A DNA stretch of 41,980 bases, taken from positions 1 through 41,980 of the IMG/VR virus record IMGVR_UViG_3300045283_000203. The stretch is one strand, 5' to 3'. This DNA comes from a virus. Below are positions 1 to 41,980 of the stretch, one piece after another. Position 1 is the stretch's first letter. Each line of letters begins with the position of its first letter. The translations under genes were made by a program, and so were the position numbers. Under the pieces are notes generated by a model that saw nothing but the letters and a program-made list of their open reading frames with translations, was not told the DNA's origin and made no database searches.

Positions 1-261
1 TATCAACGTTACGGACGCTACCTTGAAAGGGCAATTAACCGGAAAGGAATACACCGGCCCGGTCGAAGAGGGCGCCACGTTTACCGGCGATGTCATTTAC
101 CAGGACGCGCCGATCCCGCCCGATCCGGGGCCAGATCCAGGGCCGGAAAGCGGATGGACCGTATTCACCGCGAGCAACGACACCAAGAAGTTCTACGTCT
201 CGGCCTCCGGCAACGACAGCAACGACGGGCTCAGCGAGGCCAAACCGAAGAAGACCATCAA
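1..261. repeat. Terminal repeat, copy 1 (circular closure of the contig)
   Basis: These bases align without gaps to 41720-41980. I count 16 mismatches, all within positions 1-142; positions 143-261 (119 bases) are identical to 41862-41980. Most mismatches are synonymous; the two protein changes I see are F/Y and G/S in the tailspike N-terminus. The simplest reading is a circular or circularly permuted genome of about 41719 bp whose contig began on one strain variant and ended on another. A real tandem duplication of the tailspike 5' end is the alternative. Confidence 0.85.
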
Positions 262-1570
262 TGCCGGGATTGCACTCTTGCGCACCGGCTATCCGGACTG
301 GCTGTTGCTCAAGCGCGGCGATGTCTGGACTAACCAGGCGATGAACTTGGCCAAGAAAGGCCGCTCGCAAGCCGAGCCGATGTTGATCGACGCCTACGGC
401 AGCGGCAACCGGCCACGGCTGGATTTTTGCGTCGACGAATGGAGCCCGGCGGCGGACTTCAACAACGCCGACAATGTCTGCGTGGTTTCAGTCGAGTTCT
501 ACGCCTACAAGCGTGATCCTGCCAACAGCGCCTATGCGGCCGGTTCGACCTCCGGCGAAAAATCGATGGCGACCGGCGTCAATCTCAGGGGAAGCGGCAG
601 CAACTTCACCATGGAAGATTGCTGCTTGCGATCCTACCGGCACAACTTCGACTGCATCGGCGCTTATCAGACGGTGAAATTGCATCGTTGCGTCGTGCTC
701 GACTGTTATGACTGGCATCAACCCAGCTCAGGCAATACCGAGGGGGCGTTCTTCTCGTACTGCAAAAATGCCATTCTGAGCGAATGTATCTTCGACAGCT
801 GCGGCTGGGTCGGCAGTCATACGCCGATTACGCTGTCGCACTCCGGCTATTTCCGGCAGCCCAACAACCAGGGCAACGGCACCACTGGCCCCGGCACCAT
901 GACCGGTTGCTGGCTATCGCGCAACGCGGCCGACGGCGGCCAGCTGCGGCGAGGCGGCACCATCACCAAGAATTTTTCTACCCTGCATGCCACCGGCTTC
1001 GAATGCGGGCATAACTATCAGGACGGTGAGGGTGGAGCGATGTCGAATGAAGGCAACGTCTCCGACAACGTCGTCACCCGTTCGCAAAATGTTGGCGCGG
1101 GCCGCACCGGTCATGGTTTCGTCATGGACAGCTGTCAGGGCTCGGGGGTTACGGCCCAGCGCAACATCGTTTGCAACCTGCACGAGAATGCGCGTCATAC
1201 CGGCGGCGGCAGCGGGGCGTTGTGGGTGCAGCCGATCTATTTGGAAAAATGCGCCAACGTCAAAGTCATCGACAACATCGTGTTCGATTGGCCAACCGAC
1301 GACAACCGGGGCATCTACGACGCCCAGAGCGGCGGTGGCAACGTGATGACACCCAACAAGATCGACATGAACGGCGACAATTCCGAGCACCATTTCAGTG
1401 ACCCGAAGCGCACGCTGGCCAAGTATTACAAGAGCATCGGCGGCACCGAGGACGAAGTGGCTTGCATTGAGGCCGTACGCGATCAGGCCAAGGGCAACTG
1501 GAACGACAAGCTCACAGCCAAGGCCGTGATCAACTATTTTCGCGCCGGGTTTGATCTGCCGGCGATCTAG
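2..1570 (+). CDS. Tailspike, right-handed beta-helix type (5' end lies at 41712 across the contig junction)
   Basis: Predicted receptor-binding tailspike. The reading frame is open from base 2, so the gene is cut by the window edge; the other end of the window supplies the missing ATG (41712) and the first residues [10 protein letters not shown], giving about 525 residues in all. A short N-terminal particle-binding-like part with a Pro/Asp/Gly linker ([10 protein letters not shown]) is followed by [12 protein letters not shown], the usual opening of parallel beta-helix polysaccharide-binding or degrading proteins, and then by Asn/Gly-rich repeating strands (for example NVSDNVVTRSQN, VKVIDNIVFDW). 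Catalytic residues cannot be assigned by eye. It is the last gene of the late plus-strand block, follows the lysis genes across the junction, and ends directly against the convergent acyltransferase gene. Confidence 0.8.
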   Translation: MNVTDATLKGQLTGKEYTGPVEEGATFTGDVIYQDAPIPPDPGPDPGPESGWTVFTASNDTKKFYVSASGNDSNDGLSEAKPKKTINAGIALLRTGYPDWLLLKRGDVWTNQAMNLAKKGRSQAEPMLIDAYGSGNRPRLDFCVDEWSPAADFNNADNVCVVSVEFYAYKRDPANSAYAAGSTSGEKSMATGVNLRGSGSNFTMEDCCLRSYRHNFDCIGAYQTVKLHRCVVLDCYDWHQPSSGNTEGAFFSYCKNAILSECIFDSCGWVGSHTPITLSHSGYFRQPNNQGNGTTGPGTMTGCWLSRNAADGGQLRRGGTITKNFSTLHATGFECGHNYQDGEGGAMSNEGNVSDNVVTRSQNVGAGRTGHGFVMDSCQGSGVTAQRNIVCNLHENARHTGGGSGALWVQPIYLEKCANVKVIDNIVFDWPTDDNRGIYDAQSGGGNVMTPNKIDMNGDNSEHHFSDPKRTLAKYYKSIGGTEDEVACIEAVRDQAKGNWNDKLTAKAVINYFRAGFDLPAI

Positions 1571-2791
1571 TTAGTGTGCCACTAACGCCATAACCGTGGT
1601 CAGGCCGAGCGTCGCGGTAACGATCAGCATTGCCACCGACATAAAAAGGATGAGCGATCTAGCATCCGGATGCATGCTTAATCTCGGTTGTGCCATCCGT
1701 ACAGCCAGCAATACATCACGAGATAGATCCCGAGCACCAGGATTAGACTGATGACGAAGACCGAGACCCAGGACATTGCACAATCTCGACCCTAGTCTGA
1801 TCCCCGGCAATTCGATCGTACGATACAACAGTTCCGAGCACAGCACGGTGGCCGGGATCACCATCGTTGCCAACACCGAGAAACTAGGCGCTGTGCCCAA
1901 GATCCGCACTGCGACATGTTGGCAGACAACCAGCACGATAAAATGCCCCAGGTAGGTCGAGTACGACCTGCTGCCGAGGTAGATCGCGATCGGGTTCGCC
2001 AGTGCATAGCTGCATACCTTCGGTAGCGTAGCGTCGTTTCCCCCCGGGAGAGAAACGCCGCCGCGACCTCTTTCACGTAAAACGCGACAACAACCCCGCC
2101 GTCCTCTGAGCCTTGGGTAGAACCAGCGGCCAACGATGCCGAGCGCAAAGAACTCGCCGGCCGCCGGCAGCGTAGCTGGCTGATGGTAGCCGCCGAACCA
2201 GCCCTGGTAGAACAGTACTTGCAACAGCACGACCGCCACGACTAAGGCCGGCGCCAGTCGCGGCCGCCTGACCAACAGTCCCACGATCATTGGTGCGAGC
2301 AGGTAGAACTGCCACTCCAACGAGATCGACCATGCGGGCATGTTGAACGCGACGTCGGTCGAGGGCAGCCAGTTCTGCGGCAGCGCGCCGTACAGCATTG
2401 TGATGTGCGCTACTACATGGGCCCAGAAATAGCGGTCGGTATCCTCGACAGTCTGTTGAATGAGCGCCATAAAGCCCGGCGCGAATTGCGGATCGGGCAA
2501 CTGTGTTTGCAGCCGGTAGGCGAAGTATCCAAGGATGCAGGTCACCGCGAACAGCGGGAATAAGCGGAAGAACCGCCGCGTGATGTAGACCGAATAAGGT
2601 TCGGGTTTGCTGAGAATTAGGTGGGTAATGACGAAACCAGATACACACATAAAACCCAGAACTGCCGGATGACCCAACTCCCGCAATACCGTGCCTAACC
2701 GGCCCCATCGATCCGACCAATACGCCAAATGATCCAGCACCACTGCCCACGCCAACCATCCCCTCAAGCCTTCGATGGCAGGAAACCGCAT
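1571..2791 (-). CDS. Acyltransferase-3 family membrane protein (O-antigen/polysaccharide acetylase type)
   Basis: 406-residue polytopic membrane protein. The N-terminus has the acyltransferase-3 pattern: EGLRGWLAWAVVLDH with the family His, then FVITHLILSKPE and the RRFFRLFPLF box. LYRTIELPGIRLG near residue 330 matches the usual family end. Such enzymes O-acetylate surface sugars at the inner membrane; in phages they convert serotype and block superinfection. Two oddities. The family-like part stops near residue 340, but the frame stays open for about 66 more residues ending in a hydrophobic segment. Residues about 223-250 are Arg/Gly-rich where a membrane helix would be expected, and another frame there reads hydrophobic. 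The stop abuts the tailspike stop. The start is an ATG 3 nt after the stop of the upstream 66-aa gene. Confidence 0.82.
   Translation of the reverse strand: MRFPAIEGLRGWLAWAVVLDHLAYWSDRWGRLGTVLRELGHPAVLGFMCVSGFVITHLILSKPEPYSVYITRRFFRLFPLFAVTCILGYFAYRLQTQLPDPQFAPGFMALIQQTVEDTDRYFWAHVVAHITMLYGALPQNWLPSTDVAFNMPAWSISLEWQFYLLAPMIVGLLVRRPRLAPALVVAVVLLQVLFYQGWFGGYHQPATLPAAGEFFALGIVGRWFYPRLRGRRGCCRVLRERGRGGVSLPGGNDATLPKVCSYALANPIAIYLGSRSYSTYLGHFIVLVVCQHVAVRILGTAPSFSVLATMVIPATVLCSELLYRTIELPGIRLGSRLCNVLGLGLRHQSNPGARDLSRDVLLAVRMAQPRLSMHPDARSLILFMSVAMLIVTATLGLTTVMALVAH
1678..1776 (-). CDS. Possible 32-aa single-span membrane peptide overlapping the acyltransferase 3' end
   Basis: A short ATG frame inside the acyltransferase C-terminal extension, in another frame, encodes MSWVSVFVISLILVLGIYL followed by an aromatic-rich end (VMYCWLYGWHNRD), that is, one membrane helix. 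Its TAA is 2 nt from an ATG (1675) in the acyltransferase frame that could start a second 34-residue hydrophobic peptide (1675-1571). The ribosome-binding site is weak (GAG, 8 nt upstream). It could be a real small gene or chance overprinting of hydrophobic codons. Confidence 0.25.
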   Translation of the reverse strand: MSWVSVFVISLILVLGIYLVMYCWLYGWHNRD

Positions 2792-2794
2792 CCA

Positions 2795-2995
2795 TTACTC
2801 CTTCATGAATTCACTCAACAGGTCGCGAATATAAACCAGTTGATCAAGCTGCTGTTGCTGCAGGGACAACGGCCACTGCCCCTCGGCCCGCTCGACCAAG
2901 CCACGTAAGATCACCAAATCAAGGCTATGGGTCGCCACCGAAATCAAACGATGATCAGCCAAGGTACCAACGGTTGGTACGAACATCTTAGTCAC
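2795..2995 (-). CDS. Hypothetical 66-aa protein upstream of the acyltransferase
   Basis: Small soluble protein of unknown family with a Gln-rich helical C-terminal half (SLQQQQLDQLVYIRDLLSEF). The start is GTG at 2995, chosen because AGGA lies 7 nt upstream; an internal ATG three codons later is possible. It ends 3 nt before the acyltransferase ATG, so the two are probably co-transcribed and translationally coupled. The 5' part contains a perfect inverted repeat (2964-2980). No function is assigned. Confidence 0.6.
   Translation of the reverse strand: MTKMFVPTVGTLADHRLISVATHSLDLVILRGLVERAEGQWPLSLQQQQLDQLVYIRDLLSEFMKE
2964..2980. repeat. Perfect inverted repeat GTACCAA-CGG-TTGGTAC
   Basis: Seven-base arms around a 3-base spacer, located inside the 5' part of the minus-strand 66-aa gene and 27 bp before the plus-strand peptide gene at 3008. 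Its size resembles a dimeric repressor operator, but no promoter is evident on it and it may be coding coincidence. Confidence 0.35.
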
Positions 2996-3007
2996 GGCCG
3001 GTTCCTG

Positions 3008-3130
3008 ATGCGTAACAGCGACGATACCCTAAACGGCGCGCGCGGCATCGCCATCGGATTGCTGGTTTCAGTGCCGCTGTGGCTATTGATTGTCGGGGGC
3101 ATCCTACTGTGGTACAGCTGGTGCGGGTAA
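3008..3130 (+). CDS. Small (40-aa) membrane peptide
   Basis: Encodes MRNSDDTLNGARGIAIGLL followed by a second hydrophobic stretch (SVPLWLLIVGGILLWYSWCG): a short polar start and one long transmembrane helix. Similar short NGARG-plus-one-helix proteins occur in rhizobial phages and prophages, recalled as family knowledge and not checked here. ATG 3008 is preferred over ATGs at 2927 and 2951, which would overlap the minus-strand gene, although no good ribosome-binding site is visible for any of them. A strong intrinsic terminator follows 13 nt after the stop, which supports a real, separate plus-strand transcript in this otherwise minus-strand region. Function unknown. Confidence 0.55.
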   Translation: MRNSDDTLNGARGIAIGLLVSVPLWLLIVGGILLWYSWCG

Positions 3131-3143
3131 GACGACTTAAACG

Positions 3144-3176
3144 GCCCCGCCAGATGGCTGTGGCGGGGCTCTTTTT
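3144..3176 (+). terminator. Rho-independent terminator after the 40-aa membrane peptide gene
   Basis: Perfect 9-bp GC-rich stem (GCCCCGCCA / TGGCGGGGC) with an 8-nt loop, then TC and five Ts on the plus strand. It would end plus-strand transcription before the convergent ssDNA-binding protein gene. On the minus strand the stem is not followed by a good T tract. Confidence 0.85.
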
Positions 3177-3182
3177 ATGCTC

Positions 3183-3722
3183 TCAGAAAGGCTCGTCGTT
3201 TCCTTTGACTTCGCCGTCGTCAAAGGCTGATCCCGCACTCGGGCGCCCGTCGAGCCGCTGGCGGCCTTCGCTCTCGATCACCTGAACATGGTTCAGCCCA
3301 AAAGAGACGCCTTTCTTGCCGGGCTGATCCCAGGCGAACGGCACCACGTTGGCGCGAACCAATTGACCGGACCAAACCTCTTCCGGTAACCGAATGTCCT
3401 GCCGGTTGCTGTCGACGATGCCGGGCTTGTTCTTCGACCACGGCGAAATGTAGGTGTGGCCGGGATGATAGCCATCATAGCTCTTTTTGCCGGCATCGCG
3501 GAATGGCATTTCGACGGTCTTGAGATTGACGTTGTCGCCCCACTTCTTGCGTGCGGCCTGGATGCAGGCGTCTTGCAGCGCCTTGTAGGCTGGGGACTTC
3601 TGCTGCGTCGGATCGAAGATCAGCGAGCAGTTGTAAACCGGGTCCTGGCCTTCGAAGCGGGGTTTAGGGGTGAAAAGCTGGGCGAACGAGAGGGTGGCGT
3701 AGGGGGTATTGATCGCGGTCAT
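3183..3722 (-). CDS. ssDNA-binding protein, DUF2815 type
   Basis: 179-residue protein with features of the DUF2815 phage single-stranded DNA-binding family: an N-terminal TPYATLSFAQLFTPKP strand, YNCSLIFDPTQQKSPAYKALQDA, and a C-terminal VSFGLNHVQVIESEGRQRLDGRP core. The tail is acidic and ends in DEPF, as in SSB proteins that recruit partners through an acidic, Phe-ended C-terminus. It would coat ssDNA during replication and recombination, consistent with the upstream nuclease, helicase and resolvase. ATG 3722 fits the conserved N-terminus; a GTG at 3755 would add 11 unrelated-looking residues and would leave little room after the promoter at 3772-3799. It is last in the early minus-strand operon and may also have its own promoter. 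Confidence 0.8.
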   Translation of the reverse strand: MTAINTPYATLSFAQLFTPKPRFEGQDPVYNCSLIFDPTQQKSPAYKALQDACIQAARKKWGDNVNLKTVEMPFRDAGKKSYDGYHPGHTYISPWSKNKPGIVDSNRQDIRLPEEVWSGQLVRANVVPFAWDQPGKKGVSFGLNHVQVIESEGRQRLDGRPSAGSAFDDGEVKGNDEPF

Positions 3723-3771
3723 GCTTGAGATCTTTCTATTGACATGGGTTGACACGAATTAACGAAAATAC

Positions 3772-3799
3772 ATTGTGTTGAAATTAACTCTGCTGTCAA
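3772..3799 (-). promoter_or_regulatory. Candidate sigma70-like promoter for the ssDNA-binding protein gene
   Basis: Minus strand: TTGACA (3799-3794), 16-nt spacer, CACAAT (3777-3772, 4/6 to consensus). The -35 context GGTTGACAGC is shared with the promoters near 14333 and 14630. The -35 box also forms one arm of a wide inverted repeat (GTTGACA at 3748-3754, TGTCAAC at 3794-3800), which may be operator-like. Confidence 0.55.
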
Positions 3800-3808
3800 C
3801 CTTAGATT

Positions 3809-4555
3809 TCAAAATAATCCTTCGTCGTCGAACGCCGCAGCGGCGCGGTTTTGATGCTGACGCGCGAAAGCCGCGCACTCGGTTCGCCGCACGCACCAAC
3901 GGCAATGTGACCCTGCGTTTTCGGTTGGGTCACCCTGAGCAATCCTGAGCACGGCGGGCCTCACCTCGCGCTCGCTCCAACTCCAAAGCTCGCTCAGCGT
4001 CGTCTCATGCGTACGCAGTGGGTCGCAGCCGGCACGCGGCTGGCAGATCGCCAGCGTTACCTTGGCATCCGCGTACTGCTCCTTGACGTGGCCTGCTAGT
4101 GCCAATGCGTAGAGCTTGAGCTGCGGAGCGTCGGGCGCAACAACGTGGCCCTTGCCGTATTTGAGATCAGCAATGACGATGCTGCTGTTGGAGGGGACAT
4201 GGACACCGCAATCGAGCGTGCCCCAGACCATGCCGTCCGTGTCGGGAACATGGAGGCGCTTTTCGAGCAACACCTTGGCGTCCGGCAGCAGCATCATGCA
4301 CTGAACGAAAGTGATGTAGAGGTTCAGAGCCCGGCACATGCCGGGCGACACGATAAACTCTTCACCCTCGACGGTGACCTTATCGGGGAGGAAAATATCC
4401 CCCTTCAAGGTCATCTCGGCGACCGCGTGCGCGGCGGTGCCCTCGCGGGCGTACTTCGACGACGGCCGCAGCCTATCCTTGGTCTTGGTGACGCTGGCCG
4501 GGCATTGAAGCCACATCGCGGCCGACGAAGGCGAACAGGCCGCATGGTTGCTCAT
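3809..4555 (-). CDS. Cas4/RecB-like PD-(D/E)XK nuclease with Fe-S cysteines (DUF2800 type)
   Basis: 248-residue nuclease of the DUF2800 type. Visible motifs: GTAAH (His43), WGTLDC (Asp115), VIADLKYGKG (Asp130, Lys132), which together form a PD-(D/E)XK core. Four cysteines in the Cas4/AddB arrangement, Cys18 near the N-terminus and Cys218, Cys221 and Cys227 near the C-terminus, predict a 4Fe-4S cluster. The expected role is exonuclease processing of DNA ends during phage recombination, partnered by the ssDNA-binding protein just downstream. Its ATG overlaps the stop of the XRE gene (ATGA), so translation is coupled. Confidence 0.82.
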   Translation of the reverse strand: MSNHAACSPSSAAMWLQCPASVTKTKDRLRPSSKYAREGTAAHAVAEMTLKGDIFLPDKVTVEGEEFIVSPGMCRALNLYITFVQCMMLLPDAKVLLEKRLHVPDTDGMVWGTLDCGVHVPSNSSIVIADLKYGKGHVVAPDAPQLKLYALALAGHVKEQYADAKVTLAICQPRAGCDPLRTHETTLSELWSWSEREVRPAVLRIAQGDPTENAGSHCRWCVRRTECAAFARQHQNRAAAAFDDEGLF

Positions 4556-4980
4556 GCGTCTTTGTCTCTTTCGACGAGCAAAAGAACGTCTGCCGTGGTT
4601 TCAAGGAGCGGCGCTAGCCTCTTAGCCCACTCGACAGTGAGTTTCCGGTCGCCGTTCGACCAGCGGGTGATGTTCTGCTTATTGGTGTCCAAACGATCGG
4701 CAAGTTCGGTGGGGCCTTTACCGGCCTTTTCCATCGCTTTCCGTAACCCATTTGGATATTTTTTCTCGACTGGTTCGGGCATAGCCTCGGACACCACTGC
4801 TGACATCCATTTCTCTCCGGCGGTATCCAGGGCAATCGCAAGTGCCGTAAGGTCTGAAATCGATAACCGTTCCAAGGTTGTCAACTCGGCCGCAGGATCG
4901 TGAAGCAGCACCCGGGCCCAGTCACGTATGTCATTCGCGATGTCTTGCTTACGATCCTTCGGTTGCCAGTGCGGGCTCAC
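4552..4980 (-). CDS. XRE/Cro-type helix-turn-helix regulator
   Basis: 142 residues. The C-terminal half (about residues 78-135) reads as a Cro/CI helix-turn-helix: GLRKAMEKAGKGPTELADRL, then NKQNITRWSNGDRKLTVEWAKRLAPLL, with the recognition helix at NKQNITRWSNG. The N-terminal half (DIANDIRDWARVLLHD...LTALAIALDTAGEKW) is helical and unrecognised. The start is GTG in a GTGA overlap with the upstream gene, and the stop overlaps the nuclease ATG, so it is embedded in the early operon. It may repress early promoters, for example those with paired palindromes at 14319 and 14616; that link is inference. Confidence 0.8.
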   Translation of the reverse strand: MSPHWQPKDRKQDIANDIRDWARVLLHDPAAELTTLERLSISDLTALAIALDTAGEKWMSAVVSEAMPEPVEKKYPNGLRKAMEKAGKGPTELADRLDTNKQNITRWSNGDRKLTVEWAKRLAPLLETTADVLLLVERDKDA

Positions 4981-5516
4981 GTCAGGGCCCCGTTGTCAAT
5001 CGCCTCGCGGATCGGCACGAAGGCGTCCGGCGGCAACTCCCGGAACGACTTGGCGCCGTTGCCGAACCGGGACAACAGCTCGAATACCTCCTTCTGGTAG
5101 CCGTTGGCGTAGGCCGACTGCAAATCCTCGATGGTCTTCTGGCGCAGCTTCACCACTTCGGCCGGGTCCATGCCTTCGGCGGACGCGGGCGGCGGCGGCA
5201 TAACCATGGGTGGCGGTGCGAGAGCAGCCTTCTTCGCCTCTTTGGCGGCACGCATCTTCGCAGCCGCAGCTTTCTGCTTTTCGGACCGGTCGGGTTTGGG
5301 TTTTTCCGCCGGCATATCCCCAGGGTTTTCCACCGGCATATCCACATGGTTTTCCACCGGACGCGCGGCGGCAGGGGGTGGGGCCGGAGCGTCTTGAAAC
5401 TTCGCGGCGGCTTTGAGGTGGTCTTGTTGGCTGGTTTGCCGGCTGACACCAGATAGAAAATTTTCCATCTGGGTGAGAATATCGCCGAAGTAAACGGCTT
5501 CGAAAGTGATCTTCAT
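4977..5516 (-). CDS. Hypothetical early protein with a Pro/Ala/Lys-rich middle
   Basis: 179 residues of unrecognised family. It has three parts: an N-terminal folded segment (MKITFEAVYFGDILTQMENFL), a low-complexity middle rich in Pro, Ala and Lys with VENHVDMPVENPGDMPAEKP near-repeats, and a helical C-terminus (VVKLRQKTIEDLQSAYANGY, then EVFELLSRFGNGAKSFRELPPD). ATG 5516 is chosen because AAGGAG lies 9 nt upstream; a longer reading frame to 5717 only shadows the helicase. It starts 4 nt after the helicase stop and overlaps the XRE start, so it is an operon member. The bipartite fold with a charged linker would suit an adaptor or nucleic-acid cofactor, but no function can be assigned. Confidence 0.7.
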   Translation of the reverse strand: MKITFEAVYFGDILTQMENFLSGVSRQTSQQDHLKAAAKFQDAPAPPPAAARPVENHVDMPVENPGDMPAEKPKPDRSEKQKAAAAKMRAAKEAKKAALAPPPMVMPPPPASAEGMDPAEVVKLRQKTIEDLQSAYANGYQKEVFELLSRFGNGAKSFRELPPDAFVPIREAIDNGALT

Positions 5517-5520
5517 GGTC

Positions 5521-6900
5521 CTACACTCCTTCGGCGTCGAACAGTTGGGTGAACTCGCGAGCCTTGCGCACCAGCAGGCCGTTGATGAGGTCGTCGACGG
5601 TGTCGGCGGCGGATAGCATCCGAACCACGACGCCGTCTTGCTGGCCAATACGATGGACGCGACAAGCGGCTTGCGCATTGTCCATCGGGGTCCAAGAGCT
5701 TTCGACGAACACCACATCGCTGCATTTACAGTTGGGGCCCACCAGTGTGATCGCGGTCCCGGCGGCCTGGATGTTGCCGATGAACACTCGGCATTGCTGA
5801 TCGTTCAAGAATTTATCGACGGCGGCTTCGCGGTCTTTTGGCGAGGTCGTACCTGTCAGCACGGCAGGCAAGTACTCGCCGAGATGACGGGAAAGCGCGC
5901 CGATGACGTGGGCGTGGTGCGCGAACACCAAGACTTTGCGGTCTAGGGGCAAATTGTCGAGCATGTCGACGATGTAGTCGGTGGCCCCTCGCAGCTTGGC
6001 GAGACCCAATAGTCGGCGCAGCGTCATCAGCGCGGCGTTGTTGCCGATCACCCGCAGTGCTTCGGTCAGCACATCAAGGTCACTGCTGCCGTCACAGGCC
6101 AACAGCTCGTTGATGATCTTCTCGAATTGCGCGGCCTCAGCGCCTGGCATCAGGCTGGCATCGAGCGGCACCGGGACCTGATCCCAGATAATCGCCGGCA
6201 GGTCCTTGAAGACGTCTTCCTTCCGAACGCGGAGCATGAACGGGGCGATCATGGTCTTGAGCTGGTCGAGGTTCTTGGAGCCCTCGATGACGCGGATCAT
6301 CCGGGAACCCCCGAAGCTCTTGTGGGTGACGCGGCAGAAGCGCTCCTCATAGGCATGCCGGGCCATCGGCACCCCGTTCGAACCTTGCAGGCCCTGCGGC
6401 CAGCAGATCGACAGCAGGGTGTAGAGGTCGCCCGCGTGGTTGCGCATCGGGGTGCCGCTCAACGGCACGATCTGCCCGAGCTTGGGCGCGGCACGGCGTA
6501 ACGCTTTGACCCGGTTGGTGTCGGCGGCGTTGTAGGCGTGGGCCTCATCGACCGCCGTTAGCTCGAAAGCCAGACCGCTAGCTAAAGCTTCCGGGATCGG
6601 GCCCGGTTTCTGCGACATCAGGCCGTGGGTCACGATGGCATAGGTCGCGAGCTTGTTGAGATCGGCGGCGGTTCGGACCACGACAAAGCTGGCGCCGGGA
6701 TGCCAAAGCCGGATCTCCCGCTTCCAGACCAAGACGGCGGAGGCCGGGCAGATCACCAGCACGCGCATGGCGCCGCGCAGCTTGACCGCCTCGATCAAGG
6801 TGCGGGTCTTGCCGATGCCCATATCGTAACCGAGGTAGGTCGGCAGGCCCTCGGCCAACCGCATGGCACCGACGTGCTGGTGGGGAAATAGCGGGTTCAT
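5521..6900 (-). CDS. SNF2-family DEAD/H helicase (superfamily 2)
   Basis: 459 residues from ATG 6900, which has GGAG 8 nt upstream; a longer upstream frame only overlaps the resolvase gene. Helicase motifs in order: motif I DMGIGKT (26-32), Ia VICPASAVLVWKREI, motif II DEAH (118-121), motif III LSGTPMRN (147-154), then a second RecA lobe with KVLVFAHHAHV, AGTAITLV and motif VI QAACRVHRIGQQDG. RVHRIGQ is diagnostic of the SNF2 group. Phage members act as ATP-driven DNA translocases or remodellers in replication and recombination. The start overlaps the resolvase stop by 4 nt. Confidence 0.9.
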   Translation of the reverse strand: MNPLFPHQHVGAMRLAEGLPTYLGYDMGIGKTRTLIEAVKLRGAMRVLVICPASAVLVWKREIRLWHPGASFVVVRTAADLNKLATYAIVTHGLMSQKPGPIPEALASGLAFELTAVDEAHAYNAADTNRVKALRRAAPKLGQIVPLSGTPMRNHAGDLYTLLSICWPQGLQGSNGVPMARHAYEERFCRVTHKSFGGSRMIRVIEGSKNLDQLKTMIAPFMLRVRKEDVFKDLPAIIWDQVPVPLDASLMPGAEAAQFEKIINELLACDGSSDLDVLTEALRVIGNNAALMTLRRLLGLAKLRGATDYIVDMLDNLPLDRKVLVFAHHAHVIGALSRHLGEYLPAVLTGTTSPKDREAAVDKFLNDQQCRVFIGNIQAAGTAITLVGPNCKCSDVVFVESSWTPMDNAQAACRVHRIGQQDGVVVRMLSAADTVDDLINGLLVRKAREFTQLFDAEGV

Positions 6901-7376
6901 GCAAACAACTCCGGGATGCGGGGGACAATACAACGAACATAATACCAGTCGCCGATCAGCAAGGCTTCGGCACGGTCGGCGTCTTTTTTGCGAGCGAGAT
7001 GGGCGTTGTGCTGCGGCCATTTGCGGATCGCCAGCTGACGCGAAACCTCTTTTTCATGTGACAGCAAGTGATGGAAAGCCTTCCAATGGGTTGGACTTAC
7101 CAGGGTCAGCGGCAGTCGCAGTGCGCCGGCGACACCGTGAATGATGCCGACCCCCATGCCGAATTTGAAGGTCGAGGCGACGCCCTGCTTAGGCATCGCA
7201 TGGACGTTCTCGACCACCAGATGCTCGACCCGCATGTCACTGAGCGCGTGGGCGAAGGCAGTGCTGTCGAGCATGCCGTTGACGGTGCGGATGTCGTCGA
7301 CGAATACCGGTGTATGATCGTGGAACACGGCAATGGCGGCATGGACGCTACCGGGATCGATGGCGGCGAAGATCAT
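6897..7376 (-). CDS. RuvC-like Holliday junction resolvase
   Basis: 159 residues with an RNase H/RuvC fold pattern: first-strand AAIDPGSVHAAIAV (Asp7), LVVENVHAMPKQG (Glu56), SPTHWKAFH, and the C-terminal ARKKDADRAEALLIG (Asp132/Asp134), which are the four expected acidic catalytic residues. It would cut four-way junctions made during recombination or before packaging. ATG 7376 is inside an ATGA overlap with the small membrane protein gene upstream; the longer reading frame to 7430 adds a Cys-rich stretch that is a shadow of that gene. The 3' end overlaps the helicase ATG, so the operon continues. Confidence 0.85.
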   Translation of the reverse strand: MIFAAIDPGSVHAAIAVFHDHTPVFVDDIRTVNGMLDSTAFAHALSDMRVEHLVVENVHAMPKQGVASTFKFGMGVGIIHGVAGALRLPLTLVSPTHWKAFHHLLSHEKEVSRQLAIRKWPQHNAHLARKKDADRAEALLIGDWYYVRCIVPRIPELFA

Positions 7377-7549
7377 AGGAATGCTATCCAAACCCAAACA
7401 AGCGCAACAACCACCAACCAACCGTACCAATCCGCGTCATAGGGGATGCGTTGCGGCTGTGACGGGCGCCTACAGCTTTTCTCCTGCATGCACGCTCTGA
7501 GTTCTTCGGGCGTAGGCCAGTAGTTTTCGCACTGTTCACGGTAGATCAT
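7373..7549 (-). CDS. 58-aa single-span membrane protein within the replication operon
   Basis: A short gene coupled at both ends: its ATG (7549-7547) overlaps the stop of the 95-aa gene and its TGA (7375-7373) overlaps the resolvase ATG, both as ATGA. The protein begins MIYREQCENYWPTPEELRAC, has a Cys/Arg-rich middle, and ends with a Trp-rich membrane helix (WYGWLVVVALVWVWIAFL) right at the C-terminus. This suggests a tail-anchored protein with a cytoplasmic N-terminus. No family is recognised. The exact fit between two overlapping neighbours is the main evidence that it is real. Confidence 0.75.
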   Translation of the reverse strand: MIYREQCENYWPTPEELRACMQEKSCRRPSQPQRIPYDADWYGWLVVVALVWVWIAFL

Positions 7550-7833
7550 TTTCGCGATCCTTTAGGTTTGAGGCGGAAGTCCTTGATCAGGGCGTCCATC
7601 GGGCTTTCGATCAGCCCGGCGTCCTGCGCCAGCGCGAACAACGCTGGCGCCCAGGCTCCGGGCATGCTGTTGCGGTTGGCCCAGCCCTGAACGGCGTCAG
7701 GACTGGGCGGCAGGAACCCCTTGGCCATCAGCTTCTCGGTGACCGGCCCGACGCCGCCCAATTTCTTGATGATGTCCCGGATTTTCCACACCGGGACCTC
7801 AGCAGCGAAGATGGTGCGGTCGCGCTTGGGCAT
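7546..7833 (-). CDS. Small helix-turn-helix-like protein (carph-isopro-type pattern)
   Basis: 95 residues. The stretch VWKIRDIIKKLGGVGPVTEKL, then PSPDAVQGWANRNSMPGAWAPALFALAQ, matches the pattern of small YdaS or carph-isopro HTH proteins, where a short helix pair is followed by an xWxxRxxIPxxW-like recognition element. A regulatory or replication-initiation role is possible; the family call is by pattern only. It starts 2 nt after the stop of the first operon gene and its stop overlaps the ATG of the 58-aa membrane protein gene. Confidence 0.65.
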   Translation of the reverse strand: MPKRDRTIFAAEVPVWKIRDIIKKLGGVGPVTEKLMAKGFLPPSPDAVQGWANRNSMPGAWAPALFALAQDAGLIESPMDALIKDFRLKPKGSRK

Positions 7834-7835
7834 TT

Positions 7836-8129
7836 TCAGTTCTCCACCAGCTTCACGGTCTTGTAGGCCGTGGCCTTGATGAAAGGCGCGATCGCCTTCT
7901 CGCCGAAGGCCTCGGTGATGGCCTTGCGGTCCAGCGTCTCGCGCACGCCGGGGGTGATGGTGGCGGTGTATTGATCGCCCTTGAGGTCGGCGCCGTCGGC
8001 CAGCAACAGGGCCCGAAGCTCGCTCTCGCGATCGGCCAGGATCTTGATCTCCTCGCGCACGGCGGACAGCTCGTCGGCAGGGTGGACGTTGGGCAGTTCA
8101 ATGTGGGTCTTGGTTTTTTGGGTCGGCAC
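7836..8129 (-). CDS. First gene of the early minus-strand operon; conserved hypothetical, 97 aa
   Basis: Starts at GTG 8129, chosen because AAGGAG sits 8 nt upstream; the longer frame to 8243 would run through the promoter. The protein has a helical front (PADELSAVREEIKILADRESELRALLL) followed by a small beta/alpha part (DQYTATITPGVRETLDRKAI, then TEAFGEKAIAPFIKATAYKTVKLVEN). This order, a coiled-coil helix, then GDQY and an RETLDRKA segment, is common in phage early regions next to recombination genes, but I know no assigned function. It is transcribed from the promoter at 8157-8185. Confidence 0.7.
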   Translation of the reverse strand: MPTQKTKTHIELPNVHPADELSAVREEIKILADRESELRALLLADGADLKGDQYTATITPGVRETLDRKAITEAFGEKAIAPFIKATAYKTVKLVEN

Positions 8130-8156
8130 AGAAATATCTCCTTCGGGGGTATGAAA

Positions 8157-8185
8157 ACCATACTTTGTCAAAATTACATTGGCAA
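8157..8185 (-). promoter_or_regulatory. Promoter of the early minus-strand operon
   Basis: Minus strand: TTGCCA (8185-8180), 17-nt spacer, TATGGT (8162-8157), with GGGG before the -35 as in the other minus-strand promoters of this genome. It lies 28 nt upstream of the GTG start of the first operon gene. It overlaps a possible divergent plus-strand promoter (8179-8207). Confidence 0.65.
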
Positions 8186-8207
8186 CCCCTTTTTTAGGGT
8201 GTAAGGT
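8179..8207 (+). promoter_or_regulatory. Possible divergent promoter for DNA polymerase
   Basis: Plus strand: TTGGCA (8179-8184), 17-nt spacer, TAAGGT (8202-8207, 3/6). The -35 almost exactly overlays the -35 of the opposing operon promoter, so the two polymerases would compete for this site. The -10 is weak. GGAAAGG precedes the DNA polymerase ATG at 8243. Confidence 0.4.
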
Positions 8208-8242
8208 CTTTTCTGGGACAACCTCTTGGAAAGGAAAACCCA

Positions 8243-10195
8243 ATGAAAAGCCAACTCCACCTCGATTTTGAGACCTATTGCGACCTCGATCTAAAGAAGG
8301 TCGGCCTCTACCGCTATGTCGCGCACCCCTCGTTCCGGGTCATGGCCGTAGCCTGGAAACTACAGGGACGACTGCAAACAAGCGTGCCGATGCGTACCGT
8401 CCAGCCGCGACCGTTGGAACTGGTGCAGGCGCTCGGGAAGGCGGACGTGCAGGGCCATGCCTGGAATGCGGCGTTCGAAACTTGCGTGCTGGCGCGGCTC
8501 GGGGTGGGTCTTGCCAACCCGTTGTCCTGCACCATGCAACGGGCGCTGGCCTATGGTTTGCCGGGCAAGCTGGAAACCGCAGCGGCCGCGCTCGGGGTCG
8601 CGCATCAGAAGGACATGGCGGGGCACCGGCTGATGCTGAAGATGTCGCGGCCGCCTCCGCTGGAGGCGGCAGCCTGGACGGATGAGGACTATGCCCGGCT
8701 AGCGGATTATTGCGGCCGCGACGTCGAGGCCGAGGCGGCGCTCGCGGCGGTGATCCCGGAACTACAGCCTTCGGAGCGGGAACTGGCGGAACTCGACGCC
8801 CGCATGAACAGGTCCGGGGAACTGGGCATCGACCTCGACCGGGTGTTGGCCCTGCAAGCCGCAGCGCAGGCCGCTGAGAGGGGAGATGCGGCACGGTGCG
8901 CGGAGCTGACAGACCGGGCGGTCACCTCACCCGGGACCCAGACGGCGCGGCTGCTGGCGTGGCTGACCGCAAAAGGCGTCAAGCTACCCGACGCGGCCCG
9001 GGCCACCGTCGAGGAAACCACGGCAATGTTCGGCGACGAACTCGCCGACGACGTGGTTGAGGTGCTGCAAATTAGGCTCCGGATGGCGCGGGCGTCGACC
9101 CGCAAGCTGCAGCGGATGTTGGACATGCGCGATCTCAAGGACGGGGCGCTGCGGGGCCAGTTCCAATTCTGTGGTGCCGGACGTACAGGACGATGGTCAG
9201 GACGCGGGGTTCAGGTTCAGAACTTGCCCCGGGTTCCGCCGGGGTTCTCGCCGGAGCTGTTCGCTGGGATGGCCCGTGCTGCCCTTAGCGAGGGCACTGG
9301 TGCGTTAAACGCGGTGGCGGCTGATCCAGTGCTGGATTGCGTGAGCTGGTCGCTACGGGCTTGCCTGAAGGCCACAGACGGTCATCGGGTTTTGTGGTCG
9401 TTCGATTTCGCGCAGATCGAAGCTAGGGTATTGGCGTGGCTGGCAGGCCAGCAGGACGTGCTGGCGGTGTTCGCCTCGGGCGCGGACGTCTACGTCTGGG
9501 CGGCGGCGCAATTCGGGTCAGTGGACCGGCAGCTGGGCAAGGTCTTGGTGTTGGCGCTCGGGTTCGGCATGGGCGCGGTCAAGCTGCGCGAGCAAGCCCG
9601 GAAGTCCTACGGGGTGCGGATGACCGCAGGCGAGGCCGAGCGGTTCAAGGAGGAATGGCGGCAGAGTAACGCCAAGATCGTGCGGTTTTGGTACGAGATG
9701 GACGCGGCAGCGAAGCGCGCCATCCTCAACTACGGGACGGTGGTGGCGGTCGGCGGCTCGGGGGTGGCGTTCACCTGCACGTCGCGGACCTTGCAGATGC
9801 GGCTGCCGTCGGGGCGGGTGCTGTACTACCACCAGCCGCGACTGGATCCGGGTTCGGGGTCGATCGTGTATTGGGGCACCGAGGTTGGCGGGAGGTGGGC
9901 GGAGCAGCGCACATGGGGCGGCAAACTGGCGGAGAACGCCACCCAAGCCGTGGCCCGCGACATCATGGCCGAAGCGATGCTCAGAGGGTGGCGGCGCAAG
10001 GCGCTGGTGCCGTGCATGACCGTACACGACGAGCTGGTCTATTCAGTATGCGCCGGCACTCATCAGTACCTGCAGGATCTGATGTTGGAGCCGGCGCCGT
10101 GGGCTGGCGGACTGCCGTTGGCCGGCGAAAGCAAGCTGATGCGGGCTTACGGGGTGCGGGATAAGTCCTTTGGGACAATTGCCATCGCGACTTAA
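8243..10195 (+). CDS. Family A DNA polymerase with 3'-5' exonuclease
   Basis: 650 residues. The exonuclease domain comes first: Asp8 and Glu10 in LDFETY, GHAWNAAFE, and YCGRDVEAE near residue 155. The polymerase domain follows: FCGAGRTGRWSGRGVQVQNLPR, motif A SFDFAQIEAR near residue 388, a motif B region RQLGKVLVLALGFGMGAVK, and motif C TVHDELVYS near residue 595. There is no 5'-3' exonuclease domain, as is usual for phage replicative PolA enzymes. It would copy the phage genome together with the primase-helicase encoded next. The start has GGAAAGG 9 nt upstream and follows the divergent control region shared with the early operon. Confidence 0.93.
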   Translation: MKSQLHLDFETYCDLDLKKVGLYRYVAHPSFRVMAVAWKLQGRLQTSVPMRTVQPRPLELVQALGKADVQGHAWNAAFETCVLARLGVGLANPLSCTMQRALAYGLPGKLETAAAALGVAHQKDMAGHRLMLKMSRPPPLEAAAWTDEDYARLADYCGRDVEAEAALAAVIPELQPSERELAELDARMNRSGELGIDLDRVLALQAAAQAAERGDAARCAELTDRAVTSPGTQTARLLAWLTAKGVKLPDAARATVEETTAMFGDELADDVVEVLQIRLRMARASTRKLQRMLDMRDLKDGALRGQFQFCGAGRTGRWSGRGVQVQNLPRVPPGFSPELFAGMARAALSEGTGALNAVAADPVLDCVSWSLRACLKATDGHRVLWSFDFAQIEARVLAWLAGQQDVLAVFASGADVYVWAAAQFGSVDRQLGKVLVLALGFGMGAVKLREQARKSYGVRMTAGEAERFKEEWRQSNAKIVRFWYEMDAAAKRAILNYGTVVAVGGSGVAFTCTSRTLQMRLPSGRVLYYHQPRLDPGSGSIVYWGTEVGGRWAEQRTWGGKLAENATQAVARDIMAEAMLRGWRRKALVPCMTVHDELVYSVCAGTHQYLQDLMLEPAPWAGGLPLAGESKLMRAYGVRDKSFGTIAIAT

Positions 10196-10252
10196 AAGCC
10201 GATGATGCCGGCGCCCCCGTGAGCTTTTTGATGATCCCCTTCGAAAAAGGAA

Positions 10253-10281
10253 CGGCCCCCGTGTGTGCTGCACGGGGGCCG
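10253..10281. other. Strong GC hairpin between polymerase and primase-helicase genes
   Basis: Perfect 11-bp stem CGGCCCCCGTG / CACGGGGGCCG with a 7-nt loop. On the plus strand no T tract follows, so it is not a standard terminator in the direction of the genes; on the minus strand a T-rich stretch follows. A second copy of GCCCCCGTG lies upstream at 10213-10221 and could pair with the same right arm, giving two mutually exclusive structures in the 131-nt leader of the primase-helicase gene. Confidence 0.6.
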
Positions 10282-10326
10282 AAACCAAGGATGTAAACCC
10301 TCTCCGTCAAAGAAAGGCATTACAAC

Positions 10327-12606
10327 GTGCTGCATGATAACGATAGCTCACGGTTCCTCCAAGCGGTATTTCCGGATTACGGCCGCCACGGGGTGTTCGC
10401 CCATCGTCTGGATCCTCGGGGCATGGCGCATACCCGGGATAGGACGGGGCTGGACTTAACGCGCGACTGTTACTGGTCGATCGCGGCGTTCCCGGACGAT
10501 GGCCACGCCACACGAACGCTAGCGCGGGCGCAAGAGGTGCGGGCGCTGGTGGTGGACGATGTCGGGTCGAAGGTGCCCGAAGGCGCGGTACGGCTCGCGT
10601 TGGGCGATGCTACGGCCATTGTCGAGACGTCCTCGGATAATTTCCAGTGGGTGTATCGGCTTTCCGCTCCGGTCGCGGTGGCGGAATGGGACGGGACCTT
10701 CGCCGAGGTCGAGCGCCTGGTGGGGGTGGCGTTGGAGGGCCGCGACGCGGTGCATTTGTTCCGGTTGCCCTGTGGCGTGAACACGAAGAAGGGGCGCGGG
10801 GGGTTTCGGGTCCGCTTGGTTGAACTCAACCCCGAAATCGAGTTGAGCGGCCTGGTTCCGGCCGCAGCTCACGGTCAATTCACGCTGGCGGAGGAGGCTC
10901 CGGGGCCCAAGATCAGGAACATCGGGGGATTGCTGCAGCTGATCCCTAATGATTTGGCGGTCGACCGCGCGCGGTGGGTGGACCGCGCGCATCAGATCAA
11001 GGCGCTCGCAGCCGACGAGCGCGAAGGCGGCCGGGCGTTCGACGCCTGGTCGCAGACGTGGCCGGGAGTGGTCGACGCGGCCGAGACCGCGCGGGTGTGG
11101 GACAGTCTGCCCGAGGTGACACGGACCTCGGGACGCGAGCTGTTGGTGGCGGCGGAAGCGGCTGACGCGGTGGGGTTCGCGCGGCTGATGAATGCGGAAG
11201 CGGGCTTGGTATTCGACGACAACGCGGTGCTGGCGCGGGCTCCGGGGGTTGCGGGTGATGTGGAATTCTTCGTCGATCAGGAGAAGTCGTCGATTGAAGT
11301 GGTCAAGCACTTTGCCGGCCGGCTGCGCTGTGTCGGGCGCGGCGACTGGCGGGAATTCGACGAAGGGACGGGGCGCTGGCGGGAATGGACCGGCGACCAC
11401 ATGCTGCGGCGGGTGTTGGAATTGGTACGGGCGCGCAAGGGGCGGGCGTTGGACCCGGAGGTGTCGAAGAAGCTGGCTTCGGTGAAGTTTATCGAGGGGA
11501 TCGCGCGGGCGGCAGCCTTGCATGTCTCGGTGATCGCCAAGGTCACGGACTTCGACCGTGTCGCGCTGTTGTTGGGGGTGCCGTCGGGGGTGATCGATTT
11601 GCGGCCGGGGGCGTCTCGTCAGGTGCGGCGGGGCCGGGTGTCGGAGATGGTGTCGAAAGCGATGTGGGTGGATCCGGCACCGGCAGGGACCGGGTGTCCG
11701 GAGTGGACCCGGTTCTTGGCGGAGTTCACCCGTGGGGATGCGTCGCTAGCGGAATGGCTGCAGGTGCGGGCCGGCTATTGCCTGACCGGATTGATGGACG
11801 AGTACATCCTGCCGTTCTACCACGGCTCCGGCGGCAACGGCAAAAGCGTGTATTTGAATGCGCTGCGCTCGGTGTGGGGCGAGTACGGGGCGCAAATCGA
11901 GCACCGATTATTGTTTGAGAAGACCGGCGGCTATCATTTAGCTCCTTTGGCCGTGCTGGCGGGGGTGCGGCTGGCGATTGTGACGGATGTCCCTCAGGCG
12001 GCATCGTGGGATGTCCACATCATGAAGATGCTGACGGGTGACGACGCGATCACGGCCAATCGCATGCATCAGAACCCGATCACGTTCAAATCTACGGCGA
12101 AGGTTGACGTCTCGGGCAATGGCGAGCCGGTGGTCAAGGACATGGACGAAGGGGTGCGGCGACGGCTGAAGCTGATCCCGTTGACGTCGCAACCTAAGGT
12201 CATCGACAAGCAACTGTCTAGAAAGCTGTTGGACGAGTACGGGGCGATTTTGTCATGGGCGCTGGCGGGACTGGACAAATACTGGGCGTTGGGAGGGCTT
12301 CCGATATCCAGCACGGTTGATGATGCGACAAAGGAATATCACAACATGCTCGATCCGTTCCAAAGGTGGTTGGATATCGCCGTTGCTGAAGACCGGTCAC
12401 AAGGGGCCAAGCTGTCAGCCTCAGATATGTTTCGGTCGTGGGATACTTTCCGCAGCGGCGAGAGTAGGTACGGTGCAGCGCCAGTTGATGCGCAAAGGCT
12501 GGTCCGTAAGATGAGGGATAAGGGTTTTGATTTTAGCTCGTTGAATGGGCGATCCATTCTGCGGGGGTACAAACTTAATAACATCGACTTCGATAGTGTG
12601 TTTTAA
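10327..12606 (+). CDS. Primase / SF3 helicase (D5, P4-type)
   Basis: 759-residue replication protein. The N-terminal part resembles archaeo-eukaryotic primase-polymerase domains of phage replication proteins (VRALVVDDVGSKVPEGAV, TSSDNFQWVYRL, VHLFRLPCGVNTKKG). The C-terminal part is a D5-type superfamily 3 helicase: Walker A GSGGNGKS near residue 500, KTGGYHLAPLAVLAGVRLAI, KMLTGDDAITANRMHQ, and the VKDMDEGVRRRLKLIPL sensor/arginine region. It would unwind and prime the origin. The start is GTG 10327, with AAAGG 9 nt upstream. The candidate origin lies immediately downstream. Confidence 0.88.
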   Translation: MLHDNDSSRFLQAVFPDYGRHGVFAHRLDPRGMAHTRDRTGLDLTRDCYWSIAAFPDDGHATRTLARAQEVRALVVDDVGSKVPEGAVRLALGDATAIVETSSDNFQWVYRLSAPVAVAEWDGTFAEVERLVGVALEGRDAVHLFRLPCGVNTKKGRGGFRVRLVELNPEIELSGLVPAAAHGQFTLAEEAPGPKIRNIGGLLQLIPNDLAVDRARWVDRAHQIKALAADEREGGRAFDAWSQTWPGVVDAAETARVWDSLPEVTRTSGRELLVAAEAADAVGFARLMNAEAGLVFDDNAVLARAPGVAGDVEFFVDQEKSSIEVVKHFAGRLRCVGRGDWREFDEGTGRWREWTGDHMLRRVLELVRARKGRALDPEVSKKLASVKFIEGIARAAALHVSVIAKVTDFDRVALLLGVPSGVIDLRPGASRQVRRGRVSEMVSKAMWVDPAPAGTGCPEWTRFLAEFTRGDASLAEWLQVRAGYCLTGLMDEYILPFYHGSGGNGKSVYLNALRSVWGEYGAQIEHRLLFEKTGGYHLAPLAVLAGVRLAIVTDVPQAASWDVHIMKMLTGDDAITANRMHQNPITFKSTAKVDVSGNGEPVVKDMDEGVRRRLKLIPLTSQPKVIDKQLSRKLLDEYGAILSWALAGLDKYWALGGLPISSTVDDATKEYHNMLDPFQRWLDIAVAEDRSQGAKLSASDMFRSWDTFRSGESRYGAAPVDAQRLVRKMRDKGFDFSSLNGRSILRGYKLNNIDFDSVF

Positions 12607-12784
12607 GTGGGCTAAAAGTGGGCTAAGCGGGCTAAGTGGCCGATCTCAGTATTCTATCTATTATGTGCGCGCGGTCGCGTATAGGTTAAAATTAAAACGT
12701 ATAGGGGAGAATACCTGAACCGGGCACTTAGCGCGCTTAGCTCACTTATGTTCTCGTTTTGTTTTTGGTTTTGTTGGGCTGCCG
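12607..12784. other. Intergenic candidate replication origin with iteron-like repeats
   Basis: 178-bp gap between the convergent primase-helicase gene and the 118-aa gene. It begins with three tandem GGGCTAA repeats (12609-12635), repeated in inverted orientation at 12725-12747. The middle is AT-rich and carries a direct pair CGTATAGG (12678-12685 and 12698-12705) separated by 12 A/T bases, with a 20-bp period. A T-rich stretch (12749-12774) ends it. Iterons, an AT-rich core and a neighbouring SF3 primase-helicase are the usual context of a phage origin. A large bidirectional terminator is the alternative. Confidence 0.5.
12616..12747. repeat. Long imperfect inverted repeat (40-bp arms, 52-bp spacer)
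   Basis: Left arm 12616-12655, right arm 12708-12747. By hand alignment without gaps, 32 of 40 positions pair, including 23 of the outer 26 and a perfect inner 7-mer (GTATTCT / AGAATAC). The outer part consists of repeats of AGTGGGCTAAG-like units. It could extrude as a cruciform or fold in RNA. Confidence 0.85.
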
Positions 12785-13141
12785 CTATTGCGCCTGTAGA
12801 ACTGCATGGATGCGGATACGTGGCTTTGCCGTTTTGCGCTTGATTGCGTAGGCCGTAAGAAGCTGTTCGACGCGCGTCGCCAGTATCAGGACCGCAGCGC
12901 TTTGCTGTGGGGCTGCCGTTTGATAGTTTTGTAGCGTCTGTTTGATCTGCGTTGCGAGCTGCGGTTGCTGCAGCGCGAATTCGATCAGGTCGGCGTTCCT
13001 GGCGCTCGCCGAGAGGATGCCTTTGTGGTCGAGGAAGGCTTTCCAGCCGGGGTGGGCCTTGACGCGGGCGCGGACCTGGCCGCGCAATGAGGTTGGGATG
13101 GGCGTGTCGGCCGTTAGGAGAGGGCCTGAGAGGTTTAACAT
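12785..13141 (-). CDS. Hypothetical 118-aa protein
   Basis: No family recognised. The protein is mostly helical and Gln/Ala-rich (LIEFALQQPQLATQIKQTL, then QNYQTAAPQQSAAVLILATRVEQLL), with a basic C-terminus (IKRKTAKPRIRIHAVLQAQ). It begins MLNLSGPLLTADTPIPTSL. It lies downstream of the terminator of the DUF932 gene, so it probably has its own, unseen, promoter or depends on readthrough. No convincing ribosome-binding site is visible before the ATG. Its position next to the candidate origin would suit a replication accessory role, which is speculation. Confidence 0.55.
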   Translation of the reverse strand: MLNLSGPLLTADTPIPTSLRGQVRARVKAHPGWKAFLDHKGILSASARNADLIEFALQQPQLATQIKQTLQNYQTAAPQQSAAVLILATRVEQLLTAYAIKRKTAKPRIRIHAVLQAQ

Positions 13142-13172
13142 GGGGATGGCTCTTGGGGTGCAGGAGAGGTGG

Positions 13173-13203
13173 AAAACGCGCCAGCGGGCTCGCTGGCGCG
13201 TTT
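13173..13203 (-). terminator. Terminator after the DUF932 gene
   Basis: Perfect 13-bp stem (AAACGCGCCAGCG / CGCTGGCGCGTTT) with a 4-nt loop, 14 nt beyond the DUF932 stop. On the minus strand it ends in TTTT and then CC, as expected for an intrinsic terminator with a short T tract. Confidence 0.75.
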
Positions 13204-13217
13204 AAGGGGCTATCTGG

Positions 13218-14267
13218 TTAGGCTGCGACGGGTACGCGGTCCTTGATGAGGGGCATTAGGATGCCCATCGCCTTGCCTTTGAGCTGATCGCCTGCGCCGA
13301 ATTGCGCCGAGGCGAACCGTGCGGTGGTTTCGGACTGGTCGCCCTTGACCACGGAGCGGTCATGGTCGGCATAGCGGGTGATGGCCTGCAGCGCCGACCA
13401 GACGCTGTTCTTTTCGGCGCCTTCCCTGACGCTGGTCGAATAGGCGCGCGACAGGTCGGAGAACTGGTTCATCTTGCGGGCTGAAACATCCTCTTTCTTG
13501 GCATCGAACGGGATCTCCAACATGGTCTTGAAGAATTCCGAGATCTGCTGCGCCGACATCTCGACTTGCGCCATGGCATCGCCAATCGCCTTGTATTGGG
13601 CGAAGCCTTGCGCCAGCTGTGCCAGTTCCTTGCCGACCTTGGCCGCGTCGAAGCGGGTCGAGTGACGGGTTTTGATGGCCGCACGGGTATCGGCGTGGGC
13701 GATGCGTAAGGTATTTTGGCAGACGACGCGGGTCATGGAGCACTGGTTGATGGTCGCTCCTGAGCCGTCGAAGGTGGTTGACATCAACACCCGCGCGGTG
13801 TGGTTTTCGCCAGCGACGGCGATATCACCGTTGTACTTGGCGGTGGCCCAGATCCGTTTGCCGCCATCCAGTGAACCGCAGACATCCAGCGCGAAGCGGT
13901 CATCGACCGCGATGTACTTGTCAAACCATGCGAGTACGTCCGAGGGTTGCACGATCTGGTAGCCGGTGCTGTCGTTTTCGCCACTGACATAGCCGAGCAA
14001 GCCGGCGTTGTCGGAGCGCACCACGAAGGCGCGATCCGGCGCTGGCAGCATGCGCTTGGCGGGTTCGATGTGGTCGAAGGCCGGGCCATTGAGCGCGACC
14101 AAAGCCGGGACCTTGATGGCGGACCAGCCGAGGCCAGCGGCTTGGGCCCAATCGGCAATGGACTGGCCCGTCAGCATTTCCTGGCCCATGCGGTGCCAGA
14201 CGTCGTTGCGGGAACCGAGGAAGGCGATGTTGGCGCGATTGTTGGTGATGTCGAGATTGTGAGCCAT
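13218..14267 (-). CDS. DUF932 family protein
   Basis: 349 residues matching the phage/plasmid DUF932 family: an N-terminal AHNLDITNNRANIAFLGSRNDVWHRMG opening, IVQPSDVLAWFDKYIA, a central RIWATAKYNGDIAVAGE core, MSTTFDGSGATINQCSMTRVVCQNTL, and a helical C-terminal region with RYADHDRSVVKGDQSETTAR. The family is widespread in phages and plasmids near replication or recombination genes, without an established biochemical role. It is transcribed as a single gene from the promoter at 14305-14333 and ended by the terminator at 13173-13203. The ribosome-binding site AGGACATATCCT is just upstream of ATG 14267. Confidence 0.85.
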   Translation of the reverse strand: MAHNLDITNNRANIAFLGSRNDVWHRMGQEMLTGQSIADWAQAAGLGWSAIKVPALVALNGPAFDHIEPAKRMLPAPDRAFVVRSDNAGLLGYVSGENDSTGYQIVQPSDVLAWFDKYIAVDDRFALDVCGSLDGGKRIWATAKYNGDIAVAGENHTARVLMSTTFDGSGATINQCSMTRVVCQNTLRIAHADTRAAIKTRHSTRFDAAKVGKELAQLAQGFAQYKAIGDAMAQVEMSAQQISEFFKTMLEIPFDAKKEDVSARKMNQFSDLSRAYSTSVREGAEKNSVWSALQAITRYADHDRSVVKGDQSETTARFASAQFGAGDQLKGKAMGILMPLIKDRVPVAA

Positions 14268-14304
14268 AGGATATGTCCTTTAGGTTTAGGGTTTCAATGA
14301 AAAC

Positions 14305-14338
14305 AATTTAGAGGGTGTGGGGGTTGCTGTCAACCCCC
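14305..14338 (-). promoter_or_regulatory. Promoter with palindromic operator for the DUF932 gene
   Basis: Minus strand: TTGACA (14333-14328), 17-nt spacer, TAAATT (14310-14305). The -35 lies in a perfect inverted repeat GGGGGTTG-CTGT-CAACCCCC (14319-14338, plus-strand reading) with 8-bp arms. The element is repeated with one base change at 14616-14635, before the next gene, suggesting common repressor control. Confidence 0.75.
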
Positions 14339-14353
14339 TCGATTGAAAATTTT

Positions 14354-14566
14354 TTAGTCGTTTTGCCAGCTGCCATCGGGATAGAGCACATCAACGATTT
14401 TGCCGTGGCGCTTCAGCGCCATGGTGACGACGGGCAGATTGTGGCTGAGGTAGGAGGTCATTTTTTCTTGCACGAGGCTGCGGGCGAGCCGTTCGTCGTT
14501 GCCGAAGTGAAAGCCATATTGAGTAGCTTTGCCAGGGGTATGCTCGATCGAGAGAGTGAAGGTCAT
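14354..14566 (-). CDS. Hypothetical 70-aa protein under a duplicated early promoter
   Basis: Small protein of unknown family (MTFTLSIEHTPGKATQYGFHF, then ERLARSLVQEKMTSYLSHNLPVV, ending LYPDGSWQND). It looks like a small alpha/beta domain with no membrane segment. ATG 14566 fits the promoter at 14602-14630, which leaves a leader of about 30 nt. Because that promoter/operator is nearly identical to the one before the DUF932 gene, the two are likely expressed together early in infection. Function unknown. Confidence 0.65.
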   Translation of the reverse strand: MTFTLSIEHTPGKATQYGFHFGNDERLARSLVQEKMTSYLSHNLPVVTMALKRHGKIVDVLYPDGSWQND

Positions 14567-14601
14567 TTGCTTTTTTCCGTGGTTTGGTTTTCGATGGTTG
14601 C

Positions 14602-14635
14602 AACATAGCGGGAGAGGGGGTCGCTGTCAACCCCC
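14602..14635 (-). promoter_or_regulatory. Promoter with palindromic operator for the 70-aa gene
   Basis: Minus strand: TTGACA (14630-14625), 17-nt spacer, TATGTT (14607-14602). It is overlapped by the near-perfect inverted repeat GGGGGTCG-CTGT-CAACCCCC (14616-14635), 19 of 20 identical to the element at 14319-14338. It sits only about 20 bp from the start of the divergent terminase small subunit gene, so a bound repressor here could also affect late transcription. Confidence 0.75.
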
Positions 14636-14655
14636 TGGTCGGAAAAACCTTCAGA

Positions 14656-15465
14656 ATGGTAAAAGCAGCATTGGTTCCAAGGCGAGGTGGGGGTCAGCGC
14701 GGCGTTGTGTTGCTTGGTGTTGAGCTGAAAGACGCCAGGGAAGAGATGTTCGCGGTTATGGTCTGTGACGGCCTGCCTTTGAGGCTGGCGTACAAGCGAG
14801 CAGGTTTCGAGAGCAGGGATAACAACGCGCCTTCCAAGCTTTTCAATTTACCGCGCGTTCAAGAGCGGGCGCATAAGATACTCGAGGCACGCCGCACAAC
14901 GGGTGTTGTCAGCCTCAGCGAGGTCACTGACATGCTCAAGAGGGTTTATGCTGGCGCCCATAGCGCAGAGGAGTACTCAGCCGCGCACAATGCGGCGTTC
15001 TCCTTGGCGAGGCTGTATGGCCACGTCACGGACAAGGCGACCTTGGAGGTGATCCGCCGGCCAAGCCGTGATCCCGACGCGCCGAGCGAACAGGTGTTAA
15101 GCGATTGGGTAGCGTCGCTGCCTGTGGTTGGGCCTGCAGTTTCGAGCCTGGAAGGCCCGTCTCGCGGCGCGCCCGCCGCGCCATTAGGGCCCGGGCCCTC
15201 GCAACCTGTGCCGAACTATCCGCCGGTTTGTCAACCAGGCCTTGCGGGCTCGGGCCCTCAGGGCCCGGGCCCTCAGCTGGATTTGTTCAATGATATCAGC
15301 GGCTTAGCGCTGCCCGGCGACCGGGCCCGGCAATCCGAAAACGGGGCCCCAACTAAGCCGGTAACTGGGACCCCTGATAAGCGCGCCCGCTTCCCCCTAT
15401 TAGAAAACGGGTCCCCTTTTGCGGCTGAGGGTACGCCTTACCCCAGCGCGGAGGAGCTGTTTTGA
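14656..15465 (+). CDS. Terminase small subunit (probable)
   Basis: 269 residues. The N-terminal region LKDAREEMFAVMVCDGLPLR, then LAYKRAGFESRDNNAPSKLFNLPRVQERAHKIL, is the DNA-binding helical domain typical of small terminases, followed by VVSLSEVTDMLKRVYAGAHSAEEY as an oligomerisation-like helix. The C-terminal third is Pro/Gly-rich and disordered (PLGPGPSQPVPNYPPVC). The start is uncertain: ATG 14656 fits, while the in-frame ATG 14584 would overlap the divergent promoter. Its job is to recognise the packaging site and feed DNA to the large subunit encoded next. Two 14-bp GC palindromes lie in its 3' part. No late promoter was identified upstream. Confidence 0.7.
   Translation: MVKAALVPRRGGGQRGVVLLGVELKDAREEMFAVMVCDGLPLRLAYKRAGFESRDNNAPSKLFNLPRVQERAHKILEARRTTGVVSLSEVTDMLKRVYAGAHSAEEYSAAHNAAFSLARLYGHVTDKATLEVIRRPSRDPDAPSEQVLSDWVASLPVVGPAVSSLEGPSRGAPAAPLGPGPSQPVPNYPPVCQPGLAGSGPQGPGPQLDLFNDISGLALPGDRARQSENGAPTKPVTGTPDKRARFPLLENGSPFAAEGTPYPSAEELF
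15186..15273. repeat. Two copies of the palindrome AGGGCCCGGGCCCT inside the terminase gene
   Basis: Perfect 14-bp palindromes at 15186-15199 and 15260-15273. The second is preceded by an overlapping direct repeat CGGGCCCTCAG (15251-15261 and 15266-15276). They encode Gly/Pro residues of a disordered tail, so coding constraint on them is low. Packaging recognition (pac) sites often lie in or near the small terminase gene, so this is a candidate site, though GC-rich Pro/Gly coding could also produce it. Confidence 0.5.
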
Positions 15466-15482
15466 TGGTGCCTGCAGCATGA
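15465..15482 (+). other. Five-codon mini-cistron linking the two terminase genes
   Basis: ATG GTG CCT GCA GCA TGA. Its ATG overlaps the small-subunit stop (TGATG) and its TGA overlaps the large-subunit ATG (ATGA). GGAGGAG lies about 9 nt before this mini ATG but too far (about 25 nt) from the large-subunit ATG. It may relay ribosomes by termination-reinitiation. Confidence 0.45.
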
Positions 15483-16885
15483 AGATCATCACCGGCTTCA
15501 AGCCACAACCGGGCCCGCAGCACCACTTCCTGACCTGCCCGGCCGATATTGTGGTCTACGGTGGTGCACGCGGAGGTGGTAAGAGCTTCGCCTCCCTCGG
15601 CGAGTTCTGGTGCCACGCCGAGGACTGGGGCCCGCATGCCAAGGGCCTGATGTTGCGTCGCTCGCGCGAAGACCTCAAGGACACCATCGACACCGCAAGA
15701 CAAATGTATGGGAGTGCTGCCGAATGGAAGGACAAGGAAAAACAGTTCAGGTTTCACAACGGTGCGGTATTTCATATGGCGTATCTGGAAAACGATGCCG
15801 ACGCTATGAACTACCAGGGTTGGTCGTTGACCCGCGTCTATGTCGAGGAGCTGACGCAGTACGCGTCACCGACCGGAATATTCAGGTTGTTTGCTACACT
15901 CCGTACAACGAGCGGAGCGCGGTGTCAGTTTCGTGCCACCTGCAACCCGGGCGGTCCGGGCCACCATTGGGTCAAGTCGTGGATCATCGACAACGGCGCC
16001 TATCAACCCGTGAAAGACGCCGACACCAACCTGATCCGGATCTTCATCCCGGCTAAGATCCACGACAACCCGGCGTTGCTGAATAGTGATCCTGACTACA
16101 TCAATCGCTTACGCGCCTCGGGCTCTGCTGCTTTGGTCAGGGCCTGGCTCGAAGGCGATTGGAACGTGATCGAAGGCGCGTTCTTTCCGGAGTTCGATCC
16201 CAATCGCCACGTCATCCCGCCCTTACGCATCCCGCTGCATTGGACCCGCTTCCGCTCCATGGACTGGGGCTCAGCTACTCCCTTCAGCATTGGCTGGTGG
16301 GTTGTGATACAAGACGACACCATCCACGACAAAAAGCGGCTGCCGAAACATGCAATTGTTCGTTATCGTGAATGGTACGGCTCATCCGGTCCTAACAAAG
16401 GGCTCAGACTTCCCGCCGACGCTGTGGCAAAAGAAGTGGTCAGAAGAGAAACCGATGGCAAAGGCTTCAGAGAACCGATCACCTACGGCATCATGGACCC
16501 TGCCGCCTTCCAAGTCGTGTCAGGTCCGAGCATTGGTGAGACGTTTGCACGACAAGGCGTCTATTTCCGGCGTGCCGATAACGCGCGTGTCTCTACGCCG
16601 AAACGGATGGGTGGTTGGGATCAGGTTCGCTGGCGCTTGCGAGGTGATGAAGCAGGCGATCCCCTGATCTTCTTCGTCGACCATTGCCGCGATGCCATCC
16701 GCACCCTGCCGATGATGCAGCACGACGACAACCGGCCCGAGGATCTCGACACCGAGGGTGAGGACCACGCCGTCGACGACATCCGCTACGCCTGCATGTC
16801 GCGACCGTTTGGCAACCGCCTCGAAGACGACGAGGACCACAATCCGCTGCTGGTGCGTAATGCTTTTAAGCTCGACGCGCTCTGA
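15479..16885 (+). CDS. terL: Terminase large subunit
   Basis: 468 residues from ATG 15479. ATPase motifs: Walker A GGARGGGKS (28-36), Walker B VYVEEL (120-125), coupling motif RATCNPGG (152-159). The nuclease domain follows, with acidic residues in SMDWGSATPF (Asp262), ITYGIMDPAAF (Asp340) and the C-terminal DHAVDDIRYA. It is the ATP-driven motor that pumps DNA into the prohead and cuts it. The start is preferred over the upstream TTG of the open frame because it begins at the usual ITGFKPQPGPQ region; the local ribosome-binding site serves a five-codon mini-cistron that overlaps this ATG. Confidence 0.93.
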   Translation: MKIITGFKPQPGPQHHFLTCPADIVVYGGARGGGKSFASLGEFWCHAEDWGPHAKGLMLRRSREDLKDTIDTARQMYGSAAEWKDKEKQFRFHNGAVFHMAYLENDADAMNYQGWSLTRVYVEELTQYASPTGIFRLFATLRTTSGARCQFRATCNPGGPGHHWVKSWIIDNGAYQPVKDADTNLIRIFIPAKIHDNPALLNSDPDYINRLRASGSAALVRAWLEGDWNVIEGAFFPEFDPNRHVIPPLRIPLHWTRFRSMDWGSATPFSIGWWVVIQDDTIHDKKRLPKHAIVRYREWYGSSGPNKGLRLPADAVAKEVVRRETDGKGFREPITYGIMDPAAFQVVSGPSIGETFARQGVYFRRADNARVSTPKRMGGWDQVRWRLRGDEAGDPLIFFVDHCRDAIRTLPMMQHDDNRPEDLDTEGEDHAVDDIRYACMSRPFGNRLEDDEDHNPLLVRNAFKLDAL

Positions 16886-16925
16886 CGGTTAGGATTATAG
16901 TCCCGACCCCAGAGGGAACCCGGTC

Positions 16926-19361
16926 ATGCCGTCGACCACCTATGGGACTGCGGACGAGCGCCCCCCGGGCGTGGCGCCAGCCTCACCGGAGGCCGATCGT
17001 CCCGACCTCCCCCAGCAAGACGTCACCGCCACCGCCGACATCGACCTCGGCTGGTGGGAGCGCGCCCTTGCCGACGCCGAGCGCGCCGAAAAACCTTGGC
17101 GAGCACGCGGCAGGGACATCGTCCAGATCTACCGGGGCGATATCCCGATCACCCGGCCCAGATCCGGTAAGTACAACGCCGCTTCCACCTACGGGTCCAA
17201 GCAGGATACCGCCTCGGCGTTCAACATCCTCTACGCCAACACCGAAGTGATGCTGCCGGCGGCCTACTCGAAGCCGCCCGATCCGGTGGTGCGCTCCCGT
17301 TTCATCAAGAAGACCGCCGACCCGATCCAGCCGGCCCCGATCGGGCCTCCTGGAATGCCTCCTCCCGACCTGCCGCCGCCGGGGTTGGCGCCTCCCGGGT
17401 TGGCGCCTCCTGGCCCCCCGGGGGTGCCGCTGCCTCCTGGCCCCCCGGGGATGCCGCCAGGGCCACCAGCTCCGGGACCACCACCACCATCCCCGCCACC
17501 GCCCATTCCTCCTCCCCCTCCGGCAGCCGCCGGAGCCGGTGATGCGGTCCCGGGAGGGGGGATAGGGGGCCCGCCGTCGCAACTCACGCCCCTAGCCCCC
17601 GGCGGCGGGCCTCCACAGCTGCCGCAGGCGCCGATCGGTCTCGGTCCTGCAACTCCCGCGCCGACGCCGCCCGGCCTTCCCGAGCAGAACGACATCGAGA
17701 CGGCGGCGGCGGTGATGGAGAAGGCCCTTGAGATCGTGGTTTCCGACGAAGCCTCCCATGAGGCGGTGAAATGCGCGGTGCGGGACATGTTGTTGCCGGG
17801 TCGCGGCGTCTGTCGCGTGCGCTGGAAGCCGGTGATCAAACCTATTCCGGTGGACGACCCGGTGATGGGTGGCCAGCTCAGCCATCCCATCACCGGTGAG
17901 CCGCAGACCAAGGAAGTCAAAATCTGGGAGACCGTCGACGACGAGTATGTGTTCTGGGAGGACCTTCTGATCGACCCAGTGAGACAACACTCGGATGTCA
18001 GCTGGATTGCATTCCGGCACTTGTTTGATCAACAGTCGCTCTCGCAAGAATTCGACGACAGCCCGCAACTGCAAGCCCTCAAGACCCAGAACAAACTGCA
18101 GGACCTCTTCAAGTGGACCGAGGAGAGCGCCGCGAAATCTCCCGTCGGCGGCGGCGCGGCGCCGAAGGCGGCTTCGCGTCTCGACGCCGTCATCAAAAAG
18201 GCGATGGTCTGGGAAATTTGGAACCGCTCCACCCGCGAGATTATTTGGCTGATTAGGGAGAATGGCGGCATCGCTTTGCGGGTGGATCCCGATGCGCTCG
18301 GCCTGCAGGGCTTCTACCCGATCCCGAAGCCGATCTACGCCGTGGTCTCCACCGACACCATGATCCCGAAAGCGTTCTATGATCTCTACGCTAGCTTGGC
18401 TGCCGATTTGGACGACACCTCACGACGCATCAGCGACCTCACTAACAAAATCAAGGTGCGTGGTGGCTACAACGCCGCCAACAAGGACATTGCTGCTCTG
18501 CTCACGGCTGACGACGGCAAGCTGTTGCCGGTGGACGGCGTCGACCTGATGTCCGGCGGCTTGCAGAACCACATCTGGCTGGTCCCCATCCTCGAATGGG
18601 TCAACGCGCTGAAAGTGCTCTACGATAGCCGCAACCAGCAGAAGCAGGCGATTTACGAAATCATCGGCATTGCTGACATTATCCGAGGCGCCACCAACCC
18701 GTATGAGACCGCGACAGCGCAGCGCATCAAGGGCACCATGGGCTCGGGTCGCATGCAGGGCATCAAGTCGGCGGTGGCTAATTTCGTCCGCGATCTAATG
18801 CGGCTCAAGGCCGATATCATCGCCAAGAACTTCGATGCCGAAATCCTCACCAAGATGACCGGCGAGCACGTCACGCCGCAGGTGATGGCGGTGTTGCGCT
18901 CAGAATTCACCCGGATCTGCTCCATCGATATTGAAACCGACTCAACCGTCGAGATTGATGAGGCCACCGAGAAAGAAAGCAACGCCCAGACCATGCAGGT
19001 GATCGGCGCCGTGATGTCGGCGGCGCAGGGCATGCTGGCGACAGGGTTACTACCTCCACCTATGGTGATCCAGCTCACGCTTGAGATGGTCAAGATGATG
19101 CTGCACCCCGTCAGACACTCCAGAGGCGTCATCGATCTCATCAACGGCTACCAAGAACTGCTCACCAAGTTCATGCAACAAGATCCGATGGGCGTCAGCA
19201 TGCGCCCGCCAGGTCCGCCACCGGGAGCGCCGCCGCCGAAAGGCGCCAATGGCCAACACCCACTGCCTCCGCCGCAGCCCGGCCAAGGTCTGCCGCCTGG
19301 CGTCGGTCCGCCGCGCACCGGACCGCCGCCGCAAGCCGTTACTCGGCCGTCCAGTCCATGA
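16926..19361 (+). CDS. Portal protein with a proline/glycine-rich insertion
   Basis: 811 residues, with ribosome-binding site GAGGGA 8 nt before the ATG. Portal-type features: an N-terminal WERALADAERAEKPWRARGR segment, FNILYANTEVMLPAAYSKPPDPVVRSRF, VKCAVRDMLLPGRGVCRVRWKP, EYVFWEDLLIDP, and the long helical C-terminal half (TATAQRIKGTMGSGRMQGIK, then FVRDLMRLKADIIAKNF). It forms the dodecameric DNA entry vertex. Between about residues 135 and 254 (17328-17688) sits a low-complexity PPG/PPP-rich block of about 120 residues between two conserved segments, and the C-terminal 50 residues are also Pro/Gly-rich. The reading frame is intact across it. Confidence 0.88.
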   Translation: MPSTTYGTADERPPGVAPASPEADRPDLPQQDVTATADIDLGWWERALADAERAEKPWRARGRDIVQIYRGDIPITRPRSGKYNAASTYGSKQDTASAFNILYANTEVMLPAAYSKPPDPVVRSRFIKKTADPIQPAPIGPPGMPPPDLPPPGLAPPGLAPPGPPGVPLPPGPPGMPPGPPAPGPPPPSPPPPIPPPPPAAAGAGDAVPGGGIGGPPSQLTPLAPGGGPPQLPQAPIGLGPATPAPTPPGLPEQNDIETAAAVMEKALEIVVSDEASHEAVKCAVRDMLLPGRGVCRVRWKPVIKPIPVDDPVMGGQLSHPITGEPQTKEVKIWETVDDEYVFWEDLLIDPVRQHSDVSWIAFRHLFDQQSLSQEFDDSPQLQALKTQNKLQDLFKWTEESAAKSPVGGGAAPKAASRLDAVIKKAMVWEIWNRSTREIIWLIRENGGIALRVDPDALGLQGFYPIPKPIYAVVSTDTMIPKAFYDLYASLAADLDDTSRRISDLTNKIKVRGGYNAANKDIAALLTADDGKLLPVDGVDLMSGGLQNHIWLVPILEWVNALKVLYDSRNQQKQAIYEIIGIADIIRGATNPYETATAQRIKGTMGSGRMQGIKSAVANFVRDLMRLKADIIAKNFDAEILTKMTGEHVTPQVMAVLRSEFTRICSIDIETDSTVEIDEATEKESNAQTMQVIGAVMSAAQGMLATGLLPPPMVIQLTLEMVKMMLHPVRHSRGVIDLINGYQELLTKFMQQDPMGVSMRPPGPPPGAPPPKGANGQHPLPPPQPGQGLPPGVGPPRTGPPPQAVTRPSSP

Positions 19362-19384
19362 AAAACCGATAGGAGAGCAAACCC

Positions 19385-19870
19385 ATGGTTGATACCAGAA
19401 CGCCGCCCCCCGTGCCGCCTGTGCCGCCTGTGCCGCCAGCCAAGCCGCCCGCGTCCAAACTGTTCGACAATCCGAGCCAAGACCCCAATCATCCCAGCAA
19501 CAAGACGCTGTCGCCCGAGCGGCCGCCAGTTCCGCGTTCCGCCGCCGAGGGTTTCAACGTCCCGGCTGAAGAGCTGATGACGGCGCAGGAAAGCGATCAG
19601 ACTGCGCCGGTTCCCGGCGTCGGCCCAGTCACGCCGGCTGAAGTCTCGCCGGGTCCGGCTGAGACCATCGAGGCGCAGGGTATCGGACCGCGCACGCCAT
19701 ATCCGACCGGCAGCCCGCCGCCGCCCTCGGAGGCTGTCACCCGAGGCCAAGGTATCAAGGGCGTGACGGATAAACCCGTCGTCAAACCCGACGAAACCAA
19801 GGCACCTGCTGGCACCACCAGCCGGCCCGCGCCTCCGCCGCCGCCTCCGCCCAGGCCTCCAGTCCGATGA
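19385..19870 (+). CDS. Proline-rich hypothetical protein
   Basis: 161 residues, largely disordered: tandem PPVPPVPPVPP near the N-terminus and an eight-residue polyproline stretch near the C-terminus, with short polar segments between (SKLFDNPSQDPNHPSNKTLS, GFNVPAEELMTAQES). The ribosome-binding site AGGAGA lies 8 nt upstream of the ATG. It directly follows the portal gene, whose C-terminus has a similar composition, so it may act on the same assembly surface. No family recognised. Confidence 0.7.
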   Translation: MVDTRTPPPVPPVPPVPPAKPPASKLFDNPSQDPNHPSNKTLSPERPPVPRSAAEGFNVPAEELMTAQESDQTAPVPGVGPVTPAEVSPGPAETIEAQGIGPRTPYPTGSPPPPSEAVTRGQGIKGVTDKPVVKPDETKAPAGTTSRPAPPPPPPPRPPVR

Positions 19871-19910
19871 CGAAACTACGCAATCCTACGTAAAATAGAA
19901 GGAAAATCAG

Positions 19911-20324
19911 ATGGCAGCAGTTGAAATTACCATCAGTGGCGTGCTTTACGACAAGTACAACCGGACCCAGCAGAACGTGGTTCTGTTCGGCGAGGCCTCG
20001 CTCACCGGTCTTCAGGTTGGCGGCGGGCCATCGCCTGGTGGGCCTGGTAGCGGAGCAGGTGGCGAGCCTCCGCTCGGCATCTGGGGCCCGCCGACAATGC
20101 CGCCCGGTTTTTGGGGCGGGGGCATGGGTCCGGGGGTCAAGCCGCAACCGCCTGCAGGTGCGCACCCGGATCATACCTTGCCAGGCGACCTACCCCAACA
20201 GCCACCGCAAGAACCGATCCAACCGCCGGTTGAATGGAAAGCCGTCTGGGCGGGCCCGGAGCATGGCTGGGTCGTGGTCGGCGTTCCGAGCGGCGAGCAT
20301 GTGACGCCATCCCAGACCGGGTGA
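19911..20324 (+). CDS. Glycine/proline/tryptophan-rich structural-region protein
   Basis: 137 residues. The N-terminus is a short beta-rich part (VEITISGVLYDKYNRTQQNVVL, then FGEASLTGLQV), the middle is Gly/Pro-rich (GIWGPPTMPPGFWGGGMGPG), and the C-terminus is a compact aromatic module, VEWKAVWAGPEHGWVVVGVP. Ribosome-binding site AAGGA, 7 nt upstream of the ATG. The C-terminal module looks conserved in related phages, recalled rather than checked. It lies between portal and capsid genes, which suggests a minor virion or decoration role. Confidence 0.7.
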   Translation: MAAVEITISGVLYDKYNRTQQNVVLFGEASLTGLQVGGGPSPGGPGSGAGGEPPLGIWGPPTMPPGFWGGGMGPGVKPQPPAGAHPDHTLPGDLPQQPPQEPIQPPVEWKAVWAGPEHGWVVVGVPSGEHVTPSQTG

Positions 20325-20329
20325 CGCCG

Positions 20330-20938
20330 ATGACCATGGTTCGCTATCCACTGCCGATCACGCCCGTGATGTTGGCGCCGGCCAATGTCAACTGCGATAA
20401 ACCTCGGTACTCCGGTGCCGGGGTTGCGGGTGACTGGGTGGGCGGCGCAGTCGGCAACGACGCCAACGTTTCCAGCGCCAGCCAGGCCGTGGCGAACGCG
20501 GCTTCGATCACGCCCACGGCTCCTTACGCGCCCACCAATCAGGTCGCCAAGGGTCAGGCGATGGTGCCGCCACTGACGGTTCTCAGCGACATCGGCATCG
20601 ACTATGGGGCTTATGCCGGCCAGACCTGCCGCACCGGCACCATCACGCCGCAAGCGCCCTACCCGGACGCCACCTCACCGCCGCAGGTCACCAGCGTCAC
20701 GCCAAACACCGGCTTAGCGGCCGGCGGCACCGCCGTCACCATCTCGGGCACTAACTTCACGGGCGCCACTGCCGTGACGTTCGGCGGCACCGCAGCGACA
20801 GCCGTTACTGTGGTGAACCCCAACACCATCACGGCGACCTCGCCCGCCAAAGCTGCAGGTACCTACGACGTGCGGGTGACGACGCCAAAGGGCTTAAGTC
20901 CGATTGGTGGTGTGAGTGACAATTTCGTCTACACGTGA
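20330..20938 (+). CDS. IPT/TIG-domain protein (probable capsid accessory)
   Basis: 202 residues from ATG 20330, 5 nt after the previous stop; an upstream in-frame ATG at 20234 would overlap that gene. Residues about 118-202 are an immunoglobulin-like IPT/TIG domain (VTSVTPNTGLAAGGTAVTISG, NFTGATAVTFGG, TITATSPAKAAGTYDVRVTTP). The N-terminal half carries YGAYAGQTCRTGTI and Ala/Asn-rich segments without a known family. Ig-like folds on phage particles often bind carbohydrate or decorate capsids, and the location before the capsid gene fits that. Confidence 0.8.
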   Translation: MTMVRYPLPITPVMLAPANVNCDKPRYSGAGVAGDWVGGAVGNDANVSSASQAVANAASITPTAPYAPTNQVAKGQAMVPPLTVLSDIGIDYGAYAGQTCRTGTITPQAPYPDATSPPQVTSVTPNTGLAAGGTAVTISGTNFTGATAVTFGGTAATAVTVVNPNTITATSPAKAAGTYDVRVTTPKGLSPIGGVSDNFVYT

Positions 20939-20945
20939 GGCAGCC

Positions 20946-21218
20946 ATGACTGGCTTTCGCCCCAACGAACAGATGCGCTTGCCGGGCCTCGGCGTTCCCG
21001 TCGATCCCCGGACCGGTGAGTTACTCTCGACAGTTACGCTGGCGCGTCTCGCCCGGTTGAAGGATGCCGAAGGCGTGGTGCGCCAGATCTTCCATGAACT
21101 CGACGGCACCAGTCTCGGCTCGCGTCCCGGCGATAGGCGTATGGCGCTTGCCTTCACCAAGTTGGAAGAAGCCGTGATGTGGGCCACCGCCGCCGTGTTG
21201 GATCATTACCCGAGTTGA
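20946..21218 (+). CDS. Small helical-hairpin protein, Acb2/Tad1-like (tentative)
   Basis: 90 residues from ATG 20946 (GAGG upstream). After a short polar N-terminus comes a helix (LARLARLKDAEGVVRQIFHEL), a loop (DGTSLGSRPG), and a second helix DRRMALAFTKLEEAVMWATAAVL. This two-helix plan, with a DxRxxAxAxTxLEEAxMWA second helix, resembles the hairpin domain of Acb2/Tad1-type cyclic-nucleotide sponge proteins, which phages use against CBASS and Thoeris. The resemblance is by pattern and needs a profile search. The location among capsid genes is unusual for an anti-defence gene but is known for some accessory genes. It could instead be a small structural or scaffold accessory. Confidence 0.65.
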   Translation: MTGFRPNEQMRLPGLGVPVDPRTGELLSTVTLARLARLKDAEGVVRQIFHELDGTSLGSRPGDRRMALAFTKLEEAVMWATAAVLDHYPS

Positions 21219-21221
21219 GCC

Positions 21222-21497
21222 ATGCCGACTTACGTGTTCTACGACGGGCGTCTGATCGACAAGTGCTGTCGTCCCGTCCCTTCCCAGCACGCCGCCTCGG
21301 AGCTGCCGGCGCCAGCGGTGCAATCCTTTGCGAGCTATGCCAGTCCGATCGACGACGCCGTGATTTCGTCCAATCGCCAACGTGACCGCGACCTCTACCA
21401 TTCGGGCAGTTACGATCCCCGGGACACCCCCGCAGCCTACAGGAAAGCACGAGATGGCTGGAGAAAACTCGCACGACGCGCCGCAGCCATCCCTTAG
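21222..21497 (+). CDS. Conserved hypothetical protein upstream of the scaffold
   Basis: 91 residues: a short N-terminal beta segment (PTYVFYDGRLIDKCCRPVP) and a basic C-terminal part (SSNRQRDRDLYHSGSYDPRD, then YRKARDGWRKLARRA). This layout, a tag-like DGRLI strand, then an ISS-RQRDRD segment, is common just upstream of scaffold and capsid genes in related phages, with no known function. Its last 44 nt overlap the start of the scaffold-like gene, so the two are translationally linked. Confidence 0.7.
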   Translation: MPTYVFYDGRLIDKCCRPVPSQHAASELPAPAVQSFASYASPIDDAVISSNRQRDRDLYHSGSYDPRDTPAAYRKARDGWRKLARRAAAIP

Positions 21498-22650
21498 GGA
21501 TATTGCTGAGCAAGCTTACGATGATTTGGAGAGCGGTGCCGACGAGGCCCCTGCTCAAGAGCCCCAACAGCCTCAAGAGCCTTCAGAGCCTCTTGCATCC
21601 GACGACCGACCGCGCGATAAAAGCGGCCGCTGGGTCGCCAAATCATCGGAGGCTCAGACGGGTGAAGCAATCGAGCGCCCCCCGCTCGCCGATCCAGCCC
21701 CGAAGGTAAAAGTTTCCGAGCCCAGTGCCACTGAACCTGATCCAGCCGCGCAAGCGAGAAGCAATCAGGCCCCCGAGCATTGGAGCGCTGAAGACAAGGC
21801 GACCTTCGCCAAGATCCCTGCGGAAGGACAGGCCTTCCTTCTCAGGCGTCATGGCGAAATGGAAGCCGAGTTCACGCGCAAGTCTCAGGCGAGTGCGGGA
21901 GCAGTCCAGTTTACGCAGTCGCTCGCGCCAGTGTTTACCGATCGACGCATCCAAGCGTCGCTGCAGCAGATGGGCCTTAATCCTACACAAGCCGTCCAAG
22001 AGTGGGCTGGCTTGCACGTTCGGGCGATGTCCCCGAACCAACAGGATCGGTTTAGCGTGCTGGTGGACATGACCGAGCGAATGGGTCTGGACCCAGCGCG
22101 CATCTTCTCCGCCCTCAACAAGTCGCCGGTCCCTGAAGGTCTGTCGGAAGCAGAACTGAAGGACCCGGCGGTAAAGTTTTTCGCTGATCGTCTCGGTCAG
22201 ACTACGGGTGAACTGAACGCGCTCAAGAATGAGATCCAACAGCGCTGGGCCGCCGAAAACCAGGCCCGGGCGGCAGCCGGGGAACAGTATGCGAGGGCGA
22301 ACATCGATCAGTTCGCGGACGAGAAAGCAGCCGACGGCACCCCGCTGCGGCCGCATTTCAACACCGTGCTGCCGATCATTCTCGACCTCTACAAGGCCAA
22401 TCCCCAGCGCAGCCTCGCCGACGCCTACGAGGCAGCATGTTGGGCTCATCCTGACGTCCGGAAGCAGCTGCAGGCGGCTGAGCACTACCGCCAGCAGTCG
22501 CGTCATGACGTCGAGAAAGCCAAGATCGCGCAGCGCGGCAATGTCCGGGGCCTTACCAGCCCTGCGGTCAAGCCGCCTGGCGTTAATGGGCCTTCGCGGG
22601 GAACGATCCGGGACACCATCGAGCAGTCTGCTGAGGAGATCGGGTATTGA
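21454..22650 (+). CDS. Scaffolding-like protein
   Basis: 398 residues from ATG 21454 (AGGAAAG upstream). The N-terminal 110 residues are acidic and disordered (DDLESGADEAPAQEPQQPQE). A helical core follows, WSAEDKATFAKIPAEGQAFLLRRHGEMEAEF, then long charged helices and a C-terminus ending in SPAVKPPGVNGPSRGTIRDT. Composition, helix content and position directly before the major capsid protein are those of phage scaffolding or capsid-assembly proteins, which shape the prohead and then leave. Confidence 0.78.
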   Translation: MAGENSHDAPQPSLRDIAEQAYDDLESGADEAPAQEPQQPQEPSEPLASDDRPRDKSGRWVAKSSEAQTGEAIERPPLADPAPKVKVSEPSATEPDPAAQARSNQAPEHWSAEDKATFAKIPAEGQAFLLRRHGEMEAEFTRKSQASAGAVQFTQSLAPVFTDRRIQASLQQMGLNPTQAVQEWAGLHVRAMSPNQQDRFSVLVDMTERMGLDPARIFSALNKSPVPEGLSEAELKDPAVKFFADRLGQTTGELNALKNEIQQRWAAENQARAAAGEQYARANIDQFADEKAADGTPLRPHFNTVLPIILDLYKANPQRSLADAYEAACWAHPDVRKQLQAAEHYRQQSRHDVEKAKIAQRGNVRGLTSPAVKPPGVNGPSRGTIRDTIEQSAEEIGY

Positions 22651-22672
22651 CCCCTCATAGGAGGAGCCCTCG

Positions 22673-23626
22673 ATGGCCGACCCAACAGTCAGCATGCTCG
22701 TCGCCACCACCATCCAGAACTATCACAAGCAGTTCGCCGACAACGTCTCCAACTCCAACGCCGTCACAGCCCTGTTACGTGAAGGCAACCGTGTTCGCGT
22801 CATCGAAGGCGGCCGCGCTATCGCCTGTCCCCTGACCTACGCCGAGGAAACCTTTGCCTGGTACGTCGGGTCCGACATGCTTTCTCGCGCCTTCAAGGAC
22901 ACGATTTCCGAGGCGCATTACGATCCGGCCAATGCCGTAGCCTCGGTCACGCTCTCGGGCCCCGATCTGGCTAAGAACCGTAGTCGCGAACGCATCCTCA
23001 ACCTTTTAGAGGGTAAGCTCGACAACGCCGAAAGCACCATGAAGAACAACATCACTAAGGCGGTCTATGGCGACGGCACGGTGGCGAAGTCGTTTGCAGG
23101 GCTCAAGGCGTTCGTGACCAACGACGGCACCGGCATCGTCGGCGGCATTGACGCCACCACGTGGACGTTTTGGAAGAACCAGTTTCAACAGGTCGTGCGC
23201 GCTACCGGCCTGCAGTATCCCGCGCTGAAGGCCGCAATGAACGCGCTCTGGATGAAGCTGATCCGTGGCGCGGAGAAGCCGGATCTGATCGTCGCCGACG
23301 GTGAAATCTACTCGACTTACGAGAGCGGCTTGCAGGAGAACCAGCGCTACGCCGATGCCCGCCTCGGGGCGCTCGGTTTCGAGACGCTGAAATACAAGTC
23401 CGCGCCACTGGTGTTCGACGGTGTCGCGACAGGTCTCACCGGAGCGTACTACCTCAACACCAAGTACATGAAGTTCGAAATCTACTCGGGTCGCAATTTC
23501 GAAGCGCTCGATCTTCCCGACCAAAGCCCTGACATGGACGCCGTCACTCGGCATCTTGCCTTCATGGGGGCCTTGACGCTGTCCAACCGTTCGATGCAGG
23601 GCCGGTTGTTCGCAACTGGTACCTGA
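22673..23626 (+). CDS. Major capsid protein
   Basis: 317 residues after a strong ribosome-binding site (GGAGGAG). The sequence has a helical start (ADPTVSMLVATTIQNYHKQF), ending in VIEGGRAIACPLTYAEE; YVGSDMLSRAFKDTISEAHYD in the spine region; and a central ILNLLEGKLDNAESTMKNNI stretch; the C-terminal part is beta-rich (YYLNTKYMKFEIYSGRNFEAL). This matches the HK97-fold capsid proteins of this podovirus group, which lack an N-terminal protease-cleaved delta domain. A strong terminator 5 nt after the stop is consistent with high expression. Confidence 0.85.
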   Translation: MADPTVSMLVATTIQNYHKQFADNVSNSNAVTALLREGNRVRVIEGGRAIACPLTYAEETFAWYVGSDMLSRAFKDTISEAHYDPANAVASVTLSGPDLAKNRSRERILNLLEGKLDNAESTMKNNITKAVYGDGTVAKSFAGLKAFVTNDGTGIVGGIDATTWTFWKNQFQQVVRATGLQYPALKAAMNALWMKLIRGAEKPDLIVADGEIYSTYESGLQENQRYADARLGALGFETLKYKSAPLVFDGVATGLTGAYYLNTKYMKFEIYSGRNFEALDLPDQSPDMDAVTRHLAFMGALTLSNRSMQGRLFATGT

Positions 23627-23630
23627 TCGG

Positions 23631-23673
23631 AAAACGGCGGGCGGCTTGCGGGGAGCGACGCCCGCCGTTTTTT
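23631..23673 (+). terminator. Strong terminator after the major capsid gene
   Basis: Perfect 13-bp stem (AAAACGGCGGGCG / CGCCCGCCGTTTT) with a 15-nt loop and a run of Ts completing the right side. It separates the capsid gene from the tail genes and probably gives a high level of capsid transcript. Confidence 0.9.
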
Positions 23674-23697
23674 AGCAAGCTCCCCCATGGAGCAACT

Positions 23698-24249
23698 ATG
23701 AGCGATACCCCGACACTCGTTCGTTTTTATTCCGGCTGGGAGCGCGACGGCAACGGCCCCGATGGCTTGCCGACGTTCCGCGAAACCGTGCGTATTCGCC
23801 TCGACCGGCCGCCGTTTCTTTCCGTTGAGCGTGAAGCTGAAGAGGTGGACATGCTTGATCATCCGCAGCCGTACGAGCTTTACAAAAAGACCTGCGACGC
23901 TCGTAAGGAGATCGTCGGCTATCCGCTGGCGCTATGGCCGGCGTGCCCTTCTCACATTTTCCAGATGTGCGCCGCGCGCGATATCCACACCGTCGAGCAG
24001 TTGGCGCAATTGGTCTCGAAGAAACGCCGCAGCGAAGCGGTCAAAGCCGTGCCTCCGGAAGTCATCGAGTTAGCTGACCGTGCTGTGAAGATGATCGATT
24101 TGCAGACGCGGGCGGGTCAGTACGAGGAGCTGATTACCACCATGCAGGAGCAAATCGAGGTGATGAAGGAGCAACTCGAAGAAGCCGTTACCACTATCGC
24201 GGCGCAGAAGACCCTGATCGAAACCCTTAGACTGAAGGCGGTCGCCTGA
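23698..24249 (+). CDS. Hypothetical protein with C-terminal coiled coil
   Basis: 183 residues. The N-terminal part is beta-like and aromatic (TLVRFYSGWERDGNGPDGLP, then FRETVRIRLDRPPFLSVER); the middle contains CDARKEIVGYPLALWPACPSH; residues about 130-178 form a heptad-rich helix (MQEQIEVMKEQLEEAVTTIA). Ribosome-binding site GGAG 5 nt before the ATG. It is the first gene after the capsid terminator and overlaps the next start (TGATG). Placement between capsid and adaptor suggests a head-completion or assembly factor; the family is unknown. Confidence 0.7.
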   Translation: MSDTPTLVRFYSGWERDGNGPDGLPTFRETVRIRLDRPPFLSVEREAEEVDMLDHPQPYELYKKTCDARKEIVGYPLALWPACPSHIFQMCAARDIHTVEQLAQLVSKKRRSEAVKAVPPEVIELADRAVKMIDLQTRAGQYEELITTMQEQIEVMKEQLEEAVTTIAAQKTLIETLRLKAVA

Positions 24250-24671
24250 TGCCGCGTCTGTCGACCATCCTGCAGGTGGTTTCCGACGTCTCACTGGAGT
24301 TGGGCACCTCCCAAGTTCCGGTGCTGCAGGCCGTCGGCAGCGCCGATCAGGACATCGCGCAGATGACGGCCCTGATGCAGAACGTGGCGGACGAGCTGCT
24401 GCTAGATCCGCCGTACCGTGATGCGCTGGGCGACGGCAACTGGCTATACGACGCCGGCAATCTGGTGCGCAAAGCGCGTCCCACCCAGGATACCGATATC
24501 GTGTTGTTCGACCCGAGACTGGCCGTCAACGGCCTCAAATACCGTTTCCTGAAAGCCAAGGGCCTCGAATACGGCGAAGAACAGCGCGACTTCATCGTGC
24601 GTCTGAACAAGCTCGCCGCCCGCAACGCGCCCGTGCTCGATCTCAATGCCGATCCGGGGCGCGTGCAATGA
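24249..24671 (+). CDS. Head-tail adaptor, P22 gp4-like
   Basis: 140 residues: TILQVVSDVSLELG, a helical QDIAQMTALMQNVADELLLDP segment, NWLYDAGNLVRKARPTQDTD, YRFLKAKGLEYGEEQRDF, and the end VLDLNADPGRV. The order, an N-terminal DVSLELG helix, a QMTALMQNVADEL helix and a short beta end, resembles podovirus adaptors that sit under the portal. It starts in a TGATG overlap with the previous gene and ends in an ATGA overlap with the tail hub gene, as in P22-type tail operons. The identification is by pattern and context. Confidence 0.7.
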   Translation: MPRLSTILQVVSDVSLELGTSQVPVLQAVGSADQDIAQMTALMQNVADELLLDPPYRDALGDGNWLYDAGNLVRKARPTQDTDIVLFDPRLAVNGLKYRFLKAKGLEYGEEQRDFIVRLNKLAARNAPVLDLNADPGRVQ

Positions 24672-26344
24672 GAATGATGCCGACCGAGTTCTTGAAGATC
24701 GCCGACCGGCGCGGCACCATGACCCGCAGCAAGCGGCGCTCGACCAGTCACGTTGCCCACGTCAGCGTGCCGTTGAAGGGTCTTAGCCGCTACGCCCAGC
24801 TCAACGAAGCCGATCCATTGCTGGCTTCGATCCTGACCAACTGGATCGTCGAGCAAGACCGTATTTCACTGCGGCCGGGCTATACCCAGGTGGGCAGCAT
24901 CGCCGACGGCCGGGTGATTTCCACCATGATCCCGTTTTACGGCGTCGGTCAGAAGTTCATCGTCGGTGCCGGCGACGGCCTTTTCAATGCCACGGGCACC
25001 CGGATCGGCACCAAGGTGTACGGCGGCGACCAGTGGCAATGGACCTCCGCCGCCAATTTGTCGCAGAAAAAATATACCATTATGGTCAACGGCTTTAATG
25101 GCGTGGTGTCGTGGGACGGCTCTTCTGGTTCGCTACCGAGCCTGCAAGCCGACGAGATTGGTATTCCGGAAGCGGACCCCGATGGCTTCCAGCAGTTGGA
25201 AGTCATCCTGGCGCAACCCAGGGAAGCCGGACCCCGAGCGGTCGCACCGCCGTCCTTCGACCCCAATAAATTCGACAAAGTGCTGGCGCACATGAACCGG
25301 CTGTGGTTTGCCGACAGCCAGGACTTGATCGTCTATTACGGCCCGCTGCAAGTCGTCGATGGTACCCTTACGCTGGGCATGCTGCCGCTCAACGCGTATT
25401 TCCGGCGCGGCGGCACCATCAAGTCGCTGATGACCTGGACCTTCGACGGCGGCGTCGGCATGCAAAACCTGCTGGTGATCTTCACCACCAACGGCGAAGC
25501 CGCGATCTATTCCGGCAGCGACCCCGACACCGCGAGCGACTTCAAACTGGTCGGCATCTATCGTTTCGACACCCCGATGGGCCCCGGCTGCACCGTCAAT
25601 TACGGCGGCGAGCTTTACGTGTTGATCTCGACCGGGCTGGTGCCGATGTCGACGCTGTTGAAGGCGGAACAAGATAATTTGGGCACCTCCGACCTCAATG
25701 TCATGCAGGAGTTTATTGACGTTTCAAAAACCTTTCGCAGCGCCTACGGCTGGAGCGTCATCATCAACAGCCAGACCAACCACGCGATCTGCAATATGCC
25801 GATCGGCTCTGGCAAGTACAATCAATTGGTGCGGTGGATGCCGAGCGCGGTGTGGTCGAAATGGACCGATCTGCCGGCGCGGTGCTGGGCCTGGCTCGGC
25901 AACCACGCTTATTTCAGTTCCGAGAACGGCAAGATCTACCAAACCGGGCCTGAGTACCTCGACGACAACGGTGCCGCGATCAACGTCGACGTCCGCTTTG
26001 CCTGGTCGAGCTTCAAGAGCGTCAACAAGAAGCAGTTCAAGCTGGCGCGGCTCTACATGGTTTCCGACAGTCTTCCGAAACCGTTTGTCGATGTCGAAGT
26101 GGACTACATCACCGAGCCGCCGACCAATCTGCCGGATATCGCCACCGTAGCCACGGCTGCCAACTGGAATACCGCCACGTGGGACGTCAATGGTTGGGCG
26201 ATGGACGCGGTGCCACGGCAGCACTGGCAGGGTGTAGTGGGGCTCGGGCGGGTCGGCGCGCCGCGCATTCGCGCGAGCTTGCAGGGCTGCACGTTCGCGC
26301 TCACGGGTGCGGATATTATTTACGAAGAGGGCGGCTTGCTGTGA
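24668..26344 (+). CDS. Tail hub / packaged-DNA stabilisation protein, P22 gp10-like
   Basis: 558 residues, mostly beta. Features of the gp10/tail tubular B group: an N-terminal LKGLSRYAQLNEADPLLASI, IVEQDRISLRPGYTQVG, a beta-propeller-like repeat region (SAANLSQKKYTIMVNGFNG, then VVSWDGSSG), YGGELYVLISTGLVPMSTL, and the C-terminal GYTQVG-like and RIRASLQGCTFALTGADI strands. It plugs the portal channel below the adaptor and anchors fibres and spike. The ATG overlaps the adaptor stop and the stop overlaps the GTG of the following GNAT gene. Confidence 0.8.
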   Translation: MRMMPTEFLKIADRRGTMTRSKRRSTSHVAHVSVPLKGLSRYAQLNEADPLLASILTNWIVEQDRISLRPGYTQVGSIADGRVISTMIPFYGVGQKFIVGAGDGLFNATGTRIGTKVYGGDQWQWTSAANLSQKKYTIMVNGFNGVVSWDGSSGSLPSLQADEIGIPEADPDGFQQLEVILAQPREAGPRAVAPPSFDPNKFDKVLAHMNRLWFADSQDLIVYYGPLQVVDGTLTLGMLPLNAYFRRGGTIKSLMTWTFDGGVGMQNLLVIFTTNGEAAIYSGSDPDTASDFKLVGIYRFDTPMGPGCTVNYGGELYVLISTGLVPMSTLLKAEQDNLGTSDLNVMQEFIDVSKTFRSAYGWSVIINSQTNHAICNMPIGSGKYNQLVRWMPSAVWSKWTDLPARCWAWLGNHAYFSSENGKIYQTGPEYLDDNGAAINVDVRFAWSSFKSVNKKQFKLARLYMVSDSLPKPFVDVEVDYITEPPTNLPDIATVATAANWNTATWDVNGWAMDAVPRQHWQGVVGLGRVGAPRIRASLQGCTFALTGADIIYEEGGLL

Positions 26345-26835
26345 AAGTGTTCTTTGGTGATCTACCTTCTGATGCGCAGGCGATGCTGACGCGGCATCTG
26401 CGCGTCGACTTCTCGCACTGTAGTTTCGCAGCTCCGAGGTGGTTCTCGGCGTGGGCGCGCAACGAAAGAGGCCATGTAATTGGTATCTTCGCCGTCGAAT
26501 TCTCAGTCTGGTTCGAAGGCAAGGTGACCGTTCTGGTGCTTGATCCGCGCTGTCTCTCACGCCGAGTTCTACGGGCGATCTTCACCGCATTATTCTCGCA
26601 GGCCAAACGGCTCACGGCCGAGGTCGAGCCGGATAACCGGCGCGCTTTACGTCAGGTGCAGCGACTTGGATTTTGTTTCGAGGGTTATCATCCGCTCGGG
26701 CTCGAAGGCACCCGCGACACCATCGTTTACGGCATGCTCAAGCAAGACTGCCGCTATCTCCCCGGCTTCGAAGCTGACAAGCCCGCGCGCAAATTGCCGG
26801 TGTTTGCTGGCGATGTTTACGAAAGGACGCATTGA
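26341..26835 (+). CDS. GNAT-like acetyltransferase in the tail operon
   Basis: 164 residues from GTG 26341, which overlaps the tail hub stop; GAGGG lies upstream. The second half has the GNAT pattern: LVLDPRCLSRRVLRAIFTALF (a motif A-like region), TAEVEPDNRRALRQVQRLGF (motif B, with the typical N-RA...LGF), and GYHPLGLEGTRDTIVYGM. The first half is divergent and the pyrophosphate-binding loop is not of the standard RGxG form, so catalysis is uncertain. Phage tail operons often carry such a gene between hub and ejection genes; the substrate is unknown and could be a virion or host protein. Confidence 0.72.
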   Translation: MKVFFGDLPSDAQAMLTRHLRVDFSHCSFAAPRWFSAWARNERGHVIGIFAVEFSVWFEGKVTVLVLDPRCLSRRVLRAIFTALFSQAKRLTAEVEPDNRRALRQVQRLGFCFEGYHPLGLEGTRDTIVYGMLKQDCRYLPGFEADKPARKLPVFAGDVYERTH

Positions 26836-27767
26836 TGGTCTCACAACCTAACGCGCCCGATCCTTATCAAACCGCTGGCGCTCAGAACGCCCAGAACGCG
26901 TTTGCCAGCCAATTCAGCGGCGCTTCCAGCAACGCCAACGAAGTCAACCCATACGGCTCGGTCAGCTACAACCAGACCAGTCAAACACCGATCTACACCA
27001 ACGGCCAGATCACCGGCTACGCGCCGCAGTACACCAGAACGACTAGTCTTTCGCCGGATCAACAGAAGCTCTTAGGGCTGGAGACCCAGGCCAAGTACAA
27101 CCTCGGTACCACGGGGGTAGAACAATCCGCTCAGCTGCGCGACGCCCTCAACAAGCCGGTCGATCCGAGCCAGTGGACGCCGTGGCAGACTAGCTTGCCG
27201 CAACAGGATCTACGCCAGGATGCGGGTCCTACCGACCGTGCGGCGATCGAAAAAGCGATGATGGAGAGCTACAACCGCAATGTCGCGCCGCAGGAGAGTG
27301 CCCAGGAAACCAGCCTCGCCGCGCGCGGGCTAGCGCCGGGCAGCGGGGGCTATAGTCAATACCAGAAGACCCGCGACGACAGCCGCGCCGAAGCCGCGCG
27401 CCAGGCCTATTTGTCTTCAGGAAGCGAGAGCCGCGCGGCGCAAGCCGCCTACAACGACGTCGGCACCCAACGCTTCAATATGAACCAGATGGCGAACTCG
27501 TATCTGAACAATCTGCGCGGCGCCCAGATGCAGGAGGCGTATCAGAGCCGCAGCCAGCCGATCAACGAGATCACCGCGCTGATGAGCGGCTCGCAGGCGA
27601 CCATTCCGCAGTTCCAAGCGTTCCAGGGCTCGCCGGTCTCACCGTCGAATATCGGGCAGTACATCCAAGACAATTACCGCAACCAGAGCCAGGCGGCGGC
27701 TGCGACCAACGCCGGTATCTTCGGCATGGCAGGCGGTCTCGCTAAGCTGGGCGTGGGTATGATGTAG
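26835..27767 (+). CDS. Virion/ejection-type protein, Gln/Asn-rich
   Basis: 310 residues. The N-terminus contains NEVNPYGSVSYNQTSQTPIY and YTRTTSLSPDQQKLLGLETQ, a layout typical of podovirus internal or tail-tip proteins (NPYG-SV-YNQT, then LSP-QQ helices). The middle is helical and polar; the C-terminus has a short hydrophobic, Gly-rich segment (AGIFGMAGGLAKLGVGMM) suited to membrane insertion. TGATG overlap with the GNAT gene; ribosome-binding site AAAGGA. Likely one of the proteins ejected into the host envelope. Confidence 0.7.
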   Translation: MVSQPNAPDPYQTAGAQNAQNAFASQFSGASSNANEVNPYGSVSYNQTSQTPIYTNGQITGYAPQYTRTTSLSPDQQKLLGLETQAKYNLGTTGVEQSAQLRDALNKPVDPSQWTPWQTSLPQQDLRQDAGPTDRAAIEKAMMESYNRNVAPQESAQETSLAARGLAPGSGGYSQYQKTRDDSRAEAARQAYLSSGSESRAAQAAYNDVGTQRFNMNQMANSYLNNLRGAQMQEAYQSRSQPINEITALMSGSQATIPQFQAFQGSPVSPSNIGQYIQDNYRNQSQAAAATNAGIFGMAGGLAKLGVGMM

Positions 27768-27777
27768 GAGAACGCGC

Positions 27778-28236
27778 ATGGGTTCCAGCGGCGGCAGCGC
27801 CAATCCGATGTTCCTCTCGCAGGGCGGCAGGCCGATGCCGGGCCTCCCGATTGCCGGGCAAGGGGCGCCGAACGACAACCCACGCAACTTCGGCCAGTTT
27901 CAGGAATTCCTGCCGGAGATTGCGCCGGCTGGCCGTGCCGGCAATCAAATCCTGCCTGCGGGTCAAGGTCCAGCGCCATCGGCGCGCGGCCTAACGAGCG
28001 AGATGTTCCAGTACCGATCGCCTTCCGGCGCCGTCGCTCCAGGCGGTGGCGGTGGTGCTGGAGACATCGACAGTCTGCGCCAGCAAGTGGCGGCGCTGCA
28101 GGCGCAAGCGGGCAATGGCCAGTTTGGCGCGGCGCGCGGCGGCCAGCAGCCGGGCTTCGGCCTGTACGGACAGCAGTCGGGTATCGGCTTCCCGATCAAC
28201 TGGACCAACAGCAACAACCCGAACGTCACGTCGTGA
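27778..28236 (+). CDS. Glycine-rich hypothetical protein
   Basis: 152 residues, low-complexity Gly/Gln/Pro-rich, with a short heptad helix DSLRQQVAALQAQAG near residue 100 and an end rich in Asn/Gly. Ribosome-binding site AGGAG. No domain recognised. Its place between two ejection-type genes suggests a virion role such as a linker or internal protein. Confidence 0.65.
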   Translation: MGSSGGSANPMFLSQGGRPMPGLPIAGQGAPNDNPRNFGQFQEFLPEIAPAGRAGNQILPAGQGPAPSARGLTSEMFQYRSPSGAVAPGGGGGAGDIDSLRQQVAALQAQAGNGQFGAARGGQQPGFGLYGQQSGIGFPINWTNSNNPNVTS

Positions 28237-28243
28237 GGGCTCG

Positions 28244-29005
28244 ATGGCGCGTTCGCAACAATACGAACTGCCGACGTCGGCTAAGAAGTCCCGCAGCGAT
28301 GACCCGCGTGGCCTGGAACCATATATCCGCGAAGCGGCCCTGCGGAACGGGGTTGATCCGGATATTGCGGTCAAAGTAGCGAAATCCGAGGGTTTGCGGG
28401 ACTTCCTCGGCGACAACGGCAAATCTGGCGGCGCGTTTCAGCTCTACACGGGCGGCGGGCTCGGCAACAAGTTCCAGAAAGCCACCGGACTTGATCCGCT
28501 CGATCCCAAAAATGAAAAAGCCACCATCGACTATGCCATGCAGCAGGCGGCGCAGGGCGGCTGGGGCCCGTGGTATGGCGCGGCGAAAGTCGGTGTCGGG
28601 AAATGGGACGGAATTGGTGCTGCTGACCCGGAAAAGACCGCCGCGACTGCTGCCGGTGCTGCCCCGGTATCCGAGGGCGGACCCGTTGTCGCATCGGCTG
28701 ACACCGCCTCGGAGACCTCCCAGACGGCTTCAGGAGGCGCACCAGGCGATTTTCTGGCCAAGCTGAAAGATCCCAAGGGTAAAGCCTCCGAGGGCCTGGG
28801 TGAGGCTATTAGCGGCCTTGGGCAGGCCGTAACCGGGGCAGCTAAGGACCCCTACGCCACCCCCTCCGCCCGCGCGACGACGGTGGCGCCACCCGCCGCG
28901 CCAACTCCGGCGCTGGTTCCGATGGTCGATCCCCGGGCGGCGGACAATCAGCGACAGCAATTGGCGCTGGCGATGCAGCGGCTGAACTCCGGGAGGCTGT
29001 ACTGA
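28244..29005 (+). CDS. Lytic transglycosylase-like virion protein
   Basis: 253 residues from ATG 28244 (GAGGG upstream). Residues about 25-110 have the lysozyme-like/SLT pattern: ALRNGVDPDIAVKVAKSEGL with a candidate catalytic Glu, DNGKSGGAFQLYTGGGLGNKF, and a helical remainder ending GGWGPWYGAAKVGVGKWDG. The C-terminal half is Ala/Pro-rich and disordered with a last helix (NQRQQLALAMQRLNSGRLY). It probably cuts peptidoglycan locally during DNA ejection and belongs to the ejection gene cluster. Confidence 0.75.
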   Translation: MARSQQYELPTSAKKSRSDDPRGLEPYIREAALRNGVDPDIAVKVAKSEGLRDFLGDNGKSGGAFQLYTGGGLGNKFQKATGLDPLDPKNEKATIDYAMQQAAQGGWGPWYGAAKVGVGKWDGIGAADPEKTAATAAGAAPVSEGGPVVASADTASETSQTASGGAPGDFLAKLKDPKGKASEGLGEAISGLGQAVTGAAKDPYATPSARATTVAPPAAPTPALVPMVDPRAADNQRQQLALAMQRLNSGRLY

Positions 29006-29006
29006 G

Positions 29007-30116
29007 ATGGCAATCTTCGCATCGACCACGCTTGGCAGCAGTGATCCGGCTCGGGCCATGAGCATCAAGGCCCTGGAGGCCCGGGCGCAGGCTTTGGCGG
29101 CGGCACAGAGTAAGCAGGAGATGCCGAGCAGCCTGCCGAGCCCCTGGCAGGGCGCCAGTCTCGTCATGAACCAAGCCGCCGACGCTTTTGCCGCCAAGCG
29201 CGCCGACCAGGCGGCTGCGGCGCGCCGGCAGGAGCTTGCCGGCGTCATGTCGGGTGTCGGTCCTGAGGGCCCGAACCCGGGGCAACTGGCACAGATTACT
29301 GGCGCCGATCCGGATCTTGGCAAGACGTATCTGCAGCAGATCGCGCAGCAGCGGGCGGCGGCGCAACAGATCCAGGCACAAAAGGAGGCCGCTGCCGAGG
29401 CGGCTAAGACAGCGGAGACTGCAGCGGTCTCGCAAGAAGGGCGCCTGCAGGCGCGGCCGCAGACCGACGCCGGCAAGGTCAAGGCCGACCTCGCTGCTGG
29501 CAAGCTCTCCGAGGAGGAGGCCGCTGCCGCGCTGAAGAAGCTGACGGCACCGAGCGCGGGTGAGCAGAAGATCATCAACGAGCAGCAGAGCGCCCATATC
29601 GACTTGCAGTCGTCGGTGGACAATTTGAAGGAGGCGGAGCAGCTGCTGAACCAGGGCGTCTACAGCGGCGGCGGGGCGGAGTTCAAGGAGATTGCCGGCA
29701 AGTACGCACCAAGCGCGCTCGGCGGCATCACCGGTACCGATCCGGAGACCACCAAGCGCACCCAGCGCTACAACCAGATCATGAGCCCCGAGGCGCTCGG
29801 CGCGCTGTCCAAGTTGAAAGGCGCTTCGTCGGACAAGGATATGATGTGGGCGATCCAGACCGTCAACGACAAGAGTTCCTCGATCGAGAACAAGAAGCGG
29901 GCCCTGCAAGTGCTGCAGGCGAAAACCCAGGCGCATTTGCAGGCCTCCGAACAAACCCTCAAGAGCATGGGCGGCAATACGATCAAGGTCGAGACGCCAC
30001 CGCCAGCGATAGCGGGCGGCGGCGTCTCGAGCGTCGCTTCCGAGGCCGAAGCACTCCAGTTGCCGGCGGGTACCAAGTTCAAGCTTCCTGATGGACGAAC
30101 AGGGACGGCACGCTGA
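29007..30116 (+). CDS. Ejection/internal virion protein, mainly helical
   Basis: 369 residues, with long Ala/Gln-rich helices (QQIAQQRAAAQQIQAQKEAA) and a helical C-terminal domain (LDSSV-like and EIAGKYAPSALGGITGTDPE). Ribosome-binding site GGAGG 10 nt before the ATG. Its end overlaps the next ATG (TGATG). Near the C-terminus the peptide TPPPAIAGGGVS is encoded by a perfectly placed, almost fully palindromic 38-bp element (29991-30028) that looks like an insertion. Function is inferred only from composition and location between the transglycosylase-like and glycine-zipper proteins. Confidence 0.7.
   Translation: MAIFASTTLGSSDPARAMSIKALEARAQALAAAQSKQEMPSSLPSPWQGASLVMNQAADAFAAKRADQAAAARRQELAGVMSGVGPEGPNPGQLAQITGADPDLGKTYLQQIAQQRAAAQQIQAQKEAAAEAAKTAETAAVSQEGRLQARPQTDAGKVKADLAAGKLSEEEAAAALKKLTAPSAGEQKIINEQQSAHIDLQSSVDNLKEAEQLLNQGVYSGGGAEFKEIAGKYAPSALGGITGTDPETTKRTQRYNQIMSPEALGALSKLKGASSDKDMMWAIQTVNDKSSSIENKKRALQVLQAKTQAHLQASEQTLKSMGGNTIKVETPPPAIAGGGVSSVASEAEALQLPAGTKFKLPDGRTGTAR
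29991..30028. repeat. REP-like palindrome inside a coding sequence
   Basis: Two 17-nt arms (29991-30007 and 30012-30028) around the 4-nt loop GATA; 15 of 17 positions pair. Read on either strand it encodes nearly the same peptide (ETPPPAIAGGGVS). No T tract follows, so it is not a terminator. The form resembles bacterial palindromic elements that insert in frame. Confidence 0.75.
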
Positions 30117-31702
30117 TGGCTGAGCGGCTCGAATTCGACACCTCGGCAACGGCGCCTGCTGCAGCAGGCGAGCGTAAGCTCGAATTCGACACGCCATCGA
30201 ATGAGCAGGCGTTGCGCGCCCAATACGGGAAAGAAATCAGGCAGCGCGGCGAGCCGGGTTACGGCGAGCGCTTCATCGACGCCGCAACGCTGGGGTTGTC
30301 ACGACCGTTGAGTGGAGCGGTGCGTGCTGTCGGTGGTGTATTCGACCCGGATACGACAGCTGGCGAGCGCTATCGCGCGGGCGTCGGCGCGGCTGAGGAC
30401 TACTTCAAGAAGGGCGAGGAGAATACCCCAGGCGCGCTCGGGGTGGCGACGGATATCGCCGGAGGCCTGGCCACGGGTGCTGTCGGCAGGGGCGTTAAGG
30501 CTGGCCAGGTGGCGTACACGACCGGCCGGGAGGCGCTCGCGAACATGATACGGCAGGGCGCTGTTACCGGCGCCATAGAGGGCGCTGCCAGGAACGCGGA
30601 AGATCCGGAGAAGGCCCTGAAAGGCGCGGCTACCGGCGGCGTCGTCGGCGGGACGGTGGCGGCGACGGTCGGCGGCGCGGCCAAGCTTGTCCCCGGGGTG
30701 AAGGGTGCGCAGAAGGAAGCGCGCGAGGCTGGCCGGGGCGCGTCCCCGGAGGAGCTGAAGGCGGCGGCAAAGCCGCTGTTCCAGCAGCTCGACCAGGGCG
30801 GCATCGCCTACGGTCAACCGCAGACCGCGACGCTGAAGCAGGGCATCGACGACCTCATCGCCAACAATCAGTACAACAAGATCGCGCACCAGAAAATTTC
30901 CGGCTACGTCGATGAGCTGGTGCAGAAGGCGCAACAACCGCAAGGGATGGGGTTCAATGATCTGCACAATCTGCGCTCGGCCTTAGCGAAGGAGGCTCGG
31001 GGCCAGGACGCCGCTACCCGCGAGGCCGCCGGCAAGGTCATCGGCGAGATCGACAAGCTGGTGCTGGGCAATACTCCGGCCATCAATCCGAACAATGTCG
31101 ACGTCAAGGGCGCCTATGCCGAGGCCCGCAAGCTATGGAAAGCCGCGAGCCTGGCCGACGATGTCGGTTGGCTGGCGGGCAAGGCCGAGCGCAAGGTGGC
31201 TTCGAAGGCGGGCGTCAATCCCGACGAAGCCAACCGGGGCGCCTTTCGCGCGGTCGAGGATCGGGTCAGCAAACCGGGGGCTTATGACCCATATACCCCA
31301 GAGCAGCGCGACTTGCTGGCCCGGATCGTTGGCGGCGACAAAACCCAGAACCTGCTGCGCGGGGTCGGGACTGTTGCCGACAGTCCGATAACCAAGGGCC
31401 TGGTAGGCGCAGGCGCAGGCGCTCTCGGTTTTGCGCACGGTGACCCGACATTCGGTCTGGCGTCGATGGGCGGGGCCCGGCTGGGCTCCGAGGCCGGAGG
31501 GCTCATCACCAAGGGCCTCAACCGTCTCGCCGCTAATCGTGGCGCCGAGAACATCGACACTTTGATCCGCAACATCACTACCGGTTCGTCGGCACCGTCG
31601 ACGCGAGCGCCTTCTCCGGAAGCGCTCCGGATCTTGTTGGCGAAACGGATGGCGCAGCGTGCCGGTGGCGCCTATGGCGGCAGCATGACAGGAGAACAAT
31701 GA
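30116..31702 (+). CDS. Ejection protein with glycine-zipper membrane segments
   Basis: 528 residues. The N-terminus has two LEFDT repeats (RLEFDTSA and KLEFDTPS). Gly/Ala-rich hydrophobic stretches ([51 protein letters not shown]) look like glycine zippers for membrane insertion. Helical parts between them include [14 protein letters not shown] and [21 protein letters not shown]. This is the profile of podovirus internal proteins that are ejected to form the DNA channel in the host envelope. It starts in a TGATG overlap and ends 1 nt before the next gene. Confidence 0.75.
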
Positions 31703-31703
31703 G

Positions 31704-31895
31704 ATGCCGATGCAATCCGAAGCGCAGCGACGCGCGATGCACGCCGCCGCCAGCGGCAAGTCCACGCTCGGGATACCGAAGAAAGTCGGACGCGAATTCG
31801 TCGCCGCTGACGAAGGCGGCAAATTACCGAAGAAAGCCGGGCAGTATGCGCTGCCGAAATCTGGGAGCATGAAACATGCCAAAAACAACTGCTGA
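31704..31895 (+). CDS. Small basic protein with C-terminal LPKSG motif (copy 1)
   Basis: 63 residues, Lys-rich: [40 protein letters not shown], ending [18 protein letters not shown]. Ribosome-binding site GGAG. The SEAQRRAM...GIPKKVG start is common in small phage proteins of this region. The motif GQ-(Y/F)-x-LPKSG-x-MK recurs in the next, overlapping gene. Function unknown; small size, charge and location suit a minor virion or DNA-associated protein. Confidence 0.75.
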
Positions 31896-32076
31896 TATTC
31901 CGCCGTCGGTCCAGGCTGATTACGCCAGAATTCCAAAACCTAATGCGGTCGCGATGGCCGAAGGTGATGGCTACACCAAAACAGCACCGATGCGGAAGGC
32001 GCAAGCTCCGGGCAAGAGCAAGGGCCAGTTCGGGCTGCCGAAGTCGGGCGGCATGAAAGTGATGAAGATGAAATGA
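31876..32076 (+). CDS. Small basic protein with C-terminal LPKSG motif (copy 2)
   Basis: 66 residues; the ATG overlaps the last 20 nt of the previous gene (GGGAG 8 nt upstream). The N-terminal half ([21 protein letters not shown]) is different, while the C-terminal half ends [21 protein letters not shown], clearly related to the end of the preceding protein. The pair therefore shares a C-terminal module. Function unknown. Confidence 0.7.
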
Positions 32077-32089
32077 AGGGCAGATAGCG

Positions 32090-33064
32090 ATGGCGTTCGA
32101 CGGGTTCGGTACTTTTCTTCGGTTACGCAGCTGGATCGCTGACGCCACGGCCGGCGTCAAAGTTCGTGCGGATTTTCACGACGATGAAGACAACAATTTT
32201 GCTGACGGTCTGAGCCACTGCATCACCAAAGACGGCCAGACTACCGTCACCCAGAATATTCCGTTCAATTCGAAGCGTGTCACGGCGTTGGCGGACCCGG
32301 TCGACCCGCAGGACGCCGCGACCAAGGCCTACGCCGACACCAAGGCCTCGCTCGCGGGCGGCAGCACGTTTACCGGCGATGTGACCATCAATAACGATGA
32401 TCCGACATTTACCCTGAATGGTAAGGACGGTTTCAACAACGCCATCTGGGGGCAGAAGAACGGCAAGAACCGCTGGGCCCTACTGCTCGGCGACAGTACC
32501 GCCGAGAGCGGCGGCAATGCGGGGTCGAACTTCGAGCTAATCAACTTTGCTGACGACGGCACCCAGCTCGGTCCTGCGCTGTTCGGCACCCGCTCGACCT
32601 CGCTTTTGACCGTCAAGGGCGATCCCACGGCCGCGCTCGGCATTTCCACTAAGCAATATGCCGACAGCAAGCTGCCGCTGGCGGGCGGCAGCATCACCGG
32701 CAATCTGCAGGTCAACGGCGAATTAATCGCCGTGCAGAACTACTTGCGTTTCGGCGCCAGCGGCGGTCCCGGCTACATCATGTGGAACGGCGGGGCCAAC
32801 TATTCGCTCGGCGGCGGCGGCACCATCTGGCATTCCGGCAATTTCAATCCGAACGCGTCAATACTGGTCTCGAATGCGCGGATGGTGATCGTCGGTCAAC
32901 CGGCGTTAGGCACTTCCCCTGCTTGGTATGAACCGTTCAACGGAGGTTTCGTCACCGGCTGGTTCGTCAGCCAGTATATCAATCTGCAGCCTTACCTCGG
33001 CGCTTTCATAGTGCGCAATTTGCAGCTCTACACCACGAGTTGGTGGACCGTCTTATACGCCTAA
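32090..33064 (+). CDS. Tail fibre-like protein
   Basis: 324 residues. N-terminal segment FDGFGTFLRLRSWIADATAG, then fibre-type repeats: KRVTALADPVDPQDAATKAYAD and a second ALGISTKQYADSKLPLAGGS, which are typical of phage tail fibres. The middle (NRWALLLGDSTAESGGNAGS) is shared with the larger fibre gene at 38188. The C-terminal 80 residues are beta-rich and aromatic (GYIMWNGGANYSLGGGGTI), probably the receptor-binding tip. Ribosome-binding site AAGGG. Confidence 0.8.
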   Translation: MAFDGFGTFLRLRSWIADATAGVKVRADFHDDEDNNFADGLSHCITKDGQTTVTQNIPFNSKRVTALADPVDPQDAATKAYADTKASLAGGSTFTGDVTINNDDPTFTLNGKDGFNNAIWGQKNGKNRWALLLGDSTAESGGNAGSNFELINFADDGTQLGPALFGTRSTSLLTVKGDPTAALGISTKQYADSKLPLAGGSITGNLQVNGELIAVQNYLRFGASGGPGYIMWNGGANYSLGGGGTIWHSGNFNPNASILVSNARMVIVGQPALGTSPAWYEPFNGGFVTGWFVSQYINLQPYLGAFIVRNLQLYTTSWWTVLYA

Positions 33065-33075
33065 GGACAACAGCC

Positions 33076-33501
33076 ATGAGCATCATCGAGCACGGCGACT
33101 GGACGCGATATTACCCGGACCCGCGCCCCTCGAATGCGCCGCTCAATGCCGGGTTCGCGCAGCGCAATAGCGATGCCCAGGACTGGTATCTGTATGTCAA
33201 TCCGCCGGCCACCAGCTTTCAGCCGGGTAGCGTCAAGATGACGATCTACCGGCAGGGTAAAGACGGGCCCACGGTCGCCGCAGCCGTGCTCGATGCGACG
33301 ATGCTGTGGCCTGACCAGGCGCTGGTGGTTGAAGATACCAGTTATTCAGGTACCACCCCGCAGGCCGACTATGGCGGCAAGATCTACGACCCGGCAACGC
33401 AGACCTTCAGCGATCCGCCGCCGCTTGAGCCGCCTGCAGGGCTGCAGTCGCTGCTCGACCGGGTAGCTCAGCTAGAAGCCAAGCTGGGGACGGATACATG
33501 A
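33076..33501 (+). CDS. Hypothetical fibre-associated protein
   Basis: 141 residues from ATG 33076 (AAGGA 8 nt upstream). N-terminus SIIEHGDWTRYYPDPRPSNA, then NSDAQDWYLYVN and a beta-rich core (SVKMTIYRQGKDGPTVAAAVLD). The C-terminus is a short helix (LQSLLDRVAQLEAKLG) after a Pro-rich linker. It lies between a fibre gene and a large virion hydrolase gene and overlaps the latter start (ATGA), so a fibre accessory or assembly role is likely. No family known. Confidence 0.65.
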   Translation: MSIIEHGDWTRYYPDPRPSNAPLNAGFAQRNSDAQDWYLYVNPPATSFQPGSVKMTIYRQGKDGPTVAAAVLDATMLWPDQALVVEDTSYSGTTPQADYGGKIYDPATQTFSDPPPLEPPAGLQSLLDRVAQLEAKLGTDT

Positions 33502-36500
33502 GCGACGTCTCCGGCATCCCCTATATGGGCCCGATGGGGCAGGGCAACTTCTTTGCGCCCACCTTCTCCTACAACCCGCAGATGACGGCAGGGCAAATCT
33601 CGTCGTCGTACATGCCGGAGATTTACAACAACCAGAACGTCCTCAACAACCTGTATGGCGGCGGCGCCAACGCCGGCTTCGGCCGGCTGACTGACTACTA
33701 CTCGCAGCTCGGCGCCAACCAGTTATCCGGGATCGGCAGTACCAACCCTTATGGCGTGTTCAGCAACACGGGTCAGTCCGCGCGAGCCCCCGCGTTCAAC
33801 CAAGGTGCGATAGATAATTTCGTGACGGGTGGCGGCGGCTTCAACTTCCCTTCCGTTCCCAACTATTCCGGCGGTGTTGGCGGCAGCTATGGCCTTGGCG
33901 AGGGCCTCGGTAGCAGCGGCTTTAATACGACCGCCATGCAGAACTTGTTCGGCAACTGGAACGCGCCGCAACCACAAATCGACTGGACTGGTGGTGGTGG
34001 TGGCGGTGGACTGTTCAGCAGTCTCGGCGGCCTCGGTGGCGCCCCCTACACGCCGTCACCGGGTGGATCTGCGCTCGACTGGACGCATCTGTTCGGCGGT
34101 GGCGGTGGTGGTGCGCGGGCGGATCCATATCCGAACATGGCGATGCCAGGGGGCTTAAGCTCGCCGATGACCCTGCCGCAGCAGCAGCCGCTCGATTACG
34201 GTTCGTTGTTCGGACGCGGCGTGGGCGGCACGGGCGGGGCCCCCGAGACCCCGCAGCCCAGCGCGCCGAGCCCTCCCGAGGGCAGGCTCGCTAGCCTCGG
34301 TGGCCTCGGGGGTGCACCCTACACACCGCAGCCTGGCGGGTCTTCGTTCGACTGGACCAAGCTGTTCGGCGGCGGTGCGGAGGCAGCCCCGGCAGCCCCT
34401 ACGCCCCCTGCGGCGGGCAGCAGTGTGTTTGATACCGGCGCGCCCCCGATTACTGGCGTCGAAGGCGCGGGGGCCGTTGGCGGTGGCCGGGGTGTGGGAG
34501 GGCTTGGCCAGGGCGATACGACGGGAGCGCCGTATACGGCACCGGCCGAACCCAACCGATACCCGCTGACTGGGCCCCCGGTCACCGAGGCCTATAATCC
34601 GTATTTCGACGTCACGTCGCCGTACAGCCCGCGCTCCGGTGGCGAAGTTGTGGCCCCTGGTGGTGGCCTGACCGCGACTGACTTGAGCGAGCAGGCCAGG
34701 ACCCGGCTCGCCGATCTCATGGCTGGTGCGAAAGAGCCCACCCCGGATGAGATATTCGCCGGCGACAAGTCGGTCCCGACTGAAGGGCAACCAGCAGTGG
34801 CCGAGCTTCTTGGCGAGGCGGGCAGAGGTGGCATGGTGGGCAGGCCCGCTGATCCCTACGACAAGCTCGCCGAGGCCATCCCGCTGCCGAGGCCGCGCCC
34901 TGCCGGGGCCCCTGCAGCTGAGAGCGATTTGAGGAGCAGGCAAGAGGCTCTCAACACGCTCAAACAGGAACTGCAGACCAACGATCTGGTCATGACGTCG
35001 GGCTATCGCGACCCGACGAATCCGCTTTCACGAGCCAATCCCGCATCAGCGCATTCGCAAGGCCGGGCTTTCGACGTTCGCGCGCGCACGCCTGAACAGG
35101 CCGACGCAGCCATGAACCAGATACGCGGGCTGCTGAACCCTCGAGGGCTGGTGGAGGGCCAGGACTACAGAATTATCGATGAGGTGCGGCATCCTTCCGG
35201 CTGGGCCACGGGCCCACATGTTCACACCCAGTTCACTGAAGAGGGTATGCGGAAGTATCAGCAGCAAGTCTATCGGGACCCGTTCCCGGACGCGAACCCG
35301 CCGCGCCCGCCGGCAGACATTCCTGTTCCTATTGTCAGCAGCGACAACGTCCCGCCCACGACACCGCCAGGCGCCGAGTCCACTGTTCCGCTGCCGATGG
35401 CGCGCCCAGCCGAGGCCCCTGCACGCGAAAGCCAGGTCAATCAGGGCCAGGACGTTTTGCCGCGTCCACCGGCGGATATTCCCGACCCACGGGTCTCTGG
35501 TGCAGGTTTCAACGCCCTGGATGCCGCTGCGGGCCCGAGCGGCGTGCAGAAGGCGCAGAGCTTTCTAAACCGTTCGCTCGAGAGCATCCTGCAGCAATAT
35601 TCGCCAGAAAATCTCAGCAAGGCCGGCTGGGTGATGGACATCAAGCAGCCGTTGCGCGAGGCCCTCAAGGGCCCGTTTGGCAGTCAAATCCTGTCTGGTC
35701 TGCAGCCGAAACTGGGTAGCCTCGGACTGACGCAATCCGACTTCAGCAAGGCGGTAGCCGACCCGCGAGCGCGGTTCGCAGGCGGTGGTGATGACAGCAC
35801 CCGAGCCCAAGTCCCGACTGCCGGCAGCGGCACTGCTTCTAGCTATTGGGACATCCCGAAAGAAGGCACGCCAAGATACAACGCCGAAGTGTACGAGCCG
35901 GCGTTCGGTGGCTTCGCGATGCGGCGGCCTGAACAAGAAACCACCGGCGGAGCCGGTCATTACGCCGATTTCCCCAGAACCGGAAATGTAGAAGACCGCA
36001 GAAATGAAGTTTTAGGGCGAGACCAACTGGCGGCTTTGAAAGCCATGAGCGGCGGCGGCTTCTATGACGCTCCTGGGCCTGAACCAGCAGCTACGCCACT
36101 GTCTAACGCGCTCGGACTGGGAAATCTACCGACGCCGAGAGGTTCAGCCCCTGCTGGAATGATGCGTCCGCAGGGCATTGCAGGAGATGTCGAAGATAAC
36201 GCGCTGCCAACGCCGGAGGCGCCCGGTTGGAGCGACTGGTTCAGCAATTTGGACAAGCAGCTGGGCAACCCGTTCGTCAGCCCGGCGGCAGGCGCGGATG
36301 CTCGACAGGCTGCGGGGCGGACCAACCTTGAGGCGATGTTCGGCGGTAGTGAAGGACGGATGGCGGAATATTCGACCCGGATTGATGCGATGGCGCCGGG
36401 CGCTGATATGCCAGCGAACACGAAGTTCAATTTGCTGGGTGCAGCCTACGATACCAAAGGAAAAATACTAGACCAAGTGCAAGAGCTTATCGCCAACCGG

Positions 36501-37277
36501 GATTGGCCGGCGGTTGATGCTGCCGCCAACAGTCGTTTAGTGGGTGGTGGACAGCTAGGTATCCAATTCGGTGGCGCGGGAGAGCAACCCGTCTTCCACC
36601 CGGATATGGGAGGAGATGCAGCGACGGAAGGCCCGGCATTGCGAGCTGCGCTGGCAGAGCTGCAGACGCAAGGCAGTAGTCCGTGGAGTGACGTGCGGCT
36701 GCCGACGCCATCGGGTAGCGCGTCAGCTCCAGCCAGCACTTTCGCCGAACGTTTCCGTGGCGACGTGTCGCCATCGGATCGGTACAGTGACGCGCTTTAC
36801 GGTCGAGCTACCAATCCCGTCGATGACGCTATCAAGGAAAGCATGACGGCAGCGGGGATGGACTTTCCGCACTGGAAGGCGATCGCCGAGATAGAAAGCA
36901 GTCTCAATCCTGAGCTTAATAAGGACCAACCCACGCAATACAAAGGCCTATACCAGATAGGCAGCAGGGCAACAGACCCGGAATGGGCGACACACGGAAT
37001 GGGGGATATCTACAACCCGATGGACAACGCGTTGGCGGCAGCCCGGATGTTCCAGAGCAATCGGGAATGGTTCAGCGCGCGCTATGGCCGCGATCCCACA
37101 CCGGGTGAGGCGTATCTGATGCACAATCAGGGACGCGGGTTCTTCACCAACAACACGCTGACCAACGCTGCGGGTAATGCTCCGGCGGGGTACGGGTTCA
37201 GGCTGCCGCCGACGCATGACACGTTTCTGGAAGATTGGAATAGGCGTGTCGAAACAGGAGCGGCGAAGTACCGATGA
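33498..37277 (+). CDS. Giant virion protein with M15 peptidase and lytic transglycosylase domains
   Basis: 1259 residues. The first 450 residues are Gly/Pro-rich with two near-repeats (LGGLGGAPYTPSPGGSALDW and LGGLGGAPYTPQPGGSSFDW, about 90 residues apart). Residues about 470-580 match an M15-type D,D/L,D-peptidase: MTSGYRDPTNPLS, SAHSQGRAFDVRA (His-x6-Asp near residue 520) and GPHVHTQF (HxH near 572), giving the zinc ligands. The last 150 residues are a lysozyme-like transglycosylase (WKAIAEIESSLNPELN with Glu near 1130, YKGLYQIGSRATDPEW, NQGRGF). The linker region is Pro-rich with PRPPADIP repeats. It probably degrades peptidoglycan during ejection. Confidence 0.8.
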   Translation: MSDVSGIPYMGPMGQGNFFAPTFSYNPQMTAGQISSSYMPEIYNNQNVLNNLYGGGANAGFGRLTDYYSQLGANQLSGIGSTNPYGVFSNTGQSARAPAFNQGAIDNFVTGGGGFNFPSVPNYSGGVGGSYGLGEGLGSSGFNTTAMQNLFGNWNAPQPQIDWTGGGGGGGLFSSLGGLGGAPYTPSPGGSALDWTHLFGGGGGGARADPYPNMAMPGGLSSPMTLPQQQPLDYGSLFGRGVGGTGGAPETPQPSAPSPPEGRLASLGGLGGAPYTPQPGGSSFDWTKLFGGGAEAAPAAPTPPAAGSSVFDTGAPPITGVEGAGAVGGGRGVGGLGQGDTTGAPYTAPAEPNRYPLTGPPVTEAYNPYFDVTSPYSPRSGGEVVAPGGGLTATDLSEQARTRLADLMAGAKEPTPDEIFAGDKSVPTEGQPAVAELLGEAGRGGMVGRPADPYDKLAEAIPLPRPRPAGAPAAESDLRSRQEALNTLKQELQTNDLVMTSGYRDPTNPLSRANPASAHSQGRAFDVRARTPEQADAAMNQIRGLLNPRGLVEGQDYRIIDEVRHPSGWATGPHVHTQFTEEGMRKYQQQVYRDPFPDANPPRPPADIPVPIVSSDNVPPTTPPGAESTVPLPMARPAEAPARESQVNQGQDVLPRPPADIPDPRVSGAGFNALDAAAGPSGVQKAQSFLNRSLESILQQYSPENLSKAGWVMDIKQPLREALKGPFGSQILSGLQPKLGSLGLTQSDFSKAVADPRARFAGGGDDSTRAQVPTAGSGTASSYWDIPKEGTPRYNAEVYEPAFGGFAMRRPEQETTGGAGHYADFPRTGNVEDRRNEVLGRDQLAALKAMSGGGFYDAPGPEPAATPLSNALGLGNLPTPRGSAPAGMMRPQGIAGDVEDNALPTPEAPGWSDWFSNLDKQLGNPFVSPAAGADARQAAGRTNLEAMFGGSEGRMAEYSTRIDAMAPGADMPANTKFNLLGAAYDTKGKILDQVQELIANRDWPAVDAAANSRLVGGGQLGIQFGGAGEQPVFHPDMGGDAATEGPALRAALAELQTQGSSPWSDVRLPTPSGSASAPASTFAERFRGDVSPSDRYSDALYGRATNPVDDAIKESMTAAGMDFPHWKAIAEIESSLNPELNKDQPTQYKGLYQIGSRATDPEWATHGMGDIYNPMDNALAAARMFQSNREWFSARYGRDPTPGEAYLMHNQGRGFFTNNTLTNAAGNAPAGYGFRLPPTHDTFLEDWNRRVETGAAKYR

Positions 37278-37285
37278 CCGCAGCA

Positions 37286-37549
37286 TTAGCCGTTTTTAGC
37301 GCCGCCCGGCTTCCACTTCTCCCAGGATTGGGGGCCTCGGCATGCGCGAGCTTTATGCCAGAGGTTTTTCCCGCCTGCGTATTCGTAACCGCGTATCCAA
37401 AGCGCTTCATCGCTCGGAGAGACCATATCCGGACGAGAGTGAAAACAGAGACCTCTGCGGTAGTCGCGAATACCTTCTTTATAGGGATCGACGGCGTGTG
37501 CGGGAACGATCAGGACGAGCAGCAGGCTTGCGGCAATAAGTGTTTTCAT
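37286..37549 (-). CDS. Secreted small protein, moron-like, opposite to the late genes
   Basis: 87 residues. MKTLIAASLLLVLIVPAHA is a clear signal peptide with an AHA cleavage site. The mature part has two cysteines (GLCFHSRP and ARACRGPQ), several aromatics and a basic end (SWEKWKPGGAKNG). The gene fits exactly in the 305-bp gap between two plus-strand late genes, is less GC-rich than its neighbours by eye, and has its own promoter (37580-37608). The start is the MKT ATG 37549, with AAGGA 11 nt upstream; an ATG four codons earlier is possible. This is the usual form of a moron: exported, independently expressed. Family unknown; periplasmic exclusion or host conversion is inference. Confidence 0.75.
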   Translation of the reverse strand: MKTLIAASLLLVLIVPAHAVDPYKEGIRDYRRGLCFHSRPDMVSPSDEALWIRGYEYAGGKNLWHKARACRGPQSWEKWKPGGAKNG

Positions 37550-37579
37550 TGGGTAAGACATCCTTAGCGGGAAGATAAG

Positions 37580-37608
37580 ACCATGCATCAAGCCATGATA
37601 TATGTCAA
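37580..37608 (-). promoter_or_regulatory. Promoter of the minus-strand moron
   Basis: Minus strand: TTGACA (37608-37603) preceded by GGG, 17-nt spacer, CATGGT (37585-37580, 3/6; close to TATGGT of the early operon promoter). It leaves a leader of about 24 nt before the ATG at 37549. The same -35 context as the early minus-strand promoters suggests the moron is expressed early or constitutively rather than late. Confidence 0.6.
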
Positions 37609-38191
37609 CCCTACGTTGCCAGATGAAATCGGCTTTGCGCAGGCCGCCGGCACACCGGGCGACGTGCGGTTCTACTTCAAGGCCCCAAACGGTCTGCCGT
37701 ATGCTGAGATCGCCGATCTCAATCCGCAATTGGTGATGCGGCCGTTCACCAGCAGCGGCATCTACGGCTACGACATCGTGGTCAACGACGTCACTGGGGC
37801 CTCGGGCATCGCCACCCTGCCGGCGTCGGTGATGAACGACCGCTTCAACATCGAGGTTTACACCCGCAACGACCAGCTCCAACCGCAAAACATGCTGGCC
37901 TGCGGCCGCATCGATCTCACCGGCTACGGCTACGCGATTTACGGGCCGTTGGCGCCGGCCAGCTACTCGGCCGGGCCTTCGGGTCCGGCCGGCCCGGTAG
38001 GGCCGCCTGGCCGGCAGGGTGACCCTGGCGACCCGGGCGTGCGGGGCTCGCGTTGGTATACCGGCGCTGGCGCCCCTGGGGCCGTTCCGGACTTAAGGAT
38101 TGAAGGCGACATGTGGCTCGACGAGACCACTGGCGACGTCTGGCGCTGGAGCAGTGGCAGCTGGGGCGCGTTCAGGGGGACTACTGCATGA
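37583..38191 (+). CDS. Tail protein with collagen-like segment
   Basis: 202 residues. The N-terminal 130 residues are a beta-rich domain (YVNPTLPDEIGFAQAAGTPGD, then VRFYFKAPNGLPYAEIADLN, YTRNDQLQPQNMLACGRIDL). Residues about 132-155 are Gly-x-y repeats (GPSGPAGPVGPPG...GDPGDPGVRG), a collagen-like triple helix common in phage fibres. The C-terminus is a small trimer-type end (MWLDETTGDVWRWSSGSWGAF). Ribosome-binding site GGAAG. Its stop overlaps the next ATG (ATGA), so it is co-translated with the large fibre. Confidence 0.8.
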   Translation: MHQAMIYVNPTLPDEIGFAQAAGTPGDVRFYFKAPNGLPYAEIADLNPQLVMRPFTSSGIYGYDIVVNDVTGASGIATLPASVMNDRFNIEVYTRNDQLQPQNMLACGRIDLTGYGYAIYGPLAPASYSAGPSGPAGPVGPPGRQGDPGDPGVRGSRWYTGAGAPGAVPDLRIEGDMWLDETTGDVWRWSSGSWGAFRGTTA

Positions 38192-40518
38192 ACTGGACCT
38201 CGGAAACCAACATCAAGGGCCCGGCCGGTCCGCCTGGCGGCATCAGCGAGGCCCCGACCGACGGCCAGATCTACGGCCGCCAGAACGCCGCGTGGAATGT
38301 GGTGGTCAGCGGTGGCGGTGGCGGAGCGGCGTCCGGCATCACGGTCACGCCAGCAGGGAACATCGCCTCGACCAACGTACAGGCCGCGCTGCAGGAGCTG
38401 GACACCGAGAAGGTCGCCAAAGCCGGCGACACCATGACCGGCAATTTGCTGATCAACAAGGCCAATCCGTCGCTGGTGTTGCAGAAGCTCGCTACCGGGC
38501 AAGCTAATCAATTGGCCGGCTACAACGGGGCCAACCCACGCTGGTCGCTGGCTTTAGGCGATAATACCGCCGAAGGCGGCAGCAACGCCGGGTCTAATTT
38601 CGCGCTGTATCGCTACACCGATGCCGGCGGGCTGATCGACACGCCGTTGACGATCAATCGGGTCAACGGCGGTGTCACCTTGACGGGCGCTCTGGTACTG
38701 GCGGCGGACCCTGGCGTCGCGCTTGGCGCGGCCACTAAGCAATACGTCGACAACGCCGTCCGCGCTCCGGCTACCGCAACGCCGCTGGTAGAGGCTGGTG
38801 CGGGTGCTGTCGGTGCTTCGCTCAAATACGCGCGCGAGGATCACGTTCATCCGGCAGCTGGAAGCGGTGCGGCGGCTGTTACAGCAACGACATTGAACCC
38901 GGCTGACAAGGACACGCACATCACGCTGAGCGGCGGCAACCTGACGGCGACTGGAACGGCAGGGTGGACGGGTCTTGCGCGTGCGGTCGACGCGAAATCG
39001 GCAGGCAAGTTCTACTGGGAAACCACCTTCAACGCCACGCAATCTCAGAGCGGAGTTGGACTGGCGATTGGATCACTTCCCGTAAATTCGACGTTCAGCG
39101 GCAGCGTAGCATCGGGCAAATGCGGGCTCGTTCAAATTGGTAATGTTTTTGTTGACGGCAGCGCCACTCTTACTGTTGGTGGCGTACCGGCATCAAGCGT
39201 TTCTTTCGGGACCATTACCAGCGGCACCGTGATCTGTGTCGCGGTAGACCTGACTGCGAAATTGGCCTGGTGGCGTCTTGGTGCAGGCGGTAACTGGAAT
39301 AACAACGCCAGCTATAATCCAGCGACGGGTGTTGGTGGCGTCAGTATTCCAAACGCTGGAATAGCTTATCCGACCGATTGCTTCGGCGGTGCGGACACGC
39401 TGATATCCAATTTTGGCGCAACCACTTTTTTGGGAACAGCGCCAGCAGGTTTCGTGGCGGGTTGGCCTGTTGCCGACGGCACCGTGCATTACGACTTCGC
39501 GCAAGCGCTGACCGCCAACCAGAAGGCGCAGGCTCGCGCCAACATCGACGTGCTGAAAAAGAACTACATCGTCAACGGCGCGATGATGATCAGTCAGGAG
39601 AACGGCACGACGGCAGGGACAGCTGTTGGTTATTATCCGGTTGATGGTTTTGTTGTGTACTACGGCAATGCTGGCACGCAAACGTTTCAGCAAGTTGCAG
39701 GTATTACTCCGGGTGGCTCGCCCAATCGGCTTCGCGTTACTGCGACTGTAGCGGACGCCGCCGTAGCTGCTGGAGATGTTTGTTTTGTATATCAACCGAT
39801 AGAAGGGTTGCGAGTAGCGGATTTACGGGCGGGTTCGACATCAGCCAAAACCGTAACAATACAGTTTGGCGTTCACGCTCCCGCCGGGACGTATTGCGTT
39901 GCAGTTCGTAATGCAGCATCCGATCGTTCCTATGTCGCTGAATACGTCATCACAACGGGTGAAGCCAATAACGACGTCATCAAGTCGGTTACATTGCTGC
40001 TAGACACCCTCATTACAGCAACATGGCCAACAGGCAACACGGCAGGGATCGTTGTTTCGTGGGGTTTAATGGCTGGAGCAACCTATCAGACGCCTGCGGG
40101 TTCATGGGTTGCGGGTAATTTTGTGGGCTCGTCCAACCAGTTCAACTTCATGGGTACGGTCAACAACACCTTCGAGCTGTTCGACGTCAGCCTCACTGAA
40201 GGCAACGTGGCGCCGCCGTTCGTGGTGCCAGACTACGTCAGCGAATTGGCGCTGTGCAAACGCTACTGGGCGATTGCTTACGGCACCGGTCGTTTTCCGT
40301 CCGTAGCCGGTGGCAACGTCATGGAAACACCGCTGAATTTTCCGGTCGAGATGCGAAGCATGCCTATCATGACGGTCGGAACACCTCTGGCGGTGGGCAA
40401 TGCAACTCCGACGGCGGCTAGCGCTAACACCATCAGTGCGCGATTTTTTGTCAACTCGATCGCTGCGGGCGACAGTTTCGCGTCGATGACGCCCGTGAAA
40501 TTGAACGCGAGGCTGTAA
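38188..40518 (+). CDS. Large tail fibre with SPRY-like domain
   Basis: 776 residues from ATG 38188 (AGGGGGA upstream). Begins with a short collagen-like motif (NIKGPAGPPGG), then fibre repeats (KAGDTMTGNLLINKANPSL, ATKQYVDNAVRAPATATPL). NPRWSLALGDNTAEGGSNAGS is shared with the fibre at 32090. Residues about 240-400 contain AGKFYWETTFNATQSQSGVGLA, a SPRY/B30.2-like pattern. The last 300 residues (YIVNGAMMISQENGTTAGTA and later LCKRYWAIAYG) match a recurrent phage receptor-binding C-terminal domain. The part after about 39050 is less GC-rich by eye, suggesting module exchange. Confidence 0.85.
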   Translation: MNWTSETNIKGPAGPPGGISEAPTDGQIYGRQNAAWNVVVSGGGGGAASGITVTPAGNIASTNVQAALQELDTEKVAKAGDTMTGNLLINKANPSLVLQKLATGQANQLAGYNGANPRWSLALGDNTAEGGSNAGSNFALYRYTDAGGLIDTPLTINRVNGGVTLTGALVLAADPGVALGAATKQYVDNAVRAPATATPLVEAGAGAVGASLKYAREDHVHPAAGSGAAAVTATTLNPADKDTHITLSGGNLTATGTAGWTGLARAVDAKSAGKFYWETTFNATQSQSGVGLAIGSLPVNSTFSGSVASGKCGLVQIGNVFVDGSATLTVGGVPASSVSFGTITSGTVICVAVDLTAKLAWWRLGAGGNWNNNASYNPATGVGGVSIPNAGIAYPTDCFGGADTLISNFGATTFLGTAPAGFVAGWPVADGTVHYDFAQALTANQKAQARANIDVLKKNYIVNGAMMISQENGTTAGTAVGYYPVDGFVVYYGNAGTQTFQQVAGITPGGSPNRLRVTATVADAAVAAGDVCFVYQPIEGLRVADLRAGSTSAKTVTIQFGVHAPAGTYCVAVRNAASDRSYVAEYVITTGEANNDVIKSVTLLLDTLITATWPTGNTAGIVVSWGLMAGATYQTPAGSWVAGNFVGSSNQFNFMGTVNNTFELFDVSLTEGNVAPPFVVPDYVSELALCKRYWAIAYGTGRFPSVAGGNVMETPLNFPVEMRSMPIMTVGTPLAVGNATPTAASANTISARFFVNSIAAGDSFASMTPVKLNARL

Positions 40519-40751
40519 TGATTTCTCTCGCCGTCGCCATGCTGCATCTGGTGATCCTGCACACCGTGGACGGCCGTGAGGTCAGTGTTAACCCGGAGCA
40601 GGTGACCAGCCTGCAAACGGGCGTTGAAGGCGAGAAGAACAAGGTTCTGGTGGAAACCGTGAAGTGCGTCGTCGGCTTGACCAACGGCAAGTTTATCAGC
40701 GTGGTCGAACACTGCGATGCGGTGAAGAAAATGTTGGAGAACGCCAAATGA
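40518..40751 (+). CDS. FlbD-like small protein
   Basis: 77 residues: VILHTVDGREVSVNPEQVTSL, then NKVLVETVKCVVGLTNGKFIS and EHCDAVKKMLENAK. The pattern (DG-x-V-x-VNP...I, a beta segment, NGK, then a helix) is that of FlbD-like proteins, which occur in many phages without an assigned function. TAATG overlap with the fibre stop and ATGA overlap with the endolysin ATG place it in the fibre-lysis operon. It may be an accessory of fibre assembly or lysis. Confidence 0.7.
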   Translation: MISLAVAMLHLVILHTVDGREVSVNPEQVTSLQTGVEGEKNKVLVETVKCVVGLTNGKFISVVEHCDAVKKMLENAK

Positions 40752-41509
40752 GCGAACCGGTCAAACCGAAAGTAATCGACCTCAGTCACTGGGACCCGGC
40801 CGACGACTACGGCAGGGTATCCGACGACGGTATTCTGGGCGTGATCTATAAAGCGACCCAGGGTACCGGCTATCGCGATGACACCTATGTGAGCCAGCAG
40901 CAGGCCGCCAAGGCTGCGGGGCTATTGTGGGGCGCCTACCATTTCGCCGACGGCAGCAATGTCGATCAACAAATCGCTAACTTCATGGCGTTCGCCGACC
41001 CCGATCCGGACGAGCTATTCTGCCTCGATTGGGAAGATAATCCCGGCGGCACAAAAATGAGCGTGGCCCAAGTTAAGCAGTGGGTCGAGGGCGTTGAAGA
41101 GGCGCTCGACCGTCCCGGCCAATGTGTGATCTACGCCGGCAACACCGCGAAAGAAGCGCTCGGCTCCAAGGTCGATCCCTGGTTCGGCGCGCGAAGACTG
41201 TGGCTGTGCCAGTACGGCTCGACGCCGGTGTGCCAAGCCAGCTGGAAGACCTACTGGTTGTGGCAGTTCACCGACGGGGTGTACGGCCCGAGCCCGCACG
41301 CGGTCGACGGCGTCGGGCCTTGCGATATCAACAGCTACAAAGGCAGCGACGAGCAACTCACTGCCGAATGGGCCGACGGCACCGCCGAGCCCGCGCCTGT
41401 GCCCGGGCCCGGTATGGCCAGCGTACATTTCAACGTCACCACTTCGGGCGAAGTCGCGGTCTCCGTCGCCATCAACGGCGAGGTGATCTACGGCGACGGC
41501 GAGGTATGA
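40748..41509 (+). CDS. GH25 muramidase endolysin
   Basis: 253 residues from ATG 40748 (GGAG 8 nt upstream). The glycoside hydrolase 25 pattern is complete: VIDLSHWDP (Asp11), GVIYKATQGTGYRDDTYVSQ, LLWGAYHFADG, FCLDWEDNPGG (Asp94 and Glu96, catalytic), CVIYAGNTAKEALG, LWLCQYG, YWLWQFTDG and CDINSYKGSDEQL. It would cut the glycan strands at lysis. A Pro-rich linker (PAPVPGPG) joins a short beta-rich C-terminal region that may bind the wall or envelope. There is no signal peptide, so it needs the holin-like protein encoded next. Confidence 0.9.
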   Translation: MSEPVKPKVIDLSHWDPADDYGRVSDDGILGVIYKATQGTGYRDDTYVSQQQAAKAAGLLWGAYHFADGSNVDQQIANFMAFADPDPDELFCLDWEDNPGGTKMSVAQVKQWVEGVEEALDRPGQCVIYAGNTAKEALGSKVDPWFGARRLWLCQYGSTPVCQASWKTYWLWQFTDGVYGPSPHAVDGVGPCDINSYKGSDEQLTAEWADGTAEPAPVPGPGMASVHFNVTTSGEVAVSVAINGEVIYGDGEV

Positions 41510-41513
41510 AGCC

Positions 41514-41690
41514 ATGGGCGCCAATATTTGGTTCTGGCTGATCTACGTTCTGACGCTGGTATTCGGCGTCTGGGGCATGAACCCGTGGCGGCCAGCCGGG
41601 CAGGTATGGGCGCCATTTGGCAGCTGGTTTATCTTGTTTCTGCTGATTGGTATCCTTGGGCTGCACGCCTTTGGCAGCCCCATTCGTTGA
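41514..41690 (+). CDS. Holin-like small membrane protein (58 aa)
   Basis: A short gene 4 nt after the endolysin stop, with GAGG 9 nt before the ATG. The protein has two hydrophobic segments, ANIWFWLIYVLTLVFGVWG (residues 3-21) and FGSWFILFLLIGILGLHAF (residues 35-53), joined by a Pro/Arg loop (MNPWRPAGQVWAP). Two spans, a small size and a position directly beside the endolysin are the usual properties of a class II holin. The family is not recognised and no spanin genes were seen nearby. Confidence 0.75.
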   Translation: MGANIWFWLIYVLTLVFGVWGMNPWRPAGQVWAPFGSWFILFLLIGILGLHAFGSPIR

Positions 41691-41711
41691 GGCTCGCGAC
41701 GGAGACACGAC

Positions 41712-41980
41712 ATGGCCGTTATCCACGTTACCGACGCCACCCTAAAAGGGCAGTTAACCGGAAAAGAGTACACCGGCCCGGTTGAAGAAGGCGCCACGTA
41801 TACCGGCGACGTGATTTACCAGGACGCGCCGATCCCGCCCGATCCGGGGCCAGATCCCAGTCCGGAAAGCGGATGGACCGTATTCACCGCGAGCAACGAC
41901 ACCAAGAAGTTCTACGTCTCGGCCTCCGGCAACGACAGCAACGACGGGCTCAGCGAGGCCAAACCGAAGAAGACCATCAA
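41712..41980 (+). CDS. Tailspike, N-terminal part (continues at position 1 across the junction)
   Basis: Real start of the tailspike: ATG 41712 with GGAG 7 nt upstream, encoding [20 protein letters not shown] and then the same Pro/Asp linker and [12 protein letters not shown] opening as the gene at the start of the window. It is open to the end of the window. Relative to the other copy the protein differs only by F/Y and G/S substitutions here and by I-H versus I-N in the first residues. Confidence 0.85.
41720..41980. repeat. Terminal repeat, copy 2
   Basis: Partner of the repeat at 1-261: collinear, without gaps, with 16 mismatches in the first 142 positions and a perfect final 119. Confidence 0.85.

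Follow-up and report, generated by a model that had tools for sequence, protein, structure and literature searches.

Inverted iteron arrays behind a P4-family primase-helicase gene mark a probable replication origin in an uncultivated tailed phage

In SaPI Rep and SCCmec Cch2, a C-terminal domain binds iterons located directly downstream of the protein's own gene (PMC7581432), and in pRN1 deletions and relocation have placed the origin directly 3' of an AEP-SF3-wHTH Rep gene (PMC4234260). Here we analyzed the IMG/VR record IMGVR_UViG_3300045283_000203 over its full 41,980 bp (the window), in which the 178-bp intergenic gap 3' of a P4-family primase-helicase gene holds a long inverted repeat. 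The sequence evidence suggests, with a probability that we put at roughly 0.83, that this site is an iteron-type replication origin, which the helicase encoded just upstream reads with its C-terminal winged helix. Such an origin would share with SaPI the position directly downstream of the helicase gene, the short iterons, and the recognition by a C-terminal domain (PMC7581432); it differs in belonging to a tailed phage, which encodes a family A polymerase of its own, and not to a satellite, and in having 9-bp units of another sequence. The likeness to SCCmec Cch2 lies in the Primase_Cterm/D5_N helicase, the direct repeats just 3' of the gene and, as proposed for the window, the C-terminal-domain binding seen in Cch2, and the SCCmec repeat ACCACTTA resembles CCACTTA/TAAGTGG of the window; in contrast, Cch2 has only three iterons in one array, and its primase is a separate, unrelated protein. 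Binding of Cch2 survived deletion of the inverted repeats. P4 alpha is likewise a P4-family primase-helicase whose C-terminal winged helix binds repeats (PMC4234260), but its primase is of the Toprim type. The pRN1 system (ORF904) resembles the window in that an origin of ~100 bp with a large inverted repeat directly follows the AEP-SF3-wHTH gene, whereas its repeat is, according to its authors, a stem-loop without iterons and the arms in the window are iteron arrays. P4 requires two sites (ori1 and crr), and its iteron sequences differ.

The window appears to be a near-complete phage genome, because its two ends (1-261 and 41720-41980) overlap imperfectly over 261 bp with 94% identity; judged from these ends, it is probably complete, with either strain variation or an assembly-joined terminal repeat. 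A search for direct DNA similarity in the phages collection found none. In addition to the polymerase, the phage encodes a large terminase, a portal protein, an SSB, an exonuclease, a Holliday junction resolvase, and an SNF2 helicase. The proposed initiator scores 180 bits against TIGR01613 (cut-off 108.7), with D5_N and DUF5906 also above their cut-offs. On its primase side PriCT_2 alone was found, and residues 1-200 gave no Pfam primase match. While the AF2 model of the full-length helicase (5 rows) reached a pLDDT of only 41.6, the model of the C-terminal 103 residues (pLDDT 74.5, moderate confidence) forms a helix-helix-beta-hairpin fold; among solved structures, Foldseek places it closest to the C-terminus of the PrimPol of African swine fever virus, which is also a primase-helicase, and to the RFX winged helix (RFX-DBD), with a probability of 1.0 and an E value of about 0.01. 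The model thus supports, with moderate confidence, assignment of the helicase C-terminus as a winged-helix DNA-binding domain.

Table 1. Coordinates of the putative origin and of associated genes and domains in the window
Feature	Position	Strand	Details
Family A DNA polymerase	8243-10195		the phage's own
P4-family primase-helicase	10327-12606	+	proposed initiator; TIGR01613 primase_Cterm, D5_N, DUF5906, PriCT_2
C-terminal winged-helix domain	12295-12606	+	proposed iteron reader; AF2 model and Foldseek
Predicted recognition helix	12490-12519	+	domain residues 66-75; aligned AcaML1-type positions co-vary with iteron bases 6 and 8
Left iteron array	12605-12639	+	AAGTGGGCT 12605-12613, AAGTGGGCT 12616-12624, AAGCGGGCT 12625-12633, partial AAGTGG 12634-12639
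Inverted repeat	12616-12655 / 12708-12747	.	40 nt per arm, 32/40 paired (80%), 52 nt between arms
Core between arrays	12648-12715	.	dyad ends GTATTCT 12649-12655 / AGAATAC 12708-12714
Right iteron array, inverted	12725-12747	-	CACTT 12725-12729, CGCTT 12734-12738, CACTT 12743-12747; 9-bp spacing
Convergent small ORF	12785-13141	-	unknown function; faces the putative origin

The 40-bp inverted arms with 32/40 pairing described in the earlier note are present exactly as it gave them (Table 1). They constitute the top inverted repeat of the window (score 24, against 17 for the next), and the 230-bp region containing them compares with a maximum score of 12 in 40 dinucleotide shuffles. Folded as DNA, the region gives a z value of -8.4, with 0/200 shuffles as good. 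Each arm is made of head-to-tail 9-bp units (AAGTGNNNN), which bears out the claim that the arms are built from repeat units; the first unit of the left array overlaps the helicase stop codon TAA (12604-12606), so that the array begins earlier than the first reading had it. When AAGTGGGCTAAGTGG was searched with up to 3 mismatches, 6 occurrences were found in the window, 5 of them at this site, against 0.73 expected. The core has a GC-rich centre and an A/T-rich right half carrying the conserved AGGGGA (12703-12708). The AT-rich core proposed earlier therefore holds for the stretch 12682-12715, which has 32% GC compared with 62% phage-wide, a modest enrichment, and does not hold for the centre. 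As in SaPI/Cch2-type origins, the two arrays flank the A/T-rich stretch and short direct repeats stand directly downstream of the helicase gene; arrays that flank an A/T-rich region were reportedly described for SaPI by Ubeda et al. in 2007 and 2012. Overall, inverted iteron arrays describe the arms better than a hairpin does. An isolated iteron-like match (GAGTGGGCTAAGAGG, minus strand, 4618-4633) lies within an HTH-regulator ORF (4552-4980) and may be due to chance; apart from this weak match, no further iteron-like array was found in the window. An Rfam search for structured RNA at the site returned no match at E <= 1, and the structured-RNA reading was dropped.

Comparison with close relatives revealed that this architecture is maintained. 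Four contigs (L002-L005) encode helicases with 58-78% identity, and in 4/4 of them the helicase stop codon is directly followed by three units of the AAGTGnnnn type, the core and then three units in inverted orientation, with the unit, the 9-bp spacing, and the mirror symmetry kept despite diverged flanks. AAGTG at three positions 9 bp apart is invariant or nearly so in 5 relatives, and the CACTT blocks are kept; the conserved alignment columns comprise the AAGTG/CACTT blocks, GTATTC, and AGGGGA. The nnnn part of the unit varies between phages, with the changes present in both arms. The earlier note had also pointed to a pair of CGTATAGG elements within the core; both are present (12678 and 12698), but the relatives retain just the right-hand one, as AGGGGA..AT, and with one copy alone conserved a functional pair was rejected. 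When 2.9 million viral contigs were scanned for the exact pattern of three AAGTGNNNN units followed by three inverted ones, only three contigs matched, all known helicase relatives; searching again for an AAGTG pattern, this time with a shorter gap, gave no match, and a protein scan of genome_contigs gave none. The small minus-strand ORF that faces the putative origin is conserved in several relatives (L004, 9141-9479). It is no fixed neighbour, its homologue in L004 being located beyond an inserted plus-strand ORF.

One further contig, L006, shares only the N-terminal half of the protein, has a VapE-type helicase and carries 9-bp arrays at the end of the gene, while its own relatives combine the same primase half with other units (AGGTTACAG, CATCTGGAA). 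In L006 and L107-L110, this N-terminal primase half (45% identical) is fused to a VapE-type and not a D5-type helicase, which we read as a swap of the helicase half with the origin layout kept. We had considered the invariant AAGTG as a GTG primase start site shared with the pRN1/NrS-1 PrimPol, and dropped the idea because the L006 relatives with the same primase half have these unrelated units. A universal TATAGGG core motif was likewise set aside: roughly half of the close and L006-type sets contain it, against a background of 0.3% of 230-bp stretches, but only 3/42 regions of the AcaML1-type family described below do, and it is therefore not general.

The same layout with other units was found at more distant P4/D5-family loci. 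Different iterons occupy the same place in AcaML1 (TGACGGGTC), MissDaisy (AGGGACATG), R9.2 (TGACGGATG), and a Listeria phage (GGTGGATAG), and the layout also appears in an Enterococcus phage, Pthi1, ZoeJ, and Karkharias, and weakly in Javan55. Among 14 distant D5 helicases examined, arrays were absent within 350 bp of the stop codon in 6 (Kenzers, Phives, Gambol, PTXU04, Dubu, and Shambre1), and BIP-1 gave a marginal array signal; rereading its stem-loop as iterons was unsupported. Two collection scans yielded 80 AcaML1-type and 8 mycobacteriophage-type loci. After removal of near-duplicates, the inverted repeat behind the stop codon exceeded all 40 shuffles in 51/57 regions, with a mean score of 18.5 after the helicase stop compared with 8.8 in control stretches of the same contigs. 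A 7-mer copy count proved powerless as a direct-repeat statistic against coding controls, and lag autocorrelation was used instead. The self-identity of the arms peaks only at lag 9, reaching 0.71 in the close relatives and L006 and 0.52 in the 80 AcaML1-type arms, against about 0.2-0.3 at other lags; in the few mycobacteriophage arms the peak falls at lag 10-11, and in some mycobacteriophages the arms are ~155 nt apart. Four loci (L062, L064, L079, and L080) carry two tandem inverted iteron pairs, that is four arrays, downstream of the helicase stop.

To relate the repeats to their putative reader, we set the iteron distance of each pair of AcaML1-type phages against their protein distance in successive windows along the protein; the helicase core of this family shares ~35% identity with that of our phage. 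The unit classes of the family include TGACGGATC, TGACGCAGC, TGACGCATC, TGAAGGATT, and TGACCGAAT, and the left and right arms are 91% identical within a genome compared with 73% between genomes. Iteron distance tracks the last ~100 residues (windowed raw r of 0.83-0.88) and shows almost no relation to the primase and helicase portions. The overall correlation is r = 0.86 with the C-terminus, against 0.17 with the remainder of the protein and -0.01 with the downstream gene, which is equally close. This last comparison is an important control, since mere physical linkage would act on the downstream gene as well. The partial r of the C-terminus is 0.87, and within the TGAC[GA] class alone (34 sequences) it is 0.44; in both cases 0/5000 permutations were as high. 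Neighbours such as L065 (unit TGACGGATC) and L071 (unit TGACGCAGC) have DNA that is 94-98% identical up to about 190 bp before the stop codon; past that point, the C-terminus falls to 68-85% and both arms to 60-77%, while the core between the arms stays at 90%.

We then sought the best-associated columns in the 824-column alignment, disregarding positions of the unit at which only one or two sequences vary. The best columns lie in the motif G-[S/A/P]-Q-[K/R]-R-F-[A/S]. At unit base 6, K goes with G and R with C (counts 14, 2, 0, and 18; p = 9e-8, ignoring relatedness), and at unit base 8, S goes with T and A/P with G (20, 2, 0, and 12; p = 2e-7, ignoring relatedness), the S/A/P position being two residues before the K/R position. 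Mapped onto a tree built from the remainder of the protein, the matched states changed about 7-11 times, mostly jointly (K/R 10, base 6 9, joint 11). In a separate scan, 44/45 new loci obeyed the K/R-base 6 match and 41/45 the S-A/P-base 8 match; these loci were absent from the first set but come from the same collection, and their lineages are not all independent. Since the repeats and the DNA-reading tail of the helicase change together, part of the reading code can be derived from sequence alone. In the five-member family of the window the residue-base match is not evident, as the window and L002 share the unit and differ around the recognition helix. The C-terminus of the window nevertheless models as a winged helix, in which the motif aligned to AcaML1-type relatives falls at the start of the recognition helix, and the specificity match is accordingly transferred to it by homology. 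With the unit, spacing, and symmetry kept in four close relatives, the layout at distant loci, and this C-terminal co-variation in the AcaML1-type phages, the earlier proposal of an iteron origin gains support.

In the mechanism that we propose, the C-terminal winged-helix domain of the P4-family helicase would bind the 9-bp units in the left and right arrays, and two helicase rings would load as a double hexamer, one flanking each side of the core and facing opposite ways, since the arrays themselves point toward each other. The core would then melt in its A/T-rich part, and the primase half would prime for the phage's family A DNA polymerase to extend, giving two forks. By analogy with SaPI Rep, Cch2, P4 alpha, and pRN1, such binding, ring loading, and melting are the most likely course of events.

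An unlikely alternative, yet the strongest one, is that the helicase binds here for copy control, incompatibility or autoregulation, like P4 crr, and replication starts elsewhere. All the sequence evidence bears on recognition by the helicase and none on the start of synthesis, and one of the two tandem inverted pairs in L062, L064, L079, and L080 could be a control copy. The GC skew turn that the earlier note named as a check failed to appear: over the whole window, the cumulative skew has its maximum at 15,155 and its minimum at 3,403, without a turn at 12.6 kb, although a skew turn is a weak origin criterion for phages. Against a control site, no other such array was found in the window (the weak match at 4618-4633 aside), symmetric arrays around an A/T-rich core are easier to reconcile with loading and melting than with simple repression, and in SaPI and pRN1 it is the corresponding downstream site that serves as the origin. 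Next to the skew peak at 15,155, a short way upstream of the large terminase gene, lies a second inverted repeat (15176-15198 / 15246-15268); this region (15155-15273) is possibly a packaging site or a composition switch.

It is less probable still that recognition depends on the shape of an extruded hairpin or cruciform, the mode proposed for the stem-loop of pRN1, and not on iterons read base by base. The strong folding of the strand agrees with such a structure, and a stem-loop occupies this place in pRN1, where its integrity matters, and, as its authors suggest, in phage BIP-1. However, the 9-bp direct repeats within the arms vary together, something that pairing by itself would not require, specific bases track specific recognition-helix residues in relatives, and the arms of some mycobacteriophages are far apart. 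The cruciform considered in the earlier note is thus possible but secondary to the arrays with their 9-bp period. A bidirectional transcription terminator, the earlier note's main alternative, suits the convergent gene order and the strong inverted repeat of the window but is very improbable, because neither strand shows a compact GC hairpin with a T-run, nothing terminator-like or T-tract is found at 12604-12750 (the sole candidate, 12903-12936, is within chance), the loop measures 52 nt, the structure is still present when the downstream neighbour is co-directional, as in AcaML1-type phages and L004, and the co-variation of the iterons with a DNA-binding domain would be left unexplained.

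Preferring the iteron origin read by the helicase, we note that this kind of origin is already known and that the new part is the specificity code. In phages with P4-family primase-helicases, the winged helix and the downstream iterons quite likely form an exchangeable origin-specificity cassette that has switched repeatedly among close phages and whose base recognition can be read (K/R with G/C at base 6; S versus A/P with T/G at base 8). The analysis places a probable origin for an uncultivated phage lineage and extends the rule of iterons directly behind a P4/D5-family helicase gene from satellites and SCCmec to many tailed phages. If true, switching of the cassette would divide related phages into distinct origin types, much as plasmids fall into incompatibility groups. 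The loci offer a natural data set in which the DNA-reading helix of an initiator and its origin repeats change together, and origin specificity and the compatibility of co-infecting phages, satellites, and prophages therefore become testable by binding assays.
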